Part shown: piece after piece, positions 1 through 64,000 of the stretch | Numbering within the stretch: the first letter of the stretch is position 1 | Layout: each line of letters starts with the position of its first letter | Source of the DNA: Geodermatophilus sp. DSM 44513 | GTDB taxonomy: Bacteria; Actinomycetota; Actinomycetes; Mycobacteriales; Geodermatophilaceae | Assembly: GCF_032460525.1 (NCBI RefSeq) | Contig: NZ_CP135963.1 | Coordinates: 1,860,001-1,924,000 of the forward strand | Reading direction: 5' to 3' | DNA length: 64,000 bases | Translations under genes and position numbers: made by a program | Notes under the pieces: model-generated | What the model saw: the letters and a program-made list of their open reading frames with translations, nothing else | Database searches by the model: none | What the model was told of the DNA's origin: nothing

Positions 1-3000
1 TCCTGCTCACCCCGATGGCGTCCTCGGGCACCGAGCCGATCGGCTCGATGGGCACCGACACCCCCGTCGCGGCGCTGTCGGACCGCTCCCGGCCGCTCTA
101 CGACTACTTCGGGCAGCTGTTCGCCCAGGTGACCAACCCGCCGCTGGACGCCATCCGCGAGGAGCTGGTCACCAGCCTGGGCCGCACCTTCGGCCCCGAG
201 CAGAACCTGCTGCAGGCCACCCCGGCGTCCTGCCGTCAGCTGTTCCTGCCCTACCCGGTCATCGACAACGACGAGCTGGCCAAGATCCTGCACATCGACG
301 ACGACGGCGACCTGCCCGGCTACGCCGCCGTCCGGATCACCGGCCACTACGACGTCTCCGGTGGCGGGCCGGCGCTCACCCAGGCGGTCGAGCAGCTGCG
401 CACCAAGGTGAGCAAGGCCATCGCCGCCGGCGCCCGGGTCATCGTGCTGTCCGACCGGGACTGCGACGAGAGCCGCGCCCCGATCCCCTCGCTGCTGATG
501 ACCGCCGCCGTCCACCACCACCTCGTGCGGCAGAAGACCCGCATGGAGGTCGGCCTGGTCGTCGAGTCCGGCGACTGCCGCGAGGTGCACCACGTCGCGC
601 TGCTGCTCGGCTACGGCGCGGCCGCGGTCAACCCCTACCTGGCGTTCGAGTCCATCGAGGACCTCATCCGCGACGGCGTGCTGACCGGCATCCAGCCGGC
701 GCAGGCGGTGCGCAACGTGGTCAAGGCGCTCGGCAAGGGCGTCCTGAAGGTCATGAGCAAGATGGGCATCAGCACCGTCGGCTCCTACACGATGGCGCAG
801 ATCTTCGAGGCGGTCGGCCTGTCCCAGGAGGTCGTCGACGAGTACTTCACCGGCACGTCGGCACCCCTCGGCGGCGTCGGCATCGACGTCCTCGCCGAGG
901 AGGTGGCCATGCGCCACCGCCGTGCCTACCCGGAGAACCCCACCGAGCGCGCCCACCGGCGGCTGGAGACCGGCGGGGAGTACCAGTGGCGCCGCGAGGG
1001 CGAGGTGCACCTGTTCAACCCGGAGACGGTGTTCCTGCTGCAGCACGCCACCCGGTCCCGGCAGTTCGAGGTGTTCCAGAAGTACACCGACACCGTGGAC
1101 GGGCTGTCCCGGGAGTCGGCCACCCTGCGCGGGCTGTTCGACCTGCGCACCGGCGTGCGCCCCCCGGTGCCGATCGAGGAGGTCGAGCCGGTCAGCGAGA
1201 TCGTCCGGCGGTTCCAGACCGGGGCGATGAGCTACGGCTCGATCTCCCAGGAGGCGCACGAGACCCTCGCCATCGCCATGAACCGGCTCGGCGGCCGGTC
1301 CAACACCGGCGAGGGCGGCGAGGACCCCGACCGCTACGCGCCCGACCCCAACGGCGACCTGCGGCGCTCCTCGATCAAGCAGGTGGCCTCCGGGCGGTTC
1401 GGCGTGACCAGCGAGTACCTGGTGAACGCCGACGACATCCAGATCAAGATGGCGCAGGGCGCCAAGCCCGGCGAGGGCGGCCAGCTGCCCGGCGGCAAGG
1501 TGTACCCGTGGGTGGCCCGCACCCGGCACTCCACCCCCGGCGTCGGGCTGATCAGCCCGCCCCCGCACCACGACATCTACTCGATCGAGGACCTCAAGCA
1601 GCTCATCCACGACCTGAAGAACGCCAACAGCGACGCGCGGATCAACGTGAAGCTGGTGGCCGAGGTGGGCGTCGGCACGGTCGCGGCCGGGGTGAGCAAG
1701 GCCCACGCCGACGTCGTCCTCATCTCCGGGCACGACGGCGGGACGGGCGCGGCACCGCTGACCTCGCTCAAGCACGCCGGCTCGCCCTGGGAGCTGGGGC
1801 TGGCCGAGACCCAGCAGACGCTGCTGGCCAACGGGCTGCGCGACCGGATCGTGGTGCAGGCCGACGGGCAGATGAAGACCGGCCGCGACGTGGTCATCGC
1901 CGCGCTGCTCGGGGCCGAGGAGTACGGCTTCGCCACCGCGCCGCTGATCGTGGCCGGTTGCGTGATGATGCGGGTCTGCCACCTGGACACCTGCCCGGTC
2001 GGCGTGGCCACGCAGAACCCGGAGCTGCGCAAGCGGTTCACCGGGCGCCCGGAGTTCCTGGTCACCTTCTTCGAGTTCCTCGCCGAGCAGGTCCGCGGGT
2101 ACCTCGCCGAGCTCGGCTTCCGGACGCTGGACGAGGCCGTGGGCCACGCCGAGCTGCTGGACACCCGCAGGGCCGTCGGTCACTGGAAGGCGCAGGGGCT
2201 GGACCTCTCCCCGCTGCTGGTCGTGCCCGAGCTGCCCGAGGGGACGCCGCGGCGCCAGGTGCGCACCCAGGACCACGGCCTGGACGTCGCCCTGGACCAG
2301 ACGCTCATCCAGCTGTGCGAGGGGGCCCTGCTCGACGCGCGGCCGGTCAGCCTGGAGCTGCCGGTGCGCAACGTCAACCGCACGGTGGGCACGATGCTGG
2401 GCTCGATGGTCACCCGGCGCTTCGGCGGCGCGGGCCTGCCGGACGGCACCATCGACCTGACCTTCACCGGGTCGGCCGGCCAGTCCTTCGGCGCCTTCGT
2501 GCCGCGGGGCATCACCATGCGGCTGTTCGGCGACGCGAACGACTACGTCGGCAAGGGCCTGTCCGGCGGGCGGATCGTCGTGCGTCCCTCCCGGGAGGCC
2601 GGCTTCGCCGCCGAGGACAACGTCCTGGCGGGCAACGTCATCGGCTACGGCGCCACCGCGGGTGAGCTGTTCCTGCGCGGCCGGGTCGGCGAGCGGTTCT
2701 GCGTGCGCAACTCCGGTGCGCTGGCCGTCGTCGAGGGCGTCGGTGACCACGCGCTGGAGTACATGACCGGCGGGGCCGCGGTGGTCCTCGGCTCCACCGG
2801 CCGCAACATCGCCGCGGGGATGTCCGGCGGCATCGGCTACGTGCTGGACCTCGCCCGCCACCGGGTGAACACCGAGATGGTGGACGTCGAGCCGCTGGAC
2901 GGGGAGTCCGCGCAGTGGCTGCGCGACGTGCTGGTGCGCTACGCCGCGGACACCGAGTCCCCCGTGGCCGCCGCGCTGCTGGCCGACTGGGGCCGCTGGT

Positions 3001-3119
3001 CCGAGCGGTTCAGCGTGATCATGCCGCGCGACTACCGGCGCGCGCTGGAGGCCCGGCGCACCGCCGAGGCCGCCGGGACCGATGTCGACCGAGCTGTGAT
3101 GGAGGCCGCACGTGGCTGA
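1..3119 (+). CDS. gltB: Glutamate synthase large subunit, 3' part (5' end outside window)
   Basis: Large subunit of NADPH-dependent glutamate synthase (GOGAT), which makes two glutamates from glutamine and 2-oxoglutarate. The reading frame is open to the left edge, and the visible ~1035 residues correspond to the last two thirds of a ~1500-residue protein, so the glutaminase domain lies outside. Seen: the central linker domain, the FMN-binding synthase barrel with [13 protein letters not shown] near 1730-1765, the 3Fe-4S cysteines in [15 protein letters not shown] (1957-2005), and the Gly-rich C-terminal beta-helix (GXXGXXG-type repeats, about 2400-2860). It overlaps gltD by 8 bases, so the two subunits are very likely co-transcribed and translationally coupled. 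Confidence 0.97.
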
Positions 3120-4602
3120 CTCGACCGGGTTCCTCAAGCACGACCGGACGCTGCCGCCGCGCCGCCCGGTGGACGTGCGCATCCTGGACTGGAAGGACGT
3201 CTACCTCTCCCGGGACAGCGGCGAGGACGCCGTCTTCCCCGTGGCGGCCATCCGCCAGCAGGCCGCCCGGTGCATGGACTGCGGCATCCCGTTCTGCCAC
3301 CACGGCTGCCCGCTGGGCAACCTGATCCCGGAGTGGAACGACCTGGCCCGCCGCGACGACTGGACCGACGCGATCGAGCGGCTGCACGCGACCAACAACT
3401 TCCCGGAGTTCACCGGGAAGCTGTGCCCGGCCCCGTGCGAGAGCGCCTGCGTGCTCGCCCTGCAGGAGTCGCCGGTCACCATCAAGCAGATCGAGTGGGA
3501 GATCATCGACCAGGCGTTCCAGCGCGACCTGGTCAAGCCGGTCCCCGCCCAGCAGCAGACCGGCAAGCGGGTCGCCGTCATCGGCTCCGGCCCCGCCGGG
3601 CTGGCCGCCGCCCAGCAGCTCACCCGCGCCGGGCACGACGTCACGGTGCTGGAGCGGGCCGACCGGGTGGGCGGGCTGCTGCGCTACGGCATCCCGGAGT
3701 TCAAGATGGAGAAGGCCGTGCTGGACCGGCGGCTGGACCAGATGCGCGCCGAGGGCACCCGCTTCGTCACCGGCGTCGAGGTCGGCAGCGGCCGGGACGG
3801 CGACCCCACCGTCGAGCAGCTGCGCGAGGAGTACGACGCCGTCGTGCTGGCCGTCGGCGCCACCCAGGGCCGCGACCTGCCCGCGCCCGGCCGCGAGCTG
3901 CGGGGCATCCACCTGGCCATGGAGTACCTGCCGTTCGGCAACCGGCAGGCGCTCGGCGAGCTGGACTCCCCGCCGATCGACGCGCACGGCAAGCGGGTCG
4001 TGATCATCGGCGGCGGCGACACCGGCGCGGACTGCCTGGGCACCTCCCACCGGCAGGGCGCGCTGTCGGTCACCCAGCTGGAGATCATGCCGGCGCCGCC
4101 GGACCAGCGGGACTCCGCCGCCAACCCCTGGCCGACCTACCCGATGGTCATGCGCGTCTCCAGCGCCCACGAGGAGGGCGGGGAGCGGCTCTACAGCGTC
4201 AACACCGAGCGGTTCCTGGGCGACGAGGACGGCAACGTGCGCGCGCTGCTCATCCACGACGTGGAGCGGGTCGACGGCCGGTTCCAGAAGGTGGAGGGCA
4301 CCGAGCGCGAGCTGCCCGCCGACCTGGTGTTCCTGGCCATGGGCTTCACCGGGCCCGAGCGCACCGGCCTGCTCGAGGCCCTCGGCGTGGAGCTCGACCA
4401 GCGCGGCACCATCGTCCGCGACGAGGAGTTCATGTCCACCGTCCCGGGCGTCTTCGTCGCCGGCGACACCGGCCGCGGCCAGTCGCTCATCGTGTGGGCC
4501 ATCGCCGAGGGCCGGGCCGCCGCCGGTGCGGTCGACGCCTGGCTGACCGGCTCGACGACGCTGCCGCGGCCGGTGACCCCGACCGCGGTCGCCCTGCGCT
4601 AG
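3112..4602 (+). CDS. gltD: Glutamate synthase small subunit
   Basis: Beta subunit of GOGAT: takes electrons from NADPH through FAD and passes them via iron-sulfur clusters to GltB. The 496 residues match the family length. N-terminal cluster cysteines are at C54, C57, C62, C66 and again C105, C109, C113; the FAD-binding GxGxxG (IGSGPAG) is at ~157-163 and a second dinucleotide motif (IIGGGDTG) at ~303. The GTG start at 3112 lies inside the end of gltB. A long palindrome follows directly after its stop (4610-4678). Confidence 0.97.
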
Positions 4603-4609
4603 ACGTCTG

Positions 4610-4678
4610 GAACGGGCTCTCCCGCAGGGGCCCGCCGGTGAGCTCGCGAGCCGGTGGGGGGCGGGAGGGCCCTTCTAC
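4610..4678. repeat. Dispersed GC palindrome, copy A, probable terminator of gltBD
   Basis: Begins 7 bases after the gltD stop. The arms pair CCCGC...GCGGG-type blocks around a central CTCGCGAG. Its reverse complement is nearly identical to 23198-23260 after rpsA: both contain CGCCCCCCACCG, then CTCGCGAGCTC, then CGGCGGGCCCCTGCGG in the same order. This is therefore a repeated element and not just a local hairpin. Confidence 0.7.
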
Positions 4679-4684
4679 TAGCGT
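4679..4684 (+). promoter_or_regulatory. -10-like hexamer for pyk (leaderless)
   Basis: TAGCGT fits the actinobacterial TANNNT -10 pattern and ends 7 bases before the pyk ATG, so transcription would begin at or beside the start codon. No clear -35 is visible. The same spacing recurs before pdtaR, polA, coaE, pdxT and the hydrolase at 53101. Confidence 0.45.
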
Positions 4685-4691
4685 CTGGGGC

Positions 4692-6107
4692 ATGTCGCGA
4701 CGCGCCAAGATCGTCTGCACGCTCGGTCCGGCGACGGGCTCCCAGGAGCAGGTCACCGCGCTCGTCGAGTCGGGGATGGACGTCGCCCGGCTGAACTTCA
4801 GCCACGGGGCGCACGCCGACCACGAGCGCGCCTACCGCCTGGTCCGCGAGGCCTCCGACCGCACCGGGCGGGCCGTCGCCGTCCTCGCCGACCTGCAGGG
4901 ACCCAAGATCCGGCTGGGCACCTTCACCGGCGGCCCGGTGCAGTGGGAGACCGGCAGCCGGGTCTGCATCACCGTGGACGACGTCGAGGGCACCGCCGAG
5001 CGGGTGTCCACGACCTACAAGGGCCTGGCCGCCGACGCCAAGGTCGGCGACCGGCTGCTGGTCGACGACGGCAAGCTGGCGCTGTCGGTCGTGGGCATCG
5101 AGGGCCCGGACGTGTGGTGCCTGGTCGTCGAGGGCGGCGAGGTGTCCAACAACAAGGGGCTGTCCCTGCCCGGCGTGGCCGTCAGCGTGCCCGCGCTGTC
5201 GGAGAAGGACGCCGAGGACCTCCGCTTCGCCCTGCACCTGGGCGTCGACTTCGTCGCGCTGTCCTTCGTCCGCTCGCCCCGCGACGCGGAGCTGGTGCGC
5301 GACATCATGCGCCAGGAGGACATCCTCGTCCCGGTCATCGCCAAGCTGGAGAAGCCGGAGGCGGTGGAGAACCTCGAGGCGATCGTCGAGGCCTTCGACG
5401 GGATCATGGTGGCCCGGGGCGACCTGGGCGTGGAGCTGCCGCTGGAGCGGGTGCCGCTGGTGCAGAAACGGGCTGTGCAGGCCGCCCGTGAGCGAAACAA
5501 GCCGGTCATCGTGGCCACCCAGATGCTCGAGTCGATGATCACCAACTCCCGGCCCACCCGGGCCGAGGCCTCCGACGTCGCCAACGCCGTCCTGGACGGG
5601 GCCGACGCGGTGATGCTGTCGGGGGAGACCTCGGTGGGCCGCTTCCCGATCGCCGCGGTGCGCACGATGGAGCGGATCATCGACGCCGTCGAGAGCGACA
5701 GCGCCTGGGCCCCCGACCTCGTCCGGCCGTCGCGGTCCCGGTCCGGGGCGATCGTGCGCTCGGCCCGTGACATCGCCGAGTCCCTGGACGTCAAGGCCCT
5801 GGCCACCTTCACCCAGACCGGCGACAGCGCCCGCCGGCTGGCCGCGCTGCACCCCCGGATGCCGCTGCTGGCCTTCACCGTCGACGGTCGGGTGCGCAGC
5901 CAGCTGGCCCTGTCGTGGGGGGTGGAGACCTTCCTGGTGCCCTCGGTCCAGCACACCGACGACATGGTCCGTCAGGTGGACTTCTCGCTGCTGTCCATCG
6001 GCCGGCTGCGGGAGGGCGACCGGGTGGTCGTCGTGGCGGGGAGCCCTCCCAACACCCCGGGCTCGACCAATCTCATCCGGGTGCACGAGGTGGGCACCGA
6101 CTCGTGA
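4692..6107 (+). CDS. pyk: Pyruvate kinase
   Basis: Last step of glycolysis: phosphoenolpyruvate + ADP to pyruvate + ATP. The 471 residues match single-chain bacterial pyruvate kinases. The N-terminus MSRRAKIVCTLGPATGS is typical; the family signature is seen in VIAKLEKPEAVEN (the lysine that assists enolate protonation, ~5337) and MVARGDLGVE (~5404), followed by ATQMLESM (~5515). The open frame runs far upstream over gltD, but ATG 4692 is the only start that matches the family N-terminus. The stop overlaps the GTG of tesB (GTGA). Confidence 0.97.
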   Translation: MSRRAKIVCTLGPATGSQEQVTALVESGMDVARLNFSHGAHADHERAYRLVREASDRTGRAVAVLADLQGPKIRLGTFTGGPVQWETGSRVCITVDDVEGTAERVSTTYKGLAADAKVGDRLLVDDGKLALSVVGIEGPDVWCLVVEGGEVSNNKGLSLPGVAVSVPALSEKDAEDLRFALHLGVDFVALSFVRSPRDAELVRDIMRQEDILVPVIAKLEKPEAVENLEAIVEAFDGIMVARGDLGVELPLERVPLVQKRAVQAARERNKPVIVATQMLESMITNSRPTRAEASDVANAVLDGADAVMLSGETSVGRFPIAAVRTMERIIDAVESDSAWAPDLVRPSRSRSGAIVRSARDIAESLDVKALATFTQTGDSARRLAALHPRMPLLAFTVDGRVRSQLALSWGVETFLVPSVQHTDDMVRQVDFSLLSIGRLREGDRVVVVAGSPPNTPGSTNLIRVHEVGTDS

Positions 6108-6982
6108 CGGTCGAGGGCCCCAGCCAGGCCGCGGCGCTGATGGCGGTGCTGGACCTGGAGGAGCGGGACATCGACCTCTGGGTCGGCCGGACGCCGCGGA
6201 CACCGCTGCAGCGCATCTTCGGCGGGCAGGTCGCCGGGCAGGCGCTGATGGCCGCCTCGCGCACCCTCCCCGGGGAGCGTGCCGTGCACTCGCTGCACGC
6301 CTACTTCCTGCGGCCCGGGGACCCGCACGAGGAGATCCGCTACGCCGTCGAGCGGATCCGGGACGGCCGGACGTTCAGCACCCGCCGGGTGGTGGCCTGG
6401 CAACGCCGTCGCGGCGAGGACGTCGCCGTCTTCGCCCTCACCGCCGACGCCTCGGTGCCGGAGACCCCGGTCGTCGAGCACGCGCTGCCCATGCCGCAGG
6501 TGCCCCGGCCGGACACCCTGCCCAGCCTGACCGAGGTGGTCGCCCCCTACGGGGAGCGGGCCACGGCGGCACTGGCCATCAGCCAGGCGGTGGAGCAGCG
6601 GCTCCTGGAGGACCCCTTCGACCGGACGCCCAAGTCGCCGCCGGACACCCGGACGAGCGTGTGGATGCGCGTCGCAGGCCGGCTGCCGGAGGACGACCGC
6701 GTGCACCGCTCGGCCCTGACGTTCGTCAGCGACCTGACCCTGCTCTCGGCCGGGCTGGCCCGGATCGGCGGCGGCTGGGGCGGGGAGCACGTCGGCGCCA
6801 GCCTGGACCACGCGGTGTGGTTCCACGCACCGGTCCGGGCCGACGAGTGGTTCCTCTACGAGACCGACAGCCCCGCGGCCTCCGGCGGCCGGGCGCTGTG
6901 CTTCGGTCAGGTCTGGGCGGCCGACGGCACGCACGTGGCCACGGTGGCCCAGCAGGGTCTCATCCGGTCGCTGCGCGGCTAG
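6104..6982 (+). CDS. tesB: Acyl-CoA thioesterase II
   Basis: Hydrolyses acyl-CoA to free fatty acid and CoA. The 292 residues form a double hotdog: the first half carries RIFGGQVAGQAL and the acyl-chain contact region HSLHAYFLRPG, the second half the SLDHAVWFH block and C-terminal GLIRSLRG. The chosen GTG at 6104 overlaps the pyk stop by 4 bases; an alternative ATG lies at 6140. The pyk-tesB pairing is also known from mycobacteria, so co-transcription with pyk is likely. Confidence 0.93.
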   Translation: MTVEGPSQAAALMAVLDLEERDIDLWVGRTPRTPLQRIFGGQVAGQALMAASRTLPGERAVHSLHAYFLRPGDPHEEIRYAVERIRDGRTFSTRRVVAWQRRRGEDVAVFALTADASVPETPVVEHALPMPQVPRPDTLPSLTEVVAPYGERATAALAISQAVEQRLLEDPFDRTPKSPPDTRTSVWMRVAGRLPEDDRVHRSALTFVSDLTLLSAGLARIGGGWGGEHVGASLDHAVWFHAPVRADEWFLYETDSPAASGGRALCFGQVWAADGTHVATVAQQGLIRSLRG

Positions 6983-6983
6983 C

Positions 6984-8711
6984 TCACGAGCCGGTGCCCC
7001 GGACCGCGGCGTCGGCCTCCTCCTCCGCGGGGACGTCGCCGTCGGCCTCCGGCCGGCCGGCGTCGGCCACGGTCCCGGCCGGCGCCGGGCCCTCCGCCAG
7101 GCCCTCCTGGGTGGACGCCTGGGCGGCCGTCTCGTCCTGCGCGGCGGGCACCTCGACGCGGGCGGCCTCCTCGTGCGCACGAGCTGCGGCCGCGCGGCGC
7201 TCCGCGTGGGCGCGGGCCCGCTCGGCGGCGGACTCGGCGAAGTCCGCGGCCAGCCAGTCGTGGCCCTCGCGCAGCAGCGTCCAGGCCCGCTCGACGTGCG
7301 CCCGCGTCGTCGTCGGTGCCCCGACGGCCACCCGCAGCACCACCTGGCCGCGGACGGTGGTGTGGGTGAGGAACACCTCCCCGCCGTCGTTGAGCCGCTC
7401 CAGCAGCGTCATGGTCGCGACGTCGGGGTCCACGCCCTCGGCCCAGCGCGGCCGCAGGCACACCAGGGACAGCGGGTGCGGGGCGGCCACGTCGAAGCGG
7501 TCGTCGGCCCGGGCCCAGCCGGCCAGCTCCTGCGCGAGGGCGACGCCGTCGCGGACGTGCGCGCGCAGCCCCTCGGCGCCGTACCAGCGCAGCACGAACC
7601 ACAGCTTGAGCGCGCGGAAGCGGCGACCGAGCTCGATCTGCCAGTCCCGGTAGTCCACGACCGCGCCGGCGTCGGTGGCCGCGTTGCGCAGGTACTCCGG
7701 CAGGATCGCCAGCGCACCGGTGAGTGCGGCCCGGTCGGCGACCCAGAACAGCGTCGCGTCGAAGCCGGTGAGCAGCCACTTGTGCGCGTCGGTGGTGTAG
7801 CTGTCGGCCCACCCGACGCCGGCCTGCAGGCCCCGCAGCTCCGGGACGACCGCGCTGACGCCCGCGTAGGCGGCGTCCACGTGCAGCCACACGCCGTGGT
7901 CGCGGCAGACCGGGCCGAGCTCGGCCAGCGGGTCCACCGCGGTGGTCGACGTCGTGCCGACCGTGGCGCAGACCAGCACCGGCCGGTACCCGCGGGCGAC
8001 GTCCCGTTCCAGCCGGGCCCGCAGCGACTGCGGTCGCATGGCCAGGTCGCCGTCCACCTCGACGATGCGGACGGCGTCGCTGCCCAGGCCCGCGATCCGC
8101 ACGGCCTTCTCCATCGACGAGTGCGTCTCCGCGGAGACGTAGACGGTGTACTCGTCGGGCCGGACGCCGCCGCGCACGGTGCCCCCGCCGCTGGCCCGGT
8201 GCAGCGCGGCGAGCAGCGCCACCAGGTTGGCCCCGGAGCTGGAGTCCTGCACCACCCCGCCGCCGGTGCCCGTCGACAGGAAGGTCTCCGGCAGCCCGAG
8301 CAGGCCCGCGAACCAGTCCAGCACGTGCTGCTCGAGCTCGGTGGCCGCCGGGCTGGTCACCCAGGACATGCCCTGCACGCCCAGGCCCGCCGACACCAGG
8401 TCGCCGAGCACCGAGGGCCCGGAGGTGTTGGCCGGGAAGTAGGCCAGGAAACCGGGGTGCTGCCAGTGGGTGAGGCCGGGCACGACGACGCGGTCGAGGT
8501 CGGCCAGCACGGCGTCGAACGGCTCGCCGCGCTCCGGTGGGGCCTCGGGCAGCGCGGCGCGGACGTCGCCGGGGGAGAGCTGGGAGCGGACCGGGAGGGA
8601 GTCGACCCGGGTCCAGTAGTCGGCGATCCAGTCGACGACCTCGTGGCCGTGCCGGCGGAACTGCTCCGGGGTCATGTGCGGGGCGGACGGCGTCGGCTCG
8701 GGCTGGCTCAC
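6984..8711 (-). CDS. PLP-dependent aromatic L-amino-acid decarboxylase-like protein
   Basis: Group II pyridoxal-phosphate decarboxylase (DOPA/tryptophan/tyrosine decarboxylase family). Seen: the N-terminal MTPEQFRRHGHEVVDWIADY block, substrate-pocket HPGFLAYFP, H196 stacking on PLP (AETHSS), D279 in HVDAAYAG and the Schiff-base lysine K311 in TDAHKWLL. The catalytic core ends near residue 480; the last ~95 residues are Ala/Glu-rich, low complexity and unlike the usual family C-terminus. GTG start at 8711. It stands alone on the minus strand, convergent with tesB (1 base apart). The amine product cannot be predicted. Confidence 0.88.
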   Translation of the reverse strand: MSQPEPTPSAPHMTPEQFRRHGHEVVDWIADYWTRVDSLPVRSQLSPGDVRAALPEAPPERGEPFDAVLADLDRVVVPGLTHWQHPGFLAYFPANTSGPSVLGDLVSAGLGVQGMSWVTSPAATELEQHVLDWFAGLLGLPETFLSTGTGGGVVQDSSSGANLVALLAALHRASGGGTVRGGVRPDEYTVYVSAETHSSMEKAVRIAGLGSDAVRIVEVDGDLAMRPQSLRARLERDVARGYRPVLVCATVGTTSTTAVDPLAELGPVCRDHGVWLHVDAAYAGVSAVVPELRGLQAGVGWADSYTTDAHKWLLTGFDATLFWVADRAALTGALAILPEYLRNAATDAGAVVDYRDWQIELGRRFRALKLWFVLRWYGAEGLRAHVRDGVALAQELAGWARADDRFDVAAPHPLSLVCLRPRWAEGVDPDVATMTLLERLNDGGEVFLTHTTVRGQVVLRVAVGAPTTTRAHVERAWTLLREGHDWLAADFAESAAERARAHAERRAAAARAHEEAARVEVPAAQDETAAQASTQEGLAEGPAPAGTVADAGRPEADGDVPAEEEADAAVRGTGS

Positions 8712-8759
8712 ACCGCCACCGTATGGCCGTCCCGGGCCGGCCCGTCGCGGGGTCCGCCG

Positions 8760-9182
8760 TCACCAGGACGGCACCGACCCGTCGCGTTCGATGAACTCCA
8801 GGCGGTTGCCGACGGGGTCGAAGGCGTAGACGCGGCGGTGTCCCGGGAAGTCGGTGGTGTCCCAGGTCAGCTCGACCCCGGCGGCGGCCAGCCGGGCGGC
8901 GAGTTCGTCCAGACCGCGGACGCGGATGCCCGGGTGCGCCTTGCGGGCCGGGCGGAAGTCGGCTTCGACGCCGAGGTGGATCTCCAGGGCGTCGCCGCGC
9001 ACCCACAGCCCGCCGCGCGCGGCGAGGGCCGGCGGCTTCGTCAGCTCCAGGAGCCCCAGCAGGTCGACGTAGAAGGCGCGGCAGGCGTCCTCGGCGCCGG
9101 GTGGGATCGCGATCAGGACGTGGTGGAGGGCGAAGCCGGACTCGGTGGCCCGGTCGGGTCCGTAGCCCTGTGCGGACGTCAT
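8760..9182 (-). CDS. VOC-superfamily (glyoxalase/bleomycin resistance-like) protein
   Basis: Small 140-residue protein with one vicinal oxygen chelate fold: HHVLIAIPPG at the start, an internal LEIHLGVEADFRP strand and C-terminal VYAFDPVGNRLEFIE, which carries the usual metal-ligand glutamate. It probably acts as a metal-dependent dioxygenase, lyase or binding protein; no substrate can be assigned. I chose ATG 9182 over an in-frame TTG at 9194. It lies just downstream of the minus-strand tRNA-Leu. Confidence 0.8.
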   Translation of the reverse strand: MTSAQGYGPDRATESGFALHHVLIAIPPGAEDACRAFYVDLLGLLELTKPPALAARGGLWVRGDALEIHLGVEADFRPARKAHPGIRVRGLDELAARLAAAGVELTWDTTDFPGHRRVYAFDPVGNRLEFIERDGSVPSW

Positions 9183-9207
9183 GCCCCGAGCCAACCAGTC
9201 TCGCGGG

Positions 9208-9281
9208 TGCCCCCGGTGCGACTCGAACGCACACTGCGCGGGTTTTGAGTCCGCTCCCTCTGCCGATTGGGGTACGGGGGC
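9208..9281 (-). tRNA. tRNA-Leu (anticodon CAA), atypically short variable arm
   Basis: The reverse complement folds as a cloverleaf: acceptor GCCCCCG/CGGGGGC, D arm CCC/GGG around AATCGGCAGA, anticodon loop CTCAAAA (CAA) and T arm GTGCG/CGCAC with TTCGAGT. Discriminator is A73, as needed for leucine; no encoded CCA. Odd: the variable region is only about 5 nt (GCAGT), whereas tRNA-Leu normally has a long arm, and the last anticodon-stem pair is A-C. Confidence 0.85.
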
Positions 9282-9352
9282 GTACCGGCCGGCCGTCGTG
9301 GCCGGTGAGGCGGGGTCAGCCTAACCGGCTCTCGCGGACGGTCCGGCGTCGA

Positions 9353-9358
9353 TAGGCT
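9353..9358 (+). promoter_or_regulatory. -10-like hexamer for pdtaR (leaderless)
   Basis: TAGGCT (TANNNT pattern) ends 7 bases before the GTG start at 9366, so the transcript would start at the first codon. No ribosome-binding site is visible upstream of the start. Confidence 0.45.
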
Positions 9359-9365
9359 GCCGCGC

Positions 9366-9968
9366 GTGAGCAGCGAGCCGATCCGGGTCCTCATCGCCGA
9401 GGACGAGGCGCTCATCCGCCTCGACCTCAAGGAGATGCTCGAGGAGGAGGGGTACACCGTGGTGGCCGAGGTCGGCGACGGGCAGCAGGCCGTCGACCGG
9501 GCGACCGAGCTGCGGCCGGACCTGGTCGTCCTGGACATCCAGATGCCCGTGCTCGACGGACTGTCGGCAGCCGAGCAGATCGCGACGGCCCGCATCGCCC
9601 CGGTCATCGTGCTCACCGCGTTCAGCCAGCGGGAGCTGGTCGAGCGCGCCCGCGACGCCGGCGCGATGGCCTACCTGGTGAAGCCGTTCTCCAAGAACGA
9701 CCTGGTGCCGGCGATCGAGGTGGCCCGCGGCCGGTTCGCCGAGCTGGCCGCTCTCGACGGCGAGGTGCGCACGCTGGAGGAGCGGTTGGAGACCCGCAAG
9801 GTCGTCGAGCAGGCCAAGGGCCGGCTGATGAGCGAGCAGGGCCTCACCGAGGCCGAGGCCTTCCGGTGGATCCAGCGGACGGCGATGAACGAGCGCACCT
9901 CGATGAAGGCGCTCGCGCAGCGCATCCTCCAGCCGCAGACGTCCGCGGACCCGGCCGCGGGCGGCTGA
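9366..9968 (+). CDS. pdtaR: ANTAR-domain response regulator (PdtaR)
   Basis: Two-component response regulator that acts on RNA. Receiver domain in residues ~6-125 with acidic pocket EDE (12-14), phosphoacceptor D57 (VVLDIQMP) and K106 (LVKPFS); the C-terminal ANTAR domain (~138-190, VVEQAKGRLMSEQGLTEAEA) binds dual-hexaloop RNA hairpins to cause antitermination. The 200-residue length matches mycobacterial PdtaR, and the neighbourhood (pyk, tesB upstream; polA, rpsA downstream) matches too. Its partner kinase PdtaS is not in this window. Confidence 0.95.
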   Translation: MSSEPIRVLIAEDEALIRLDLKEMLEEEGYTVVAEVGDGQQAVDRATELRPDLVVLDIQMPVLDGLSAAEQIATARIAPVIVLTAFSQRELVERARDAGAMAYLVKPFSKNDLVPAIEVARGRFAELAALDGEVRTLEERLETRKVVEQAKGRLMSEQGLTEAEAFRWIQRTAMNERTSMKALAQRILQPQTSADPAAGG

Positions 9969-10055
9969 CCCCCCGCCGGTCTCGGGGCGGGATCGGGCAG
10001 GTCACGACCTCATCACGGTCCGGGCGACCCCTGCTCTCCCCCCGGATCGGGCGGC

Positions 10056-10061
10056 TACCTT
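10056..10061 (+). promoter_or_regulatory. -10-like hexamer upstream of the binding-protein gene
   Basis: TACCTT (TANNNT) at 70 bases before the ATG would leave a leader of about 60 nt. Weak evidence; no -35 match seen. Confidence 0.3.
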
Positions 10062-10130
10062 CCCCCCACTGACCGGCCGCCCGCCCGGGCGGGCCGGCCG
10101 CACGACCGACACCACAGTGGGAGTTCCTCG

Positions 10131-11474
10131 ATGCGCACAGGCATCCTCGCGCGCCACGCCGCGATCTCGGCCGCCGCCCTCCTCGTCCTGACCGCGTGTG
10201 GCGGCGGGGGCGAGGAGGCAGGCACCGCCGCCGAGGACACCGCCGCGAGCACCGGCGGCGGCGAGCGGCAGGTCAACGTCTACGGCACCGACGGCAACAT
10301 GGGCAACGCGCTGGGCGAGTCGTTCACCGAGCCGGGTTCGCTGGCCGGCATGTCGGGCACCACGCCGCTGACCGAGCTGGGCACCGACTTCCAGGACCGG
10401 CTCCTGCAGGTCGACCCGAACCTGCAGGACTACAACTACGCCGGCGAGACCTACGACGCGGTCGTCATCACCGCGCTCGCCGCCCAGGCCGCCGGGACGA
10501 ACGACGCCAACGTCTTCAAGGAGTTCGTCAACGGGATCACCTTCGGCGGCGAGGCCTGCACCGACTACGCCGGCTGCCTGGAGATCATCACCAACGGCGG
10601 GAACGTCGACTACGACGGCATCTCCGGTCCGCTGAGCTTCACCGACGCCGGCGAGCCGGCCGAGGCGAGCTTCGGCATCCTGCAGTTCGGCGAGGACAAC
10701 CAGCTCGACGACTCCCTCACCGAGTACCAGCTGGCCGGTGACGCGGCCAACGCCGCCACCGACGAGGGCCCGGCCTACGCCGCGCCCGGGGCGACCGGCG
10801 AGCAGCTGGTGATCGGCACGCTGCTGCCGCTGACCGGGAACCTGGCCTTCCTCGGCCCGCCGGAGGTGGCCGGCGCCCGGCTGGCCGTGCAGGACATCAA
10901 CGCCGCCGGCGGCGTCCTCGGCCAGGACGTCCGCCTGGTGGAGGGCGACTCGGGCGACGCGTCGACCGACACCGCGACGCAGACGGTCGACCGGCTGCTG
11001 CAGGAGGGCGTGAACGCGATCATCGGCGCGGCGTCCTCGGGCGTGAGCCTCACCGTGATCGACCGGATCACCGGCGCGGGCGTCCTGCAGTTCTCCCCGG
11101 CGAACACCTCCGACCAGTTCACCGACTACAACGACAACGGGCTGTACTTCCGCACCGCCCCGCCGGACACGCTGCAGGCCCGGGCGCTGGCCGACCTGAT
11201 CATCAACGACGGCAACAACACCGTCGGGATCATGGCGCTCAACGACCCGTACGGCACCGGGCTGCTGGACAACACCCGGGAGAACCTGATCTCGGCGGGC
11301 CTGGCGGAGGACAGCATCGTGACGCTGACCTACGACCCGCAGGCGGCCAACTTCGACGCCGAGATCCAGCAGATGGCCGACTTCAACCCCGACGCCATCG
11401 TGGTCATTGGCTTCGAGGAGTCGGCACGGATCATCGAGGGGCTCAACCAGCAGGGCATCGGCCCGCGGCGCTGA
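10131..11474 (+). CDS. Branched-chain amino-acid-type ABC substrate-binding lipoprotein, circularly permuted
   Basis: Lipoprotein with signal peptide and lipobox LTAC (Cys23), a Gly/Glu/Thr-rich linker, then the two halves of a type I periplasmic binding protein (LivJ-like) in swapped order. Residues 47-203 (QVNVYGTDGN to TEYQLAG) are the normal C-terminal part; residues 204-225 are an Ala/Gly/Pro linker; residues 226-447 (LVIGTLLPLTG to QQGIGPRR) are the normal N-terminal part, which in the family directly follows the signal peptide. The protein stops exactly where the family would continue into VNVYGTDGN. Total length (447) and both halves look complete, so this is rearranged, not truncated. 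It probably delivers substrate to LivHMGF encoded opposite; whether it still binds ligand is unknown. An assembly error is possible. Confidence 0.9.
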   Translation: MRTGILARHAAISAAALLVLTACGGGGEEAGTAAEDTAASTGGGERQVNVYGTDGNMGNALGESFTEPGSLAGMSGTTPLTELGTDFQDRLLQVDPNLQDYNYAGETYDAVVITALAAQAAGTNDANVFKEFVNGITFGGEACTDYAGCLEIITNGGNVDYDGISGPLSFTDAGEPAEASFGILQFGEDNQLDDSLTEYQLAGDAANAATDEGPAYAAPGATGEQLVIGTLLPLTGNLAFLGPPEVAGARLAVQDINAAGGVLGQDVRLVEGDSGDASTDTATQTVDRLLQEGVNAIIGAASSGVSLTVIDRITGAGVLQFSPANTSDQFTDYNDNGLYFRTAPPDTLQARALADLIINDGNNTVGIMALNDPYGTGLLDNTRENLISAGLAEDSIVTLTYDPQAANFDAEIQQMADFNPDAIVVIGFEESARIIEGLNQQGIGPRR

Positions 11475-11511
11475 CCCCCGCGGCGCCCCGGCGCCGCGCA
11501 CCGCGGTCCCC

Positions 11512-11543
11512 GTGGCCCGGCACCGTCGGCGGTGCCGGGCCAC
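11512..11543. terminator. Perfect 14-bp hairpin downstream of the binding-protein gene
   Basis: Arms GTGGCCCGGCACCG (11512-11525) and CGGTGCCGGGCCAC (11530-11543) enclose a TCGG loop. There is no T tract, as is usual for high-GC actinobacterial terminators. First of three hairpins in the convergent gap. Confidence 0.7.
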
Positions 11544-11590
11544 GGCCGTGTCCGGCCCGGGGGACGGCGGCCGCCACGGGGCGACGGTGG

Positions 11591-11633
11591 GCGCCCGGGC
11601 CCCGTTCCCGGGGCCGCGACGGGGCCCGGGCGC
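11591..11633. terminator. Perfect 15-bp hairpin between convergent genes
   Basis: Arms GCGCCCGGGCCCCGT (11591-11605) and ACGGGGCCCGGGCGC (11619-11633) with a 13-nt loop. Can act on either strand. Confidence 0.6.
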
Positions 11634-11685
11634 ACACCGTCGGGCTGGTGCCGCCCGGGTGCCCTCGACCGGCACGGGCCGCACG

Positions 11686-11723
11686 CCGACGGCGCCGGCC
11701 CCTGGCGGGACCGGCGCCGTCGG
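11686..11723. terminator. Perfect 13-bp hairpin at the 3' end of livF
   Basis: Arms CCGACGGCGCCGG (11686-11698) and CCGGCGCCGTCGG (11711-11723), 12-nt loop, located 18 bases past the livF stop. Likely terminator of livHMGF. Confidence 0.65.
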
Positions 11724-11741
11724 CGGGGGAGGGGGGAGCCC

Positions 11742-12589
<848 letters not shown>

Positions 12590-12593
<4 letters not shown>

Positions 12594-13615
12594 CGCTCGG
12601 TCCTCTCCGGGCCGGTGCCGTCCGCCTGCAGGACGTCCCCGTCGGCGTTCTCCTCGCAGGCGATGGCCGCCTCGGCCTCGGCGAGGACGCGGTCCTCCTC
12701 CTCGACGGTGAGCGGCGCGTCGTGGTGCGCGCCCAGGTAGGCGTCGACGACGGCCTGGTTCTGGCTGACCGACTCCGGCGGACCCTCGGCGATGACCCTG
12801 CCGGCGGCCATGACGACGACCCAGTCGCTGATGTCCCGGACGACGTCCATGTCGTGCTCGACGAAGACGACCGTCATGCCCTCCTCACGGAGGTCCTTGA
12901 CGTGCCCCAGCAGGCTCTGCGTCAGCGCCGGGTTCACCCCGGCCATCGGCTCGTCGAGCATGACGACCTTCGGGTCGCTCATCAGCGCGCGGGCCATCTC
13001 CAGCAGCTTGCGCTGCCCACCGGACAGCGTGCCGGCGAAGTCGTCCCGCTTGCGGTCCAGCTTGAACCGGGTGAGCAGCTCCATCGCCTTCTCGGTGTTG
13101 GACCGCTCCTGGGGGCGCCACGTGCCCGGCACCAGGGCCCGCCAGAAGCTCTCCCCGCGCTGACCCTGGGCGCCGAGCAGCATGTTCTGCAGCACGGTGA
13201 GCCGGGACAGCGCCTTGGTGAGCTGGAAGGTCCGCACGACGCCCAGCCGGGCCACCTGGTGCGGCGCCAGCTTGCCCAGCGGCTGCCCGTCGAAGGTCCA
13301 GGTGCCGGTGTTGGGCTGGTCGAAACCGGTGAGCAGGTTGAACAGCGTCGTCTTCCCGGCTCCGTTCGGCCCGATCAGGCCGGTGATGCCACCCCGCTGG
13401 ACCTCCAGGTGGTCCACCGCCACGGCGGTGAGGCCGCCGAAGGTGCGGGTGACCCCGTCCACCACGATCGCCGGGTCGGGCTTGGCCACCCCGACCTCCC
13501 ACGGGACGTCGCGCAGCGCGGTCTGCGCCAGCCGGCGAGGGGCGCGGTCGGCACCGGGGAGCCCGGGCGACAGCGACGCCGCGTGGGCTCCGGAGGGCTG
13601 ACTGTCAGCGGGCAT
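12590..13615 (-). CDS. livG: Branched-chain amino-acid-type ABC transporter ATPase
   Basis: Second ATPase of the LivHMGF system. 341 residues: variable N-terminal ~45 residues, Walker A GPNGAGKTT, Q-loop region VVRTFQLTKALSRLTV (LivG-type), signature LSGGQRKLLEMARAL, Walker B VVMLDEPMAGVNP, H-loop VEHDM, plus an acidic C-terminal tail of ~50 residues. Overlaps livM by 11 bases and livF by 4, so translation is coupled. Confidence 0.92.
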
Positions 13616-14603
13616 CGAGCATCACCTCTCGTCGGTCACCGAAGATGCCCTGCGGCCGGAAGACCAGCAGCAGCATGAGCCCGAGCCCGATGAGCACGAA
13701 CCGGATCTGCGCGACGTCGGTCGCCGAGAGCAGGCCCTCGGGGATGACCCCGTTGTCGATCAGCGTACGCAGGCCGGTGTCGGCGAACTGGATGATGAAG
13801 TACATCAGCATCGCGCCGACGACCGGGCCGAGCACGCGCGCGGCCCCGCCGAGGATCAGGGCGGCGTAGGCCAGGAAGGTGTTGGCGTTCTGGTACTGGT
13901 CGGGGTTGGCCGACGCGGTGCCGAGGGCGTAGACCATGCCGCCGAGGGCGCCGAGCACCCCACCGAGCACCAGCGCCTGCATCTTGTACAGGTAGACGTT
14001 CTTGCCGAGGGCGCGGACGGCGTCCTCGTCCTCGCGGACGGACTTGACCACCCGACCCCACGGGCTGCGCACCAGCAGCCACACCAGCAGGCAGGACAGG
14101 GCCACGAACGTCCAGCCGACCGCGGTGACCCACAGTTCCCCGCCGCTCCACCGGGTGCCGAGGACCGGGTACTGGCGGGCGGTGTCCCAGGGCGCCAGGG
14201 CGACGAAGTCGCCGTTGAAGCCGGCCAGCCCGCGGGTGCCGTTGGTGACCGGGGTCGCCGACACGGACCGGAACAGCAGCCGCAGGCCCTCCGCGGCGGC
14301 GATGGTGGCGATGGCCAGGTAGTCCGCGCGCAGCCGGAGTGTGGGCAGCCCCAGCAGCAGGGCCAGGACGACGGCGGCACCCAGCCCGACCAGGACGCCG
14401 ACCCAGAACGGCAGCCCCCACTGGCTCACCGAGATGGCGATGCCGTACCCGCCGAGCATGGCGAAGGCGATCTGGCCGAAGTTCAGCAGCCCGGTGTAGC
14501 CGAACTGCACGTTGATGCCGATGGCCAGCAGCGCCAGGAAGATCGCCTGGAAGCCCAGCCCGGCCTTGAGCGCGACGGCCAGGGCGTCGATGAGTTCACC
14601 CAC
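13605..14603 (-). CDS. livM: Branched-chain amino-acid-type ABC transporter permease
   Basis: Inner-membrane permease of the Liv system, 332 residues with about 8-9 hydrophobic segments. Family marks: FGYTGLLNFGQIAFAMLGGYG near the N-terminus, LPTLRLRADYLAIATIAAAEG in the middle, the cytoplasmic coupling loop SPWGRVVKSVREDEDAVRALGKN and a C-terminal LLLVFRPQGIFG. GTG start at 14603, three bases after the livH stop. Confidence 0.92.
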   Translation of the reverse strand: MGELIDALAVALKAGLGFQAIFLALLAIGINVQFGYTGLLNFGQIAFAMLGGYGIAISVSQWGLPFWVGVLVGLGAAVVLALLLGLPTLRLRADYLAIATIAAAEGLRLLFRSVSATPVTNGTRGLAGFNGDFVALAPWDTARQYPVLGTRWSGGELWVTAVGWTFVALSCLLVWLLVRSPWGRVVKSVREDEDAVRALGKNVYLYKMQALVLGGVLGALGGMVYALGTASANPDQYQNANTFLAYAALILGGAARVLGPVVGAMLMYFIIQFADTGLRTLIDNGVIPEGLLSATDVAQIRFVLIGLGLMLLLVFRPQGIFGDRREVMLDAR

Positions 14604-14606
14604 GGC

Positions 14607-15962
14607 TCAGCCCACCCGCACCCGGCTGCCGAGGATGCCCTGCGGCCGCACGATCAGGATGACGATCAGCAGCAGCAGCCCGCCGACGTACTTGACGTCG
14701 TTGGGGATGACCAGCGTCGACATCTGCACGAAGACCCCCACCACGATGCTGCCCACCAGGGCCCCGTAGGCCGTGCCGAGCCCGCCGAGGGTGACCCCGG
14801 CGAACATCAACAGCAGCAGCCGGAAGCCCATGTCCCACTGCACCTCGTCGGACAGCCCGAGCAGGATGCCGCCCAGGGCGGCCAGCGCCCCGCCCATCAT
14901 CCAGACGACCAGGATCACCCGGTTGACGTTGATGCCGGAGGACGCCGCGAGGTCGCGGTTGTCGGCGACCGCGCGCATCGCCTTGCCGATCGTCGTCCGC
15001 TGCAGCATGACCGCGATGAGCAGCAGCACGGCCAGCGCGACGACGATCGAGGCCAGGTCGGTGTCGGTCATCGTGAACGGGCCGTAGTCGACCGCCCGCT
15101 GGCCCCGGTAGTCCGCGTAGGCCTCCGAGCCCCCGCCGAAGATGATCTGGTAGAGGTAGCGCAGCAGCAGCGACAGGCCGATGGAGATGACCAGCGCGGC
15201 GACCAGGCCGGTGCCGCGCCGGCGCAGCGGCCGCCAGATCGCCAGCTCGTTCAGCGCCCCGACGCCGGCGCCGATCACCATGGCCATCAGCGCGGCCGGG
15301 ATCAGCGGCACCCCGCCCTCGACGTTGATGAACCACGCGGCGATGGCCCCGATGGTGACCAGCTCGCCGTGCGCGAAGTTGGTCAACCCGGTGGTGCCGA
15401 AGATCAGTGACAGGCCCACGGCCGCCATGGCGATGAGCAGCCCGAAGCGCAGGCCCTCGACGAGCAACTGCACCCAGCGGACGGTGCCACCGCCGCCCTC
15501 CCGGCTGCCGTCGCTGAGCGCGATGATCACGCCCTGGTTGCGGTTCGCGTCGACGGTGACCGTGCGGTTGTCCTCGCCGGTGAGCACCACGCCCTCGGGC
15601 AGGTCCTCGGCGTCGATGGTGACCGTGTACTGGCCTGGCCCGGGCAGTGGCACCGCCCAGCGGCCCTCGTCGTCGGTCTCCACGGTGTCGACGGCGTCGC
15701 CGTCGGCCGTGGTGACGACCACCTCGACGCCCTCGACCGGGCCGACGACGTTGGTCCGCAGGGTGCCCGACACCTGCTCGGTGGCCGTGGCCGGCTCCGT
15801 CTGGGCCGAGGCGACGCCAGGGACGAGCAGCAGCGCGAGACCCCCGAGGACGCCGAGCAGCAGCAGGCGGAGCAGCACCGGGCCCCCGGCCGCCGGCCGC
15901 CCGGTCCGTGCCCGTCCACCCCGTCCCCCGGGCCCCGGCACACGGTCTGCCGTGTTCGTCAC
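14607..15962 (-). CDS. livH: Branched-chain amino-acid-type ABC permease with N-terminal secreted beta-sandwich domain
   Basis: LivH-type permease preceded by an extra domain. From GTG 15962 (GGAGG just upstream): ~25 basic/Gly-rich residues, a signal-anchor (VLLRLLLLGVLGGLALLLVPGVASAQ), then ~90 residues resembling a carboxypeptidase-regulatory or CnaB-like fold (VSGTLRTN...DEGRWAVPLPGPGQYTVTID), predicted outside the membrane, and finally the permease core with FGTTGLTNFAHGELVT and a C-terminal LIVRPQGILG. About 450 residues against ~300 for plain LivH. The open frame extends to 16070, but the longer N-terminus is unlikely. First gene of the livHMGF operon. Confidence 0.88.
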   Translation of the reverse strand: MTNTADRVPGPGGRGGRARTGRPAAGGPVLLRLLLLGVLGGLALLLVPGVASAQTEPATATEQVSGTLRTNVVGPVEGVEVVVTTADGDAVDTVETDDEGRWAVPLPGPGQYTVTIDAEDLPEGVVLTGEDNRTVTVDANRNQGVIIALSDGSREGGGGTVRWVQLLVEGLRFGLLIAMAAVGLSLIFGTTGLTNFAHGELVTIGAIAAWFINVEGGVPLIPAALMAMVIGAGVGALNELAIWRPLRRRGTGLVAALVISIGLSLLLRYLYQIIFGGGSEAYADYRGQRAVDYGPFTMTDTDLASIVVALAVLLLIAVMLQRTTIGKAMRAVADNRDLAASSGINVNRVILVVWMMGGALAALGGILLGLSDEVQWDMGFRLLLLMFAGVTLGGLGTAYGALVGSIVVGVFVQMSTLVIPNDVKYVGGLLLLIVILIVRPQGILGSRVRVG

Positions 15963-16147
15963 TCCGCCTCCCTGCCTCTGCGCACGAGGGGGGACGGTAG
16001 CCCAGCTCTGTCGCCTGCTGTTCACCTCGCGGCGAGCCGTTACCCGTCCGGGACACGCCGCACCCGTCACACCCGTCCCGAGGCGGCGCGCCGACGTGGC
16101 CGCCGGTGGCGGCGGGTGCAGTCTCGGGTCACCGTCCAGGAGGCCCC

Positions 16148-16792
16148 GTGTCCGTTCCCGGTTCCCGGTCCCGCGTCACGACGCGCGACGCCCGTCCCGC
16201 CGACCTGCCCGCGGTGCTCGCCCTGGTGCGCCAGCACCGGGCGGAGGCCCACGCCGAGGGCGTGCTGACCGGGCAGACGCCGGGCGCCGCGGCCGCGGCC
16301 GGTTTCCGCCGCCTGCTCGCCGACCCCGCGCACCGGGTGGTGCTCGCCGTCCTGCCCGGGCCCAACGCCCCGGACGGCGGGGCGAGCGGGCGCGAGCTGG
16401 TGGTCGGCCTGGCCGTCCTCGGCGTCGACCCGCTGTCGGTGGTCCTCGGCGTCCCGCAGCTGACGGTGGACAACCTCGTCGTGCACCGCGACCACCGCCG
16501 GTGCGGGGCCGGCGCGGCGCTGCTGGCCGCCGCCGTGGCGCACGCGTCCGAGGTCGGGGCGGCGCACGTCGTCGGGGCCGTGGGCGGGCACGAGGCCGAG
16601 CGGCAGCGGTTCTTCGCGCGGATGGGCTTCGCGCCCCTCACCACCCGGCGGATCGTGCCCCGGGAGACCCTCGCCCGCACGCTGGCGGCCTGGCAGCGCG
16701 GCGGGGGGACCGTGCCCGCACCGCGCCGCCCACCGGTGCGCCGCCGCCCGCCGGTGCCAGCGGCGGCCCTGCTGGACGCCGTCGAGGGCTAG
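16148..16792 (+). CDS. GNAT-family acetyltransferase
   Basis: N-acetyltransferase of unknown substrate, 214 residues. Seen: RDARPADLPAVLALVRQH at the start, the beta4 strand LTVDNLVVHRDHRRCGAGAALL carrying the acetyl-CoA loop (R-R-x-G-x-G-A variant) and FFARMGFAPL near the end of the fold; the last ~40 residues are Pro/Arg-rich. GTG 16148 is preceded by CAGGAGG. Tail-to-tail overlap of 4 bases with the hotdog gene on the other strand. Confidence 0.82.
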   Translation: MSVPGSRSRVTTRDARPADLPAVLALVRQHRAEAHAEGVLTGQTPGAAAAAGFRRLLADPAHRVVLAVLPGPNAPDGGASGRELVVGLAVLGVDPLSVVLGVPQLTVDNLVVHRDHRRCGAGAALLAAAVAHASEVGAAHVVGAVGGHEAERQRFFARMGFAPLTTRRIVPRETLARTLAAWQRGGGTVPAPRRPPVRRRPPVPAAALLDAVEG

Positions 16793-17193
16793 GTCGCCAG
16801 GAGCATGCAGGTCAGCCGGGCGGTCGCGGTCACCCGGCCCTGCTCGTCGGTGACCTCGATGGTGAAGGTGGCCAGGGTCCGGCCCCGGCGCACCGGCGTC
16901 GCGACGGCGGTGACGACGCCCTCGGTCGCCGCCCGCAGGTAGCTGACGTTGAGCTCCACGCCGACGGCCTGCCGGCCCGGACCGGCGCCCAGCGCCGCGG
17001 CCCAGGAGCCGACGGTCTCCACCAGCGAGCAGGTGGCCCCGCCGTGCAGCAGCCCGAACGGCTGCTGGTTGCCCTCGACGGGCATGGTCGCGACCACGTG
17101 GTCGGGGTCGTGGTCGGTGATCCGGATGCCGAGCTTGTCGTCCAGCGGGCTCATCTGCCCGGCGTCGAGCCAGGCGGGGCGGTCGGCGGTCAC
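16789..17193 (-). CDS. PaaI-type hotdog thioesterase
   Basis: Single hotdog-fold acyl-CoA thioesterase of 134 residues (PaaI/YdiI/MenI type). Seen: GIRITDHDPDHVVATMPV, the active-site stretch QPFGLLHGGATCSLVET (the conserved HGG and acidic residue), VGVELNVSYLRAA and a C-terminal TARLTCML. Possible substrates include aromatic or 1,4-dihydroxy-2-naphthoyl-CoA esters; the sequence does not decide. Divergent from polA, with start codons 83 bases apart. Confidence 0.85.
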   Translation of the reverse strand: MTADRPAWLDAGQMSPLDDKLGIRITDHDPDHVVATMPVEGNQQPFGLLHGGATCSLVETVGSWAAALGAGPGRQAVGVELNVSYLRAATEGVVTAVATPVRRGRTLATFTIEVTDEQGRVTATARLTCMLLAT

Positions 17194-17261
17194 CCCGGCA
17201 CGGTAACCAGCCCGGCCGGACCGGCGCGGTCCACGCGCCCGGGGCCGTCGGTGGGCGCCCT

Positions 17262-17267
17262 TACCAT
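17262..17267 (+). promoter_or_regulatory. -10-like hexamer for polA (leaderless)
   Basis: TACCAT (TANNNT) ends 8 bases before the polA ATG, which places the transcript start at the first codon. Confidence 0.5.
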
Positions 17268-17275
17268 CGGCGGCG

Positions 17276-20017
17276 ATGTCCGCTCCGGTCTCCGCCCCCG
17301 CGTCCCGCCCCGCCGCCCCCGCCGACGGGGCCCGGCCGCGGCTGCTGCTGCTCGACGGGCACTCCCTGGCCTACCGCGCCTTCTTCGCCCTGCCGGTGGA
17401 GAACTTCTCCACGACGACGGGGCAGCCGACCAACGCCGTCTACGGCTTCACCTCGATGCTCATCAACGTGCTGCGCGACGAGCAGCCCAGCCACCTGGCC
17501 GTCGCCTTCGACGTGGGGCGCACGACCTTCCGCAACGAGATCTACGCGGAGTACAAGGCCAACCGCACCGAGAGCCCCACCGACTTCCGCGGCCAGGTCA
17601 GCCTCATCCAGGAGGTGCTCGCCGCGCTGCACGTCCCGGTGGTCACCGCCGAGGGCTTCGAGGCCGACGACGTCATCGCCACCCTCACCGTGCAGGCCGT
17701 CGAGCTGGGCATGGACGTGCTCATCTGCACCGGCGACCGCGACGCGCTGCAGCTGGTGAACGACCACGTCACCGTGCTGTACCCGCGCAAGGGCGTCTCC
17801 GACCTCACCCGGTTCACCCCGGAGGAGGTGCAGGCCAAGTACGGCCTGTCGCCGACGCAGTACCCCGACTTCGCGGCGTTGCGCGGCGACCCCAGCGACA
17901 ACCTGCCGAGCATCCCGAGCGTGGGGGAGAAGACGGCGGCCAAGTGGGTCCGCGAGTACGGCTCCCTCGACGAGCTGGTCGACCGGGTGGACACCGTCAA
18001 GGGCAAGGTCGGCGAGAAGCTGCGCGAGCACCTGTCCTCGGTGCTGCAGAACCGGCGGCTGACCGAGCTGGACCGCGCGGTGCCGCTGCAGGTCGGCCCG
18101 GCCGACCTCGCCGCCCGGCCGTGGGACCGCAACGAGGTGCACACCCTCTTCGACAACCTGCAGTTCCGGGTGCTGCGCGACCGGCTGTTCGCCACCCTGA
18201 CCAGCGCCGAGCCGGAGGCCGAGGGGGGTTTCGACGTCACCGAGGACGACGTGCCCGCCGGCGGGCTGGGTGCCTGGCTGGACCGGCACGCGCGCACCAG
18301 CCGCACCGGCGTCGTCTTCCGCGGCAGCTGGGGCCGGGGCACCGGTGAGCTGACCGGCATCGCGCTGGCCGCCGGCGACGACGCCGCCACGTTCGTCGAC
18401 CTGGGTCCGGACCTGGACGTCGCCGACGAGCAGGCGCTCGCCGCGTGGCTGGCCGACCCGGGCGCGCACAAGGTCGTGCACGAGGTGAAGGGCCCGCTGC
18501 TGGCGATCTGGGCGCGCGGCTGGGACCTCGCCGGCGTGGTCAGCGACACCGCGCTGGCCGCCTACCTGGCCCTGCCCGGGCAGCGCTCCTTCGACCTCGG
18601 TGACCTCGCCGTCCGCTACCTGCGCCGTGAGCTCAAGGACTCCGCCGCCGAGGAGCCGCAGCTGACCCTCGACGGGCTGGGCCCGTCGGAGGCCGACCTC
18701 GCCCGCGAGGCCGCGCACGCCGACGTCCTCAAGGCCGTGGCCGTCAACGACCTGTCCGACGCGCTGGAGTCCGTGCTCGGGCAGCGCGGCGGGGACGCCC
18801 TGCTCGGCGGGATGGAGCTGCCGCTGACGTTCGTGCTGGCCCGCATGGAGCAGCGCGGCATCGCCACGGACCTGGACGCGCTGCGCGAGCTGCAGCGCGA
18901 GTTCGCCGACGGGGTGGCCGCCGCGGCCGCGGAGGCCTACGCCGTCATCGGCCGCGAGGTGAACCTCGGCTCGCCCAAGCAGCTGCAGGCGGTGCTGTTC
19001 GACGAGCTCGGCCTGCCCAAGACGAAGCGGATCAAGTCCGGCTACACGACGGACGCCGAGGCGCTGACCGGGCTGCTGGCCCAGACCGGCCACCCGTTCC
19101 TGGAGCACCTGCTGCGCCACCGGGACGTCACCCGGCTGCGCACCGTCATCGACGGCCTCATCCCGATGGTCGACGACGCCGGCCGCATCCACACCACGTT
19201 CCAGCAGACCATCGCGGCCACCGGCCGGCTGTCCTCGACCGACCCCAACCTGCAGAACATCCCGATCCGCACCGCGGAGGGCCGCCGCATCCGGCGAGCG
19301 TTCGTCGTCGGTACCGGCCACGAGTCGCTGATGACGGCGGACTACAGCCAGATCGAGATGCGCATCATGGCGCACCTCTCCGGCGACGCCGGCCTCATCG
19401 AGGCGTTCACCTCGGGGGAGGACCTGCACTCCTTCGTCGCCTCCCGGGCCTACGACATCCCGATCGAGGACGTCGACCCCGAGATGCGCCGCCGGATCAA
19501 GGCGATGAGCTACGGCCTGGCCTACGGCCTCTCCGCCTACGGGCTGTCCGCCCAGCTGCGCATCTCGGTGGAGGAGGCGCGCGAGCAGATGCACGCCTAC
19601 TTCGAGCGCTTCGGCGGCATCCGCGAGTACCTCGACGGCGTCGTCGACCACGCCCGGCAGACCGGCTACACCGAGACGACGCTGGGCCGCCGCCGCTACC
19701 TGCCGGACCTGACCAGCGACAACGGGCAGCGCCGGCAGATGGCCGAGCGGATGGCGCTCAACGCCCCCATCCAGGGGTCCGCGGCCGACGTCATCAAGGT
19801 CGCCATGCTGCGCGTGGAGCAGGCCATCGCCGCCGACGGCCTGTCCTCGCGGATGCTGCTGCAGGTGCACGACGAGCTCGTGCTCGAGGTGGCACCGGGG
19901 GAGCGGGAGGCGCTGGAGGCCCTGGTGCGCCGGGAGATGGCCGGTGCCGCCCAGCTGTCGGTGCCGCTGGAGGTCTCCGTCGGCTTCGGCCGGACCTGGG
20001 ACGAAGCCGCACACTGA
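17276..20017 (+). CDS. polA: DNA polymerase I
   Basis: Repair and Okazaki-fragment polymerase, 913 residues. An N-terminal 5'-3' exonuclease domain (~20-310, DGHSLAYRAFFALP and TGDRDALQLV), a middle 3'-5' exonuclease-like domain in which I cannot find the DxE metal-binding motif (so proofreading is probably lost, as in other actinobacterial PolA), and the polymerase domain from ~520: motif A DYSQIEMR (~690), motif B RRIKAMSYGLAYG (~740) and motif C LQVHDELV (~862). ATG 17276 is supported by the leaderless -10 just upstream. Confidence 0.97.
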   Translation: MSAPVSAPASRPAAPADGARPRLLLLDGHSLAYRAFFALPVENFSTTTGQPTNAVYGFTSMLINVLRDEQPSHLAVAFDVGRTTFRNEIYAEYKANRTESPTDFRGQVSLIQEVLAALHVPVVTAEGFEADDVIATLTVQAVELGMDVLICTGDRDALQLVNDHVTVLYPRKGVSDLTRFTPEEVQAKYGLSPTQYPDFAALRGDPSDNLPSIPSVGEKTAAKWVREYGSLDELVDRVDTVKGKVGEKLREHLSSVLQNRRLTELDRAVPLQVGPADLAARPWDRNEVHTLFDNLQFRVLRDRLFATLTSAEPEAEGGFDVTEDDVPAGGLGAWLDRHARTSRTGVVFRGSWGRGTGELTGIALAAGDDAATFVDLGPDLDVADEQALAAWLADPGAHKVVHEVKGPLLAIWARGWDLAGVVSDTALAAYLALPGQRSFDLGDLAVRYLRRELKDSAAEEPQLTLDGLGPSEADLAREAAHADVLKAVAVNDLSDALESVLGQRGGDALLGGMELPLTFVLARMEQRGIATDLDALRELQREFADGVAAAAAEAYAVIGREVNLGSPKQLQAVLFDELGLPKTKRIKSGYTTDAEALTGLLAQTGHPFLEHLLRHRDVTRLRTVIDGLIPMVDDAGRIHTTFQQTIAATGRLSSTDPNLQNIPIRTAEGRRIRRAFVVGTGHESLMTADYSQIEMRIMAHLSGDAGLIEAFTSGEDLHSFVASRAYDIPIEDVDPEMRRRIKAMSYGLAYGLSAYGLSAQLRISVEEAREQMHAYFERFGGIREYLDGVVDHARQTGYTETTLGRRRYLPDLTSDNGQRRQMAERMALNAPIQGSAADVIKVAMLRVEQAIAADGLSSRMLLQVHDELVLEVAPGEREALEALVRREMAGAAQLSVPLEVSVGFGRTWDEAAH

Positions 20018-20072
20018 ACCGGAGTCCCTGCAGCTCGACCTGAGGTAGAGGGTCGGGTGACAGGATGCCGGC

Positions 20073-20606
20073 GTGGTCCGCGTCGAGCTGGTGCCCACCG
20101 CGTCCCTGCGGCCCGGGGCCCTCGCCGTCGTCCGGCGGCTGGTGGACGAGGCGTTCGCCGGCGACTTCGGGGACAGCGACTGGCAGCACGCCCTCGGCGG
20201 GCTGCACGCCCTGGCGTGGCAGGACGGCGGGCTGGTCGGGCACGGCGCAGTCGTCCCGCGCCGGCTGCTGCACGGCGGCCGCGAGCTGCGCACCGGCTAC
20301 GTCGAGGCGGTCGCCGTGGCCCCCGCACACCGGCGCCGGGGCGTCACCTCGGCGGTCGTGGCCGCACTGGAGGACGTCGTCCGGGACGCCTACGACCTCG
20401 GTGCGCTGAGCGCCAGCGACGACGGCGCCGCCCTGTACGCCGCCCGCGGCTGGCTGCCCTGGCGTGGGCCGACGTCCGTGCTCGGTCCGGCCGGTCCGCT
20501 GCGCACACCGGAGGACGACGGCGGGGTGTTCGTGCTCCCCGGCCCGGTGACCCTCGACCTCGACGGGAGCCTCACCTGCGACTGGCGGGACGGCGACGTC
20601 TGGTGA
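20073..20606 (+). CDS. AAC(2')-I-type aminoglycoside 2'-N-acetyltransferase homologue
   Basis: GNAT enzyme of 177 residues that resembles the chromosomal aminoglycoside 2'-N-acetyltransferases of mycobacteria and Providencia along its whole length. Matching blocks: AFAGDF, DSDWQHALGGLHAL, the beta4/acetyl-CoA region GYVEAVAVAPAHRRRGV, ALSASDDGAALYAARGW, LPWRGPTSVL and the C-terminal CDWRDGDVW. The family acetylates the 2'-amino group of aminoglycosides, but the housekeeping substrate in such species is debated. GTG start 20073. Separate from polA by 55 bases and followed by a hairpin. Confidence 0.88.
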   Translation: MVRVELVPTASLRPGALAVVRRLVDEAFAGDFGDSDWQHALGGLHALAWQDGGLVGHGAVVPRRLLHGGRELRTGYVEAVAVAPAHRRRGVTSAVVAALEDVVRDAYDLGALSASDDGAALYAARGWLPWRGPTSVLGPAGPLRTPEDDGGVFVLPGPVTLDLDGSLTCDWRDGDVW

Positions 20607-20607
20607 A

Positions 20608-20662
20608 GGCCCCCGGTGCCCCCGCGCCTCGCACGCCCAGCGCGGGGCCCTGCACCGGGGCC
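20608..20662. terminator. Nested hairpin between convergent genes
   Basis: Outer arms GGCCCCCGGTGC and GCACCGGGGCC, inner arms CCCGCGC and GCGCGGG. It lies between the acetyltransferase stop and the convergent methyltransferase stop. Confidence 0.55.
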
Positions 20663-20672
20663 GTCCGGGCGC

Positions 20673-21515
20673 TCAGCCGGGCCGGGTGCAGACGAGGACC
20701 AGCGTGCCGGGGACCAGGGCCCCGCGAGCCGGGGACCACTGCCCCCACTCCTGCGTGCGCCCCGGCGTCCACTCCGGCTCCAGCAGGTCGGTCAGGACGA
20801 GCCCGGCGGCGACGACGGCGCGCACCCAGTCACCGACCGTGCGGTGGTGCTCGACGTAGACCGTGCCGCCGTGCTCGTCGGTCTCCACGTACGGCGTCCG
20901 GTCGAAGTAGGAGGAGGTGACCCGCAGGTCCGCGGGGTCGGGGGAGTCCGGCAGCGGCCAGCGGAACGGGTGGTTCACCGACGCCACGAACCGCCCGCCC
21001 GGGCGCAGCACGCGGGCCACCTCGGCCAGCACCCCCTCGACGTCGGCGACGAACGGCAGCCCGCCGAACGCCGAGCACACGACGTCGAACGCCGCGCCGG
21101 CCAGCGGCAGCGCGCCGGCGTCGGCCTGCAGCAGCGGCACGGCCAGGCCGGTGGTGCGGCCCAGCTCCGCGGCCCGGGCCAGCATCCCGGCCGACAGGTC
21201 CAGCGCGACCACCTCGGCGCCGGCCCGGCGCAGCCACCGGGCGCACGGCGCGGACCCGCACCCCACCTCGAGCACCCGGCGGCCGGCGACGTCGCCGAGC
21301 AGGTGTGCATCGGCCTCGCGCAGCCCCTCGGGACCCCACAGGAAGTCCACGTCGCCGAGGTCCGCGCCGTGCTCGGCGAGGTAGGCCGGCGCCGCGGCGT
21401 CCCACCAGCGGCGGTTGGCGCGGGCGGACTCCGCCGCGCCGGCCGGCCGGCGGAGCACCCCGCTGGGGGCCGGGTAGCCGTCGCCGTCCAGGGGGAGGGC
21501 GGCCGGGGTGTCCAT
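20673..21515 (-). CDS. Class I SAM-dependent methyltransferase
   Basis: 280 residues with the Rossmann methyltransferase motifs: motif [16 protein letters not shown], acidic end of beta2 [30 protein letters not shown] and the post-[11 protein letters not shown] region (methyltransferase type 11). The early [21 protein letters not shown] segment is common in small-molecule methyltransferases of actinobacteria. Substrate unknown. I chose ATG 21515; the open frame extends into the rpsA region without credible starts. Divergent from rpsA. Confidence 0.85.
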
Positions 21516-21584
21516 GACACGCCGATCGTGACACGCCGCCGCGCCCGACCGCCGCGAACCCAGGTGGACCCGGCCGTCCCCGGC

Positions 21585-21592
21585 TCCGTACC
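21585..21592 (+). promoter_or_regulatory. Possible rpsA promoter -10
   Basis: TACCAT within this stretch, with a TGGACC-like -35 about 18 bases upstream, in the 213-base divergent gap before rpsA. If used, the rpsA leader would be about 130 nt. No riboswitch or S1 autoregulatory structure could be recognised by eye. Confidence 0.3.
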
Positions 21593-21728
21593 ATGGGAGG
21601 GCGCCAGAGGTCTGTCCGTGTCGTCCCCCACCGGGGTTCGGCGCCCACCGGCTCTCCCCGCCCCCGCGCCTCCCGTGGCAGCGGGGCGTCCCGTCCCTAC
21701 GCACCCCCCGTCCGGAGCACTCGACCAC

Positions 21729-23195
21729 ATGACCTCCACCCAGGTCCGTCCGAACAGCACCCCCCAGGTCGCCGTCAACGACATCGGCACCGCGGAGGAC
21801 TTCCTCGCGGCCATCGACCAGACGATCAAGTACTTCAACGACGGAGACATCGTCGAGGGAGTCATCGTCAAGGTCGACCGCGACGAGGTGCTGCTGGACA
21901 TCGGCTACAAGACCGAGGGCGTCATCCCCTCGCGCGAGCTGTCCATCAAGCACGACGTCGACCCCAACGAGGTCGTCAGCGTCGGCGACGAGGTGGAAGC
22001 CCTCGTCCTCCAGAAGGAGGACAAGGAAGGCCGCCTGATCCTGTCCAAGAAGCGCGCCCAGTACGAGCGCGCCTGGGGCACGATCGAGGCGAAGAAGGAA
22101 GCCGACGAGGTCGTCACCGGCACCGTCATCGAGGTCGTCAAGGGCGGTCTGATCCTCGACATCGGCCTGCGCGGGTTCCTCCCCGCCTCACTGGTCGAGA
22201 TGCGCCGCGTCCGCGACCTGCAGCCCTACGTGGGCCGCGAGCTCGAGGCCAAGATCATCGAGCTGGACAAGAACCGCAACAACGTCGTCCTGTCCCGTCG
22301 GCAGTGGCTGGAGCAGACGCAGTCCGAGGTCCGCAGCGAGTTCCTCAACAAGCTCGCCAAGGGCCAGGTGCGCACCGGCGTCGTGTCCTCCATCGTCAAC
22401 TTCGGCGCCTTCGTGGACCTCGGCGGCGTCGACGGCCTGGTGCACGTCTCCGAGCTGTCCTGGAAGCACATCGACCACCCGTCGGAGGTCGTGGAGGTCG
22501 GCCAGGAGGTCACCGTCGAGGTGCTCGACGTCGACCTGGACCGCGAGCGGGTCTCGCTGTCGCTGAAGGCCACGCAGGAGGACCCGTGGCGCCAGTTCGC
22601 CCGGACCCACCAGATCGGCCAGGTCGTGCCCGGCAAGGTCACCAAGCTGGTGCCCTTCGGTGCGTTCGTCCGCGTCGACGAGGGCATCGAGGGCCTGGTG
22701 CACATCTCCGAGCTGGCCGAGCGCCACGTGGAGATCCCGGAGCAGGTCGTGCAGGTCGGCGACGAGATCCTGGTCAAGGTCATCGACATCGACCTGGACC
22801 GCCGGCGGATCTCGCTGTCGCTCAAGCAGGCCAACGAGGGCGTCGTCGGCGACGAGGAGCAGTTCGACCCCGCCGCCTACGGCATGGCCGCGTCCTACGA
22901 CGAGCAGGGCAACTACATCTACCCCGAGGGCTTCGACCCGGAGACCGGGGAGTGGCTCGAGGGCTTCGACGAGGCCCGCGAGACGTGGGAGCGGCAGTAC
23001 GCCGAGGCCCAGGCCCGCTTCGAGGCGCACCGCAAGCAGATCGCCGCGGCCCGCGAGGCCGACGCCGAGGCGGCCGCGGGGGGCAACTACTCCAGCGGCG
23101 GCGAGGTCGAGGCGACCGACACCTCCTCCGGCGGGACCCTCGCCAGCGACGAGGCGCTCGCGGCGCTGCGGGCCAAGCTGGCCGGCGGCGAGTAG
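21729..23195 (+). CDS. rpsA: 30S ribosomal protein S1
   Basis: RNA-binding ribosomal protein that helps recruit mRNA. 488 residues with four S1 (OB-fold) repeats at ~35-110, 125-195, 210-285 and 295-370; repeats 3 and 4 carry [20 protein letters not shown] and [18 protein letters not shown]. The C-terminal ~110 residues are acidic with no S1 fold, as in mycobacterial RpsA, which also has four repeats. ATG 21729 matches the family N-terminus MTSTQ. Codon use here is plainer (AAG, GAC, GTC) than in neighbours, as for a highly expressed gene. Followed by a repeated palindrome and then a strong hairpin. Confidence 0.97.
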
Positions 23196-23197
23196 TC

Positions 23198-23260
23198 GAA
23201 GGACCCCTCCGCCCCCCACCGCTCGCGAGCTCGCGGCGGGCCCCTGCGGAGGGCCGTTCC
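23198..23260. repeat. Dispersed GC palindrome, copy B
   Basis: Starts 2 bases after the rpsA stop. Outer arms CCTCCGC/GCGGAGG around CTCGCGAG. Nearly the reverse complement of 4610-4678 after gltD. Confidence 0.7.
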
Positions 23261-23272
23261 ACCACCTCACCA

Positions 23273-23314
23273 ACGACGGAGGCCCGGGACCACGTGGTCC
23301 CGGGCCTCCGTCGT
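23273..23314. terminator. Strong hairpin downstream of rpsA
   Basis: Fully self-complementary 42-nt stretch with arms ACGACGGAGGCCCGGGACC-type and centre ACGT; about 19-21 pairs with almost no loop. It separates rpsA from the convergent small ORF. Confidence 0.75.
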
Positions 23315-23329
23315 GGGCCGCGCCCGCTG

Positions 23330-23602
23330 TTACAGGCTGAGGATGATGGCGAAGGCGGCGCGGGGCCGGCCGCCGGCGGCGGCGAGGAACTGCCAGCTGT
23401 GCCGGCCGGCCGGGGCGGTCGCGGCCAGCCAGCGCACGACGGCGCTGCGGGGACGGTCCGCGCGGTTGCGCGCCAGCCGCTCACGCACCATGGGCAGTTC
23501 CGTGCAGCGCACGCCGGCCGGGCGCTCGAGCCGGTGCCGACCGGGGCCGCGCCGGGCGGCGGCGGGCGTCGACGGGGGAGCGGCGGGTGCGGGACGGGAC
23601 AT
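23330..23602 (-). CDS. Small basic hypothetical protein
   Basis: 90 residues, not recognised. N-terminus [19 protein letters not shown] is Pro/Ala/Arg-rich; the C-terminal half contains [20 protein letters not shown] and ends FAIILSL. A GAGAGG-like ribosome site lies upstream of ATG 23602, and the gene ends in TAA, rare here. It sits between the rpsA hairpin and the coaE promoter on the opposite strand. Could be a real actinobacterial small protein or a chance open frame. Confidence 0.4.
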
Positions 23603-23734
23603 GTCGGTTCTGCCTCTCTGGGCGGGGGAGATCGCCGGGTGCAGAGTTGCCCATGGGGCTCGTGTGACGGGAGCGACGCGCCGGAGGGGGCGGGCCGGCG
23701 TTATCCGTCCGTGACGACCGGACCGGCTGCTGGC

Positions 23735-23740
23735 TACTGT
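23735..23740 (+). promoter_or_regulatory. -10-like hexamer for coaE (leaderless)
   Basis: TACTGT (TANNNT) ends 6 bases before the coaE GTG. Confidence 0.45.
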
Positions 23741-23746
23741 CCGTGC

Positions 23747-24343
23747 GTGCTGCGGATCGGGCTGACCGGCGGGATCGGATCGGGCAAGAGCACCGTGGCC
23801 GGGCTGCTGGCCGCCCGCGGGGCACGCGTCGTCGACGCCGACCGGATCGCCCGCGAGGTCGTCGAGCCGGGCACCTCCGGTCTGGCCGCCGTGGTCAGCG
23901 CGTTCGGGCCGGACGTGCTCACGCCCGAGGGGGCGCTGGACCGGCCGGCGCTGGCCGCGGTCGTGTTCGCCGACCCGGCGGCCCGCCGCCGGCTCGACGG
24001 CATCGTGCACCCGCTGGTGCGGACGCGCGCCGCGGAGCTGGTCGCCGCGGCACCGCCGGACGCCGTGGTGGTGCAGGACGTGCCGCTGCTGGTCGAGACC
24101 GGGCAGGCGGCGTCCTACGACCTGGTGCTGGTCGTCGAGGCCGACCAGGACACCCGGGTGCGGCGGCTGGTCGCCCGGGGTCTGTCCGAGGAGGACGCCC
24201 GGGCGCGCATCGCCGCCCAGGCCACCGACGAGCAGCGCCGCGCCGTGGCCGACGTGGTGCTGGACAACAGTGGCACCGTCGAGGACCTCGAGGCCCAGGT
24301 CGAGCGGTTCTGGGCCGAGCGGGTGGCCCCCGCCCTGGGGTGA
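23747..24343 (+). CDS. coaE: Dephospho-CoA kinase
   Basis: Last step of coenzyme A synthesis: phosphorylates the ribose 3'-OH of dephospho-CoA with ATP. 198 residues, compact form without the C-terminal extension found in mycobacterial CoaE. P-loop GGIGSGKST at 8-16, DADRIAREV, the [19 protein letters not shown] lid/CoA block and [12 protein letters not shown]. The start is fixed by homology (VLRIGLTGG) and the -10 hexamer. rpsA-coaE adjacency is conserved in actinobacteria. Confidence 0.95.
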
Positions 24344-24358
24344 GCGCACACTCGCCGC

Positions 24359-24616
24359 GTGCCGACCGACCCTGCCCTCCGCCAGGCCCGCCGGGAGGCG
24401 GACCGGTTGCGGGGGACCGCGCAGATCCACACGGGCCTGGCGGTCCTGTGGGTGGCTCTGGCCACGCTGCAGTGGCTCACGGGGGACGAGCTGTGGCAGC
24501 AGGTCACCTGGACGGTCCTGGCCCTGGCGTACGCCGTGGCGACCGTGCTGCACCGGCGGCAGGCGTACGAGGCGGCCGCCCGGGTGGAGGCGCTGCAGGC
24601 CGACGGGCCGGTATGA
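24359..24616 (+). CDS. Small two-helix membrane protein
   Basis: 85 residues, unrecognised. A charged N-terminus (RQARREADRLRG) precedes two hydrophobic segments (IHTGLAVLWVALATLQWL and VTWTVLALAYAVATVL), with a short charged tail. GTG 24359 lies 15 bases after coaE, so it is probably co-transcribed. A terminator hairpin follows at 24640. Confidence 0.65.
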   Translation: MPTDPALRQARREADRLRGTAQIHTGLAVLWVALATLQWLTGDELWQQVTWTVLALAYAVATVLHRRQAYEAAARVEALQADGPV

Positions 24617-24639
24617 GCGGAGGAGGCCCCGGGACGGCG

Positions 24640-24670
24640 CGAGGCCCGGGTCCACCGGACCCGGGCCTCG
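24640..24670. terminator. 14-bp hairpin after the coaE transcript
   Basis: Arms CGAGGCCCGGGTCC (24640-24653) and GGACCCGGGCCTCG (24657-24670) with a 3-nt loop. It also faces the 3' end of the minus-strand tRNA cluster. Confidence 0.75.
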
Positions 24671-24677
24671 TCTGCTG

Positions 24678-24749
24678 TGGGCGATACTGGGTTCGAACCA
24701 GTGACCTCTACCGTGTCAAGGTAGCGCTCTACCACTGAGCCAATCGCCC
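24678..24749 (-). tRNA. tRNA-Val (anticodon GAC)
   Basis: 72-nt cloverleaf on the minus strand: acceptor GGGCGAT/ATCGCCC, anticodon stem CTACC/GGTAG around TTGACAC, T loop TTCGAAC; discriminator A, no encoded CCA. Last member of a Gly-Cys-Val tRNA cluster read right to left. Confidence 0.95.
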
Positions 24750-24795
24750 GATCCGGCCGGTCGGCCGGTCCGCTCCACCGCACCCGGCGGAGCCG

Positions 24796-24866
24796 AGGTG
24801 GAGACGGGATTTGAACCCGTGTAGACGGCTTTGCAGGCCGTTGCCTCGCCTCTCGGCCACTCCACC
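24796..24866 (-). tRNA. tRNA-Cys (anticodon GCA)
   Basis: 71-nt cloverleaf: acceptor GGTGGAG/CTCCACC, anticodon loop CTGCAAA, T loop TTCAAAT; discriminator U73, the known cysteine identity base. Middle member of the three-tRNA cluster. Confidence 0.95.
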
Positions 24867-24906
24867 GCACACGGGCGCCGGTCTCGCGACCAGCGCCCGG
24901 GTCCCG

Positions 24907-24978
24907 AGCGGACGACGGGATTCGAACCCGCGACCCTCACCTTGGCAAGGTGATGCTCTACCACTGAGCCACGTCCGC
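24907..24978 (-). tRNA. tRNA-Gly (anticodon GCC)
   Basis: 72-nt cloverleaf: acceptor GCGGACG/CGTCCGC, anticodon stem CACCT/AGGTG around TGCCA, T loop TTCGAAT; discriminator U. First transcribed of the cluster. Confidence 0.95.
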
Positions 24979-25044
24979 GTTGCTGTCGTGCAGGGAGAAC
25001 CATACCCGACCCCGAGGGGGGCCTCGCGGGGGGTCCCCGGGTCC

Positions 25045-25488
25045 TCAGCGAGCCGTCGGGTCCGCACCGCCGTTGGACAGGAGCGCGGCCAGCTCGCCGT
25101 CCACCTCGAGCACCGAGGCCTCCTCGCCGAAGGGCACGACGCTGGCGGTCAGCTGCAGGAAACCGGCGACGGTGCCCCGGGAGACCTCGAACAGCGCCTC
25201 GCCGGAGGGGGCGCGCAGGTGCAGGAACAGGACGTCGCCCGACGTCCGGGACGGCCACAGCCGCACGTCGCCCTCGCCGGCGGGCCGGTCCAGGCCGGCC
25301 TGCAGCAGGTCGCGGCCCACCAGCCAGGAGATGCCGTCCTCCTCGGCGTCGTCGCCGAAGGTGATCCGCACCGCGAACGGGTCGGTGACCTCGTAGCCGA
25401 GCAGCGCAGGGACCTCGGTCCACGACTGCGGTCCGACCAGGTGCAACGTCGTCGGACAGGTGTACCCGGGCGTGGCGCGGTTGATCAT
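25045..25488 (-). CDS. ssgB: SsgA/SsgB-family sporulation and cell-division regulator
   Basis: Member of the SALP family, found only in morphologically complex actinomycetes, where SsgB helps place FtsZ before septation. 147 residues; family features are YEVTDPFAVRITF, WLVGRDLLQAGLDRPAGEGDVRLWP and the hydrophobic block VAGFLQLTASVVPFGEE. The length is close to SsgB (~137). ATG 25488. It sits upstream of the tRNA cluster on the same strand. Symbol assigned by family resemblance; other SALPs cannot be excluded. Confidence 0.82.
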   Translation of the reverse strand: MINRATPGYTCPTTLHLVGPQSWTEVPALLGYEVTDPFAVRITFGDDAEEDGISWLVGRDLLQAGLDRPAGEGDVRLWPSRTSGDVLFLHLRAPSGEALFEVSRGTVAGFLQLTASVVPFGEEASVLEVDGELAALLSNGGADPTAR

Positions 25489-25629
25489 GGCGTGGACGAC
25501 GACCTTCCCTGATCGCGGTGACGCCCGAGGACCTGCGGGCGTCTCGCACCGCTAGGTGCCCCTTCCGGTCACACCTGAACCGCCCACCTGAACCACACCG
25601 GGCTCCTGTTGCGAAGACCGCGTGTGACG

Positions 25630-26280
25630 ATGGGGCTCGTGAGCAGTCTGGCACGGCGTGTCGGGGACGGGCCTGCGGGCGCCGACCTCGTCCTGCGCAT
25701 CCGCGCGGGCGACCGGACCGCCGTCGACGAGCTCTACGACCGCTACAGCCGCCCGGCCTTCACCTTGGCCCGGCGCATCCTCGCCGACGAGGTCCTCGCC
25801 GAGGACGTCGTGCAGGACGTGTTCCTCAGCGTCTGGCGCGACCCCGGGGCCTTCGACGCCGCGCGCGGCTCGTTCTCCTCGTGGCTGATGGCCATGGTGC
25901 ACCACAAGGCCGTGGACGCCGTCCGGCGCGAGGAGTCCCAGCGCCGCCGGCAGGCCCGCGCGGAGGACGAGCTGGCGCTGTCGGCCCCGACGGCCACGGG
26001 GGACGTCGAGGACGACGCGTGGAGTCGCGTGGTGTCCGAGCAGGTGCGCGGTGCGCTGGGCTCGCTGCCGGCGGCCCAGCGCGAGGCGCTCACCCTCGCC
26101 TACTACGGCGGGTACACCCAACGGGAGGTCGCGGCGTTGACCAGCACGCCGCTGGGCACGGTCAAGACGCGCATGCTCGCCGGGATGCGCCGGCTGCGTG
26201 AGGAGCTCGGCGACGCCGCCGGCGCCGCCCGGAGCGGGGCCCTCGGGGGGTCCGCACCGGCCGACGGGACGAGCCGGTGA
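25630..26280 (+). CDS. ECF (group IV) RNA polymerase sigma factor
   Basis: Alternative sigma factor of 216 residues. Region 2 (~30-100) carries ELYDRYSRPAFTLARRIL, DVVQDVFLSVWRDP and the -10-melting SFSSWLMAMVHHKAVDAVRRE; region 4 (~140-190) has LGSLPAAQREALTLAYYGGY and the helix-turn-helix TSTPLGTVKTRMLAGMRRLR. Close in type to SigK/SigL regulators paired with zinc-binding anti-sigma factors. ATG 25630 chosen; GTG 25639 is possible. Translationally coupled to the anti-sigma gene by a GTGA overlap, and likely held inactive by it. Confidence 0.93.
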   Translation: MGLVSSLARRVGDGPAGADLVLRIRAGDRTAVDELYDRYSRPAFTLARRILADEVLAEDVVQDVFLSVWRDPGAFDAARGSFSSWLMAMVHHKAVDAVRREESQRRRQARAEDELALSAPTATGDVEDDAWSRVVSEQVRGALGSLPAAQREALTLAYYGGYTQREVAALTSTPLGTVKTRMLAGMRRLREELGDAAGAARSGALGGSAPADGTSR

Positions 26281-27167
26281 GCGCGCCCCTGGACCCGCGG
26301 CGCCGCGCGCACGACGTCTTCGACGAGCTCGCCGTCGGCTGGGCGCTGCACGCGCTGGAGCCCGAGGACGAGGAGCTGTTCGCCGCGCACCTGCCCACCT
26401 GCCACCGGTGCCGCCAGACGGTGGCCGAGACCGTCGACGTCATGGGTGCCCTGGCCGAGGACCTGCCCCCGGTCGCTCCTCCGGAGCGGTTGCGCGAGCG
26501 GCTGCGGGCGGCCGTGGAGGAGACCGAGCAGTCCTCCTCGCGCGGCCCGGACGCCGACCGGACGGTGCGGCCTGCGGCACCCGCCGCCCAGGACCCCCCG
26601 GCCGTCGTGCGCGGGCCGGACGCCGGGTGGTCCGGTGCGCACCGGGCGCCGTTCCCGCTGGGCGCAGCCGACCCCCGCTCCAGCTGGCGCCGGGTGCTGC
26701 CCAGTGCGCTGGTCGCCGCGGGGGTCGCCGCCGTCCTGGCCCTGGGCACGTGGAACGTGGTGCTCAGCTCGGCCCGGGACGACGCGCGGGCCGTCGCCGC
26801 CGAGCAGGCGCAGCTGGTGGAGACCCTGCTGACCCCCGGCGAGGCGACCCTCACGCCGCTGTCGTCGGACGGCGTCACGGTCGCCACGGTGGTCACCCGC
26901 GACGACCAGGTGCAGCTGGTCTCCCACGGGCTAGCGCCCAACGACTCCCAGGAGCAGACCTACGTGGCCTGGGGGATCTCCGGTTCGGGCACGCCCGTCC
27001 CGCTGGACACGTTCGACGTGACGTCGGCGCAGCCGGCGCTGGAGACCGTAGGCTCCGGGACGGCCGGGCCGGACGCCTACACCGGCTACGCGGTCAGCCT
27101 CGAGCCCGGCCGCGAGGCTCCGTCGGAGCCGACCGTCGTCGTCGCGCAGGGGGAGGTCCCGAGCTGA
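26277..27167 (+). CDS. RskA-type membrane anti-sigma factor
   Basis: 296 residues: a cytoplasmic zinc-binding anti-sigma domain with HxxxCxxC (H38, C42, C45), a Pro/Glu-rich linker, one transmembrane helix (~VLPSALVAAGVAAVLALGTW) and an extracytoplasmic RskA-like domain (YVAWGISGSGTPVPL...TGYAVSLEPG...PTVVVAQG). It would bind the sigma factor encoded just upstream and release it after regulated proteolysis. The signal is not deducible. Confidence 0.9.
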   Translation: MSAPLDPRRRAHDVFDELAVGWALHALEPEDEELFAAHLPTCHRCRQTVAETVDVMGALAEDLPPVAPPERLRERLRAAVEETEQSSSRGPDADRTVRPAAPAAQDPPAVVRGPDAGWSGAHRAPFPLGAADPRSSWRRVLPSALVAAGVAAVLALGTWNVVLSSARDDARAVAAEQAQLVETLLTPGEATLTPLSSDGVTVATVVTRDDQVQLVSHGLAPNDSQEQTYVAWGISGSGTPVPLDTFDVTSAQPALETVGSGTAGPDAYTGYAVSLEPGREAPSEPTVVVAQGEVPS

Positions 27168-27181
27168 GCGGTCCGGAGACG

Positions 27182-27652
27182 GTGGCCCGGCCGGAGCGGG
27201 AGCGGCCCGGTCACCCCGCCCCCTCCCCGCGGCGACCCCACGCCGAGGACGGGCACCGCAGCCTGCGGGAACGGGTCGGGCACACGCGCTGGCGGCGGTG
27301 GCTGGGCGCCCGGCGTCCCCTGGAGCACACCTACCGCCTGGTGCTGGGGGTCGTCGGCGGTCTGGTGGTGGCCGTCGGGCTGGTCACCATCCCGCTGCCC
27401 GGCCCGGGCTGGCTCACTGTGATCGCCGGGCTCTTCCTGCTGTCCACGGAGTTCGCCTGGGCCGAGCGACTGCTGGACTACACCCGGCGGCGCGTCCGGG
27501 CCTGGACCGAGTGGCTGGGCCGGCAACCGGCGTGGGTGCGGGTCGCCGTCGCGCTGGCCACGGCGGCCTTCGTCTACGGCGCCCTGGTGGTCGTGCTGCA
27601 CCTCACCGGCGTCCCGGACTGGGTGCCGGGGTGGGTCCCGCTCTGGCGCTGA
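27182..27652 (+). CDS. PGPGW-motif membrane protein (TIGR02611-like)
   Basis: 156 residues. A charged N-terminal ~45 residues, then HTYRLVLGVVGGLVVAVGLVTIPLPGPGWLTVIAGLFLL with the defining PGPGW motif between two membrane segments, a cytoplasmic helix (WAERLLDYTRRRV) and a third membrane segment near the end. Function unknown in the family. GTG 27182 is 15 bases after the anti-sigma stop, so the gene may belong to the sigma operon. Confidence 0.8.
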   Translation: MARPERERPGHPAPSPRRPHAEDGHRSLRERVGHTRWRRWLGARRPLEHTYRLVLGVVGGLVVAVGLVTIPLPGPGWLTVIAGLFLLSTEFAWAERLLDYTRRRVRAWTEWLGRQPAWVRVAVALATAAFVYGALVVVLHLTGVPDWVPGWVPLWR

Positions 27653-27677
27653 GCGTCTGGCAGAATGGCTGCCGCAC

Positions 27678-27749
27678 GGGCGATTGGCTCAGTGGTAGAG
27701 CGCTTCGTTCACACCGAAGAGGTCACTGGTTCGAACCCAGTATCGCCCA
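27678..27749 (+). tRNA. tRNA-Val (anticodon CAC)
   Basis: 72-nt cloverleaf: acceptor GGGCGAT/ATCGCCC, anticodon stem CTTCG/CGAAG around TTCACAC, T loop TTCGAAC; discriminator A. Apart from the anticodon arm it is nearly identical to the tRNA-Val(GAC) at 24678. Confidence 0.95.
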
Positions 27750-27755
27750 CGCACA

Positions 27756-27791
27756 CGGGAGGCCCGGGTCGCATCCGACCCGGGCCTCCCG
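27756..27791. terminator. 16-bp hairpin after tRNA-Val
   Basis: Arms CGGGAGGCCCGGGTCG (27756-27771) and CGACCCGGGCCTCCCG (27776-27791) enclose CATC. Serves the tRNA and probably the convergent gene. Confidence 0.75.
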
Positions 27792-27807
27792 CACGTCCGG
27801 CGGTCTC

Positions 27808-28365
27808 TCAGCCGGCGGTGCCCGCCGGCCCGTAGGTCAGGTGCACCACCCCGTTGCTCAGGCTGTCCGCGCCGAGCAGGGACATCGCCGTGCGTGGCGC
27901 ACCGTCGGGGAACAGCCGGGTGCCGCTGCCGACGGCGAGCGGGTAGACGTAGAGGTGCAGCTCGTTGACCAGGCCGTCGGCGAGCAGGGCCCGCACCAGC
28001 GTCGCGCTGCCGCTGACGTAGAGGTCGCGGTCGGCCTTCAGCTCCCGGATGCGGTCGGCGTCGTACCCGCCCAGCACCGTGGAGTTCCGCCACACGCCCT
28101 CGGCGTCGGTCAGCGTCGAGGAGACGACGTACTTCTGCGTGTCGTTGAAGAACGGCGCCCCCTCGTCGTCCTCGACGGTGCGCGTCGACCAGGCCGGCCC
28201 GAACGCCTCGAAGGTCGTCCGCCCCAGCAGGATGCCTTGCGCAGGGGCGGTGAGCGCCCCGATGGACGCCGCCAGGTCGTCGGGGAACCCGTAGTCCATC
28301 GTCCACACCGGGGCGTCGACGACCCCGTCGACGGTGGTGAACTCGTGCACCCTGATCGCGCCCAT
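27808..28365 (-). CDS. Dihydrofolate reductase / RibD C-terminal family protein
   Basis: 185 residues of the RibD_C/DHFR-like superfamily (YyaP/YwjB type) common in actinobacteria: MGAIRVHEFTTVDGVV start, GILLGRTTFEAFGPAW, DLYVSGSATLVRALLADGLVNELHLYVYPLAVGSGTRLF. NADPH-dependent reductase of unknown substrate; probably not the housekeeping folate enzyme. ATG 28365 is chosen because the longer open frame adds no family residues. Stands alone on the minus strand. Confidence 0.85.
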   Translation of the reverse strand: MGAIRVHEFTTVDGVVDAPVWTMDYGFPDDLAASIGALTAPAQGILLGRTTFEAFGPAWSTRTVEDDEGAPFFNDTQKYVVSSTLTDAEGVWRNSTVLGGYDADRIRELKADRDLYVSGSATLVRALLADGLVNELHLYVYPLAVGSGTRLFPDGAPRTAMSLLGADSLSNGVVHLTYGPAGTAG

Positions 28366-28511
28366 GTGCCCTGCCTCCTGTCTGTGCCGCGGCGCCGCCG
28401 CGGGGCCGGTGGTCGGCCTCACCGGGACAGACCCGGCGCGACAGCGATCCTCATCGGTGCGCAGCGCGCCGATCGGTCCGGGGGCGGCGCAGCGCGCCGC
28501 GGAGGGGGACC

Positions 28512-28961
28512 ATGGAGGAGATGTCCCGCCGCCCCGCCGCCCCGCCCGTGCCGGCCCGGTCCCGCCAGCCGGGGCGCGCCGACCGGCTGACCGAGGCGAT
28601 CGAGCGCGACGGCGACACCTGCATCTGGTGCCGTCGGGTGCTCGGCGGCCTGGTCCCGCCGACCACCGAGCACGTCGTCCCCCGGCTCAAGGGCGGGCCG
28701 TCCTGGCTGGCCAACGAGGTCGCCGCCTGCCGGCGTTGCAACGCCGAGCGCGGGCACCGCGCGCCGGTGGACTGGCTGGAGGAGTGCGAGCGGCGCGGCT
28801 GGCGGCCCGACGCCGACCGGCTGGCCCGCGCGCTGGACGCGCTGCAGGCGGCCATCGACCGCGACGGCGGCCAGCGCCGGGCGCGGCCCTACCTGGACGC
28901 CCAGCGGCGCCGGTTGCGCCGGCGGCGGCCGGCACCGGAGGGACGTACGGTCGCCTCGTGA
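28512..28961 (+). CDS. HNH endonuclease-family protein
   Basis: 149 residues with a zinc-braced HNH fold: DTCIWCRR (first Cys pair), TEHVVPRLKGG (catalytic His), NEVAACRRCNAERG (conserved Asn and second Cys pair). The C-terminal half is Arg-rich. ATG 28512 follows GGAGGGGG. Translationally coupled to the MOSC gene (GTGA overlap). Such stand-alone HNH proteins are frequent in actinobacteria and their role is uncertain. Confidence 0.85.
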   Translation: MEEMSRRPAAPPVPARSRQPGRADRLTEAIERDGDTCIWCRRVLGGLVPPTTEHVVPRLKGGPSWLANEVAACRRCNAERGHRAPVDWLEECERRGWRPDADRLARALDALQAAIDRDGGQRRARPYLDAQRRRLRRRRPAPEGRTVAS

Positions 28962-29521
28962 CCGGCACCAGTGTCGCGGGCAGCCTCGTGCAGGTGAGCG
29001 TCTACCCGGTGAAGAGCCTCGCCGGCCGGACCGTGCGGGAGGCCGAGGTGGGGCCGGCGGGCCTGGTCGGGGACCGCGCGTGGACCGTCGTCGACGCGAC
29101 GACCGGCGAGCGGGTGACGGTGAAGGCCACCCCGCAGATGGCCGCGGTGGCCGCCACGGGCGACGACGAGGCCGACACGGTCACCCTGACGCAGGTGCTG
29201 GGCCGCCCGGTCCGCCTCGAGCGCGCCGCCGCGCCGCAGGTGGACGCCGCCGCGGTGCACCTGGTCAGCCGGGCGGCCGTGGCCCGCGCCGCCGAGGGCG
29301 ACGTCCCCGAGGGGTGCTCCGCCGACGACCCGCGCGCCAACCTGCTGCTGGACCTGCCCGAGGGCGAGGACGAGCGCGGCTGGGTGGGGCGCACGGTGCG
29401 CATCGGCGAGGTCGAGGTCGCCGTGACCCGCACCCCGAAGCACTGTCTCGGGGTGTACGCCGAGGTGCGCCGGCCCGGCACGGTGCGCGCCGGTGACCGC
29501 GTCGAGGTGCTGCCGGGCTGA
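28958..29521 (+). CDS. MOSC-domain protein
   Basis: 187 residues; an N-terminal MOSC_N-like beta barrel ([33 protein letters not shown]) and the MOSC domain (~95-187), with [11 protein letters not shown], the [12 protein letters not shown] region carrying the candidate metal-binding Cys, and a C-terminal [11 protein letters not shown]. The family moves sulfur or reduces N-hydroxylated compounds with molybdenum cofactor (mARC-like). Short compared with full mARC proteins. No molybdopterin genes are adjacent. Confidence 0.85.
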
Positions 29522-29557
29522 GTCGGCCGGCGTCCCGGGGGAGCACGCCGCGCGCAC

Positions 29558-29563
29558 TAGGCT
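29558..29563 (+). promoter_or_regulatory. -10-like hexamer for thrS
   Basis: TAGGCT (TANNNT) leaves a predicted leader of about 31 nt carrying CAGGAG before the GTG start. The leader is too short for a T-box. Confidence 0.45.
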
Positions 29564-29600
29564 CAGAGAGCCCGACCGTCGAACCGCAGGAGTCCCCCCC

Positions 29601-31667
29601 GTGTCAGCCGCGCCCGACCCCGTCGACCCCAGCCCGATCCGGGTGCCGGCCGGGACGACGGCCCAGGACGCGCTCAAGGCGGCCGGCACCCCGCTCAAGG
29701 GCCCCGACGGCGCGGTGGTCGTCCGCGACCTGGCCACCGGTGACCTGCGGGACCTCGCCTGGGCCCCGGAGACCGACGCCGAGGTCGAGCCGGTGCCCGC
29801 CGCCAGCCCCGAGGGCCGTGCGGTGATCCGCCACTCGACCGCCCACGTGCTCGCCCAGGCGGTGCAGGACCTCTTCCCCGGCACCCGGCTGGGCATCGGC
29901 CCGCCGGTGGAGAACGGCTTCTACTACGACTTCGACCCCGAGCGGGCGTTCACGCCCGAGGACCTGGCGGCCCTCGAGAAGCGGATGACCGAGATCGTCC
30001 GCGCCGGGCAGCGCTTCGCCCGCCGCGAGATCGGCGACGACGACGCGCGGGCGGAGCTCGCGCACGAGCCGTACAAGCTGGAGCTGATCGGCCTCAAGGG
30101 CGGCGCCGGGCAGGAGGGGGCCGTCGAGGACACCGAGGGCGCCGACGTGGAGGTCGGCGGCGCGCAGCTGACCATGTACGACAACCTCGACGCCCGCACC
30201 GGCGAGCGGGTCTGGACCGACCTGTGCCGCGGCCCGCACCTGCCGCGCACCAGCGGCATCCCCGCGTTCAGCCTCACCCGGTCCGCGGCCGCCTACTGGC
30301 GCGGCAGCGAGAAGAACCCGCAGCTGCAGCGGGTCTACGGCACCGCGTGGGAGAGCAAGGACGCCCACAAGGCACACCTGGAGCAGCTCGCCGAGGCCGA
30401 GCGCCGCGACCACCGGCGGCTGGGCGCGGAGCTGGACCTGTTCAGCTTCCCCGACGAGATCGGCTCGGGCCTGCCCGTCTTCCACGCCAAGGGCGGCGTG
30501 GTCAAGCGGGAGATGGAGGACTACGTCCGCCGCCGGCACATCGAGGAGGGCTTCGACTACGTCGGCACCCCGCACGTGGCCAAGGGCGGGCTGTTCGAGA
30601 CCTCCGGGCACCTGCCCTACTACGAGGACACGATGTTCCCGGCCCTCGAGATGGACAACGCCAAGTACTACCTCAAGGCCATGAACTGCCCGATGCACAA
30701 CCTGATCTACTCCTCGCGCGGGCGGTCCTACCGGGACCTGCCGCTGCGCTACTTCGAGTTCGGATCGGTGTACCGGTACGAGAAGTCTGGCGTCGTGCAC
30801 GGGCTCACCCGGGTGCGCGGGTTCGCCCAGGACGACTCGCACAGCTACGTCACCCCGGAGCAGGCGCCCGGCGAGATCCGGCACCTGCTGTCCTTCGTGC
30901 TCGGCCTGCTGCGCGACTTCGGGATGGACGACTACTACCTCGAGCTCTCCACCAAGGGCGACGACCCGGAGAAGGCCGCGAAGTTCATCGGCTCGGACGA
31001 GGAGTGGGCGGTGGCCACCGCCGTCCTCGAGGACGCCGCGAAGGAGACCGGCCTCGAACTCGTGCCCGACCCGGGTGGCGCGGCGTTCTACGGCCCGAAG
31101 ATCTCGGTGCAGGCCCGCGACGCCATCGGCCGTACCTGGCAGATGTCGACCATCCAGTACGACTTCAACCAGCCCGCGCGGTTCGGCCTGGAGTACACCT
31201 CCGCCGACGGCGGCCGCGCCCAGCCGGTGATGATCCACTCGGCGAAGTTCGGCTCCATCGAGCGGTTCTTCGGCGTGCTCACCGAGCACTACGCCGGCGC
31301 CTTCCCCGCCTGGCTGGCACCGGTGCAGGTGGTCGGCATCCCGGTGACCGACGAGCAGGTGCCGTACCTGGCCGACGTCGCGCGGCAGCTGCGGGCGCGC
31401 GGCATCCGCGTCGAGGTCGACGACTCCGACGACCGGATGCAGAAGAAGATCCGCACCGCGAGCAAGCAGAAGGTGCCCTTCGTGCTCATCGCCGGGGCCA
31501 CCGACGCGCAAGCCCGCGCGGTGTCCTTCCGCTTCCGCGACGGCAGCCAGCACAACGGCGTGCCGGTGGACCGGGCCGTGGCCGCGGTCGCGGACTGGGT
31601 GGCCGGCCGGACCAACGCCGACCCGACCGCCGAGGCCGTCGTCCCGGGTGGGGAGGCGGCCGGGTGA
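29601..31667 (+). CDS. thrS: Threonyl-tRNA synthetase
   Basis: Class II synthetase, 688 residues. TGS domain (~1-60), second additional/editing domain with the [12 protein letters not shown] zinc-like site (HxxxH), catalytic core with [13 protein letters not shown] (zinc-binding Cys), motif 2 around [18 protein letters not shown], motif 3 [18 protein letters not shown], and the anticodon-binding domain from ~590 ([25 protein letters not shown]). GTG 29601 has CAGGAG 9-14 bases upstream. First gene of the thrS-HIT-PIM operon, the same order as in mycobacteria. Confidence 0.97.
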
Positions 31668-32242
31668 GCACCGGGTCGGAGGAGGCCTTTCGGGTCGCCG
31701 TCCCCAGCGACGACGGGGGGCCCGCCGCCGTCTTCGAGCACCTGTGGACGCCGTACCGGATGGCCTACATCCGCGGCGAGAACAAGCCCACCGGCGACCA
31801 CGACTGCCCGTTCTGCCTCATCCCGGCGATGAGCGACGAGGACGGGCTCGTCGTGGCGCGCGGCGAGACGGTGTTCGCGGTGCTGAACCTGTACCCGTAC
31901 AACGCCGGCCACATGATGGTGGTGCCCTACCGGCACGTGCCGGACTACACCGACCTCACCCCCGCCGAGGTCGCCGAGCTGGGGGAGTACACCCAGACGG
32001 CGATGCGGGTGGTGCGCGCGGTGTCCGGGGCGCACGGGTTCAACATCGGCATGAACCAGGGGGCGGTCGCCGGCGCGGGCATCGCCGACCACCTGCACCA
32101 GCACGCGGTGCCCCGGTGGGGCGGGGACACCAACTTCATGCCGGTCATCGGGCTGACCCGGGTGCTGCCCCAGGTGCTGCGCGAGACGCGGGCGCTGCTG
32201 GCCGAGCACTGGCCGGACGGCCGGCCGGCCCCGGGGGCCTGA
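31664..32242 (+). CDS. HIT-family nucleotide hydrolase (Ap4A phosphorylase/hydrolase-like)
   Basis: 192 residues with the histidine-triad active site [13 protein letters not shown] (near residue 147), a CPFC pair near 47-50, and [21 protein letters not shown]. It probably degrades dinucleoside polyphosphates such as Ap4A, a side product of aminoacyl-tRNA synthetases, which fits its GTGA coupling to thrS. Confidence 0.92.
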
Positions 32243-32243
32243 C

Positions 32244-32897
32244 GTGCTCGGCGCAGGCGCCCGCGCGGCGGTGGGCCGGTTCTGGGCACCGGTGGTGGCC
32301 CGGCTGGCCCGCGCCGGGGTGACCCCCGACGCGGTCACCCTGGTCGGCACGCTGGGCGCGATCGGCGGCGCGGTCGGGCTGATCGCCACCGGGCAGCTGT
32401 TCTGGGGCGCGTTCACCGTCACCGTGTTCGTGCTGCTGGACATGCTCGACGGCGCGCTGGCCCGGGCCCGCGGGGGCGGCTCGGTGTTCGGCGCGGTGCT
32501 GGACTCCACCGGCGACCGCGCGGCCGACGCGGCCATCTTCGGTGCGCTGGTCTGGTGGTTCTCCGGGGCGGGCGCCAACCGGTTGATCGTGCTGCTGGCG
32601 CTGCTGTGCCTGGTGCTCGGGGTGCTCACCTCCTACGTCAAGGCCCGCGCCGAGGGCATGGGGCTGACCTGCGACGTCGGCGTCGTGGAGCGCACCGAGC
32701 GGCTCATCCTGGTGCTGGTCGGCACCGGGTTCCTCGGCCTGGGCATCCCGTACGCGCTGCACGTGGCGCTGTGGCTGCTCACCGCCGGCAGCGCGGTCAC
32801 CGTCGCCCAGCGGTTCGTGGAGGTGCACCGGCAGGCCCGCGGTCGGTCGCTGTCCACCCCGCCCTCCCCACCACCCACCCAGGGCCTCGTGCCGTGA
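32244..32897 (+). CDS. pgsA1: CDP-alcohol phosphatidyltransferase (phosphatidylinositol phosphate synthase)
   Basis: Membrane enzyme, 217 residues, with about six hydrophobic segments and the complete CDP-alcohol motif: D66-x2-D69-G70-x2-A73-R74, G83, D87 and D91. Position between the HIT gene and a PIM acyltransferase/PimA pair identifies it as the actinobacterial enzyme joining CDP-diacylglycerol and inositol-1-phosphate. The coding end runs into a 14-base tandem repeat (32891-32946). Confidence 0.9.
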   Translation: MLGAGARAAVGRFWAPVVARLARAGVTPDAVTLVGTLGAIGGAVGLIATGQLFWGAFTVTVFVLLDMLDGALARARGGGSVFGAVLDSTGDRAADAAIFGALVWWFSGAGANRLIVLLALLCLVLGVLTSYVKARAEGMGLTCDVGVVERTERLILVLVGTGFLGLGIPYALHVALWLLTAGSAVTVAQRFVEVHRQARGRSLSTPPSPPPTQGLVP

Positions 32898-32946
32898 GCC
32901 TCCTGCCGTGAGCCTCCTGCCGTGAGCCTCCTGCCATGAGCGGCCT
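32891..32946 (+). repeat. 14-base tandem repeat at the pgsA1/patA junction
   Basis: Three exact units GCCGTGAGCCTCCT (32891, 32905, 32919) and a degenerate fourth (GCCATGAGCGGCCT), followed by GCCGTGAC. Every unit carries an overlapping GTG/TGA. The pgsA1 stop is in unit 1, and the patA GTG start is just after unit 4. Confidence 0.85.
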
Positions 32947-32949
32947 GCC

Positions 32950-33921
32950 GTGACCGACGGCCCCGCGGCAGCGGCCGGGACGCCGGGGCTGCGGGCCCGC
33001 GCCACCGCGCGGCTCACCGACCTCGGCTACGCCGCCGGCTGGGGCGTCGTCCAGGCGCTGCCGGAGCCGGTGGCCCGCGGCGCGTCCGACGCCGCGGGCC
33101 GCTGGGTCGCCGCGCGCGGGGGACGGGGCGTGCGCCAGCTGCGCGCCAACCTCCGCGTCGCCACCGGCGGCCGGCTGGACGAGGCGGCCCTCGACGAACT
33201 CACCGTGCGCGGCGTGCGCTCCTACGCCCGCTACTGGCAGGAGGCCTTCCGGCTGCCGCGGCTGGGCGTGCAGCGGGTCCTCGCCGGCACCGAGCTGGCC
33301 GGCCGCGAGCACCTGGAGGCCGCGCGCGACCAGGGGCGGGGACTGGTCGTCGCCCTGCCGCACAGCGGCAACTGGGACGCCGCGGGCGTCTGGCTGGTCG
33401 ACTGGCTCGGCGGCCCGTTCACGACCGTCGCCGAGCGGCTGCGCCCGGAGTCGCTCTACCGCCGCTTCGTCGCCTACCGGGAGACCCTCGGCATGCGGGT
33501 CGTCCCGCTGACCGGCGGGCCGCGCCCCGGGTCGGCGGTGCTGCGCGAGTGGCTGGACGCCGGCGGCTCGGTGTGCCTGCTGGTCGACCGCGACCTGGGC
33601 AGCGGCGGGGTCCCGGTGGACCTGTTCGGCCGCCGCACCACCATGCCCGGGGGGCCCGCGGTGCTGGCCGCGCAGACCGGGGCCGCGCTGCACCCGGCGG
33701 TGTCGCACTTCACCCCGACCGGCTGGCGGCACGTCGTGCACCCCGAGGTCCCGGTCGACGGGCCCGGCCGGCTGCGCGACCGGGTCGCGGGCGCGATGCA
33801 GGGCGTGGCCGACGCCCTCACCGCGGGCATCGCCGAGCACCCCGAGGACTGGCACGTGCTCGGCCGCGTCTGGGACGACGTCCCGCCCGACGCCCCGCCC
33901 GACCAGCGGCGGCGGCCCTGA
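32950..33921 (+). CDS. patA: Phosphatidylinositol mannoside acyltransferase (LpxL/HtrB family)
   Basis: Transfers an acyl chain to the mannose of PIM1/PIM2 on the inner leaflet. 323 residues; catalytic HxxxxD motif in ALPHSGNWDAAG (~137), VAERLRPESLYRRF, and the oxyanion region VCLLVDRDLGSGGVPV. A membrane-associating N-terminal region (LGYAAGWGVVQALP) is present. Encoded between pgsA1 and pimA, as in mycobacteria. GTG 32950 follows the tandem repeat; its stop overlaps the pimA ATG (TGATG). Confidence 0.9.
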   Translation: MTDGPAAAAGTPGLRARATARLTDLGYAAGWGVVQALPEPVARGASDAAGRWVAARGGRGVRQLRANLRVATGGRLDEAALDELTVRGVRSYARYWQEAFRLPRLGVQRVLAGTELAGREHLEAARDQGRGLVVALPHSGNWDAAGVWLVDWLGGPFTTVAERLRPESLYRRFVAYRETLGMRVVPLTGGPRPGSAVLREWLDAGGSVCLLVDRDLGSGGVPVDLFGRRTTMPGGPAVLAAQTGAALHPAVSHFTPTGWRHVVHPEVPVDGPGRLRDRVAGAMQGVADALTAGIAEHPEDWHVLGRVWDDVPPDAPPDQRRRP

Positions 33922-35141
33922 TGCGGATCGGGCTGGTCTGCCCCTACCAGTGGGACGTGCCCGGGGGGGTCGCCTACCACGTGCGCGACCTGGCCGAGAC
34001 CCTGCGCGGGATGGGGCACCATGTGGAGGTGCTGGCCCCGGCCGAGCAGGAGGAGGCGCTTCCCGACCGGTGGTTCACCTACGCCGGTCGCACGGTGCCC
34101 GTCCCGTACAACGGCTCGATGGGCAGCGTGCAGCTGGGCCCGGTCACCGCCGCGCGGGTGCGCCGCTGGCTGCGCGAGGGGCACTTCGACGTCGTCCACG
34201 TGCACGAGCCCTCGTCGCCGTCGGTGTCCCTGCTCGTCTGCGTCATCGCCACCGGCCCGATCGTGGCCACCTTCCACGCCGCCACCGTCCGGTCGCGCGC
34301 CCTGGCCGCCCTGGGCCCGGCGCTGCGCCCGTGGCTGGAGAAGATCTCCGGGCGCATCGCGGTGTCGGACTCCGCCCGCCGCGTGCAGGTCGAGCACCTC
34401 GGCGGCGACGCGGTGATCATCCCCAACGGGGTGCACGTCGCGGCGTTCGCCGACGGACCCTCGCTGCCCGGCCGCACCCGCGGCGTCGACGGGCCCACCG
34501 TCGGCTTCCTCGGCCGCTACGACGAGCCGCGCAAGGGGCTTCCGGTGCTGCTGGAGGCGATGCGCACCGTCGTCCGCTCCCACCCGGGCGCGCAGCTGCT
34601 CATCGCCGGCCGCGGTGACCCCGACGCCGTCCGTGAGCTGCTCGGCGGGGACCTCGTGGCGCACGTGTCGCTGCTCGGTGAGCTCAGCGAGGCCGACAAG
34701 GCCGCCTTCCTGCGGTCGGTGGACGTGTACTGCGCACCCAACCTGCTGGGGGAGTCCTTCGGGATCGTGCTGATCGAGGCGCTGGCGGCCGGGGCGCCGA
34801 TCGTCGCCAGCGACCTGGACTCCTTCGCCGCGGTGCTGCGCGACGGCGCCGCGGGGGTGCTGGTGCGCCGCGGCGACCCCCGCGACCTGGCCCGCGCCCT
34901 GTCCGAGCTGCTGGCCGACCCGCAGCGCCGGGCGCAGTTGTCCGACACCGGGCGCCGGGTGGCCGCCGACTACGACTGGTCGGTGGTGGCCCGCCGGGTG
35001 CTCGCCGTCTACGAGACCGTCGTCCTGCCCGGCGGCGGGCAGGTCACCGCCTCCGACGACGACGCCGACCTGCCCGGCCTGCCCCCCGTACCGGGTGAGT
35101 CCCCGCCCCGGTCGGCCCTGCGGCGGTGGGTGCAGGGCTAG
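33921..35141 (+). CDS. pimA: Phosphatidylinositol alpha-mannosyltransferase
   Basis: GT4-family, GT-B-fold enzyme that adds the first mannose to phosphatidylinositol using GDP-mannose. 406 residues. N-terminal domain: MRIGLVCPYQWDVPGGV (donor/acceptor Gly loop), DVVHVHEPSSPS (His118-type catalytic region), TFHAATVRS. C-terminal domain: GFLGRYDEPRKGL and the EX7E motif LLGESFGIVLIEAL. The last ~40 residues are Pro-rich. Third gene of the PIM block. Confidence 0.94.
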   Translation: MRIGLVCPYQWDVPGGVAYHVRDLAETLRGMGHHVEVLAPAEQEEALPDRWFTYAGRTVPVPYNGSMGSVQLGPVTAARVRRWLREGHFDVVHVHEPSSPSVSLLVCVIATGPIVATFHAATVRSRALAALGPALRPWLEKISGRIAVSDSARRVQVEHLGGDAVIIPNGVHVAAFADGPSLPGRTRGVDGPTVGFLGRYDEPRKGLPVLLEAMRTVVRSHPGAQLLIAGRGDPDAVRELLGGDLVAHVSLLGELSEADKAAFLRSVDVYCAPNLLGESFGIVLIEALAAGAPIVASDLDSFAAVLRDGAAGVLVRRGDPRDLARALSELLADPQRRAQLSDTGRRVAADYDWSVVARRVLAVYETVVLPGGGQVTASDDDADLPGLPPVPGESPPRSALRRWVQG

Positions 35142-35152
35142 CGTGACCCGTC

Positions 35153-35704
35153 GTGACTCCCGACGCCTGGCTGCTGCTCACCGCCGCGGTCGTCGTCGTC
35201 CTGCTGGCCGCCTGGGTGGCCTGGACGCTGACCCGGCTGGGCCGCCTGGAGGCGCGGGTCGAGCGGGCCCGCGCGGCGCTGGACGCCCAGCTGCACCGGC
35301 GGGCCGCCCTGGCCGAGCTGCTGTGCCGCGACCACGTCGCCGCGGTGGGGGAGGAGCGGGCCGCCCGGCTGGCGGCGTGCGTGCGGGAGGTCCGGTCCCC
35401 GCGCTCGGGTGACCGCGAGCTGGCCGAGAACGCCCTGGGCCGCGAGCTGCGCGAGCTGACCGGCGACCTGCCGGAGCTGCCCGCCGCCCTGCGCGCGGAC
35501 CTCGCCGAGACCGCGATGCGGGTCGGCCTGGCGCGCCGCTTCTACAACGACGCCGTGCGCGACACCGTCGCCCTGCGCACCCGCCGGCTGCCCGGCCTGC
35601 TCCGGCTGCACGCCGCCCGGCCGCTGCCCCGCTTCTTCGACATCGAGGACGACCTGCGCGAGGTCACCGGCAGCGCCGCCGGGGGCGGCCGCGGACGGTC
35701 TTAG
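35153..35704 (+). CDS. LemA-like membrane-anchored protein
   Basis: 183 residues: one N-terminal transmembrane helix (AWLLLTAAVVVVLLAAWVAW) followed by a helical, coiled-coil-like Arg/Glu-rich domain with ARRFYNDAVRDTVALRTRRLPGL, which matches the conserved FN..V..YN pattern of the LemA family. Function unknown. GTG 35153 is 11 bases after pimA, suggesting the same transcript. Confidence 0.72.
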   Translation: MTPDAWLLLTAAVVVVLLAAWVAWTLTRLGRLEARVERARAALDAQLHRRAALAELLCRDHVAAVGEERAARLAACVREVRSPRSGDRELAENALGRELRELTGDLPELPAALRADLAETAMRVGLARRFYNDAVRDTVALRTRRLPGLLRLHAARPLPRFFDIEDDLREVTGSAAGGGRGRS

Positions 35705-35707
35705 CAT
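35702..35707 (+). promoter_or_regulatory. -10-like hexamer for pdxS
   Basis: TAGCAT overlaps the stop codon of the preceding gene and would give a ~36-nt leader before the pdxS GTG at 35750. Confidence 0.4.
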
Positions 35708-35749
35708 CGCAGGCGTCCCACCCCGACGTCCGAGACCGAGGCAGTCCCC

Positions 35750-36682
35750 GTGGCAGCATCTCCTGTGACCGAGCACAGCGCGACCGACCCGACCACCACC
35801 GGCACCACCGGGACCGAGGCCGTGAAGCGCGGCATGGCCGAGCAGCTCAAGGGCGGCGTCATCATGGACGTCGTCACCCCCGAGCAGGCGCGGATCGCCG
35901 AGGACGCCGGCGCGGTCGCGGTCATGGCGCTGGAGCGGGTGCCCGCCGACATCCGGGCCCAGGGCGGCATCGCGCGGATGAGCGACCCCGACATGGTGCA
36001 GGGCATCATCGACGCGGTCTCCATCCCGGTCATGGCCAAGGCCCGCATCGGGCACTTCGTCGAGGCCCAGGTGCTGCAGAGCCTCGGGGTGGACTACATC
36101 GACGAGTCCGAGGTGCTCACCCCGGCCGACGAGGCCCACCACATCGTCAAGAGCGACTTCACCGTGCCCTTCGTCTGCGGCGCGACCGACCTGGGCGAGG
36201 CGCTGCGGCGGATCGCCGAGGGCGCGGCCATGATCCGCTCCAAGGGCGAGGCCGGCACCGGCAACGTCGTCGAGGCGACCCGGCACATGCGCGCGATCCG
36301 CGCGGGCATCAGGCGGCTGGGCACGCTGGACGCGACCGAGCTGTTCGTCGCGGCCAAGGAGCTGCGGGCACCGGCCGACCTCGTCGCGGAGGTCGCCCGC
36401 ACCGGGGAGCTGCCGGTCGTGCTGTTCACCGCGGGCGGCATCGCCACCCCGGCCGACGCCGCGATGATGATGCAGCTCGGCGCCGAGGGCGTCTTCGTCG
36501 GCTCGGGCATCTTCAAGTCCGGCGACCCGGCCCAGCGGGCCGCGGCCATCGTGCAGGCCACCACCTTCCACGACGACCCGGACGTCATCGCCAAGGTGTC
36601 CCGCGGGCTCGGCGAGCCGATGGTGGGCATCAACGTGGCCGCGCTCCCCGACAGCGAGCGGTACGCCACCCGCGGCTGGTGA
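35750..36682 (+). CDS. pdxS: Pyridoxal 5'-phosphate synthase, PdxS subunit
   Basis: (beta/alpha)8 barrel that makes PLP from ribose 5-phosphate, glyceraldehyde 3-phosphate and ammonia from PdxT. 310 residues with a Thr-rich N-terminal extension of ~25. Characteristic blocks: [66 protein letters not shown] and the phosphate loop [14 protein letters not shown]. Its partner pdxT is two genes downstream, separated by a membrane protein gene. Confidence 0.97.
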
Positions 36683-37791
36683 CCACCCGGCGGGACGACC
36701 TCCGGGCGGTCCCCCGCCCGGAGGACGACACCGCCGGCGGACGGCGGATCGGCGGCCTGGACGTCGCCCGCGGCCTGGCCGTCCTGGGCATGTTCGGCGC
36801 CCACCTGGGCGACACCGACCGGCTGGGCTGGGCGCCGGACACCTGGCGGGCGCTGGCCGACGGCCGGCCGTCGATCCTGTTCGCCACGCTGGCCGGCGTC
36901 TCGATCGCGCTGCTGTCCGGCGGCCGGACACCGGCGTCCGGCGACGAGCTGCCCCGCGCGCGCACCCGCGTCCTGGTCCGGGCGGCGTGGGTCTTCGCCA
37001 TCGGCGGCGTCCTGGAGCTGCTGGACACCTTCGTCGCGATCATCCTCGGCGTCTACGCGGTGCTGTTCGTGCTCGCGCTGCCGTTCCTGCGCTGGACCCC
37101 GCGCCGGCTGCTGGCCGCCGCAGGCCTGGTCGCGCTGGCCGGTCCGCCGCTCACCCTCTGGGTCGGCCGCTACGCCACCGCCCGCGACGAGGACGGCAAC
37201 GCGTTCGCGTTCCTGCTGTTCACCGGCTACTACCCGGCAGCGGTGTGGCTGGCGTTCGTGCTCACCGGGCTGGCGGTGGGCCGGCTGGACCTGCGCGCGG
37301 CCAGGGTCCGCGCCGGCCTGGTCGCCGGCGGCGCGGCGGCCGCGGCGGTCGGCTACCTGGGCGGGTGGGTGAGCACGCGGCAGCTCGCGCCGGGGGAGGA
37401 GCTGGCCGGCATCGAGACCGGGTTCGGGGAGGCCGGCCCGTGGCGGGCCGCCTGGTTCGCCGGCGCCGAGCCGCACAGCTCGACGACGTTCGAGGTGGTC
37501 GGCTCCGGCGGGGTCGCGGTCGCCGTCATCGGCCTGTGCCTGGTCGCCGCGGACGCCGCACCCCGGCTGCTGTACCCGCTGGCGTCGGTGGGCGCGCTGG
37601 CGCTGTCGGTCTACAGCGGGCAGATCGTCGCCCTCCGGGTGCTGGCGGTCGACTCCGCGGACGACTGGGGGCGCTGGGCCCGGTTCACCCTCGCCGCCGT
37701 GCTGCTGGCCACGGGATGGCGGCTGCTGCTGGGCCGCGGCCCGCTGGAACGGCTGCTGACCTGGAGCTCGCGGCGCACGGCCGGGCACTGA
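36679..37791 (+). CDS. Multi-pass membrane protein (DUF418/DUF1624-like acyltransferase fold)
   Basis: 370 residues with about ten hydrophobic segments. N-terminal [20 protein letters not shown] resembles heparan-alpha-glucosaminide N-acetyltransferase-like and DUF418 proteins, and the [22 protein letters not shown] region matches their C-terminal part. Probably moves an acyl group or a small substrate across the membrane; no function can be proved. Coupled to pdxS by GTGA, and lying between pdxS and pdxT. Confidence 0.75.
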
Positions 37792-37802
37792 GCAGGGACA
37801 CG

Positions 37803-37808
37803 TAGCCT
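37803..37808 (+). promoter_or_regulatory. -10-like hexamer for pdxT (leaderless)
   Basis: TAGCCT ends 8 bases before the pdxT GTG; it suggests that pdxT has its own promoter in addition to read-through from pdxS. Confidence 0.45.
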
Positions 37809-37816
37809 GGTCCCCC

Positions 37817-38481
37817 GTGTCCCGGACCCCCGTGATCGGCGTGCTGGCCCTGCAGGGCGACGTCCGCGAGCACCTGGCGACGCTGTCCGCGCTCGGTGCC
37901 AAGGCGATCACGGTCCGCCGGCCCGGGGAGCTGGCCGCCGTCGACGGGCTCGTCGTCCCGGGCGGGGAGTCGACCACCATGGGCAAGCTGGCCGCCCGCT
38001 TCGGCCTGCTCGAGCCGCTGCGGGCCGCGGTCGCCGGGGGGTTGCCGGTCTACGGCTCCTGCGCCGGGATGATCGTGCTGGCCGACCGGCTGCTGGACGC
38101 CCCGGCCGACCAGGTCACCGTGGGCGGGTTGGACGTCACGGTGCGCCGCAACGCCTTCGGCCGCCAGGTCGACTCCTTCGAGGCCCAGGTCGAGATCGAC
38201 GGCGTGGCCGGCGGTCCGGTGCACGCGGTCTTCATCCGGGCGCCGTGGGTGGAGCAGGCGGGGGAGGGCGTGGAGGTGCTGGGCCGGGTCGTCGGCGGGG
38301 CGGCCGACGGTAGGATCGTCGCGGTCCGCCAGGGCAGCCTGGTGGCCACCAGCTTCCACCCCGAACTGACCGGGGACAGCCGGGTGCACGCGCTGTTCGT
38401 CGACGTCGTCCGCCGTCACCTGGCCGAGCAGGCCGGCGGTGACCAGGACGAGGCCGCCGAGGACGAGGGAGGACCGAGCTC

Positions 38482-38485
<4 letters not shown>
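37817..38485 (+). CDS. pdxT: Pyridoxal 5'-phosphate synthase, glutaminase subunit
   Basis: Class I glutamine amidotransferase giving ammonia to PdxS. 222 residues: [25 protein letters not shown] (oxyanion loop), nucleophile C82 in GSCAGM, and H181/E183 in SFHPEL completing the triad. An acidic tail of ~20 residues. Overlaps yebC by 4 bases. Confidence 0.96.
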
Positions 38486-39230
<745 letters not shown>

Positions 39231-39234
<4 letters not shown>

Positions 39235-40268
39235 GTGTACTGCCCAGACAGGTTGGTCAGTCGCGTGATCGGTGGGCGGCGTCCGATCGCGGTGTGGGGC
39301 CGGTGATGGTTGTACTCGTGCAGCCAGCCGGGCAGGGCCTGGCGGCGGGCGAGTTCGCTGAGGAACATCCGGCGGAAGGCCCAGCCGTCGGCCATGGTGC
39401 GGTGGAAGCGTTCGATCTTGCCGTTGGTCTGTGGCCGGTAGGGCCGGGTCCGCTTGGGCGTGATGCCGAGCTCGAGGCAGGCGTCGCGCCAGGCGTGGGA
39501 GCGGTAGGCCGAGCCGTTGTCGCTCAGCACCCGCTCGGCGGTGACGGCGCGGGCGGCGAACCAGGCCACCGCGCGGCGCAGCACGCCGATGGCGGTGGCG
39601 GCGGTCTCGTCGTCGTGGATCTCGGCGTAGGCGACCCGGCTGTGGTCGTCGAGCACGGTGTGCACGAACGCGGTGCCCAGCAGCGGTTCGCGGCGCTTGC
39701 TGCGGGGCTTGCCCGGGGTTGCTGCCCGGTTCTTGCCGCCCTGGGCGCGGCCGACGTAGCGCCAGCCGCCGCCGTCGGGGATGTTGCCCAGCTTCTTGAC
39801 GTCGACGTGCAGTAGCGAGCCGGGCCGCTCGTGCTCGTAGCGGCGGACGCGCTCGCCGGTGCGCCGGTCGATGTGGGACAGGCGGTTGAGCCGGCAGCGG
39901 CGCAACACCGCGTAGACCGTGGAGGCCGGTACCCGCAGCCGGGCGCCGATCTCCACCGGCCCGAGCCGGTGCCGCCAGCGCAGGTGCACGATCCGCCGGA
40001 CCAGCGGTCGCGGCGTGCGCCGGGGGCTGCGGTGCGGGCGGGAGCTGCGGTCGGCCATGCCGGCCGGCCCGGCCTGGCGGTAGCGCTCCACCCAGCGCTT
40101 CGCCGTCGGATAGGCGACCTGGAACACCGCGGCGGCGTAGGAGACCGTCCAGTCGTCCTCCACCACCGCGCGGGCCAGGCGCAGACGCTGGCGTGGAGTC
40201 AGAGCGGCATTAGCGTGGGCCACGAGGACCTCCGGGTTTGTGTGGGTGGGTGCCTTCAGCAGCTCCAC
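39231..40268 (-). CDS. IS481-family transposase
   Basis: 345 residues. N-terminal helix-turn-helix region ([26 protein letters not shown]) and a second one ([16 protein letters not shown]), then the DDE integrase core: [12 protein letters not shown] (first Asp), [28 protein letters not shown] (second Asp), and [15 protein letters not shown] (Glu). GTG start at 40268. Its TAG stop is not within the element: it comes from the duplicated target CTAG, so the reading frame ends only because of the insertion site. Confidence 0.93.
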
Positions 40269-40354
40269 TCCACGTCCGGAGGTCCTCCCTCCACAAGATC
40301 AGTCAGTCAGATCCCGTGATCACATGCCCTCGACCAACGTCTCTGGTCAGTACA
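39236..40354 (-). mobile_element. IS481-family insertion sequence (1119 bp)
   Basis: Terminal inverted repeats start TGTACTGCCCAGACAGGTTGG (left) and, reverse-complemented, TGTACTGACCAGAGACGTTGG (right), with 18 or so of the first 23 positions equal. Flanked by a 6-base GCTAGG duplication. One intact DDE transposase on the minus strand. All parts look intact, so a recent insertion is likely. Confidence 0.93.
40224..40287 (-). promoter_or_regulatory. 12-bp inverted repeat spanning the transposase start
   Basis: GAGGACCTCCGG (40224-40235) and CCGGAGGTCCTC (40276-40287) flank the GTG start at 40268. In the transposase mRNA they could pair and hide the start and its upstream GGAGG. Inferred to limit translation. 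Confidence 0.5.
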
Positions 40355-40360
40355 GCTAGG
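40355..40360. repeat. Target-site duplication GCTAGG, right copy
   Basis: Directly follows the right IS end (CAGTACA). Confidence 0.9.
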
Positions 40361-40429
40361 CCGTCCGGCCGCCTTTGTCGCGATGATGGCGGTCAGGGCG
40401 TGTCGCGCGGTCCCGTCGTTCGCGGCGAC

Positions 40430-40435
40430 TAGCGT
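40430..40435 (+). promoter_or_regulatory. -10-like hexamer for ruvC
   Basis: TAGCGT between the IS right end and ruvC, with a predicted leader of ~33 nt. Its position suggests that ruvCAB keeps its own promoter despite the upstream IS. Confidence 0.4.
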
Positions 40436-40474
40436 GGTCGAACACCAGTTCGGCTGACGGCGGGAGGCTCCTCC

Positions 40475-41041
40475 ATGCGGGTGCTCGGCATCGACCCGGG
40501 CCTCACCCGGTGCGGGTGGGGGGTGGTCGACGGGCGCCCCGGCGCGCGGCCGGTCGCCGTGGGCGTGGGCGTGCTGCGCACCGCCGCGGAGCTGGACCTG
40601 GAGCTGCGACTGCTGGAGCTGCACACCGGGGTGACCGCGCTGCTGCGCGAACACCGGCCCGACGTCGTGGCGATCGAGCGGGTCTTCACCCAGAACAACA
40701 AGGGCACCGCCACCGGGACGGCGCAGGCGGCGGGCGTGGCCGCGCTGGCCGCCGCGCAGGCCGACCGGCCGGTCGCCTGGCACACGCCGAGCGAGGTCAA
40801 GGCCGCCATCTCCGGCAGCGGCCGCGCGGACAAGGAGCAGGTCACCCTCATGGTCACCCGGGTGCTGGGGCTGGCGTCCCCGCCCAAGCCGGCCGACGCC
40901 GCCGACGCGCTGGCGCTGGCGGTCTGCCACGCCTGGCGCGGGCCGGCGCAGCAGCGGCTGCGGGTCGCCGCGCTGGCCGGCGGCATCGGCGCGCCGGTGC
41001 GGTCCACGACCCTGCCGCGCTGGACGGGGGTGTCCCGGTGA
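40475..41041 (+). CDS. ruvC: Holliday junction resolvase RuvC
   Basis: Endonuclease resolving Holliday junctions after RuvAB branch migration. 188 residues; acidic active-site residues in [14 protein letters not shown] (D7), [16 protein letters not shown] (E near 68) and [18 protein letters not shown] (paired Asp). ATG 40475 has GGAGG about 10 bases upstream. Overlaps ruvA by 4 bases. Confidence 0.96.
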
Positions 41042-41676
41042 TCGCCTCGGTGCACGGCCGGGTGGCCGCGGTCTCCCCGGACGGCGCCGTGGTCGAGGTC
41101 GGGGGTGTCGGCCTGTCCGTGCACTGCACGCCGGGCACGATCGCCCGGCTGCAGGTGGGCGAGAACGCGCGGCTGGCCACCAGCCTGGTGGTGCGGGAGG
41201 ACTCCCTCACCCTGTACGGCTTCGCCGACGACGACGAGCGCCAGCTGTTCGAGCTGCTGCAGACCGCCAACGGCGTGGGCCCCCGGCTGGCCCAGGCGGT
41301 GCTGGCCATCCACCCGCCGCGCGAGGTGCGCCGGGCGGTGTCGACGGCCGACGTCAAGGCGCTCATGCAGGTCCCGGGCATCGGCCGGAAGGGCGCCGAG
41401 CGGCTGGTCCTGGAGCTGCGCGACCGGCTGGGTGTCACCAGCACCGACACCGCGCTGGACGGCGGCGCGCCTGCCGGGCTGCCGGCGGTGGCCCCGGTGG
41501 CGCCGTGGCGCGACCAGCTGGCCGCGGCGCTGGTGGGTCTGGGCTGGTCGGGCCGGGAGGCCGACGCGGCCGTCGCCGAGCTCGTCCCGCTGGCCGAGGA
41601 GCAGGTGGCCGCCACCGGCGCGGTCGAGGTCGCCGTCCTGCTGCGCCAGGCCCTGCGGCTGCTGGGCCGGTCGTGA
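41038..41676 (+). CDS. ruvA: Holliday junction DNA helicase subunit RuvA
   Basis: Tetrameric junction-binding protein, 212 residues. OB-fold domain I ([16 protein letters not shown]...), domain II with two helix-hairpin-helix motifs ([17 protein letters not shown] and [19 protein letters not shown]), a Pro/Ala linker and domain III ([16 protein letters not shown]), which contacts RuvB. GTG starts overlap ruvC and ruvB at the two ends. Confidence 0.95.
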
Positions 41677-42827
41677 GCGGGCCGTTCGACCGGGGGCTGT
41701 CCGCGGCCGACGCGGGACCCGGGCGTACCGCCGGCGCAGCCGGGGCCGGCCGGTTCCCCGACGCGGCCGTCGACCCGCGGGCCGGCGACGAGGAGCGGGT
41801 GGTCGAGTCCGCGCTGCGGCCGCACTCGCTGGCGGAGTTCATCGGCCAGCCCAAGGTCGCCCGCCAGCTGGACCTCGTGCTCGAGGGTGCCAAGCGGCGC
41901 GGCCGGCCCCCGGACCACGTGCTGCTCTCCGGTCCGCCGGGGCTGGGCAAGACCAGCCTGGCGCTGATCATCGGCTCCGAGCTCGGGACGGCGGTGAAGA
42001 TCACCAGCGGCCCGGCCATCGAGCGCTCCGGCGACCTGGCCGCGATGCTGTCCAACCTCGCGCCCGGCGACGTGCTCTTCATCGACGAGATCCACCGGAT
42101 CGCCCGCCCCGCCGAGGAGCTCCTCTACATGGCGATGGAGGACTTCCGGGTCGACGTCGTCGTCGGCAAGGGCCCGGGCGCCACCGCGATCCCGCTGGAG
42201 ATCAACCCCTTCACCCTCGTCGGCGCCACCACCCGCGCCGGCCTGCTCACCGGGCCGCTGCGCGACCGGTTCGGCTTCGTCGGGCAGATGGAGTTCTACG
42301 AGCCGGCGGAGCTGGAGCAGGTGCTGGCCCGCAGCGCCGCGCTGCTCGGCGTCGAGCTGACCGCCGAGGGCTCCGCGGAGATCGCCGGCCGCTCCCGCGG
42401 CACCCCGCGGATCGCCAACCGGCTGCTGCGCCGGGTCCGCGACTACGCCGAGGTGCGCGCCGACGGGCGGGTCACCCGGGCGGTCGCGGAGGCGGCGCTG
42501 GTGCTCTACGACGTCGACCACCTGGGCCTGGACCGGCTGGACCGCGCGGTGCTGGAGGCGCTGGTCGTGCGCTTCAGCGGCGGGCCGGTCGGCGTGGCCA
42601 CCCTCGCGGTCGCCGTGGGGGAGGAGCCGCACACGGTCGAGGAGGTGTGCGAGCCGTTCCTCGTGCGCGCCGGCCTGCTGGCCCGGACCCCGCGCGGCCG
42701 GGTCGCCACCGAGGCGGCCTGGGCGCACCTCGGTGTGCCGGTGCCGCGCGGCGGCGGCGTCCTCGGTCGCGTCCCACCCGACCCACCGGCCCCGGGTCCG
42801 TCGTCAGGGACCCTCTTCGACGCCTAG
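41673..42827 (+). CDS. ruvB: Holliday junction DNA helicase subunit RuvB
   Basis: AAA+ motor of branch migration, 384 residues. An N-terminal extension of ~35 residues, then [12 protein letters not shown], Walker [11 protein letters not shown], Walker [10 protein letters not shown], sensor 1 [11 protein letters not shown], sensor 2 [17 protein letters not shown] and a winged-helix C-terminal domain. A Pro-rich tail follows. The stop codon overlaps a -10-like TAGACT that may serve yajC. Confidence 0.96.
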
Positions 42828-42830
42828 ACT
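42825..42830 (+). promoter_or_regulatory. -10-like hexamer for yajC-secDF
   Basis: TAGACT overlapping the ruvB TAG stop; it would start a ~145-nt leader in the 153-base gap before yajC. Nothing else recognisable in that gap except GC-rich dyads. Confidence 0.3.
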
Positions 42831-42980
42831 CCGGGACGCCGGCGCGCACCCGTCCGGCTCGCCCGCGTGCGTCCGCCCGGTCGCCCGGAGAGCCCCGCGC
42901 CGCAGTCGACGCACCCGAGCGGCCCCGTCCCGGGCCGCAGCACCGCGGCCGGTACGGCGCGGTAGAGAGGCACACCTGTC

Positions 42981-43325
42981 GTGGACCTGTCCTTGCTCCT
43001 CATCATGCTGCTGGCCTTCGTGCTGCTCATCGTCCTCCCGGCGCGGCAGCGCAAGAAGCTCCAGGAGCGGCAGCGGGCGCTGCAGGAGTCACTGACCCCG
43101 GGCACCCCGGTCATGACGACGGCCGGCCTGCACGGCACCGTCGCGCGCCTCGACGAGGGCACTGTCGACCTGGAGGTCGCCCCCGGCGTGGTCGTCACCT
43201 TCGCCCGACAGGCCGTCCTCGAGGTCCGCACGCCGGTGGTGACCGGCGCGGCCGACGGGACCCCCCTCGGCCGGGACGACGCGACCGGCCCGACCGACGG
43301 CGGCCCGGCCGACCGCGCCCGCTGA
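42981..43325 (+). CDS. yajC: Preprotein translocase subunit YajC
   Basis: 114 residues: one N-terminal membrane helix (LSLLLIMLLAFVLLIVLP) followed by a basic stretch (ARQRKKLQERQ) and the cytoplasmic YajC domain with TPGTPVMTTAGLHGTVARLDE. Acts with SecDF at the Sec translocon. GAGAGG about 10 bases before GTG 42981. Head of the yajC-secD-secF operon. Confidence 0.93.
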   Translation: MDLSLLLIMLLAFVLLIVLPARQRKKLQERQRALQESLTPGTPVMTTAGLHGTVARLDEGTVDLEVAPGVVVTFARQAVLEVRTPVVTGAADGTPLGRDDATGPTDGGPADRAR

Positions 43326-43339
43326 CCGGCGCCCCTCCC

Positions 43340-45019
43340 GTGGCCCGACACACCCTCCCCGCGCGCCGGTACTTCGGCGCCTTCCTGCTCGTCGTCGCCG
43401 TCCTCTACGGCCTGGTCTTCCTCACCGGCGACACCCGCACCCCGCAGCTGGGCCTGGACCTGCGCGGCGGCACGACGGTCACCCTGACCGCCGCCACCCC
43501 GACCGGCCAGCCGCCGGACCCCGCCGAGCTCGAGCTGGCCCGCCAGATCATCGAGCAGCGGGTGAACGGGCTCGGTGTCGCCGAGGCCGAGGTGGTCACC
43601 GAGGGCGACGACAACATCGTCATCTCCGTCCCGGGGGAGGACGGCGAGCAGGCCCGCGAGCTCGGCGCCACCGCGCAGTTGCGCTTCCGCCCGGTGGTCG
43701 CCGGCCCCGAACCGGCCGCCCCGCCGGCGGAGGACCCGGCCGCGGAGGACCCGGCGGCGGAGGACCCGGCCGCGGAGGACCCGGCCGCGGAGGACCCGGC
43801 GGCGGAGGACCCGGCGGCCGAGGCCCCCACCGACCCCGCCGCGCCGACCGACCCGGCCGCGCCCGCCGACGGCGCCGCCGACCCCGCGGTCCCGCAGCCG
43901 GGCGACGCGCCGGCCACCCAGGAGGAGGCGGCGGCGGCGTACGCCACGCTGACCTGCGACCCGGGGGACACCAGCCCCGAGGTGGCGCTGCCGGAGAGCT
44001 TCATCGCCGCGTGCACCGAGGACGGCACGGCCAAGTACCTGCTGGGGCCGGCGATCATCGAGGGCACCCAGGTCGCCGACGCGAACGCCGGCACCGAGCC
44101 GGCCACCGGCGAGTGGGTCGTGCTGCTGGACTTCCAGAACCAGGCGGAGGCCGACTGGGCCGCCTACACCGCGGCCAACGTCGGCGCCAACGTCGCCTTC
44201 ACCCTGGACGGCCGGGTCATCTCCGCGCCGACCATCCAGGGCGCGATCACCAGCAACCCCACGACGATCACCGGTTCCTTCGACCAGGAGAGCGCCGAGG
44301 AGCTGGCCAACCAGCTCCGCTACGGCGCGCTGCCGCTGACCTTCACCCAGGCCACCGCCCAGACGATCACCACCGAGCTCGGCGCCCAGCAGCTGCAGGC
44401 CGGCCTGATCGCCGGCGGCATCGGTGTCGCCCTGGTGTTCGTCTACGCGCTGCTCTACTACCGGCTGCTGGGGCTGGTGATGATCGCCAGCCTGGTGCTG
44501 TCGGCGGTGGTCGTCTACGCCGTCCTCGTCGTGCTGGGCCGCGAGATCGGCTTCACGCTGAGCCTCGCAGGCATCGCCGGGTTCATCGTGTCCCTCGGCA
44601 TCACCGCGGACTCCTTCGTCGTGTACTTCGAGCGGCTCAAGGACGAGATCCGGGAGGGCCGCAGCCTGCGCTCGGCGGTGCCCCGGGCGTGGGTGCGCGC
44701 CCGGCGCACGATCCTGTCCGCCGACGCGGTCAGCTTCCTGGCCGCGGCCATCCTCTACGTGCTGGCCATCGGCGACGTCAAGGGCTTCGCGTTCACCCTG
44801 GGCATGTCCACGGTGCTCGACCTGGTCGTCGTCTTCCTCTTCACCCACCCGCTGATGGCGGTGCTGGCCCGCTACCGCGTCTTCAGCAGCAGCCGCGTCT
44901 CCGGCCTCGGCGGCAGCCTGGACCGGCCGCGCCCGGCCGCCGGCCGCAGCAGGACCGCGGACCGCGAGCTGGTCGCGGCCGGCGCCGGCCGCACCGCGCA
45001 GGACAGGAGCCCCGCATGA
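43340..45019 (+). CDS. secD: Protein translocase subunit SecD
   Basis: Proton-driven Sec accessory protein with six membrane helices. 559 residues: TM1 (YFGAFLLVVAVLYGLVFL), GLDLRGGTTVTL, periplasmic P1 domain, and the C-terminal five-helix bundle from ~350 (GLIAGGIGVALVFVYALLYY, GFIVSLGITADSFVVYFERLKDE). Inside P1 there is an acidic insert with six AEDPA repeats (43726-43815) followed by Ala/Pro/Asp-rich sequence. Starts 14 bases after yajC. Confidence 0.95.
   Translation: MARHTLPARRYFGAFLLVVAVLYGLVFLTGDTRTPQLGLDLRGGTTVTLTAATPTGQPPDPAELELARQIIEQRVNGLGVAEAEVVTEGDDNIVISVPGEDGEQARELGATAQLRFRPVVAGPEPAAPPAEDPAAEDPAAEDPAAEDPAAEDPAAEDPAAEAPTDPAAPTDPAAPADGAADPAVPQPGDAPATQEEAAAAYATLTCDPGDTSPEVALPESFIAACTEDGTAKYLLGPAIIEGTQVADANAGTEPATGEWVVLLDFQNQAEADWAAYTAANVGANVAFTLDGRVISAPTIQGAITSNPTTITGSFDQESAEELANQLRYGALPLTFTQATAQTITTELGAQQLQAGLIAGGIGVALVFVYALLYYRLLGLVMIASLVLSAVVVYAVLVVLGREIGFTLSLAGIAGFIVSLGITADSFVVYFERLKDEIREGRSLRSAVPRAWVRARRTILSADAVSFLAAAILYVLAIGDVKGFAFTLGMSTVLDLVVVFLFTHPLMAVLARYRVFSSSRVSGLGGSLDRPRPAAGRSRTADRELVAAGAGRTAQDRSPA
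43726..43815 (+). repeat. Six 15-base tandem repeats inside secD
   Basis: Units of GCGGAGGACCCGGC(C/G), encoding AEDPA six times in frame. Wobble-position differences between units show some age. Located in the extracytoplasmic part of SecD. Confidence 0.93.
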
Positions 45020-46440
45020 CCGGCCGTGACCCCCGCCCCGACGACGGCGACCTGCCGGTCGGCACCGACGCCGACGAGGCTGCCGCCGACGGGGCCGCGG
45101 TGACCGACGACGCCGCCGCGGCCGCGGACGACGCCGCGCTCGCCGCGGCCGGCCTGCCCCGCGCCGGCCGGCCCGACACCCCCCGCCCGCAGCACCGCGC
45201 CTCGCTGGCGCACCGGCTGTACAACGGCGAGGCCGGGCTGGACGTCGTCGGGCGCAGCCGGCTGATCTACCGGGTCACGGCCGTGGTGCTGCTGCTGTGC
45301 GTGCTGGCGATGGTGGTCCGGGGCTTCAACTTCGGCATCGACTTCGCCGGCGGCAACAGCCTGCGGCTGCCCGGGGACGCCACGCAGCTCGAGCAGGTGC
45401 AGGACGCCGCGGAGGACGCCGGCGCCGACGTCGCCTCGGCCCAGGTCGTCGGCGGCGACACGCTGCTGCTGCGCACCGGCGCGCTGGACAACGACACCGA
45501 GCGCGCGGTGGTCGACGCCGTCGCCGGCGCCGCCGGCGTCGACCCCGGCCAGGTCAGCCCCGAGTCGGTCAGCCCCGAGTGGGGCCAGGACATCACCCGC
45601 CAGGCGCTGGTGGCCCTCGCGGTCTTCCTCGTGGCGGTGGTGCTCTTCCTCGCCGTCCGCTTCCAGCCGAAGATGGCGATCGGCGCGATCGCGGCCCTGC
45701 TGCACGACATCGTGCTCACCGCCGGTGTCTACGCGCTGGTCGGCTTCGAGGTGAGCCCCTCGACGGTCATCGGGTTCCTCACCATCCTCGGCTTCTCCCT
45801 CTACGACACCGTCGTCGTCTTCGACAAGGTCGACGAGAACGTCCGCGACCTGGACCGGACGGCGCGGATGACGTGGGGCGAGGCGGCGAACCTGGCGGTC
45901 AACCAGACGCTCATGCGCTCGATCAACACCTCGGTGATCGCGCTGCTGCCGGTGGCCGGCCTGCTGTTCGTCGGCGCCGGGCTGCTCGGCGTCGGGACGC
46001 TCAAGGACCTGGCGCTGGTGCTGTTCGTCGGGCTGGCCGCGGGCGCCTACTCCTCGATCTTCCTGGCCACCCCGATCGTCGCGGACCTCAAGGAGCGCGA
46101 GCCGGAGGTGCAGGCGCTGCGCCGCCGGGTGCTGGCCCGCCGGTCCTCGCAGGCCCGGCAGGCCAGCGGCCGCCCGGCCGGTGCCGGCCCGGTGGCCAGC
46201 GCCCGCCGGGGCCGCGCCGCCCCCCGCCGCGCGACCGGGGTGGCCCTCGCCGAGCGGGAGGCCGACCTGGGCCCGGTGCAGGCCGACGTGGTCGTGGAGT
46301 CCCCGGAGTCGGTGCGCCGCGAGCCCGACGGCCCGCAGCCGGCCCGCGCCACCCGCAGTGGGGCGACCGCCGCACCGCGGCCCGGCGCGCGCCCGCAGCA
46401 GCCGGGCGGCGGCCGCTCGGGCGGCCGGAAGCGCCGGTGA
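45016..46440 (+). CDS. secF: Protein translocase subunit SecF
   Basis: Partner of SecD. 474 residues: an acidic, Ala-rich cytoplasmic N-terminus of ~60, TM1 ([20 protein letters not shown]), [13 protein letters not shown], the periplasmic loop, the C-terminal membrane bundle ([42 protein letters not shown]) and a basic, Pro/Gly-rich cytoplasmic tail of ~110 residues. ATG overlaps the secD stop; its own stop overlaps the apt GTG. Confidence 0.95.
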
Positions 46441-47030
46441 GCGTCGGCGCCGCCGCGGGCAGCCCGCCGCTCGACGAGCTGATCGCCTCCCTCACCGTCG
46501 AGGTCCCCGACTTCCCGCAGCCCGGCGTCGTGTTCCGCGACCTGACCCCGGTGTTCGCCGACGGACCGGCCTTCCGCCGCATGGTGGAGGGGCTGGCGGC
46601 CGCCTCGCTGGTCGACCCGCGCGCGGCGGCGCTGGCCACGGCGGGTACCGCAGGCCCCGGGTTCGACGTCGTGGTCGGCGTCGAGGCCCGCGGGTTCCTG
46701 CTGGCCGCCGCGGTCGCGCTGGGCGCCGGGGTCGGCGTGGTGCCGGTCCGCAAGGCCGGCAAGCTGCCCCGCGAGCGGCGCTCGGCGGACTACGCGCTGG
46801 AGTACGGCAACGCGACCCTCGAGGTGCACACCGACTCCATCACCCCCGGACAGCGGGTGCTGGTGGTGGACGACGTCCTGGCCACCGGCGGCACCCTGGC
46901 CGCCAGCGTGTCGCTGGTCGAGGGCCTCGGTGGGGTCGTGGTGGCGGTGTCGGTGGTCGTGGAGTTGGTCGACCTCGGCGGGCGGCAGCGGCTGGCCCCG
47001 CACACGGTGCACGCGCTGTGGACCACCTGA
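46437..47030 (+). CDS. apt: Adenine phosphoribosyltransferase
   Basis: Purine salvage: adenine + PRPP to AMP. 197 residues; [17 protein letters not shown] at the start, [11 protein letters not shown] and the PRPP-binding loop [14 protein letters not shown]. Coupled to secF by GTGA; the secDF-apt-relA order is conserved in actinobacteria. Confidence 0.94.
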
Positions 47031-47076
47031 GAGGTAGACGACCCCCCGATGGGGCCGGGACCAGGGCGTTCCCGGC

Positions 47077-47082
47077 TAGCAT
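47077..47082 (+). promoter_or_regulatory. -10-like hexamer for relA
   Basis: TAGCAT with a predicted ~30-nt leader containing GCAGGAG just before ATG 47120. Confidence 0.4.
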
Positions 47083-47119
47083 GGGGGAGGTCACCGACCC
47101 ACCTCGGGCAGGAGTCGCC

Positions 47120-49609
<2,490 letters not shown>

Positions 49610-49652
49610 GGCCCACGCCGCCGGAGGACCCACCGGACCCCGCCCTCGCTCC

Positions 49653-49694
49653 GTGGTGCCCGACCTCGCGCTGTGGGGTGGGGTCGGGCACCAC
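49653..49694. terminator. 13-bp hairpin after relA
   Basis: Arms GTGGTGCCCGACC (49653-49665) and GGTCGGGCACCAC (49682-49694), 16-nt loop, 44 bases past the relA stop. Confidence 0.65.
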
Positions 49695-49793
49695 GCCGCG
49701 GGGGCCGGCCGGTCGGGTGACGGGTCGGGCCGGACCCGCCGGTGTCCGCCGACCAGGGGCACCAGGGGTTCTCCGGCGGGGCACGATGGCGGG

Positions 49794-50822
49794 GTGACCG
49801 ACGTCCGCACCGCCGCCCGCCGGCTGGCCGCCGACCTGCTCGCGCCGGCGGCCGCGGCGGTGGAGGCCGACGGCGCCGTCCCCCGGGCGCACCTCGACGC
49901 GCTGGCCGCCGCGGGGCTGTACGGGCTCACCGGCCCGGCGGACGCCGGGGGGCTGGACGCCGACCGCGACACGGTGGCCGCCGTGGTCGAGGAGCTCGCC
50001 GCCGGTGACCTGGCGACCACCTTCGTCTGGCTGCAGCACCTGGGCGTCGTCGGCCGGCTGGCCGCGGCCGGTCCGCCGGAGCTGCGCGCCGCCCACCTCG
50101 CCGACCTGTGCGCCGGCCGGGTCCGCGCCGGGATCGCCCTGCAGGCGGCGCTGCGCCCCGGCCCGCCGGCGGTGCGGGTGCACCGGGACGGCGCCGAGCT
50201 GGTGCTCGACGGCGCGGTGCCCTGGGTGACCGGGTGGGGCCTGGTCGACCTGTTGATGGTGGCCGCGCGGGACGGCGAGGAGGTGCTGTTCACGCTGCTC
50301 GACGCCCGGGACGGACCGACCCTGGCCGCGACCCCGCAGCCGATGCTCGCCGTCGCGGCCAGCGCCACGGTCGAGCTGCGGCTGACCGGGCACCGGGTGC
50401 CCGCCGGGCGCCTGGTGCACGCGGCTCCGCTGGCCGGGCTGCTGGCCGGTGACGCCGCGGGCCTGCGGCTCAACGGCTCGCTGGCCCTCGGGCTGGTGCT
50501 GCGCTGCACCCGGCTGGTCGGTGCCTCCCCGCTGGACGGCGAGCTGGCCGCGGCGCGCGCCCGGCTGGACGCGGCCGGCCCGGCCGAGCTGCCGGCCGCT
50601 CGCGCCGAGGCCGCCGCGCTGGCCCACCGCGCGGCCGGCGCGCTGGTCGTGGCCACCGGCAGCCGGGCCGTCCGCACCGGGGACGTCGCCGGGCGGACGC
50701 TGCGCGAGGCGGCGTTCCTGCTGGTCTTCGGCTCCCGCCCGGCGATCCGGGCCGAGCTGCTGGCCCGGTTCGGCGCCGGCGTCGGGGCCCCGGTCAGCCC
50801 GTCGGCAGCCGGGTGGCGGTGA
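49794..50822 (+). CDS. Acyl-CoA dehydrogenase-like flavoprotein
   Basis: 342 residues with the acyl-CoA dehydrogenase layout: helical N-terminal domain (ALAAAGLYGLTGPADAGGLD, VEELAAGDLATTFVWLQH), middle beta domain (LVLDGAVPWVTGWGLVDLLMVAA) and a shortened C-terminal helical domain (RTGDVAGRTLREAAFLLVFGSRPAIRAELL). About 40 residues shorter than typical members; I could not place the catalytic glutamate, so activity is uncertain. GTG 49794. It overlaps the convergent methyltransferase gene by 29 bases. Confidence 0.78.
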   Translation: MTDVRTAARRLAADLLAPAAAAVEADGAVPRAHLDALAAAGLYGLTGPADAGGLDADRDTVAAVVEELAAGDLATTFVWLQHLGVVGRLAAAGPPELRAAHLADLCAGRVRAGIALQAALRPGPPAVRVHRDGAELVLDGAVPWVTGWGLVDLLMVAARDGEEVLFTLLDARDGPTLAATPQPMLAVAASATVELRLTGHRVPAGRLVHAAPLAGLLAGDAAGLRLNGSLALGLVLRCTRLVGASPLDGELAAARARLDAAGPAELPAARAEAAALAHRAAGALVVATGSRAVRTGDVAGRTLREAAFLLVFGSRPAIRAELLARFGAGVGAPVSPSAAGWR

Positions 50823-51447
50823 CCGCGTAGAGCGGGTCGCCGCGGCCCGGCGGGGTCCGCAGCGCCACCCGCGGCTCGTCGAACAGCCCGGTGCGGCGGA
50901 CCAGCTCGGCGACCACCAGGCCGTGCTGCTCGTCGTCGGTGGCCAGCCAGCCGCGCACGGCCTTGGTGGGGAAGCACCGGTTGGAGTAGGTGATCGCCAG
51001 CGCGCCGCCGGGCCGCAGCACCCGCCCGACGTCGGTGAGCACCTCGATCGGGCGGGTGAGGTAGTCGATCGACACGCAGCAGACGGCCGCGTCCACGTCG
51101 GCGTCGGGCAGCGGCACCCGCGGGTCGGTGTTGAGGTCGTGCACCAGCCGCTGGGTGGCCGCGGTGTTGGCCGCCAGCTCCTCGGCGTTCATGCCGAGCA
51201 CCACCAGCTCCGCCGGCGGGGTGGAGAAGTGCGACACCCACGAGCTCATCAGGTCCAGCACCCGGCGCGGCGCCGGCGCGGACCCGTTGATGCCCAGCTC
51301 GGCGTACAGGGCGCCCACCGCGGCGATCGCCCGGTCGTCGATGTGCGTGACCAGCCGGACCGGGCCGTAGAAGACCTGGTCGGGGGTGTCGTCGGCGCGG
51401 TCGAAGAAGCCCGGCGGGAAGCCGGCGTAGCGGTCGGCGGGGTCCAT
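50794..51447 (-). CDS. SAM-dependent methyltransferase-like protein
   Basis: 217 residues. The N-terminal MDPADRYAGFPPGFFDRADD segment and YLTRPIEVLTDVGRVLRPGGALAITYSNRCFPTKAVRGW match a methyltransferase type 11-like family common in bacteria and plants. Motif I is VLDLMSSWVSHFS instead of the Gly-rich loop, so SAM binding may be altered. ATG 51447 overlaps the stop of the cyclophilin upstream (TGATG). Confidence 0.75.
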   Translation of the reverse strand: MDPADRYAGFPPGFFDRADDTPDQVFYGPVRLVTHIDDRAIAAVGALYAELGINGSAPAPRRVLDLMSSWVSHFSTPPAELVVLGMNAEELAANTAATQRLVHDLNTDPRVPLPDADVDAAVCCVSIDYLTRPIEVLTDVGRVLRPGGALAITYSNRCFPTKAVRGWLATDDEQHGLVVAELVRRTGLFDEPRVALRTPPGRGDPLYAVTATRLPTG

Positions 51448-52124
51448 CACCCGATGGTGGCCGACTCCACGGTCACCGGCACGGTCGGGGCGCCGCCGCC
51501 GGGGCTGGGCTCCAGCGAGCCGTCGTTGCCGCCCTCGGCCACCTCGTCGAGCACGGCCAGCCCGGCCTCGTCGACGGTGCCGACGACGGTGTAGTCCGGG
51601 GGCAGCCGGCTGTCTCCCCACACGAGGAAGAACTGGCTGCCGTCCACGCCCCGGCCGCTGTTGGCCATCGCCACGGTGCCGCGGGGGTAGGTCTCCTCAC
51701 CGGTCACCTCGGTCGGGGAGGTGTAGGTGGGCCCGCCCGCGCCGGTGCCGGTCGGGTCGCCGCACTGCAGCACCTTGAGCCCCTCGCCGTCGACCTGCCG
51801 GTGGCAGGGCGAGTCGTCGAAGAAGCCCTGACCGGCGAGGTGGGCCAGGCTGGCGGCGGCGCACGGGGTGGCCGCCCGGTCCAGGGTCACGGTGAGCTCG
51901 CCCAGGTTCGTGGTCACCAGCAGGTCGGTGGTGCCCTCGGCGGGCACCTCCTCCGCCGGCGGGTCCACCTCGACGAGGTACGGGTTGCCGGGCTCGGCCT
52001 CGCCCCAGGCGCAGGTCGCCGTCCCGTCCGCGGTGGACGAGCCGGCCGGCTCGCCCCCGGAGCAGGCCGCCAGCGCGAACAACGCCCCAGCCAGCCCGGC
52101 CGCAGCGCGCGGCCGACGGCTCAC
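51447..52124 (-). CDS. Cyclophilin-type peptidyl-prolyl isomerase, lipoprotein
   Basis: 225 residues; signal peptide and lipobox LAAC (Cys21) predict a lipid-anchored extracytoplasmic protein. Cyclophilin fold from ~60: FDDSPCHRQVDGEGLKVLQCGDPTGTGAGGP, GTVAMANSGRGVDGSQFFLVW. The catalytic Arg is present in CHRQ. Paralogue of the gene directly upstream, whose stop overlaps its start by 4 bases; the pair probably arose by tandem duplication. Confidence 0.9.
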   Translation of the reverse strand: MSRRPRAAAGLAGALFALAACSGGEPAGSSTADGTATCAWGEAEPGNPYLVEVDPPAEEVPAEGTTDLLVTTNLGELTVTLDRAATPCAAASLAHLAGQGFFDDSPCHRQVDGEGLKVLQCGDPTGTGAGGPTYTSPTEVTGEETYPRGTVAMANSGRGVDGSQFFLVWGDSRLPPDYTVVGTVDEAGLAVLDEVAEGGNDGSLEPSPGGGAPTVPVTVESATIG

Positions 52125-52957
52125 GCGGCGACCGTCAGCGTCTGGATCCGGACCTCCTGGGTGGGCGCGCCGTCACCCGCGCCGTTGCTGCCGTCGTTGC
52201 CGTTGGCCGCGACGGTGTCCAGGGTGGCCAGCCCGGCCTCGTCGATGGTGCCGAGCACCGTGTAGGACGGCGGCAGCTGGCTGTCGCCCCAGACCAGGAA
52301 GAACTGGCTGCCGTCGAAGCCCTGGCCGCTGTTGGCCATCGCCACCGTGCCGCGCGGGTAGGTCTCGTCGCCGGTGACCTGGGTGGGGAACTCGTAGGCC
52401 GGGCCGCCGGCGCCGGTGCCGCTCGGGTCGCCGCACTGCAGCACCTGCAGGCCCGCGGAGTCGGTCTGGCGGTGGCACACCGTGTCGTCGTAGTAACCCT
52501 GCCCGGCCAGGTACACCATGCTCGCCACCGCGCACGGGGCGCCGGCGTTGTCCAGCGTGAGGCCGATCGGGCCCAGGTTGGTGGTGATGTCGACCTCGGT
52601 GGTGCCGGTCGGCGTCACCTCGACCGGCGGGGTGCCGGTGTCGGCCTGCAGGTTCGGGTTGGCGGCGGTGTCGGCCGGCGCCCAGTCGCAGCTGCCGTCA
52701 GCGCCGTCGACCACGCCGGGGGTGGGCTCCGCCGGAGCGGCCGAGGGCGTGGCCGAGGGCTCCGCGGCGGCGCTGTCGGTGTCCTCCCCGCCGATGCCGG
52801 TGACCAGCAGGACGACGCTGACCACGAGCACCGCGACCGCCGCGCTGACCCCGATCAGCACGTTGCGGCGACGCCGGCGGGCCAGCTCGGCACGGCGCTC
52901 GAGTTGGCGCTGCAGCCGCCGCTGGGCGGCCTCTCGGCGCTGCTTGTTGCTCGGCAC
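52121..52957 (-). CDS. ppiB: Cyclophilin-type peptidyl-prolyl isomerase, membrane-anchored
   Basis: 278 residues: a basic cytoplasmic N-terminus (QRREAAQRRLQRQLERRAELARRRRRN), one membrane helix (VLIGVSAAVAVLVVSVVLLVTGIGG), a Pro/Ala/Thr linker and an extracytoplasmic cyclophilin domain (CHRQTDSAGLQVLQCGDPSGTG, GTVAMANSGQGFDGSQFFLVW). It corresponds in type and place to the mycobacterial PpiB next to relA. Assists folding of exported proteins. ATG 52957. Confidence 0.92.
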   Translation of the reverse strand: MPSNKQRREAAQRRLQRQLERRAELARRRRRNVLIGVSAAVAVLVVSVVLLVTGIGGEDTDSAAAEPSATPSAAPAEPTPGVVDGADGSCDWAPADTAANPNLQADTGTPPVEVTPTGTTEVDITTNLGPIGLTLDNAGAPCAVASMVYLAGQGYYDDTVCHRQTDSAGLQVLQCGDPSGTGAGGPAYEFPTQVTGDETYPRGTVAMANSGQGFDGSQFFLVWGDSQLPPSYTVLGTIDEAGLATLDTVAANGNDGSNGAGDGAPTQEVRIQTLTVAA

Positions 52958-53088
52958 GGGTGGGACTCCTCCGCGGGGGACGGGTGCTGCGGGGGTCGGT
53001 CAGGGCCCCGCCGGTCGGCCTGCCGAGTCTAGGTGGCGGCCCTGACCGTTCCCTGTCAGCGCGTCCGGGGCGGCACCGGGGGCCCGCG

Positions 53089-53094
53089 TAACCT
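53089..53094 (+). promoter_or_regulatory. -10-like hexamer for the hydrolase-hisS transcript (leaderless)
   Basis: TAACCT ends 6 bases before GTG 53101, in the 143-base divergent gap from ppiB. Confidence 0.45.
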
Positions 53095-53100
53095 GCACGG

Positions 53101-53787
53101 GTGCTCATCCGCTCCTTCCCGGCCGGCGCCTTCGGCACCAACTGCTACGCCGTCGCTCCCGGGCCCCGGCAGGAGTGCGTGGTCGTCGACCCCGGGATGG
53201 ACGCCGTCGAGCCCCTGGCCCGGCTGCTGGCCGCGGACGGGCTGAAGCCGGTGGCCGTCGTCCTCACCCACGGCCACCTCGACCACACCTTCTCGGTGCT
53301 GCCGGTGTGCGACGGCTACGACATCCCCGCCTACCTGCACCCGCGTGACGCCGGCATGCTCGCCGACCCGGCCCGCTGGCACGGCCCGCAGCTGGCGCCG
53401 CTGATCACCGGGGTGGCGCTGCCCGACCCCGCGGAGGTCCTGCCGCTGGAGGACGGCGCCGTCCTGTCCCTGGCCGGGGTCGAGCTGACGGTGCGGCACG
53501 CGCCGGGGCACACGCAGGGCTCCGTCGTGTTCTCCCTGGACCTAGGGGACGCACCGGGCCTGCTGGCCGGTGACGTGCTGTTCGCGGGCTCGGTCGGCCG
53601 GGTGGACCTGCCCGGCGGGTCGTGGGAGGACATGCTGCGCTCGCTGCGCGACGTCGTCCTGCCGCTGGACGACGAGACGGTGGTGCTGCCCGGGCACGGG
53701 CCGGCCACGACGGTCGGCCGGGAGCGGGCCACCAACCCGTACCTGGCTCAGGCCGGGGCGGCGGCCCCGAGGGGCCGGGGGCTGTGA
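53101..53787 (+). CDS. Metallo-beta-lactamase-fold hydrolase (glyoxalase II-like)
   Basis: 228 residues; metal-binding THGHLDH (~59-65), [29 protein letters not shown] and a C-terminal [20 protein letters not shown]. It resembles hydroxyacylglutathione hydrolase-like proteins; since actinobacteria use mycothiol, the natural thioester is probably different. Coupled to hisS by GTGA, an arrangement shared with mycobacteria. Confidence 0.9.
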
Positions 53788-55046
53788 CCGGTCTCACCGC
53801 CCCGAAGGGCACCTTCGACGTCCTGCCGCCGGCCTCCGAGCGGTTCCTCGCCGTCCGCGAGACGCTCACCGCGCCGCTGCGGCGGGCCGGGTACGGCTAC
53901 GTCGAGACGCCGGTGTTCGAGGAGACCGCCGTCTTCTCCCGCGGGGTCGGGGAGTCCACCGACGTCGTGACCAAGGAGATGTACACCTTCGCCGACCGCG
54001 GCGGCCGGTCGCTCACCCTACGCCCGGAGCTCACCGCCGGGCTGATGCGGGCGTTCATCGAGCACCGGCTGCACGCCGGCGCGCTGCCGGTGAAGCTGTG
54101 GACGGTCGGTCAGGCGTTCCGCTACGAGCGCCCGCAGGCCGGCCGCTACCGGCACTTCACCCAGGTCGACATGGAGGCCCTCGGCGTCGACGACCCGGCG
54201 CTGGACGCCGAGGTGGTGGCGCTGGGCGTGCAGTGTTTCCGCGACCTGGGGCTCACCGACTTCGAGCTGCTGCTGACCTCGCTGGGCGACGCCACCTGCC
54301 GGCCGCAGTACCGCGAGCTGCTGGTGGCGTACCTGGACAAGCTGGACCTGGACGAGGACACCCGCCGGCGGGCGGCGATCAACCCGCTGCGGGTGCTGGA
54401 CGACAAGCGGCCCGAGGTGCAGGCCCAGCTGGACGACGCCCCGCTGATGGTCGACCACCTGTCGGACTCCACCCGGGCGCACTACGACGCCGTCCGCCAG
54501 CACCTCACCGACCTCGGCGTGACCTGGACCGAGGCGCCCCGGCTGGTGCGCGGGCTGGACTACTACACCAAGACCACCTTCGAGTTCGTGCACTCCGGGC
54601 TGGGCGCGCAGTCGGCGATCGGCGGCGGCGGGCGCTACGACGGGCTGTCCGCGGCGCTCGGCGGCCCCGACGTCTCCGGCATCGGCTACGCAGTCGGCGT
54701 CGACCGCACCCTGCTGGCGGTGCAGGCCGAGGGCCTCGACGTGGGTGCCGCGGCCGGCGTGCAGGCGTTCGTCGTCCCGCTGGGCGCCGAGGCCCGGCGG
54801 CTCGCCGTCCGCCTGGTCGGTCAGCTGCGGCAGGCCGGCGTCGCCGCCGACACCGTCTACGGCGGCCGCGGGCTCAAGGGCGCGATGAAGGCCGCCGACC
54901 GGTCGGGCGCCTCGCACCTGGTCGTCATCGGCGAGCGGGACCTGGCCGAGGGCGTCGGCCAGGTCAAGGACATGCGCACCGGGGAGCAGCGCCCGGTCCC
55001 CGTGGGGGAGCTGTTCGAGACGGTGCGTGCGAGTGTGGAGCGGTGA
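53784..55046 (+). CDS. hisS: Histidyl-tRNA synthetase
   Basis: Class II synthetase, 420 residues. [11 protein letters not shown] start, motif 1 around YVETPVFEE, motif 2 [18 protein letters not shown], histidine-binding HisA motif [14 protein letters not shown], motif 3 GGGGRYDGL...[10 protein letters not shown] and an anticodon-binding domain (~330-420). Complete. Starts inside the stop of the hydrolase. Confidence 0.97.
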
Positions 55047-55131
55047 CCTCTTCGACCGTGAGAACGACGCCCGAGCGAGCATCGCAGGGAGCGCCAGCGA
55101 CCGAGGAGCGGAACGAGGGCGGAGTCGAACG

Positions 55132-56118
55132 ATGAGCATGCAGCAGCGGCCGCTGGGCCGGACGGGGGCCGACGTCAGCGTCGTCGGCCTGGGCACCTGG
55201 CAGCTGGGCGCGGACTGGGGGGACGTCGACGACGACGCGGCCGCCGCCGTCCTCGACGCGGCGCTGGACGCCGGGGTGACCCTGCTCGACACCGCCGACG
55301 TCTACGGCGACGGGCGCTCGGAGGAGCGCATCCGCAAGGCGCTCGCGCCGCGGGCGGAGCGGCCGTTCGTGGCGACCAAGGCCGGCCGCCGCGCCGACCC
55401 GTTCACCGCGGAGCAGTACACCCCGGAGAACCTGCGCGCCTGGGTGGACCGCTCCCGCCGCAACCTCGGCGTGGACACCCTGGACCTGGTCCAGCTGCAC
55501 TGCCCGCCGCCGGCGACCTACGACGACGACCGGGTCTACGACGCCCTGGACGCACTCGTCGCCGACGGCGCGATCGCCGCCTACGGGGTGTCGGTGGAGA
55601 CGGTCGCCGAGGGGCTGCGCGCCCTGCAGCGGCCGGGCGTGCAGTCGCTGCAGGTCATCCTCAACGTCTTCCGGCGCAAGCCGCTGGAGGAGCTGCTGCC
55701 CGCGGCGGTGCAGGCGCAGGTCGGCGTCCTCGCCCGGGTGCCGCTGGCCAGCGGGCTGCTGACCGGCAAGTACGACGAGACGACCACCTTCGCCGCCGAC
55801 GACCACCGGAACTTCAACCGCAACGGCGAGGCCTTCGACGTCGGGGAGACCTTCTCCGGGGTGCCGTTCGACGTCGGCCTGGCCGCCGCGCGCGAGGTCG
55901 CCGAGATCGCCGGGGACGCCCCGACCGCGGCGTTCGCGCTGCGCTGGGTGATCGACCAGCCCGGCGTCACGTCGGTCATCCCCGGCGCCCGCACCGTCGA
56001 GCAGGTCCGCGGCAACGTCGCGGCGGCCGCCCTGCCGCCGCTGACCGACACCCAGCTGGCCGACCTCGAGCGGGTCTACGACGAGCAAGTCCGCGCGCAC
56101 GTCCACGACCGCTGGTAG
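55132..56118 (+). CDS. Aldo/keto reductase
   Basis: 328 residues, (beta/alpha)8 NADPH-dependent oxidoreductase of the YajO/general stress-protein type: LGRTGADVSVVGLGTWQLG, LLDTADVYGDGRSEERI (Asp and Tyr of the catalytic tetrad), FVATKAGRR (Lys), LVQLHCPP (His) and SVIPGARTVEQV (cofactor). Substrate unknown. ATG 55132. The 85 bases upstream are purine-rich (GAGCGAGC...GGAGTCGAACG), a sequence type that I have seen near other actinobacterial genes, with a usable ribosome site. Confidence 0.9.
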   Translation: MSMQQRPLGRTGADVSVVGLGTWQLGADWGDVDDDAAAAVLDAALDAGVTLLDTADVYGDGRSEERIRKALAPRAERPFVATKAGRRADPFTAEQYTPENLRAWVDRSRRNLGVDTLDLVQLHCPPPATYDDDRVYDALDALVADGAIAAYGVSVETVAEGLRALQRPGVQSLQVILNVFRRKPLEELLPAAVQAQVGVLARVPLASGLLTGKYDETTTFAADDHRNFNRNGEAFDVGETFSGVPFDVGLAAAREVAEIAGDAPTAAFALRWVIDQPGVTSVIPGARTVEQVRGNVAAAALPPLTDTQLADLERVYDEQVRAHVHDRW

Positions 56119-56169
56119 TCCCCACCCGCTGCGTCGGCGCCCACCCACCACCCCGGAAGGCAACATCCC

Positions 56170-57945
56170 GTGCTCCGCACCCACGACGCCGGCACGCTGC
56201 GCGCGTCCGACGCCGGTTCCCCCGTCACCCTCGCCGGCTGGGTCGCCCGCCGCCGCGACCACGGCGGCGTGGTCTTCGTCGACCTGCGCGACGCCTCCGG
56301 CTACGTGCAGGTCGTCGTCCGCGAGGAGGAGGCGCACGCGCTGCGCAACGAGTTCTGCGTGCTGGTCACCGGGGAGGTGCGCCGGCGACCCGAGGGCAAC
56401 GAGAACCCCGAGCTGCCCACCGGCGAGGTCGAGGTGGCCGCGACCGAGCTGCGGGTGCTCGCGCCGTCCGCGCCGCTGCCCTTCCCGATCGAGACCGACC
56501 AGCCGGCCTCCGACGACGTCCGCTACCGGTACCGCTACCTGGACCTGCGCCGGCAGGGCCCCGCCCGGGCGCTGCGGCTGCGGTCGGAGGTCAACCGGGT
56601 CGCCCGCGGGGTCATGGCGCAGCACGGCTTCGTCGAGGTCGAGACCCCGACGCTCACCCGCTCCACGCCCGAGGGCGCCCGCGACTTCGTCGTCCCGGTG
56701 CGGCTGCAGCCGGGGAAGTGGTACGCGCTGCCGCAGTCCCCGCAGCTGTTCAAGCAGCTGCTGATGATCGGCGGCCTGGAGCGCTACTACCAGATCGCCC
56801 GCTGCTTCCGCGACGAGGACTTCCGCGCCGACCGCCAGCCGGAGTTCACCCAGCTGGACTTCGAGATGAGCTTCGTCGAGCGCGACGACGTCCTCGCCGT
56901 CGCCGAGGACGTCGTCCGCGCGCTGTGGGCGGAGCTGGCCGGGTACGCAGTGCCGGAGATCCCGCGGATGACCTACCGCGAGGCGATGGACCGGTTCGGG
57001 TCGGACAAGCCGGACCTGCGCTTCGGCCTGGAGCTCACCGAGCTGACGTCCTACTTCGCCGGCACCCCGTTCCGCGTCTTCCAGTCGCCCTACGTCGGCG
57101 CGGTGGTCATGCCCGGCGGCGGCGCGCAGCCGCGGCGGGCGTTCGACGCCTGGCAGGACTGGGCGCGGTCGCGCGGCGCCAAGGGCCTGGCCTACGTGAC
57201 CGTCGCCGAGGACGGCACGCTCGGCGGGCCGGTGGCCAAGAACATCTCCGAGGCCGAGCGCGCGGGCCTGGTCGACGCGGTCGGTGCGCGCCCGGGGGAC
57301 TGCGTCTTCTTCGCCGCCGGCACCCGCCGCACCGCGCAGGAGCTGCTCGGGGCGGCCCGCAACGAGATCGCCCGCCGGCTGGAGCTGATCACCCCCGGCA
57401 CCTGGTCGTTCCTGTTCGTCGTCGACTTCCCGATGTTCGAGCAGACCGAGGACGGCGACTGGACGTTCATGCACCACCCGTTCACCTCGCCCACGCCCGA
57501 GTGGCTGGACCGGTTCGCCGAGGACCGGGCCGGTGCGCTGTCCGACGCCTACGACCTGGTGGTCAACGGCAGCGAGTGCATGAGCGGCTCGGTCCGGATC
57601 GCCGACGCCGAGCTGCAGGAGCGGGTGTTCCAGACCCTGGGGATGAGCCGGGAGGAGGCCCGCGAGCGGTTCGGCTTCTTCCTGGAGGCCTTCGCCTACG
57701 GCCCGCCGCCGCACGCCGGCGCGGCGCTGGGCTGGGACCGGCTGTGCGCGCTGCTGGCCGGGGTGGACTCCATCCGCGAGGTCATCGGCTTCCCCAAGAC
57801 CGGTGCCGGCTTCGACCCGCTGACCGGCGCGCCGACGCCGATCACCGACGCGCAGCGCGCGGAGGCCGGCATCGACGCCAAGCCCGAGGAGCCGGCACTG
57901 CCCGGCCAGCCGGGCGCCCCGGGGCCGACCGACCCCACCGGCTGA
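56170..57945 (+). CDS. aspS: Aspartyl-tRNA synthetase
   Basis: Class II bacterial-type synthetase, 591 residues: OB-fold anticodon domain (~1-105, [19 protein letters not shown]), motif 1 region ([22 protein letters not shown]), motif 2 [18 protein letters not shown], the bacterial GAD insertion (~300-420), motif 3 GAALGWDRL, and a Pro-rich tail. GTG 56170 with GGAAGG 11 bases upstream. A palindromic repeat begins 40 bases after its stop. Confidence 0.97.
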
Positions 57946-57986
57946 GCGTCGGCCGTCCGTCCCACCCGGCCGTGCCCCCTCCCGCC

Positions 57987-58050
57987 GTGATCATCGGCGG
58001 GTGGCTGCCCCCACCGGCGTGTCGGGCCGCCACCCGCCGATGGTCGACAC
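57987..58050. repeat. Palindromic repeat (GTGATCATCGGCGGGTGGC family), copy 1
   Basis: Perfect 13-bp arms ATCGGCGGGTGGC (57993-58005) and GCCACCCGCCGAT (58029-58041). Close to copy 2 (59451) along ~60 bases. It contains the stop codon of the minus-strand gene at 57991. Confidence 0.85.
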
Positions 58051-59313
58051 CCGGGCGGCGTCCTCCGTCTCCCGCGTCTGCACCGCCCCGTCCGCCGGCC
58101 GGGACCGCCAGCCGGCCGGCGCGCGGGCGGCGAGGACGGCGAGCACCAGCCACAGCGCGAGGGCGACGCGGCTGTTGTTGGCGGGGTGGTCGGCGGTGCT
58201 CATCACCAGGACGCCGACGAGGGCGACCAGGGCCGCGGTGCTGACCGGGTCGCCCCGACGGGCGGCGGCCGCACCGGTGACCACGGCCGCGACGGTGAGC
58301 AGGCCGATGGCCAGCAGGCCGGGCACGCCGGTCTCCACCAGCCAGTTCAGCCACAGGTTGTGGGCGTGCGCGTACTCCAGCGGCCCGTCGCCCGCGGCGT
58401 TGACGGCGTCACCGGCCCGGCCCAGGCCGACGCCCAGCAGCGGGTGCTCGGCGGCCACGGCCAGGGCCGGCTGCCAGGCCAGGTTGCGCACCTGCACCGA
58501 CGCCGCGACCGCCGACCCGAGGGCGAAGACCGCGGCCAGGGCGGCCAGCGCGAGCACCGGCGCGGCGAGGACCGCCCGGCCCCCGCGCCGGCGCCCCACG
58601 GCACGGGCCGCCACGAGGACCACCGCGCCCAGCGCGGCGCCCAGCACCGCGGCCCGGGACGCCGAGGTCACCAGGCCCAGGTAGCCGACGCCGACCAGCG
58701 CCACGACCACCGCCCGGCCGGCGCGCTCGCGCAGCCCGTCGAGGGTCAGCACCGCCAACGGGGCGACGAGCAGCACGAAGGCCGCCATCACGTTGGGGTT
58801 GGCGAAGGTGCCCGTGGTCCGGGGCCACGTCGACGGTCCGCAGGGCGCGTCGGCGAAGGCCGCCGTCCGGCAGCCGAACGGTGCCAGGCCGTCGTCGAGC
58901 TGCCCGAGGGCGGTGACGGCGACCAGCACCAGGCCGGCCAGCGCGGCCAGCGCCACCCCCCGCACCGCACCCGGCTCCCGGCGGAGCAGCCCGACCACCA
59001 GGTAGTAGGTGGCGACCAGGGTCAGGAGGGCCCGCAGCGGGGCGGACGGGTGCTGCCCGAGCACCGTCGTGGCGGTGGCGGCGAGCACTAGCAGGACGAT
59101 CGGCACGTCGAGCCGGGTGCGCAGGTCGCGCCAGCGGGTCCCGGCCACGAGCAGGCCCAGCAGGCCCGCGGCGACGACCAGCCGTCCGGCGGTCAGCCAG
59201 GCGACCAGGCCGTCGGCGGGCAGCACGCCGGCCGCCGCGTCGACCAGCAGCACCGCGACGGCCAGCGCGGCCAGCACCAGACCGGAGGAGGTGACGGAGG
59301 CGCGGGGACTCAC
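57991..59313 (-). CDS. O-antigen ligase/polymerase-like (Wzy/WaaL) membrane protein
   Basis: 440 residues, 10-12 hydrophobic segments. Typical for the O-antigen ligase superfamily: GTFANPNVMAAFVLLVAPLAVLTL and, near the C-terminus, EHPLLGVGLGRAGDAVNAAGDGPLEYAHAHNLWLNWLVETGVPG, with the conserved His-containing periplasmic loop. It may polymerise or ligate a surface polysaccharide, though no glycosylation genes are adjacent. GTG 59313 chosen. The last ~18 codons are encoded by palindromic repeat copy 1, so its C-terminus may have been replaced by the repeat. Confidence 0.82.
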   Translation of the reverse strand: MSPRASVTSSGLVLAALAVAVLLVDAAAGVLPADGLVAWLTAGRLVVAAGLLGLLVAGTRWRDLRTRLDVPIVLLVLAATATTVLGQHPSAPLRALLTLVATYYLVVGLLRREPGAVRGVALAALAGLVLVAVTALGQLDDGLAPFGCRTAAFADAPCGPSTWPRTTGTFANPNVMAAFVLLVAPLAVLTLDGLRERAGRAVVVALVGVGYLGLVTSASRAAVLGAALGAVVLVAARAVGRRRGGRAVLAAPVLALAALAAVFALGSAVAASVQVRNLAWQPALAVAAEHPLLGVGLGRAGDAVNAAGDGPLEYAHAHNLWLNWLVETGVPGLLAIGLLTVAAVVTGAAAARRGDPVSTAALVALVGVLVMSTADHPANNSRVALALWLVLAVLAARAPAGWRSRPADGAVQTRETEDAARVSTIGGWRPDTPVGAATRR

Positions 59314-59450
59314 CCGCCCGACGGTCACGGACCCGGGTGTCCTCCCGGCCAACAGCGGGCGAGGGGAGCGTGCTGTCGGGCCGGCACCGGTGTGCCGTCG
59401 CGGACGGTGCGCCGTCGACCTCGGGCGCGGCCACTGCACGCCGGCCGGCC

Positions 59451-59515
59451 GTGATCATCGGCGGGTGGCTGCCCGCGTCGGCGTGTCGGACCACCACCCG
59501 CCGACGCTCAACCCG
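59451..59515. repeat. Palindromic repeat, copy 2
   Basis: GTGATCATCGGCGGGTGGCT start as in copy 1; 11-bp arms TCGGCGGGTGG (59458-59468) and CCACCCGCCGA (59494-59504). It overlaps the 3' end of the gene at 59508. Confidence 0.85.
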
Positions 59516-60380
59516 CGCCGGGGCGCCAGCCCCGGCTGCGCAGGGTCCGGCGGGTGCGGTCGACGACGACCGTGGGCGACTCCGCGTGGCGCGCGGCGAA
59601 GCGGAGCACCGACCAGCCGTCGGCCGCCATCAGGGAGTACCGGTCGACGTCCCTGCCGAACTGCTCCCGATCCGCGTGCTGCCGGCCCTCGTACTCCAGC
59701 AGCACCCGCCACTGCGCGTAGCCGAGGTCCCCGTGGGCCACGACCCGGCCCTCCCGGTCCCGCACCTCGACCTGCGGCTGCGGGTCGGGCAGGTCGCTGG
59801 TCAGCAGCCAGTACCGCACCAGGCTCTCCGGCCGGGACATCGACCGCGGGGACAGCAGCGGCGCGCACGCCCGCGCCCGGACGACGCCGCGTACGCGGTC
59901 GGCCCGGTCCAGTCGCCGCCCCAGATCGGCGGCCGGCAGGTGACCGGCGCGCATCAGAGCGTCGCCGACCGCGACCAGCTCGTGCGCGGGCAGCCCGGCA
60001 GCCAGGTCGAGGAACGTCTGCGGCCCGGAGGTCAGTCGCAGCCCTCGGTGCCGGACGACGTCCTCGGCGGCGAGCCGGCGGGCGTGCACGACCAGCTCGG
60101 CGCGCTGGGGCAGCACCCGCCGCGGCGTCAGGACGACGTGCGGCCGCCGGGGGAGGTCGAGGTGGGCACCCAGCACGGCGGCCGCGGTGCCGTGGGCGAA
60201 CGCGGCGTCCGCGGGGAGGACGGAGGCCAGCACCGCGAGCCGCTCCACCTCGTCGACCGCGTCGTCCAGGAGCGCGTAGAGGTCGTGGGCCAGCCGGAGG
60301 AAGCGGGGACCCCGCAGCTGGGCGCGGGTGAGCCCAGCGGCGCGGGCCGAGGTGACGGTGTACGTCTCGGGCAGGGACAC
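59508..60380 (-). CDS. AbiEi-antitoxin-like / DUF559-type protein
   Basis: 290 residues. The N-terminal half (TSARAAGLTRAQLRGPRFLRLAHDLYALLDD, SGPQTFLDLAAGLPAHELVAVGDALMR) resembles the AbiEi family antitoxin domain; the C-terminal part (PQPQVEVRDREGRVVAHGDLGYAQWRVLLEYEGRQH, DRYSLMAADGWSVLRFAARH) has the DUF559/Vsr-like endonuclease-fold pattern with the E-x-E-G and Q-x-D elements. Such proteins are numerous in actinobacteria and no partner toxin is next to it. Gene end lies in repeat copy 2. Confidence 0.78.
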   Translation of the reverse strand: MSLPETYTVTSARAAGLTRAQLRGPRFLRLAHDLYALLDDAVDEVERLAVLASVLPADAAFAHGTAAAVLGAHLDLPRRPHVVLTPRRVLPQRAELVVHARRLAAEDVVRHRGLRLTSGPQTFLDLAAGLPAHELVAVGDALMRAGHLPAADLGRRLDRADRVRGVVRARACAPLLSPRSMSRPESLVRYWLLTSDLPDPQPQVEVRDREGRVVAHGDLGYAQWRVLLEYEGRQHADREQFGRDVDRYSLMAADGWSVLRFAARHAESPTVVVDRTRRTLRSRGWRPGAG

Positions 60381-60472
60381 CCGGCCGACCCTGGGTGACC
60401 GGCGGGCACCCGCCCCGTCCCGGCGGGGATCTATGGACGGGCGGGCTGGGTGTGGAGGGCCCGCGCACCGCC

Positions 60473-60505
60473 GTGATCATCGGCAGGTGGCTGCCCGACA
60501 CGCAG
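60473..60505. repeat. Palindromic repeat copy 3, left half (split by IS30)
   Basis: GTGATCATCGGCAGGTGGCTGCCC followed by GACACGCAG. Its mirror half lies beyond the IS at 61648-61684. Confidence 0.85.
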
Positions 60506-61647
60506 GTGTAGTCATTCGGTTGTTGCAACGCCCCTTCGATGGTGGTGGTGATGGCCGGATGCCGGGACGTCGGTTGGACGTAGGTGAGCGCCTGCAGATC
60601 GAGGCGCTGTGGCGAGCGGGCCAGGAGATCCCGCAGATCGCAGTGTTGACCGGCCGGCATCGGTCGACGGTGTGGCGGGAGCTGCAGCGCAACCACTCCT
60701 ATCGGCATGGTCACAAGAACCCGGCCGGACGCAGCACGGCCCGCCCGGCCGGGCGGGGCGGGCTGTACCGGTGGGGCTATCTGGCCGGCCGCGCTCAGGA
60801 ACGGGCAGCCGCCCGGGCGCGGCGGCCCAAGCCGGCCAAGCTGGGACCGGGCACGGCCCTGCGGGCGGAGGTGCTCCAGCGGCTGCGGCAACGGCACTCA
60901 CCGCGCCAGATCGCCCACGGCCTGCCCCGGGAGCATCCGGGCGCGGCAGGCTGGGCCGTGTCGCACGAGACGATCTACCAGGCCATCTACGTCCAAGGCC
61001 GGGGCAGCCTGCGCGCCGAGCTGGCCGACCAGGTGGCGCTGCGCTCCGGACGCGCCCATCGCCGCGCGCGCCGGATACCCGGTGGGGCGGTGCGCTCGGC
61101 GCGGGCCTGGGCCACCCCGCAGTTCCACCTCTCCGCCCGCCCCGCCGAGGCCGCCGACCGGGCCGTGCCCGGCCACTGGGAAGGTGACCTGGTCATCGGC
61201 GCGCGCGGCGCTTCGGCGATCGTCACCCTCGTGGAGCGCTCCACCCGCTACGTGATGCTCGGCGCGCTCCCCGGCGGCCGCGCCTCCGAGGCCGTCATCG
61301 ACGTCCTGTCCACCCTCGCCCAGCGCCTCCCGCAACACCTGCTGCGCTCGCTGGCCTGGGACCTGGGCCCGGAGCTGGCCGGCCACGCCGGCTTCACTGT
61401 GGCCACCGGCTGCCCGGTGTTCTTCTGCGACCCGCACTCACCCTGGCAGCGCGGCAGCAACGAGAACACCAACGGCTTGCTCCGCCAGTACTTCCCCCGC
61501 TCGACCACCGACTTGCGCACCTGGACCCAAGAGGCCCTCGACGACGTCGCCGCCGAACTCAACGGCCGCCCCCGCGAAACCCTCGGCTGGCACACTCCCG
61601 CCGAGAAGCTCAACGAGCTCCTCGTTGCAACAGCCGCTTGAAGGCGC
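60506..61647 (+). mobile_element. IS30-family insertion sequence (about 1.14 kb)
   Basis: Ends inferred from inverted repeats: left TGTAGTCATTCGGTTGTTGCAACG, right (reverse complement) CGCCTTCAAGCGGCTGTTGCAACG, perfect over TGTTGCAACG. The left end resembles the TGTAGATTCA end of IS30. A CGCAG on both sides (60501, 61648) may be the target duplication; exact ends are uncertain by a few bases. Contains one intact transposase. Confidence 0.85.
60559..61641 (+). CDS. IS30-family transposase
   Basis: 360 residues. N-terminal helix-turn-helix (MPGRRLDVGERLQIEALW, IAVLTGRHRSTVWRELQRN), second DNA-binding region (RHSPRQIAHGLPREHPG), then DDE core: GHWEGDLVIG (first Asp), SLAWDLGPELAGHAG (second Asp, a variant of the usual DNG-x-E), SPWQRGSNENTNGLLRQYFPRST (Glu). 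ATG 60559 chosen; the open frame runs from 60328 through non-IS sequence. Its stop lies in the right inverted repeat, as common in this family. Confidence 0.92.
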   Translation: MPGRRLDVGERLQIEALWRAGQEIPQIAVLTGRHRSTVWRELQRNHSYRHGHKNPAGRSTARPAGRGGLYRWGYLAGRAQERAAARARRPKPAKLGPGTALRAEVLQRLRQRHSPRQIAHGLPREHPGAAGWAVSHETIYQAIYVQGRGSLRAELADQVALRSGRAHRRARRIPGGAVRSARAWATPQFHLSARPAEAADRAVPGHWEGDLVIGARGASAIVTLVERSTRYVMLGALPGGRASEAVIDVLSTLAQRLPQHLLRSLAWDLGPELAGHAGFTVATGCPVFFCDPHSPWQRGSNENTNGLLRQYFPRSTTDLRTWTQEALDDVAAELNGRPRETLGWHTPAEKLNELLVATAA

Positions 61648-61684
61648 CGCAGACGGGGACAGCCACCTGCGGATGATCACGGCC
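61648..61684. repeat. Palindromic repeat copy 3, right half
   Basis: Reverse complement reads GTGATCATCCGCAGGTGGCTG, matching 60473-60493 at all but one position. Together with the left half this is the most complete copy of the family. Confidence 0.85.
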
Positions 61685-61723
61685 GCAGGGAGGCCGCAGG
61701 GAGGCCGCAGGGAGGCGGCAGGG
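61682..61723 (+). repeat. 11-base tandem repeat
   Basis: Three units GCCGCAGGGAG and a degenerate fourth (GCGGCAGGGTG), adjacent to the right half of the split palindrome. Confidence 0.75.
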
Positions 61724-61736
61724 TGGCGTGGGGCCC

Positions 61737-62642
61737 TCAGGCGGCGTCGAGGCGGGCCAGCTGCTCCGGGGTCAGCTCGACGCCGGTCGCGGCCGCGGAG
61801 TCCTGGATCGACGCCGCCCGCGACGCCCCCGGGATCGGGACGACGACGTCGGCCTGCGCCAGGTGCCAGGCCAGCGTGACCCGGTACACCGACACGCCCA
61901 GCTCGTCGGCGACCCGGGCGAACGCCGGCGCGGCCGAGCCCAGCGACCCCGCCGACGACACCCCGCCGAACGGGCTCCACGGGATGAACGCCAGCCCGTG
62001 CCCGGCGCAGTGCGCGAGCTCACCGGCCGAGGAGCGCCACCCCGGCGAGAACTGGTTCTGCACGCTCACCAGCGCCGGGCCCACGATCGAGCGGGCGACG
62101 TCGATCTGCGCCACGTCGGCGTTGGAGATGCCCGCCCGCTGCACCAGCCCGTCGTCGACGAGCTGCCGCAGCGCGCCCATCGACTCCTCCCACGGCGTCG
62201 CGGGGTCGGGGCGGTGGTACTGGTAGAGGCCGATCGCGTCGACGCCGAGGCGCCGCAGCGACGCCTCGCACGCCGTCCGCAGGTAGCCGGGGGAGCCGTC
62301 GAGCTCCCAGTCGGTGCCGCGCCGGGTGTGCCCGCCCTTGGTGGCCACCAGCACCGAGGAGGTGTCCCCGCCGTAGGAGGCCAGGGCCGCGGCGACCAGC
62401 TCCTCGTTGTGGCCGAACTCCGACTCGTCGAGCGCGTATGCGTCGGCGGTGTCGATGAGCGTCACGCCGGCGTCCAGGGCGGCGTGCACCACCGCGTGGG
62501 CTTCGTCCGGCGCGGGGCGGTCCTCCTTGGTCGACAGGGGCATCGCCCCCAGGCCGATGGCGCTGACGGTCAGGTCTCCGATGCGTCGCTGCTGCACGGG
62601 GTCTGTCGTGCCCCGCCCGCGGCCGCGCAACCGTGCGGCCAC
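61737..62642 (-). CDS. Aldo/keto reductase
   Basis: 301 residues or ~286 from the GTG at 62597, which is my preferred start because it gives the usual RRIGDLTVSAIGLGAMPLS opening and a smaller overlap with the upstream kinase gene. Catalytic tetrad: Asp/Tyr in LIDTADAYALDESEFG, Lys in VLVATKGGHTRRG, His in GLYQYHRPDP; cofactor site IPGASRAASIQ. Substrate unknown. It overlaps the histidine kinase 3' end, so the two are probably co-transcribed. Confidence 0.87.
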   Translation of the reverse strand: MAARLRGRGRGTTDPVQQRRIGDLTVSAIGLGAMPLSTKEDRPAPDEAHAVVHAALDAGVTLIDTADAYALDESEFGHNEELVAAALASYGGDTSSVLVATKGGHTRRGTDWELDGSPGYLRTACEASLRRLGVDAIGLYQYHRPDPATPWEESMGALRQLVDDGLVQRAGISNADVAQIDVARSIVGPALVSVQNQFSPGWRSSAGELAHCAGHGLAFIPWSPFGGVSSAGSLGSAAPAFARVADELGVSVYRVTLAWHLAQADVVVPIPGASRAASIQDSAAATGVELTPEQLARLDAA

Positions 62643-64000
62643 GGTCCGTCGACGGGGTGGCCGCCGGGCAGCTCCAGCACGGCCCGGGACCCGCCCAGGG
62701 GGCCCTCCTCGAGCCAGGCGCGCCCGCCGTGCAGGCCCGCCTGCTGAGCGACCAGCGCCAGGCCCAGGCCGGAGCCGGGGGCGGTCGCCGCCCGCCCCCG
62801 GTGGAAGCGGGCGAACACCTGCTCCCGCTCGTCGGGCGGCAGCCCCGCACCGTCGTCGTCCACCACGAGCCGCACCCGGTCGGGCCCGGCGACGACGGAG
62901 AGCTCGACGCGGCTGCCGCCGGCGTGCCGCAGGGCGTTGGCGAGCAGGTTGTCCACGGCGAGCCGCAGACCGGCGGTCCAGCCGGGGACGGTGACCTCGC
63001 CGGCCGGCAGGCGCACGTCGACGGTCACGCCGGGCGGGGCGGAGCGGCGGGCGGCGGCCACCGCCTGCGCGGCGAGGTCGGTGAGCTCGACCGGCGCGCG
63101 GTCCCGCCCCCCGGCCAGCTCGCCGGCGGCCAGGTGCGACAGCGCGATCAGCGTCTCCTCCAGCCGGGCCTGGCTGCCGCGCAGCTCGGCGAGCACCTCG
63201 GCGCGCTGGTCCGCGGGCAGGTCGGGGTGGCCGGCCAGCACCTCCAGGTCGGTCCGCATCGCGGTCAGCGGCGTGCGCAGCTCGTGCCCGGCGGCGGCGG
63301 CGAAGTCCCGCGCGGCCTGCAGCGCCCGGGCCTCCTCGGCCCGGGCCCGCTCGACGCGGTCGAGCAGGTGCTGCACCGCCTCGACCAGGTCGGCGGTCTC
63401 GGCGGTCCGCCCCACCGGCCCGTCGGCCAGGGCCGCCCGCTCGGCTTGCGTGGGAGCGGGTCCGAGGGCGGCCGTCCGGTGCCGCAGCAGCCGCAGCGGC
63501 CGGGTCGCCGGACCGGCCAGCAGCCAGCCCAGCCCGGCCGCGGCCGTGGCGGCCAGTGCCGTCAGCAGCGCCGCCGCCCGGCGGAACCCGGCGAGCGTGC
63601 GGTCGGTCGCGTCCCGCGCGAACCCGACGGTCAGCACGCCGCCGGCCGGCAGCGCCACGGTCCGCACCCGGTAGTCCCGGCCGTCCACGACGACGCTCCC
63701 GGACGTCGGTGGCAGTGCCGGCGCCGCGGCAGCCGGCCCGGCGGTGCGGACGCCGCCGTCGGCCGGCCGGACCGTGAGGACCAGACCGTCGGCGAGCGCG
63801 CGCACCGCGGCCGGCCGCAGCTCGGCCTCGAGCGCGGTGCCGGCGCCGGGGCCGGCCAGCCGGCCCCCCACCGCCTCGGCCACCAGGTCCAGGCGCCGGT
63901 CGAGCGCGGCCACCTCGCGGCGGCCGAGCAGCGTGGTCACCACGGCCGCCACCACCAGCGCGACCACGACCGCACCCACGGCGGCCGCGAGCGCCACCCG
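62570..64000 (-). CDS. Sensor histidine kinase (N-terminus outside window)
   Basis: 476 residues visible; the frame is open to the edge. First membrane helix (ALAAAVGAVVVALVVAAVVTTLLG), an extracytoplasmic sensor region of ~110 residues, second helix (RRAAALLTALAATAAAGLGWLLAG), HAMP, DHp domain with the H box AAAGHELRTPLTAM and the HATPase domain with N box (VDNLLANALRHAGG), G1 DDDGAGLP and G2 GSGLGLALV. The C-terminal ~25 residues (GCAAAGGARQTPCSS) are unusual and overlap the next gene. The response regulator is probably encoded upstream, beyond 64000. Confidence 0.93.
   Translation of the reverse strand, partial: RVALAAAVGAVVVALVVAAVVTTLLGRREVAALDRRLDLVAEAVGGRLAGPGAGTALEAELRPAAVRALADGLVLTVRPADGGVRTAGPAAAAPALPPTSGSVVVDGRDYRVRTVALPAGGVLTVGFARDATDRTLAGFRRAAALLTALAATAAAGLGWLLAGPATRPLRLLRHRTAALGPAPTQAERAALADGPVGRTAETADLVEAVQHLLDRVERARAEEARALQAARDFAAAAGHELRTPLTAMRTDLEVLAGHPDLPADQRAEVLAELRGSQARLEETLIALSHLAAGELAGGRDRAPVELTDLAAQAVAAARRSAPPGVTVDVRLPAGEVTVPGWTAGLRLAVDNLLANALRHAGGSRVELSVVAGPDRVRLVVDDDGAGLPPDEREQVFARFHRGRAATAPGSGLGLALVAQQAGLHGGRAWLEEGPLGGSRAVLELPGGHPVDGPWPHGCAAAGGARQTPCSSDASET

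Follow-up and report, generated by a model that had tools for sequence, protein, structure and literature searches.

The question raised by this locus of Geodermatophilus sp. DSM 44513 is whether a LivJ-like substrate-binding protein (SBP) whose two parts stand in the reverse of the family order is a natural circular permutant and, if so, how often and by what route such proteins arose, and what this one does. The gene (10131–11474, forward strand; 447 aa) lies in a window of 64,000 nucleotides, by which the whole analysed stretch of DNA is meant. The gene order in the window is gltD and pyk (forward), a thioesterase-like ORF, a decarboxylase-like gene (reverse), the genes of an ANTAR response regulator and of the SBP (both forward) and then livF, livG, livM and livH (all reverse). 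An earlier note, made from the letters of the sequence, had described this ORF with its lipobox Cys23, two segments and a 22-residue linker (204–225), and all of these were confirmed on reading the sequence. The signal peptide and lipobox Cys (LTAC at 20–23) predict a lipoprotein. In comparisons among relatives, N denotes residues 226–447 of the window protein, V residues 47–68 and C residues 69–203. Between the window gene and its relative L005, dN is 0.019 and dS 0.172; with four other relatives, dN/dS is about 0.26 to 0.40. These low values are consistent with purifying selection.

Features of the SBP locus (positions in the window; aa, residues of the SBP)
Feature	Position	Strand	Basis or remark
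Response regulator, receiver and ANTAR domains; conserved upstream neighbour	9366..9968	+	profile and synteny
Shine–Dalgarno-like GGGAG (putative)	10119..10123	+	7 bases 5′ of ATG, read from sequence
Signal peptide and lipobox, aa 1–23 (LTAC at 20–23, Cys23)	10131..10199	+	read from sequence
Unstructured tether, aa 24–46	10200..10268	+	sequence and model
V segment, aa 47–68 (QVNVYGTDGNMGNALGESFTEP; VNVYGTDGNMGNALGE), moved unit	10269..10334	+	
C segment, aa 69–203, C-terminal part in ancestral order	10335..10739	+	
New 22-aa linker, aa 204–225, bridging old C and N ends	10740..10805	+	sequence; block pLDDT 90–97
N segment, aa 226–447, plus stop; ancestral N-terminal part	10806..11474	+	PF13458 and VIA-align over 221–447
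livF-type ATPase, convergent with the SBP gene	11742..12593	-	synteny
livG-type ATPase (ABC_tran, BCA_ABC_TP_C)	12590..13615	-	
livM-type permease	13605..14603	-	
livH-type permease with N-terminal CarboxypepD_reg-like domain	14607..16070	-	true start probably inside the ORF

The earlier note held that the C-terminal part of the fold (47–203) precedes the N-terminal part (226–447) with nothing evidently lost, and this stands, both parts being homologous to one colinear orthologue. The family profile PF13458 (Peripla_BP_6) matches residues 227–445 with its positions 3–217 of 343 (123.2 bits against a cut-off of 31.7), and the start of the family model sits at the end of the protein. The profile is not colinear with the window protein, which is therefore classed as a permuted relative of the LivJ/HAAT proteins. 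It shares with the LivJ/LivK-HAAT SBPs (4gnr, 3ipc, 4n0q) the family, the predicted fold and the character of a lipoprotein or exported SBP encoded near livFGMH, but differs from them in the order of the two parts, and with 65 bits for the LivJ subfamily PRK15404 it stays under the NCBIfam cut-off of 477. The unrotated protein matches the LivJ chain 4gnr over residues 226–442 only (E = 1.5e-18); once rotated (225–447 followed by 47–204), it matches in one stretch, 5–301, which spans the join (E = 4.7e-21), and 3ipc and 3ip5 are likewise matched in a single stretch over the join. The join is clean: GIGPRR/QVNVYGTDGN in the window protein corresponds to GIGPTSGMPVYGTDGN (L188) and QIGPGQKLVYGTDGN (L178) in normal-order relatives.

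AlphaFold2 gave one confident predicted model (pLDDT 88, pTM 0.85), in which residues 1–43 have a pLDDT below 50 and E49–52 is the strand after the break. In structural alignments, LivJ chains were matched over 221–447 only, with sequential aligners that barely probe residues 47–203. The break had been thought to fall near the hinge, which is roughly right; the 4gnr alignment, however, puts it in a helix–strand loop inside lobe 2, and the hinge crossover presumably lies some 25–30 residues beyond it, as in LivJ. A search of the genome for a normally ordered paralogue yielded no close one, the other three matches being 22–29% identical. A circular permutation that kept the lipoprotein export signal is supported by the sequence, the structure prediction, the relatives and the syntenic normal-order orthologues.

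That the order is an artefact of assembly or annotation has a probability close to nil. The same order recurs across many assemblies: 23 of the 24 other genomes of the genus match over residues 1–447 at 74–96% identity (G020 has no such full-length match), named isolates have it, and so do single-contig genomes, including G017, G023 and G024. Moreover, a second set of permuted clades has a different cut. Nothing in the window gene itself speaks for an artefact; possibly artefactual are two short metagenomic relatives, P0095 and P0104 (contigs of 1.5–1.6 kb), in which the start of the N segment is repeated internally over about 50 residues and which may be chimaeric contigs or real partial duplications. 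In the scan of named genomes, the nearest relative was that of G. pulveris (96% identical), and named genomes of Geodermatophilus, Blastococcus, Modestobacter and Klenkia have the same permuted order. In Geodermatophilaceae and some other clades the swapped order is the rule, an outcome that the earlier note had counted among possible refutations. This disposes of the idea of a one-off gene; the permutation itself stands, since sister families have normal-order orthologues at this locus.

Three segment orders were found among relatives: N-V-C in normal ones, V-C-N in the window type (permA) and C-N-V in permB. The V segment thus comes first in permA, lies between the other two segments in normal proteins and is C-terminal in permB, where its strand ends the protein (with ends such as VYGTDGNMGNALGE...). 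The 188 different proteins classified comprise 94 permA, eight permB and 86 normal. Relatives were sought in samples of larger groups, and among the matches listed permA occurs in Geodermatophilaceae, Micromonosporaceae (family code f16), one f13 genome, f117, f110 and f21, and permB in Acidimicrobiia, Ilumatobacteraceae included, and f30. Both orders were met in f21: at least 76 of its 149 genomes have a match, 10 of those 76 span both parts, and the 30 loci fetched divide into 10 permuted and 20 normal. The lipobox pattern is present in 93 of the 94 permA proteins. Three-motif counts served as a check only; 21 of 361 proteins lacked one of the motifs and eight had an extra match, with a real internal repeat in P0095 and P0104 among the eight.

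The cut lies before the VYGTDGN strand in three of the permuted clades and about 20 residues after it in two. Automatic cut-site labels were used for permuted rows only, normal-order rows being often mislabelled because the gap cost was too low. The acid of the GTDG motif is invariant in both kinds, as D54 in permA alignment A1 (103 of 241 proteins plus L166, 104 rows, P0001 first) and as D427 in permB alignment A2 (67 of 120 proteins). In LivJ, the matching residue presumably binds the amino group of the ligand; if it does so here, both kinds of cut adjoin a strand of the pocket and leave that strand intact. Cysteine content was also compared. Four Cys follow the lipobox Cys in 47 of the 86 normal-order proteins, and two in 88 of the 94 permA proteins; as a mark of permutation, the loss of the extra pair is not strict, since two Cys are also found in 35 of the 86. 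By pattern, the extra pair (one Cys in the tether, one in the loop after SDQF) occurs in 22 normal-order proteins, e.g. L044, L170 and L188, and in no permuted one; it is possibly a tether-to-lobe disulphide.

Permuted and normal genes share their neighbours and are therefore syntenic orthologues. At the 53 named Geodermatophilaceae loci, the regulator is always upstream and livF faces the SBP gene in 49, the four loci without livF ending early. The facing livF and the upstream regulator were found, respectively, at 10 and seven of the 10 permuted f21 loci, at nine and nine of 10 normal f21 loci and at 39 and 25 of the 44 normal-order loci outside f21. Syntenic normal-order orthologues occur in Mycobacteriaceae, Pseudonocardiaceae, Hoyosellaceae and others (L094–L113, L170–L193); they occupy the same locus, and the nearest are 55–66% identical in the N part, but they have the ancestral order, unlike the window protein. 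This shared position means that the permutation took place in situ. An ANTAR neighbour was detected at none of the eight permB loci, and at two of them (L299, L300) the facing livF-like match is distant (28%), with liv genes upstream instead. The importer at the locus has a feature of its own, an extra extracellular domain in LivH (PF13620, residues 99–184, 33.3 bits against a cut-off of 32.3). A tie between this domain and the permutation was rejected, as the match occurs at 74 of 75 permuted and 47 of 51 normal loci; it therefore marks the transporter family, and might be a docking site.

The number of permutation events was estimated from trees. For the main tree, all sequences were rotated to one order; the 188 proteins less 54 Geodermatophilaceae rows gave 134, the removal of 25 near-duplicates and fragments gave the 109 rows used, and four fewer (105) were used for trees of the two halves. 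The 109-row tree has five permuted/normal changes, all forced by starred branches, and five permuted clades: Geodermatophilaceae with f13 and Micromonosporaceae; f117 with f110; f21; the permB proteins of Acidimicrobiia; and those of f30. Placing all permuted rows in one clade was rejected (199 log-likelihood units worse, AU p = 1.6e-48), as was placing all permA rows in one (170 units, p = 2.5e-55). A single permB clade was weakly rejected (47 units, p = 0.042), and therefore four origins instead of five are possible; conversely, the grouping of Geodermatophilaceae with Micromonosporaceae is not starred (96/63) and breaks up without support in the N-half tree, and so the origins could be more. 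Each half-protein tree has six changes for three states, of which starred branches force two to three. In the f21 tree (53 rows), the ten permuted genes form one clade (96/87) inside the normal genes of f21. From these sequence comparisons, we infer at least four, and probably five, independent permutations.

A single ancient permutation, after which the normal order was regained repeatedly or permuted genes were transferred horizontally, is very unlikely. Change counts give no direction, a circumstance that such a history could draw on together with the weak rejection of one permB clade; direction was taken from the nesting of permuted clades among normal genes and from the normal order of the solved LivJ proteins. 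Micromonosporaceae copies do lie away from liv genes, as a transferred gene might, but the tree is that of the gene itself, in which transfer alone would keep the permuted genes together, and this is rejected by the gap of 199 units. Permuted clades are nested in normal-order groups, in f21 even inside a single family and at a shared locus, and a return to exactly the ancestral order would call for the same rare event in reverse.

Under repeated permutation, the route at each locus would have begun with a tandem duplication of the normal-order SBP gene, followed by an in-frame fusion of the copies and the loss of the outer parts, and the side of the V unit that was trimmed would have set the outcome, permA or permB. 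Tandem normal copies do exist at the locus (L311 and L312, with the order regulator, SBP, SBP and a facing livF; also L179 and L187) and suggest permutation by duplication. The first copy in L179 and L187 is very divergent (branch of 2.28 in the 109-row tree). Duplication and fission–fusion are the standard models of permutation (PMC3320104). Fission–fusion, in which the parts of a split gene were rejoined the other way round, or in which two genes supplied one half each, is very unlikely here. It gains from the duplication route needing three deletions and a fusion, and from the fact that the proteins classified included no fused tandem, overlapping or trimmed intermediate. However, the loci examined had no separate half-gene next to them, whole tandem copies are present at the locus, and the two halves share broad relatives in separate trees (Geodermatophilaceae and L226). 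A chimaera of unrelated halves was rejected, both half trees placing Geodermatophilaceae sister to or beside the Mycobacteriaceae–Pseudonocardiaceae set. In these quick trees of weaker support, L226 is sister to L222 in both, and the f117/f110 pair and Micromonosporaceae differ in position between the two.

The gene is very probably a natural circular permutant encoding a lipid-anchored SBP of the LivFGMH-type importer that faces it. In the mature chain, the lipid-anchored tether that follows the signal peptide would lead into what was ancestrally the C-terminal part, and a new linker bridging the old termini would join this to the former N-terminal part. According to the predicted model, it most likely folds as an ordinary two-lobed fly-trap and serves as the binding protein of the importer, and the lipid tether would enter via lobe 2 and not via the ancestral N-terminus. 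The neighbourhood and the fold make the window protein most likely the putative binding protein of the adjacent importer, with an amino acid or amide probably as ligand. This role is proposed for loci beside liv genes; the permuted genes of 13 Micromonosporaceae loci (L074–L081, L083–L087) stand away from such genes, as do L088 and L092, the two Klenkia-type second copies with surroundings that were read. At one of the Micromonosporaceae loci (L078), the permuted gene adjoins ORFs named by eye as enoyl-CoA hydratase-like and hydroxyacyl-CoA dehydrogenase-like. Second permuted copies, 64–69% identical to the window protein, occur besides the locus copy in four genomes of family f1 (G101, G087, G149, G280).

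It is these solitary copies, in all 13 Micromonosporaceae loci and in L088 and L092, that lend some weight to an otherwise unlikely alternative, namely that the permuted protein has lost its part in import and now acts as a sensor of the ligand or as a binding protein of the cell surface. The ANTAR regulator upstream in Geodermatophilaceae points the same way, a LivJ-like sensor being coupled to an ANTAR protein in the AmiC–AmiR pair. In Geodermatophilaceae, however, the lipoprotein faces a complete livFGMH set, and this company is kept in both permuted and normal forms. The role of importer-binding protein is preferred for the window protein.

Natural circular permutants are represented by DNA methyltransferases, saposin/swaposin and others, for which tandem duplication has been proposed (PMC3320104); like the window protein, they show one fold permuted in nature, but they are not transport binding proteins. 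In the open-licence literature searched, neither a permuted LivJ-type protein nor the recurrence of such a permutation was found to be reported. A single precedent was met (PMC4990184), namely the lipoprotein TpMglB-2 (Tp0684), which occurs in Treponema pallidum and its relatives; it is a permuted type I protein on which ‘Type Ic / Cluster Bc’ was founded, and it differs in family and in cut. Both are natural type I permutants and lipoproteins whose order is standard in many species. TpMglB-2, however, belongs to the sugar-binding MglB family, and its first 70–100 residues were moved to the C-terminus with the making of a fourth crossover; the moved part resembles its ancestral counterpart little in sequence, and another gene source was considered (PMC4990184). 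The window protein differs from that account in having 222 residues reordered and both parts still recognisable, and in that a normal-order orthologue shares its locus and the permutation recurs. Its best solved relatives are LivJ types, and none of the 60 matches listed was named MglB.

The Treponema authors raised membrane anchoring for their case (PMC4990184). As a tentative possibility, the locus described here may be a hot spot of circular permutation, with about five parallel events at two loops that flank the YGTDGN strand–helix unit, and the recurrence may be adaptive: moving the tether from the N-terminus in lobe 1 to lobe 2 would change how the SBP reaches and leaves an importer whose LivH has the extra extracellular domain whether the lineage is permuted or normal.

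Public names give the permuted proteins as ordinary SBPs and curated profiles match only a part of them, which constitutes a blind spot of annotation. Most inferences of circular permutation in nature come from distantly related pairs. The orthologues described here, permuted and normal, occur at one locus, with 60–80% identity within f21; there are two cut sites and apparently about five origins, and such close pairs make the route, the reuse of loops and the effect of the tether on the coupling of SBP and transporter testable. The apparently repeated swap would be a natural experiment in which a protein was re-wired and its fold probably kept.
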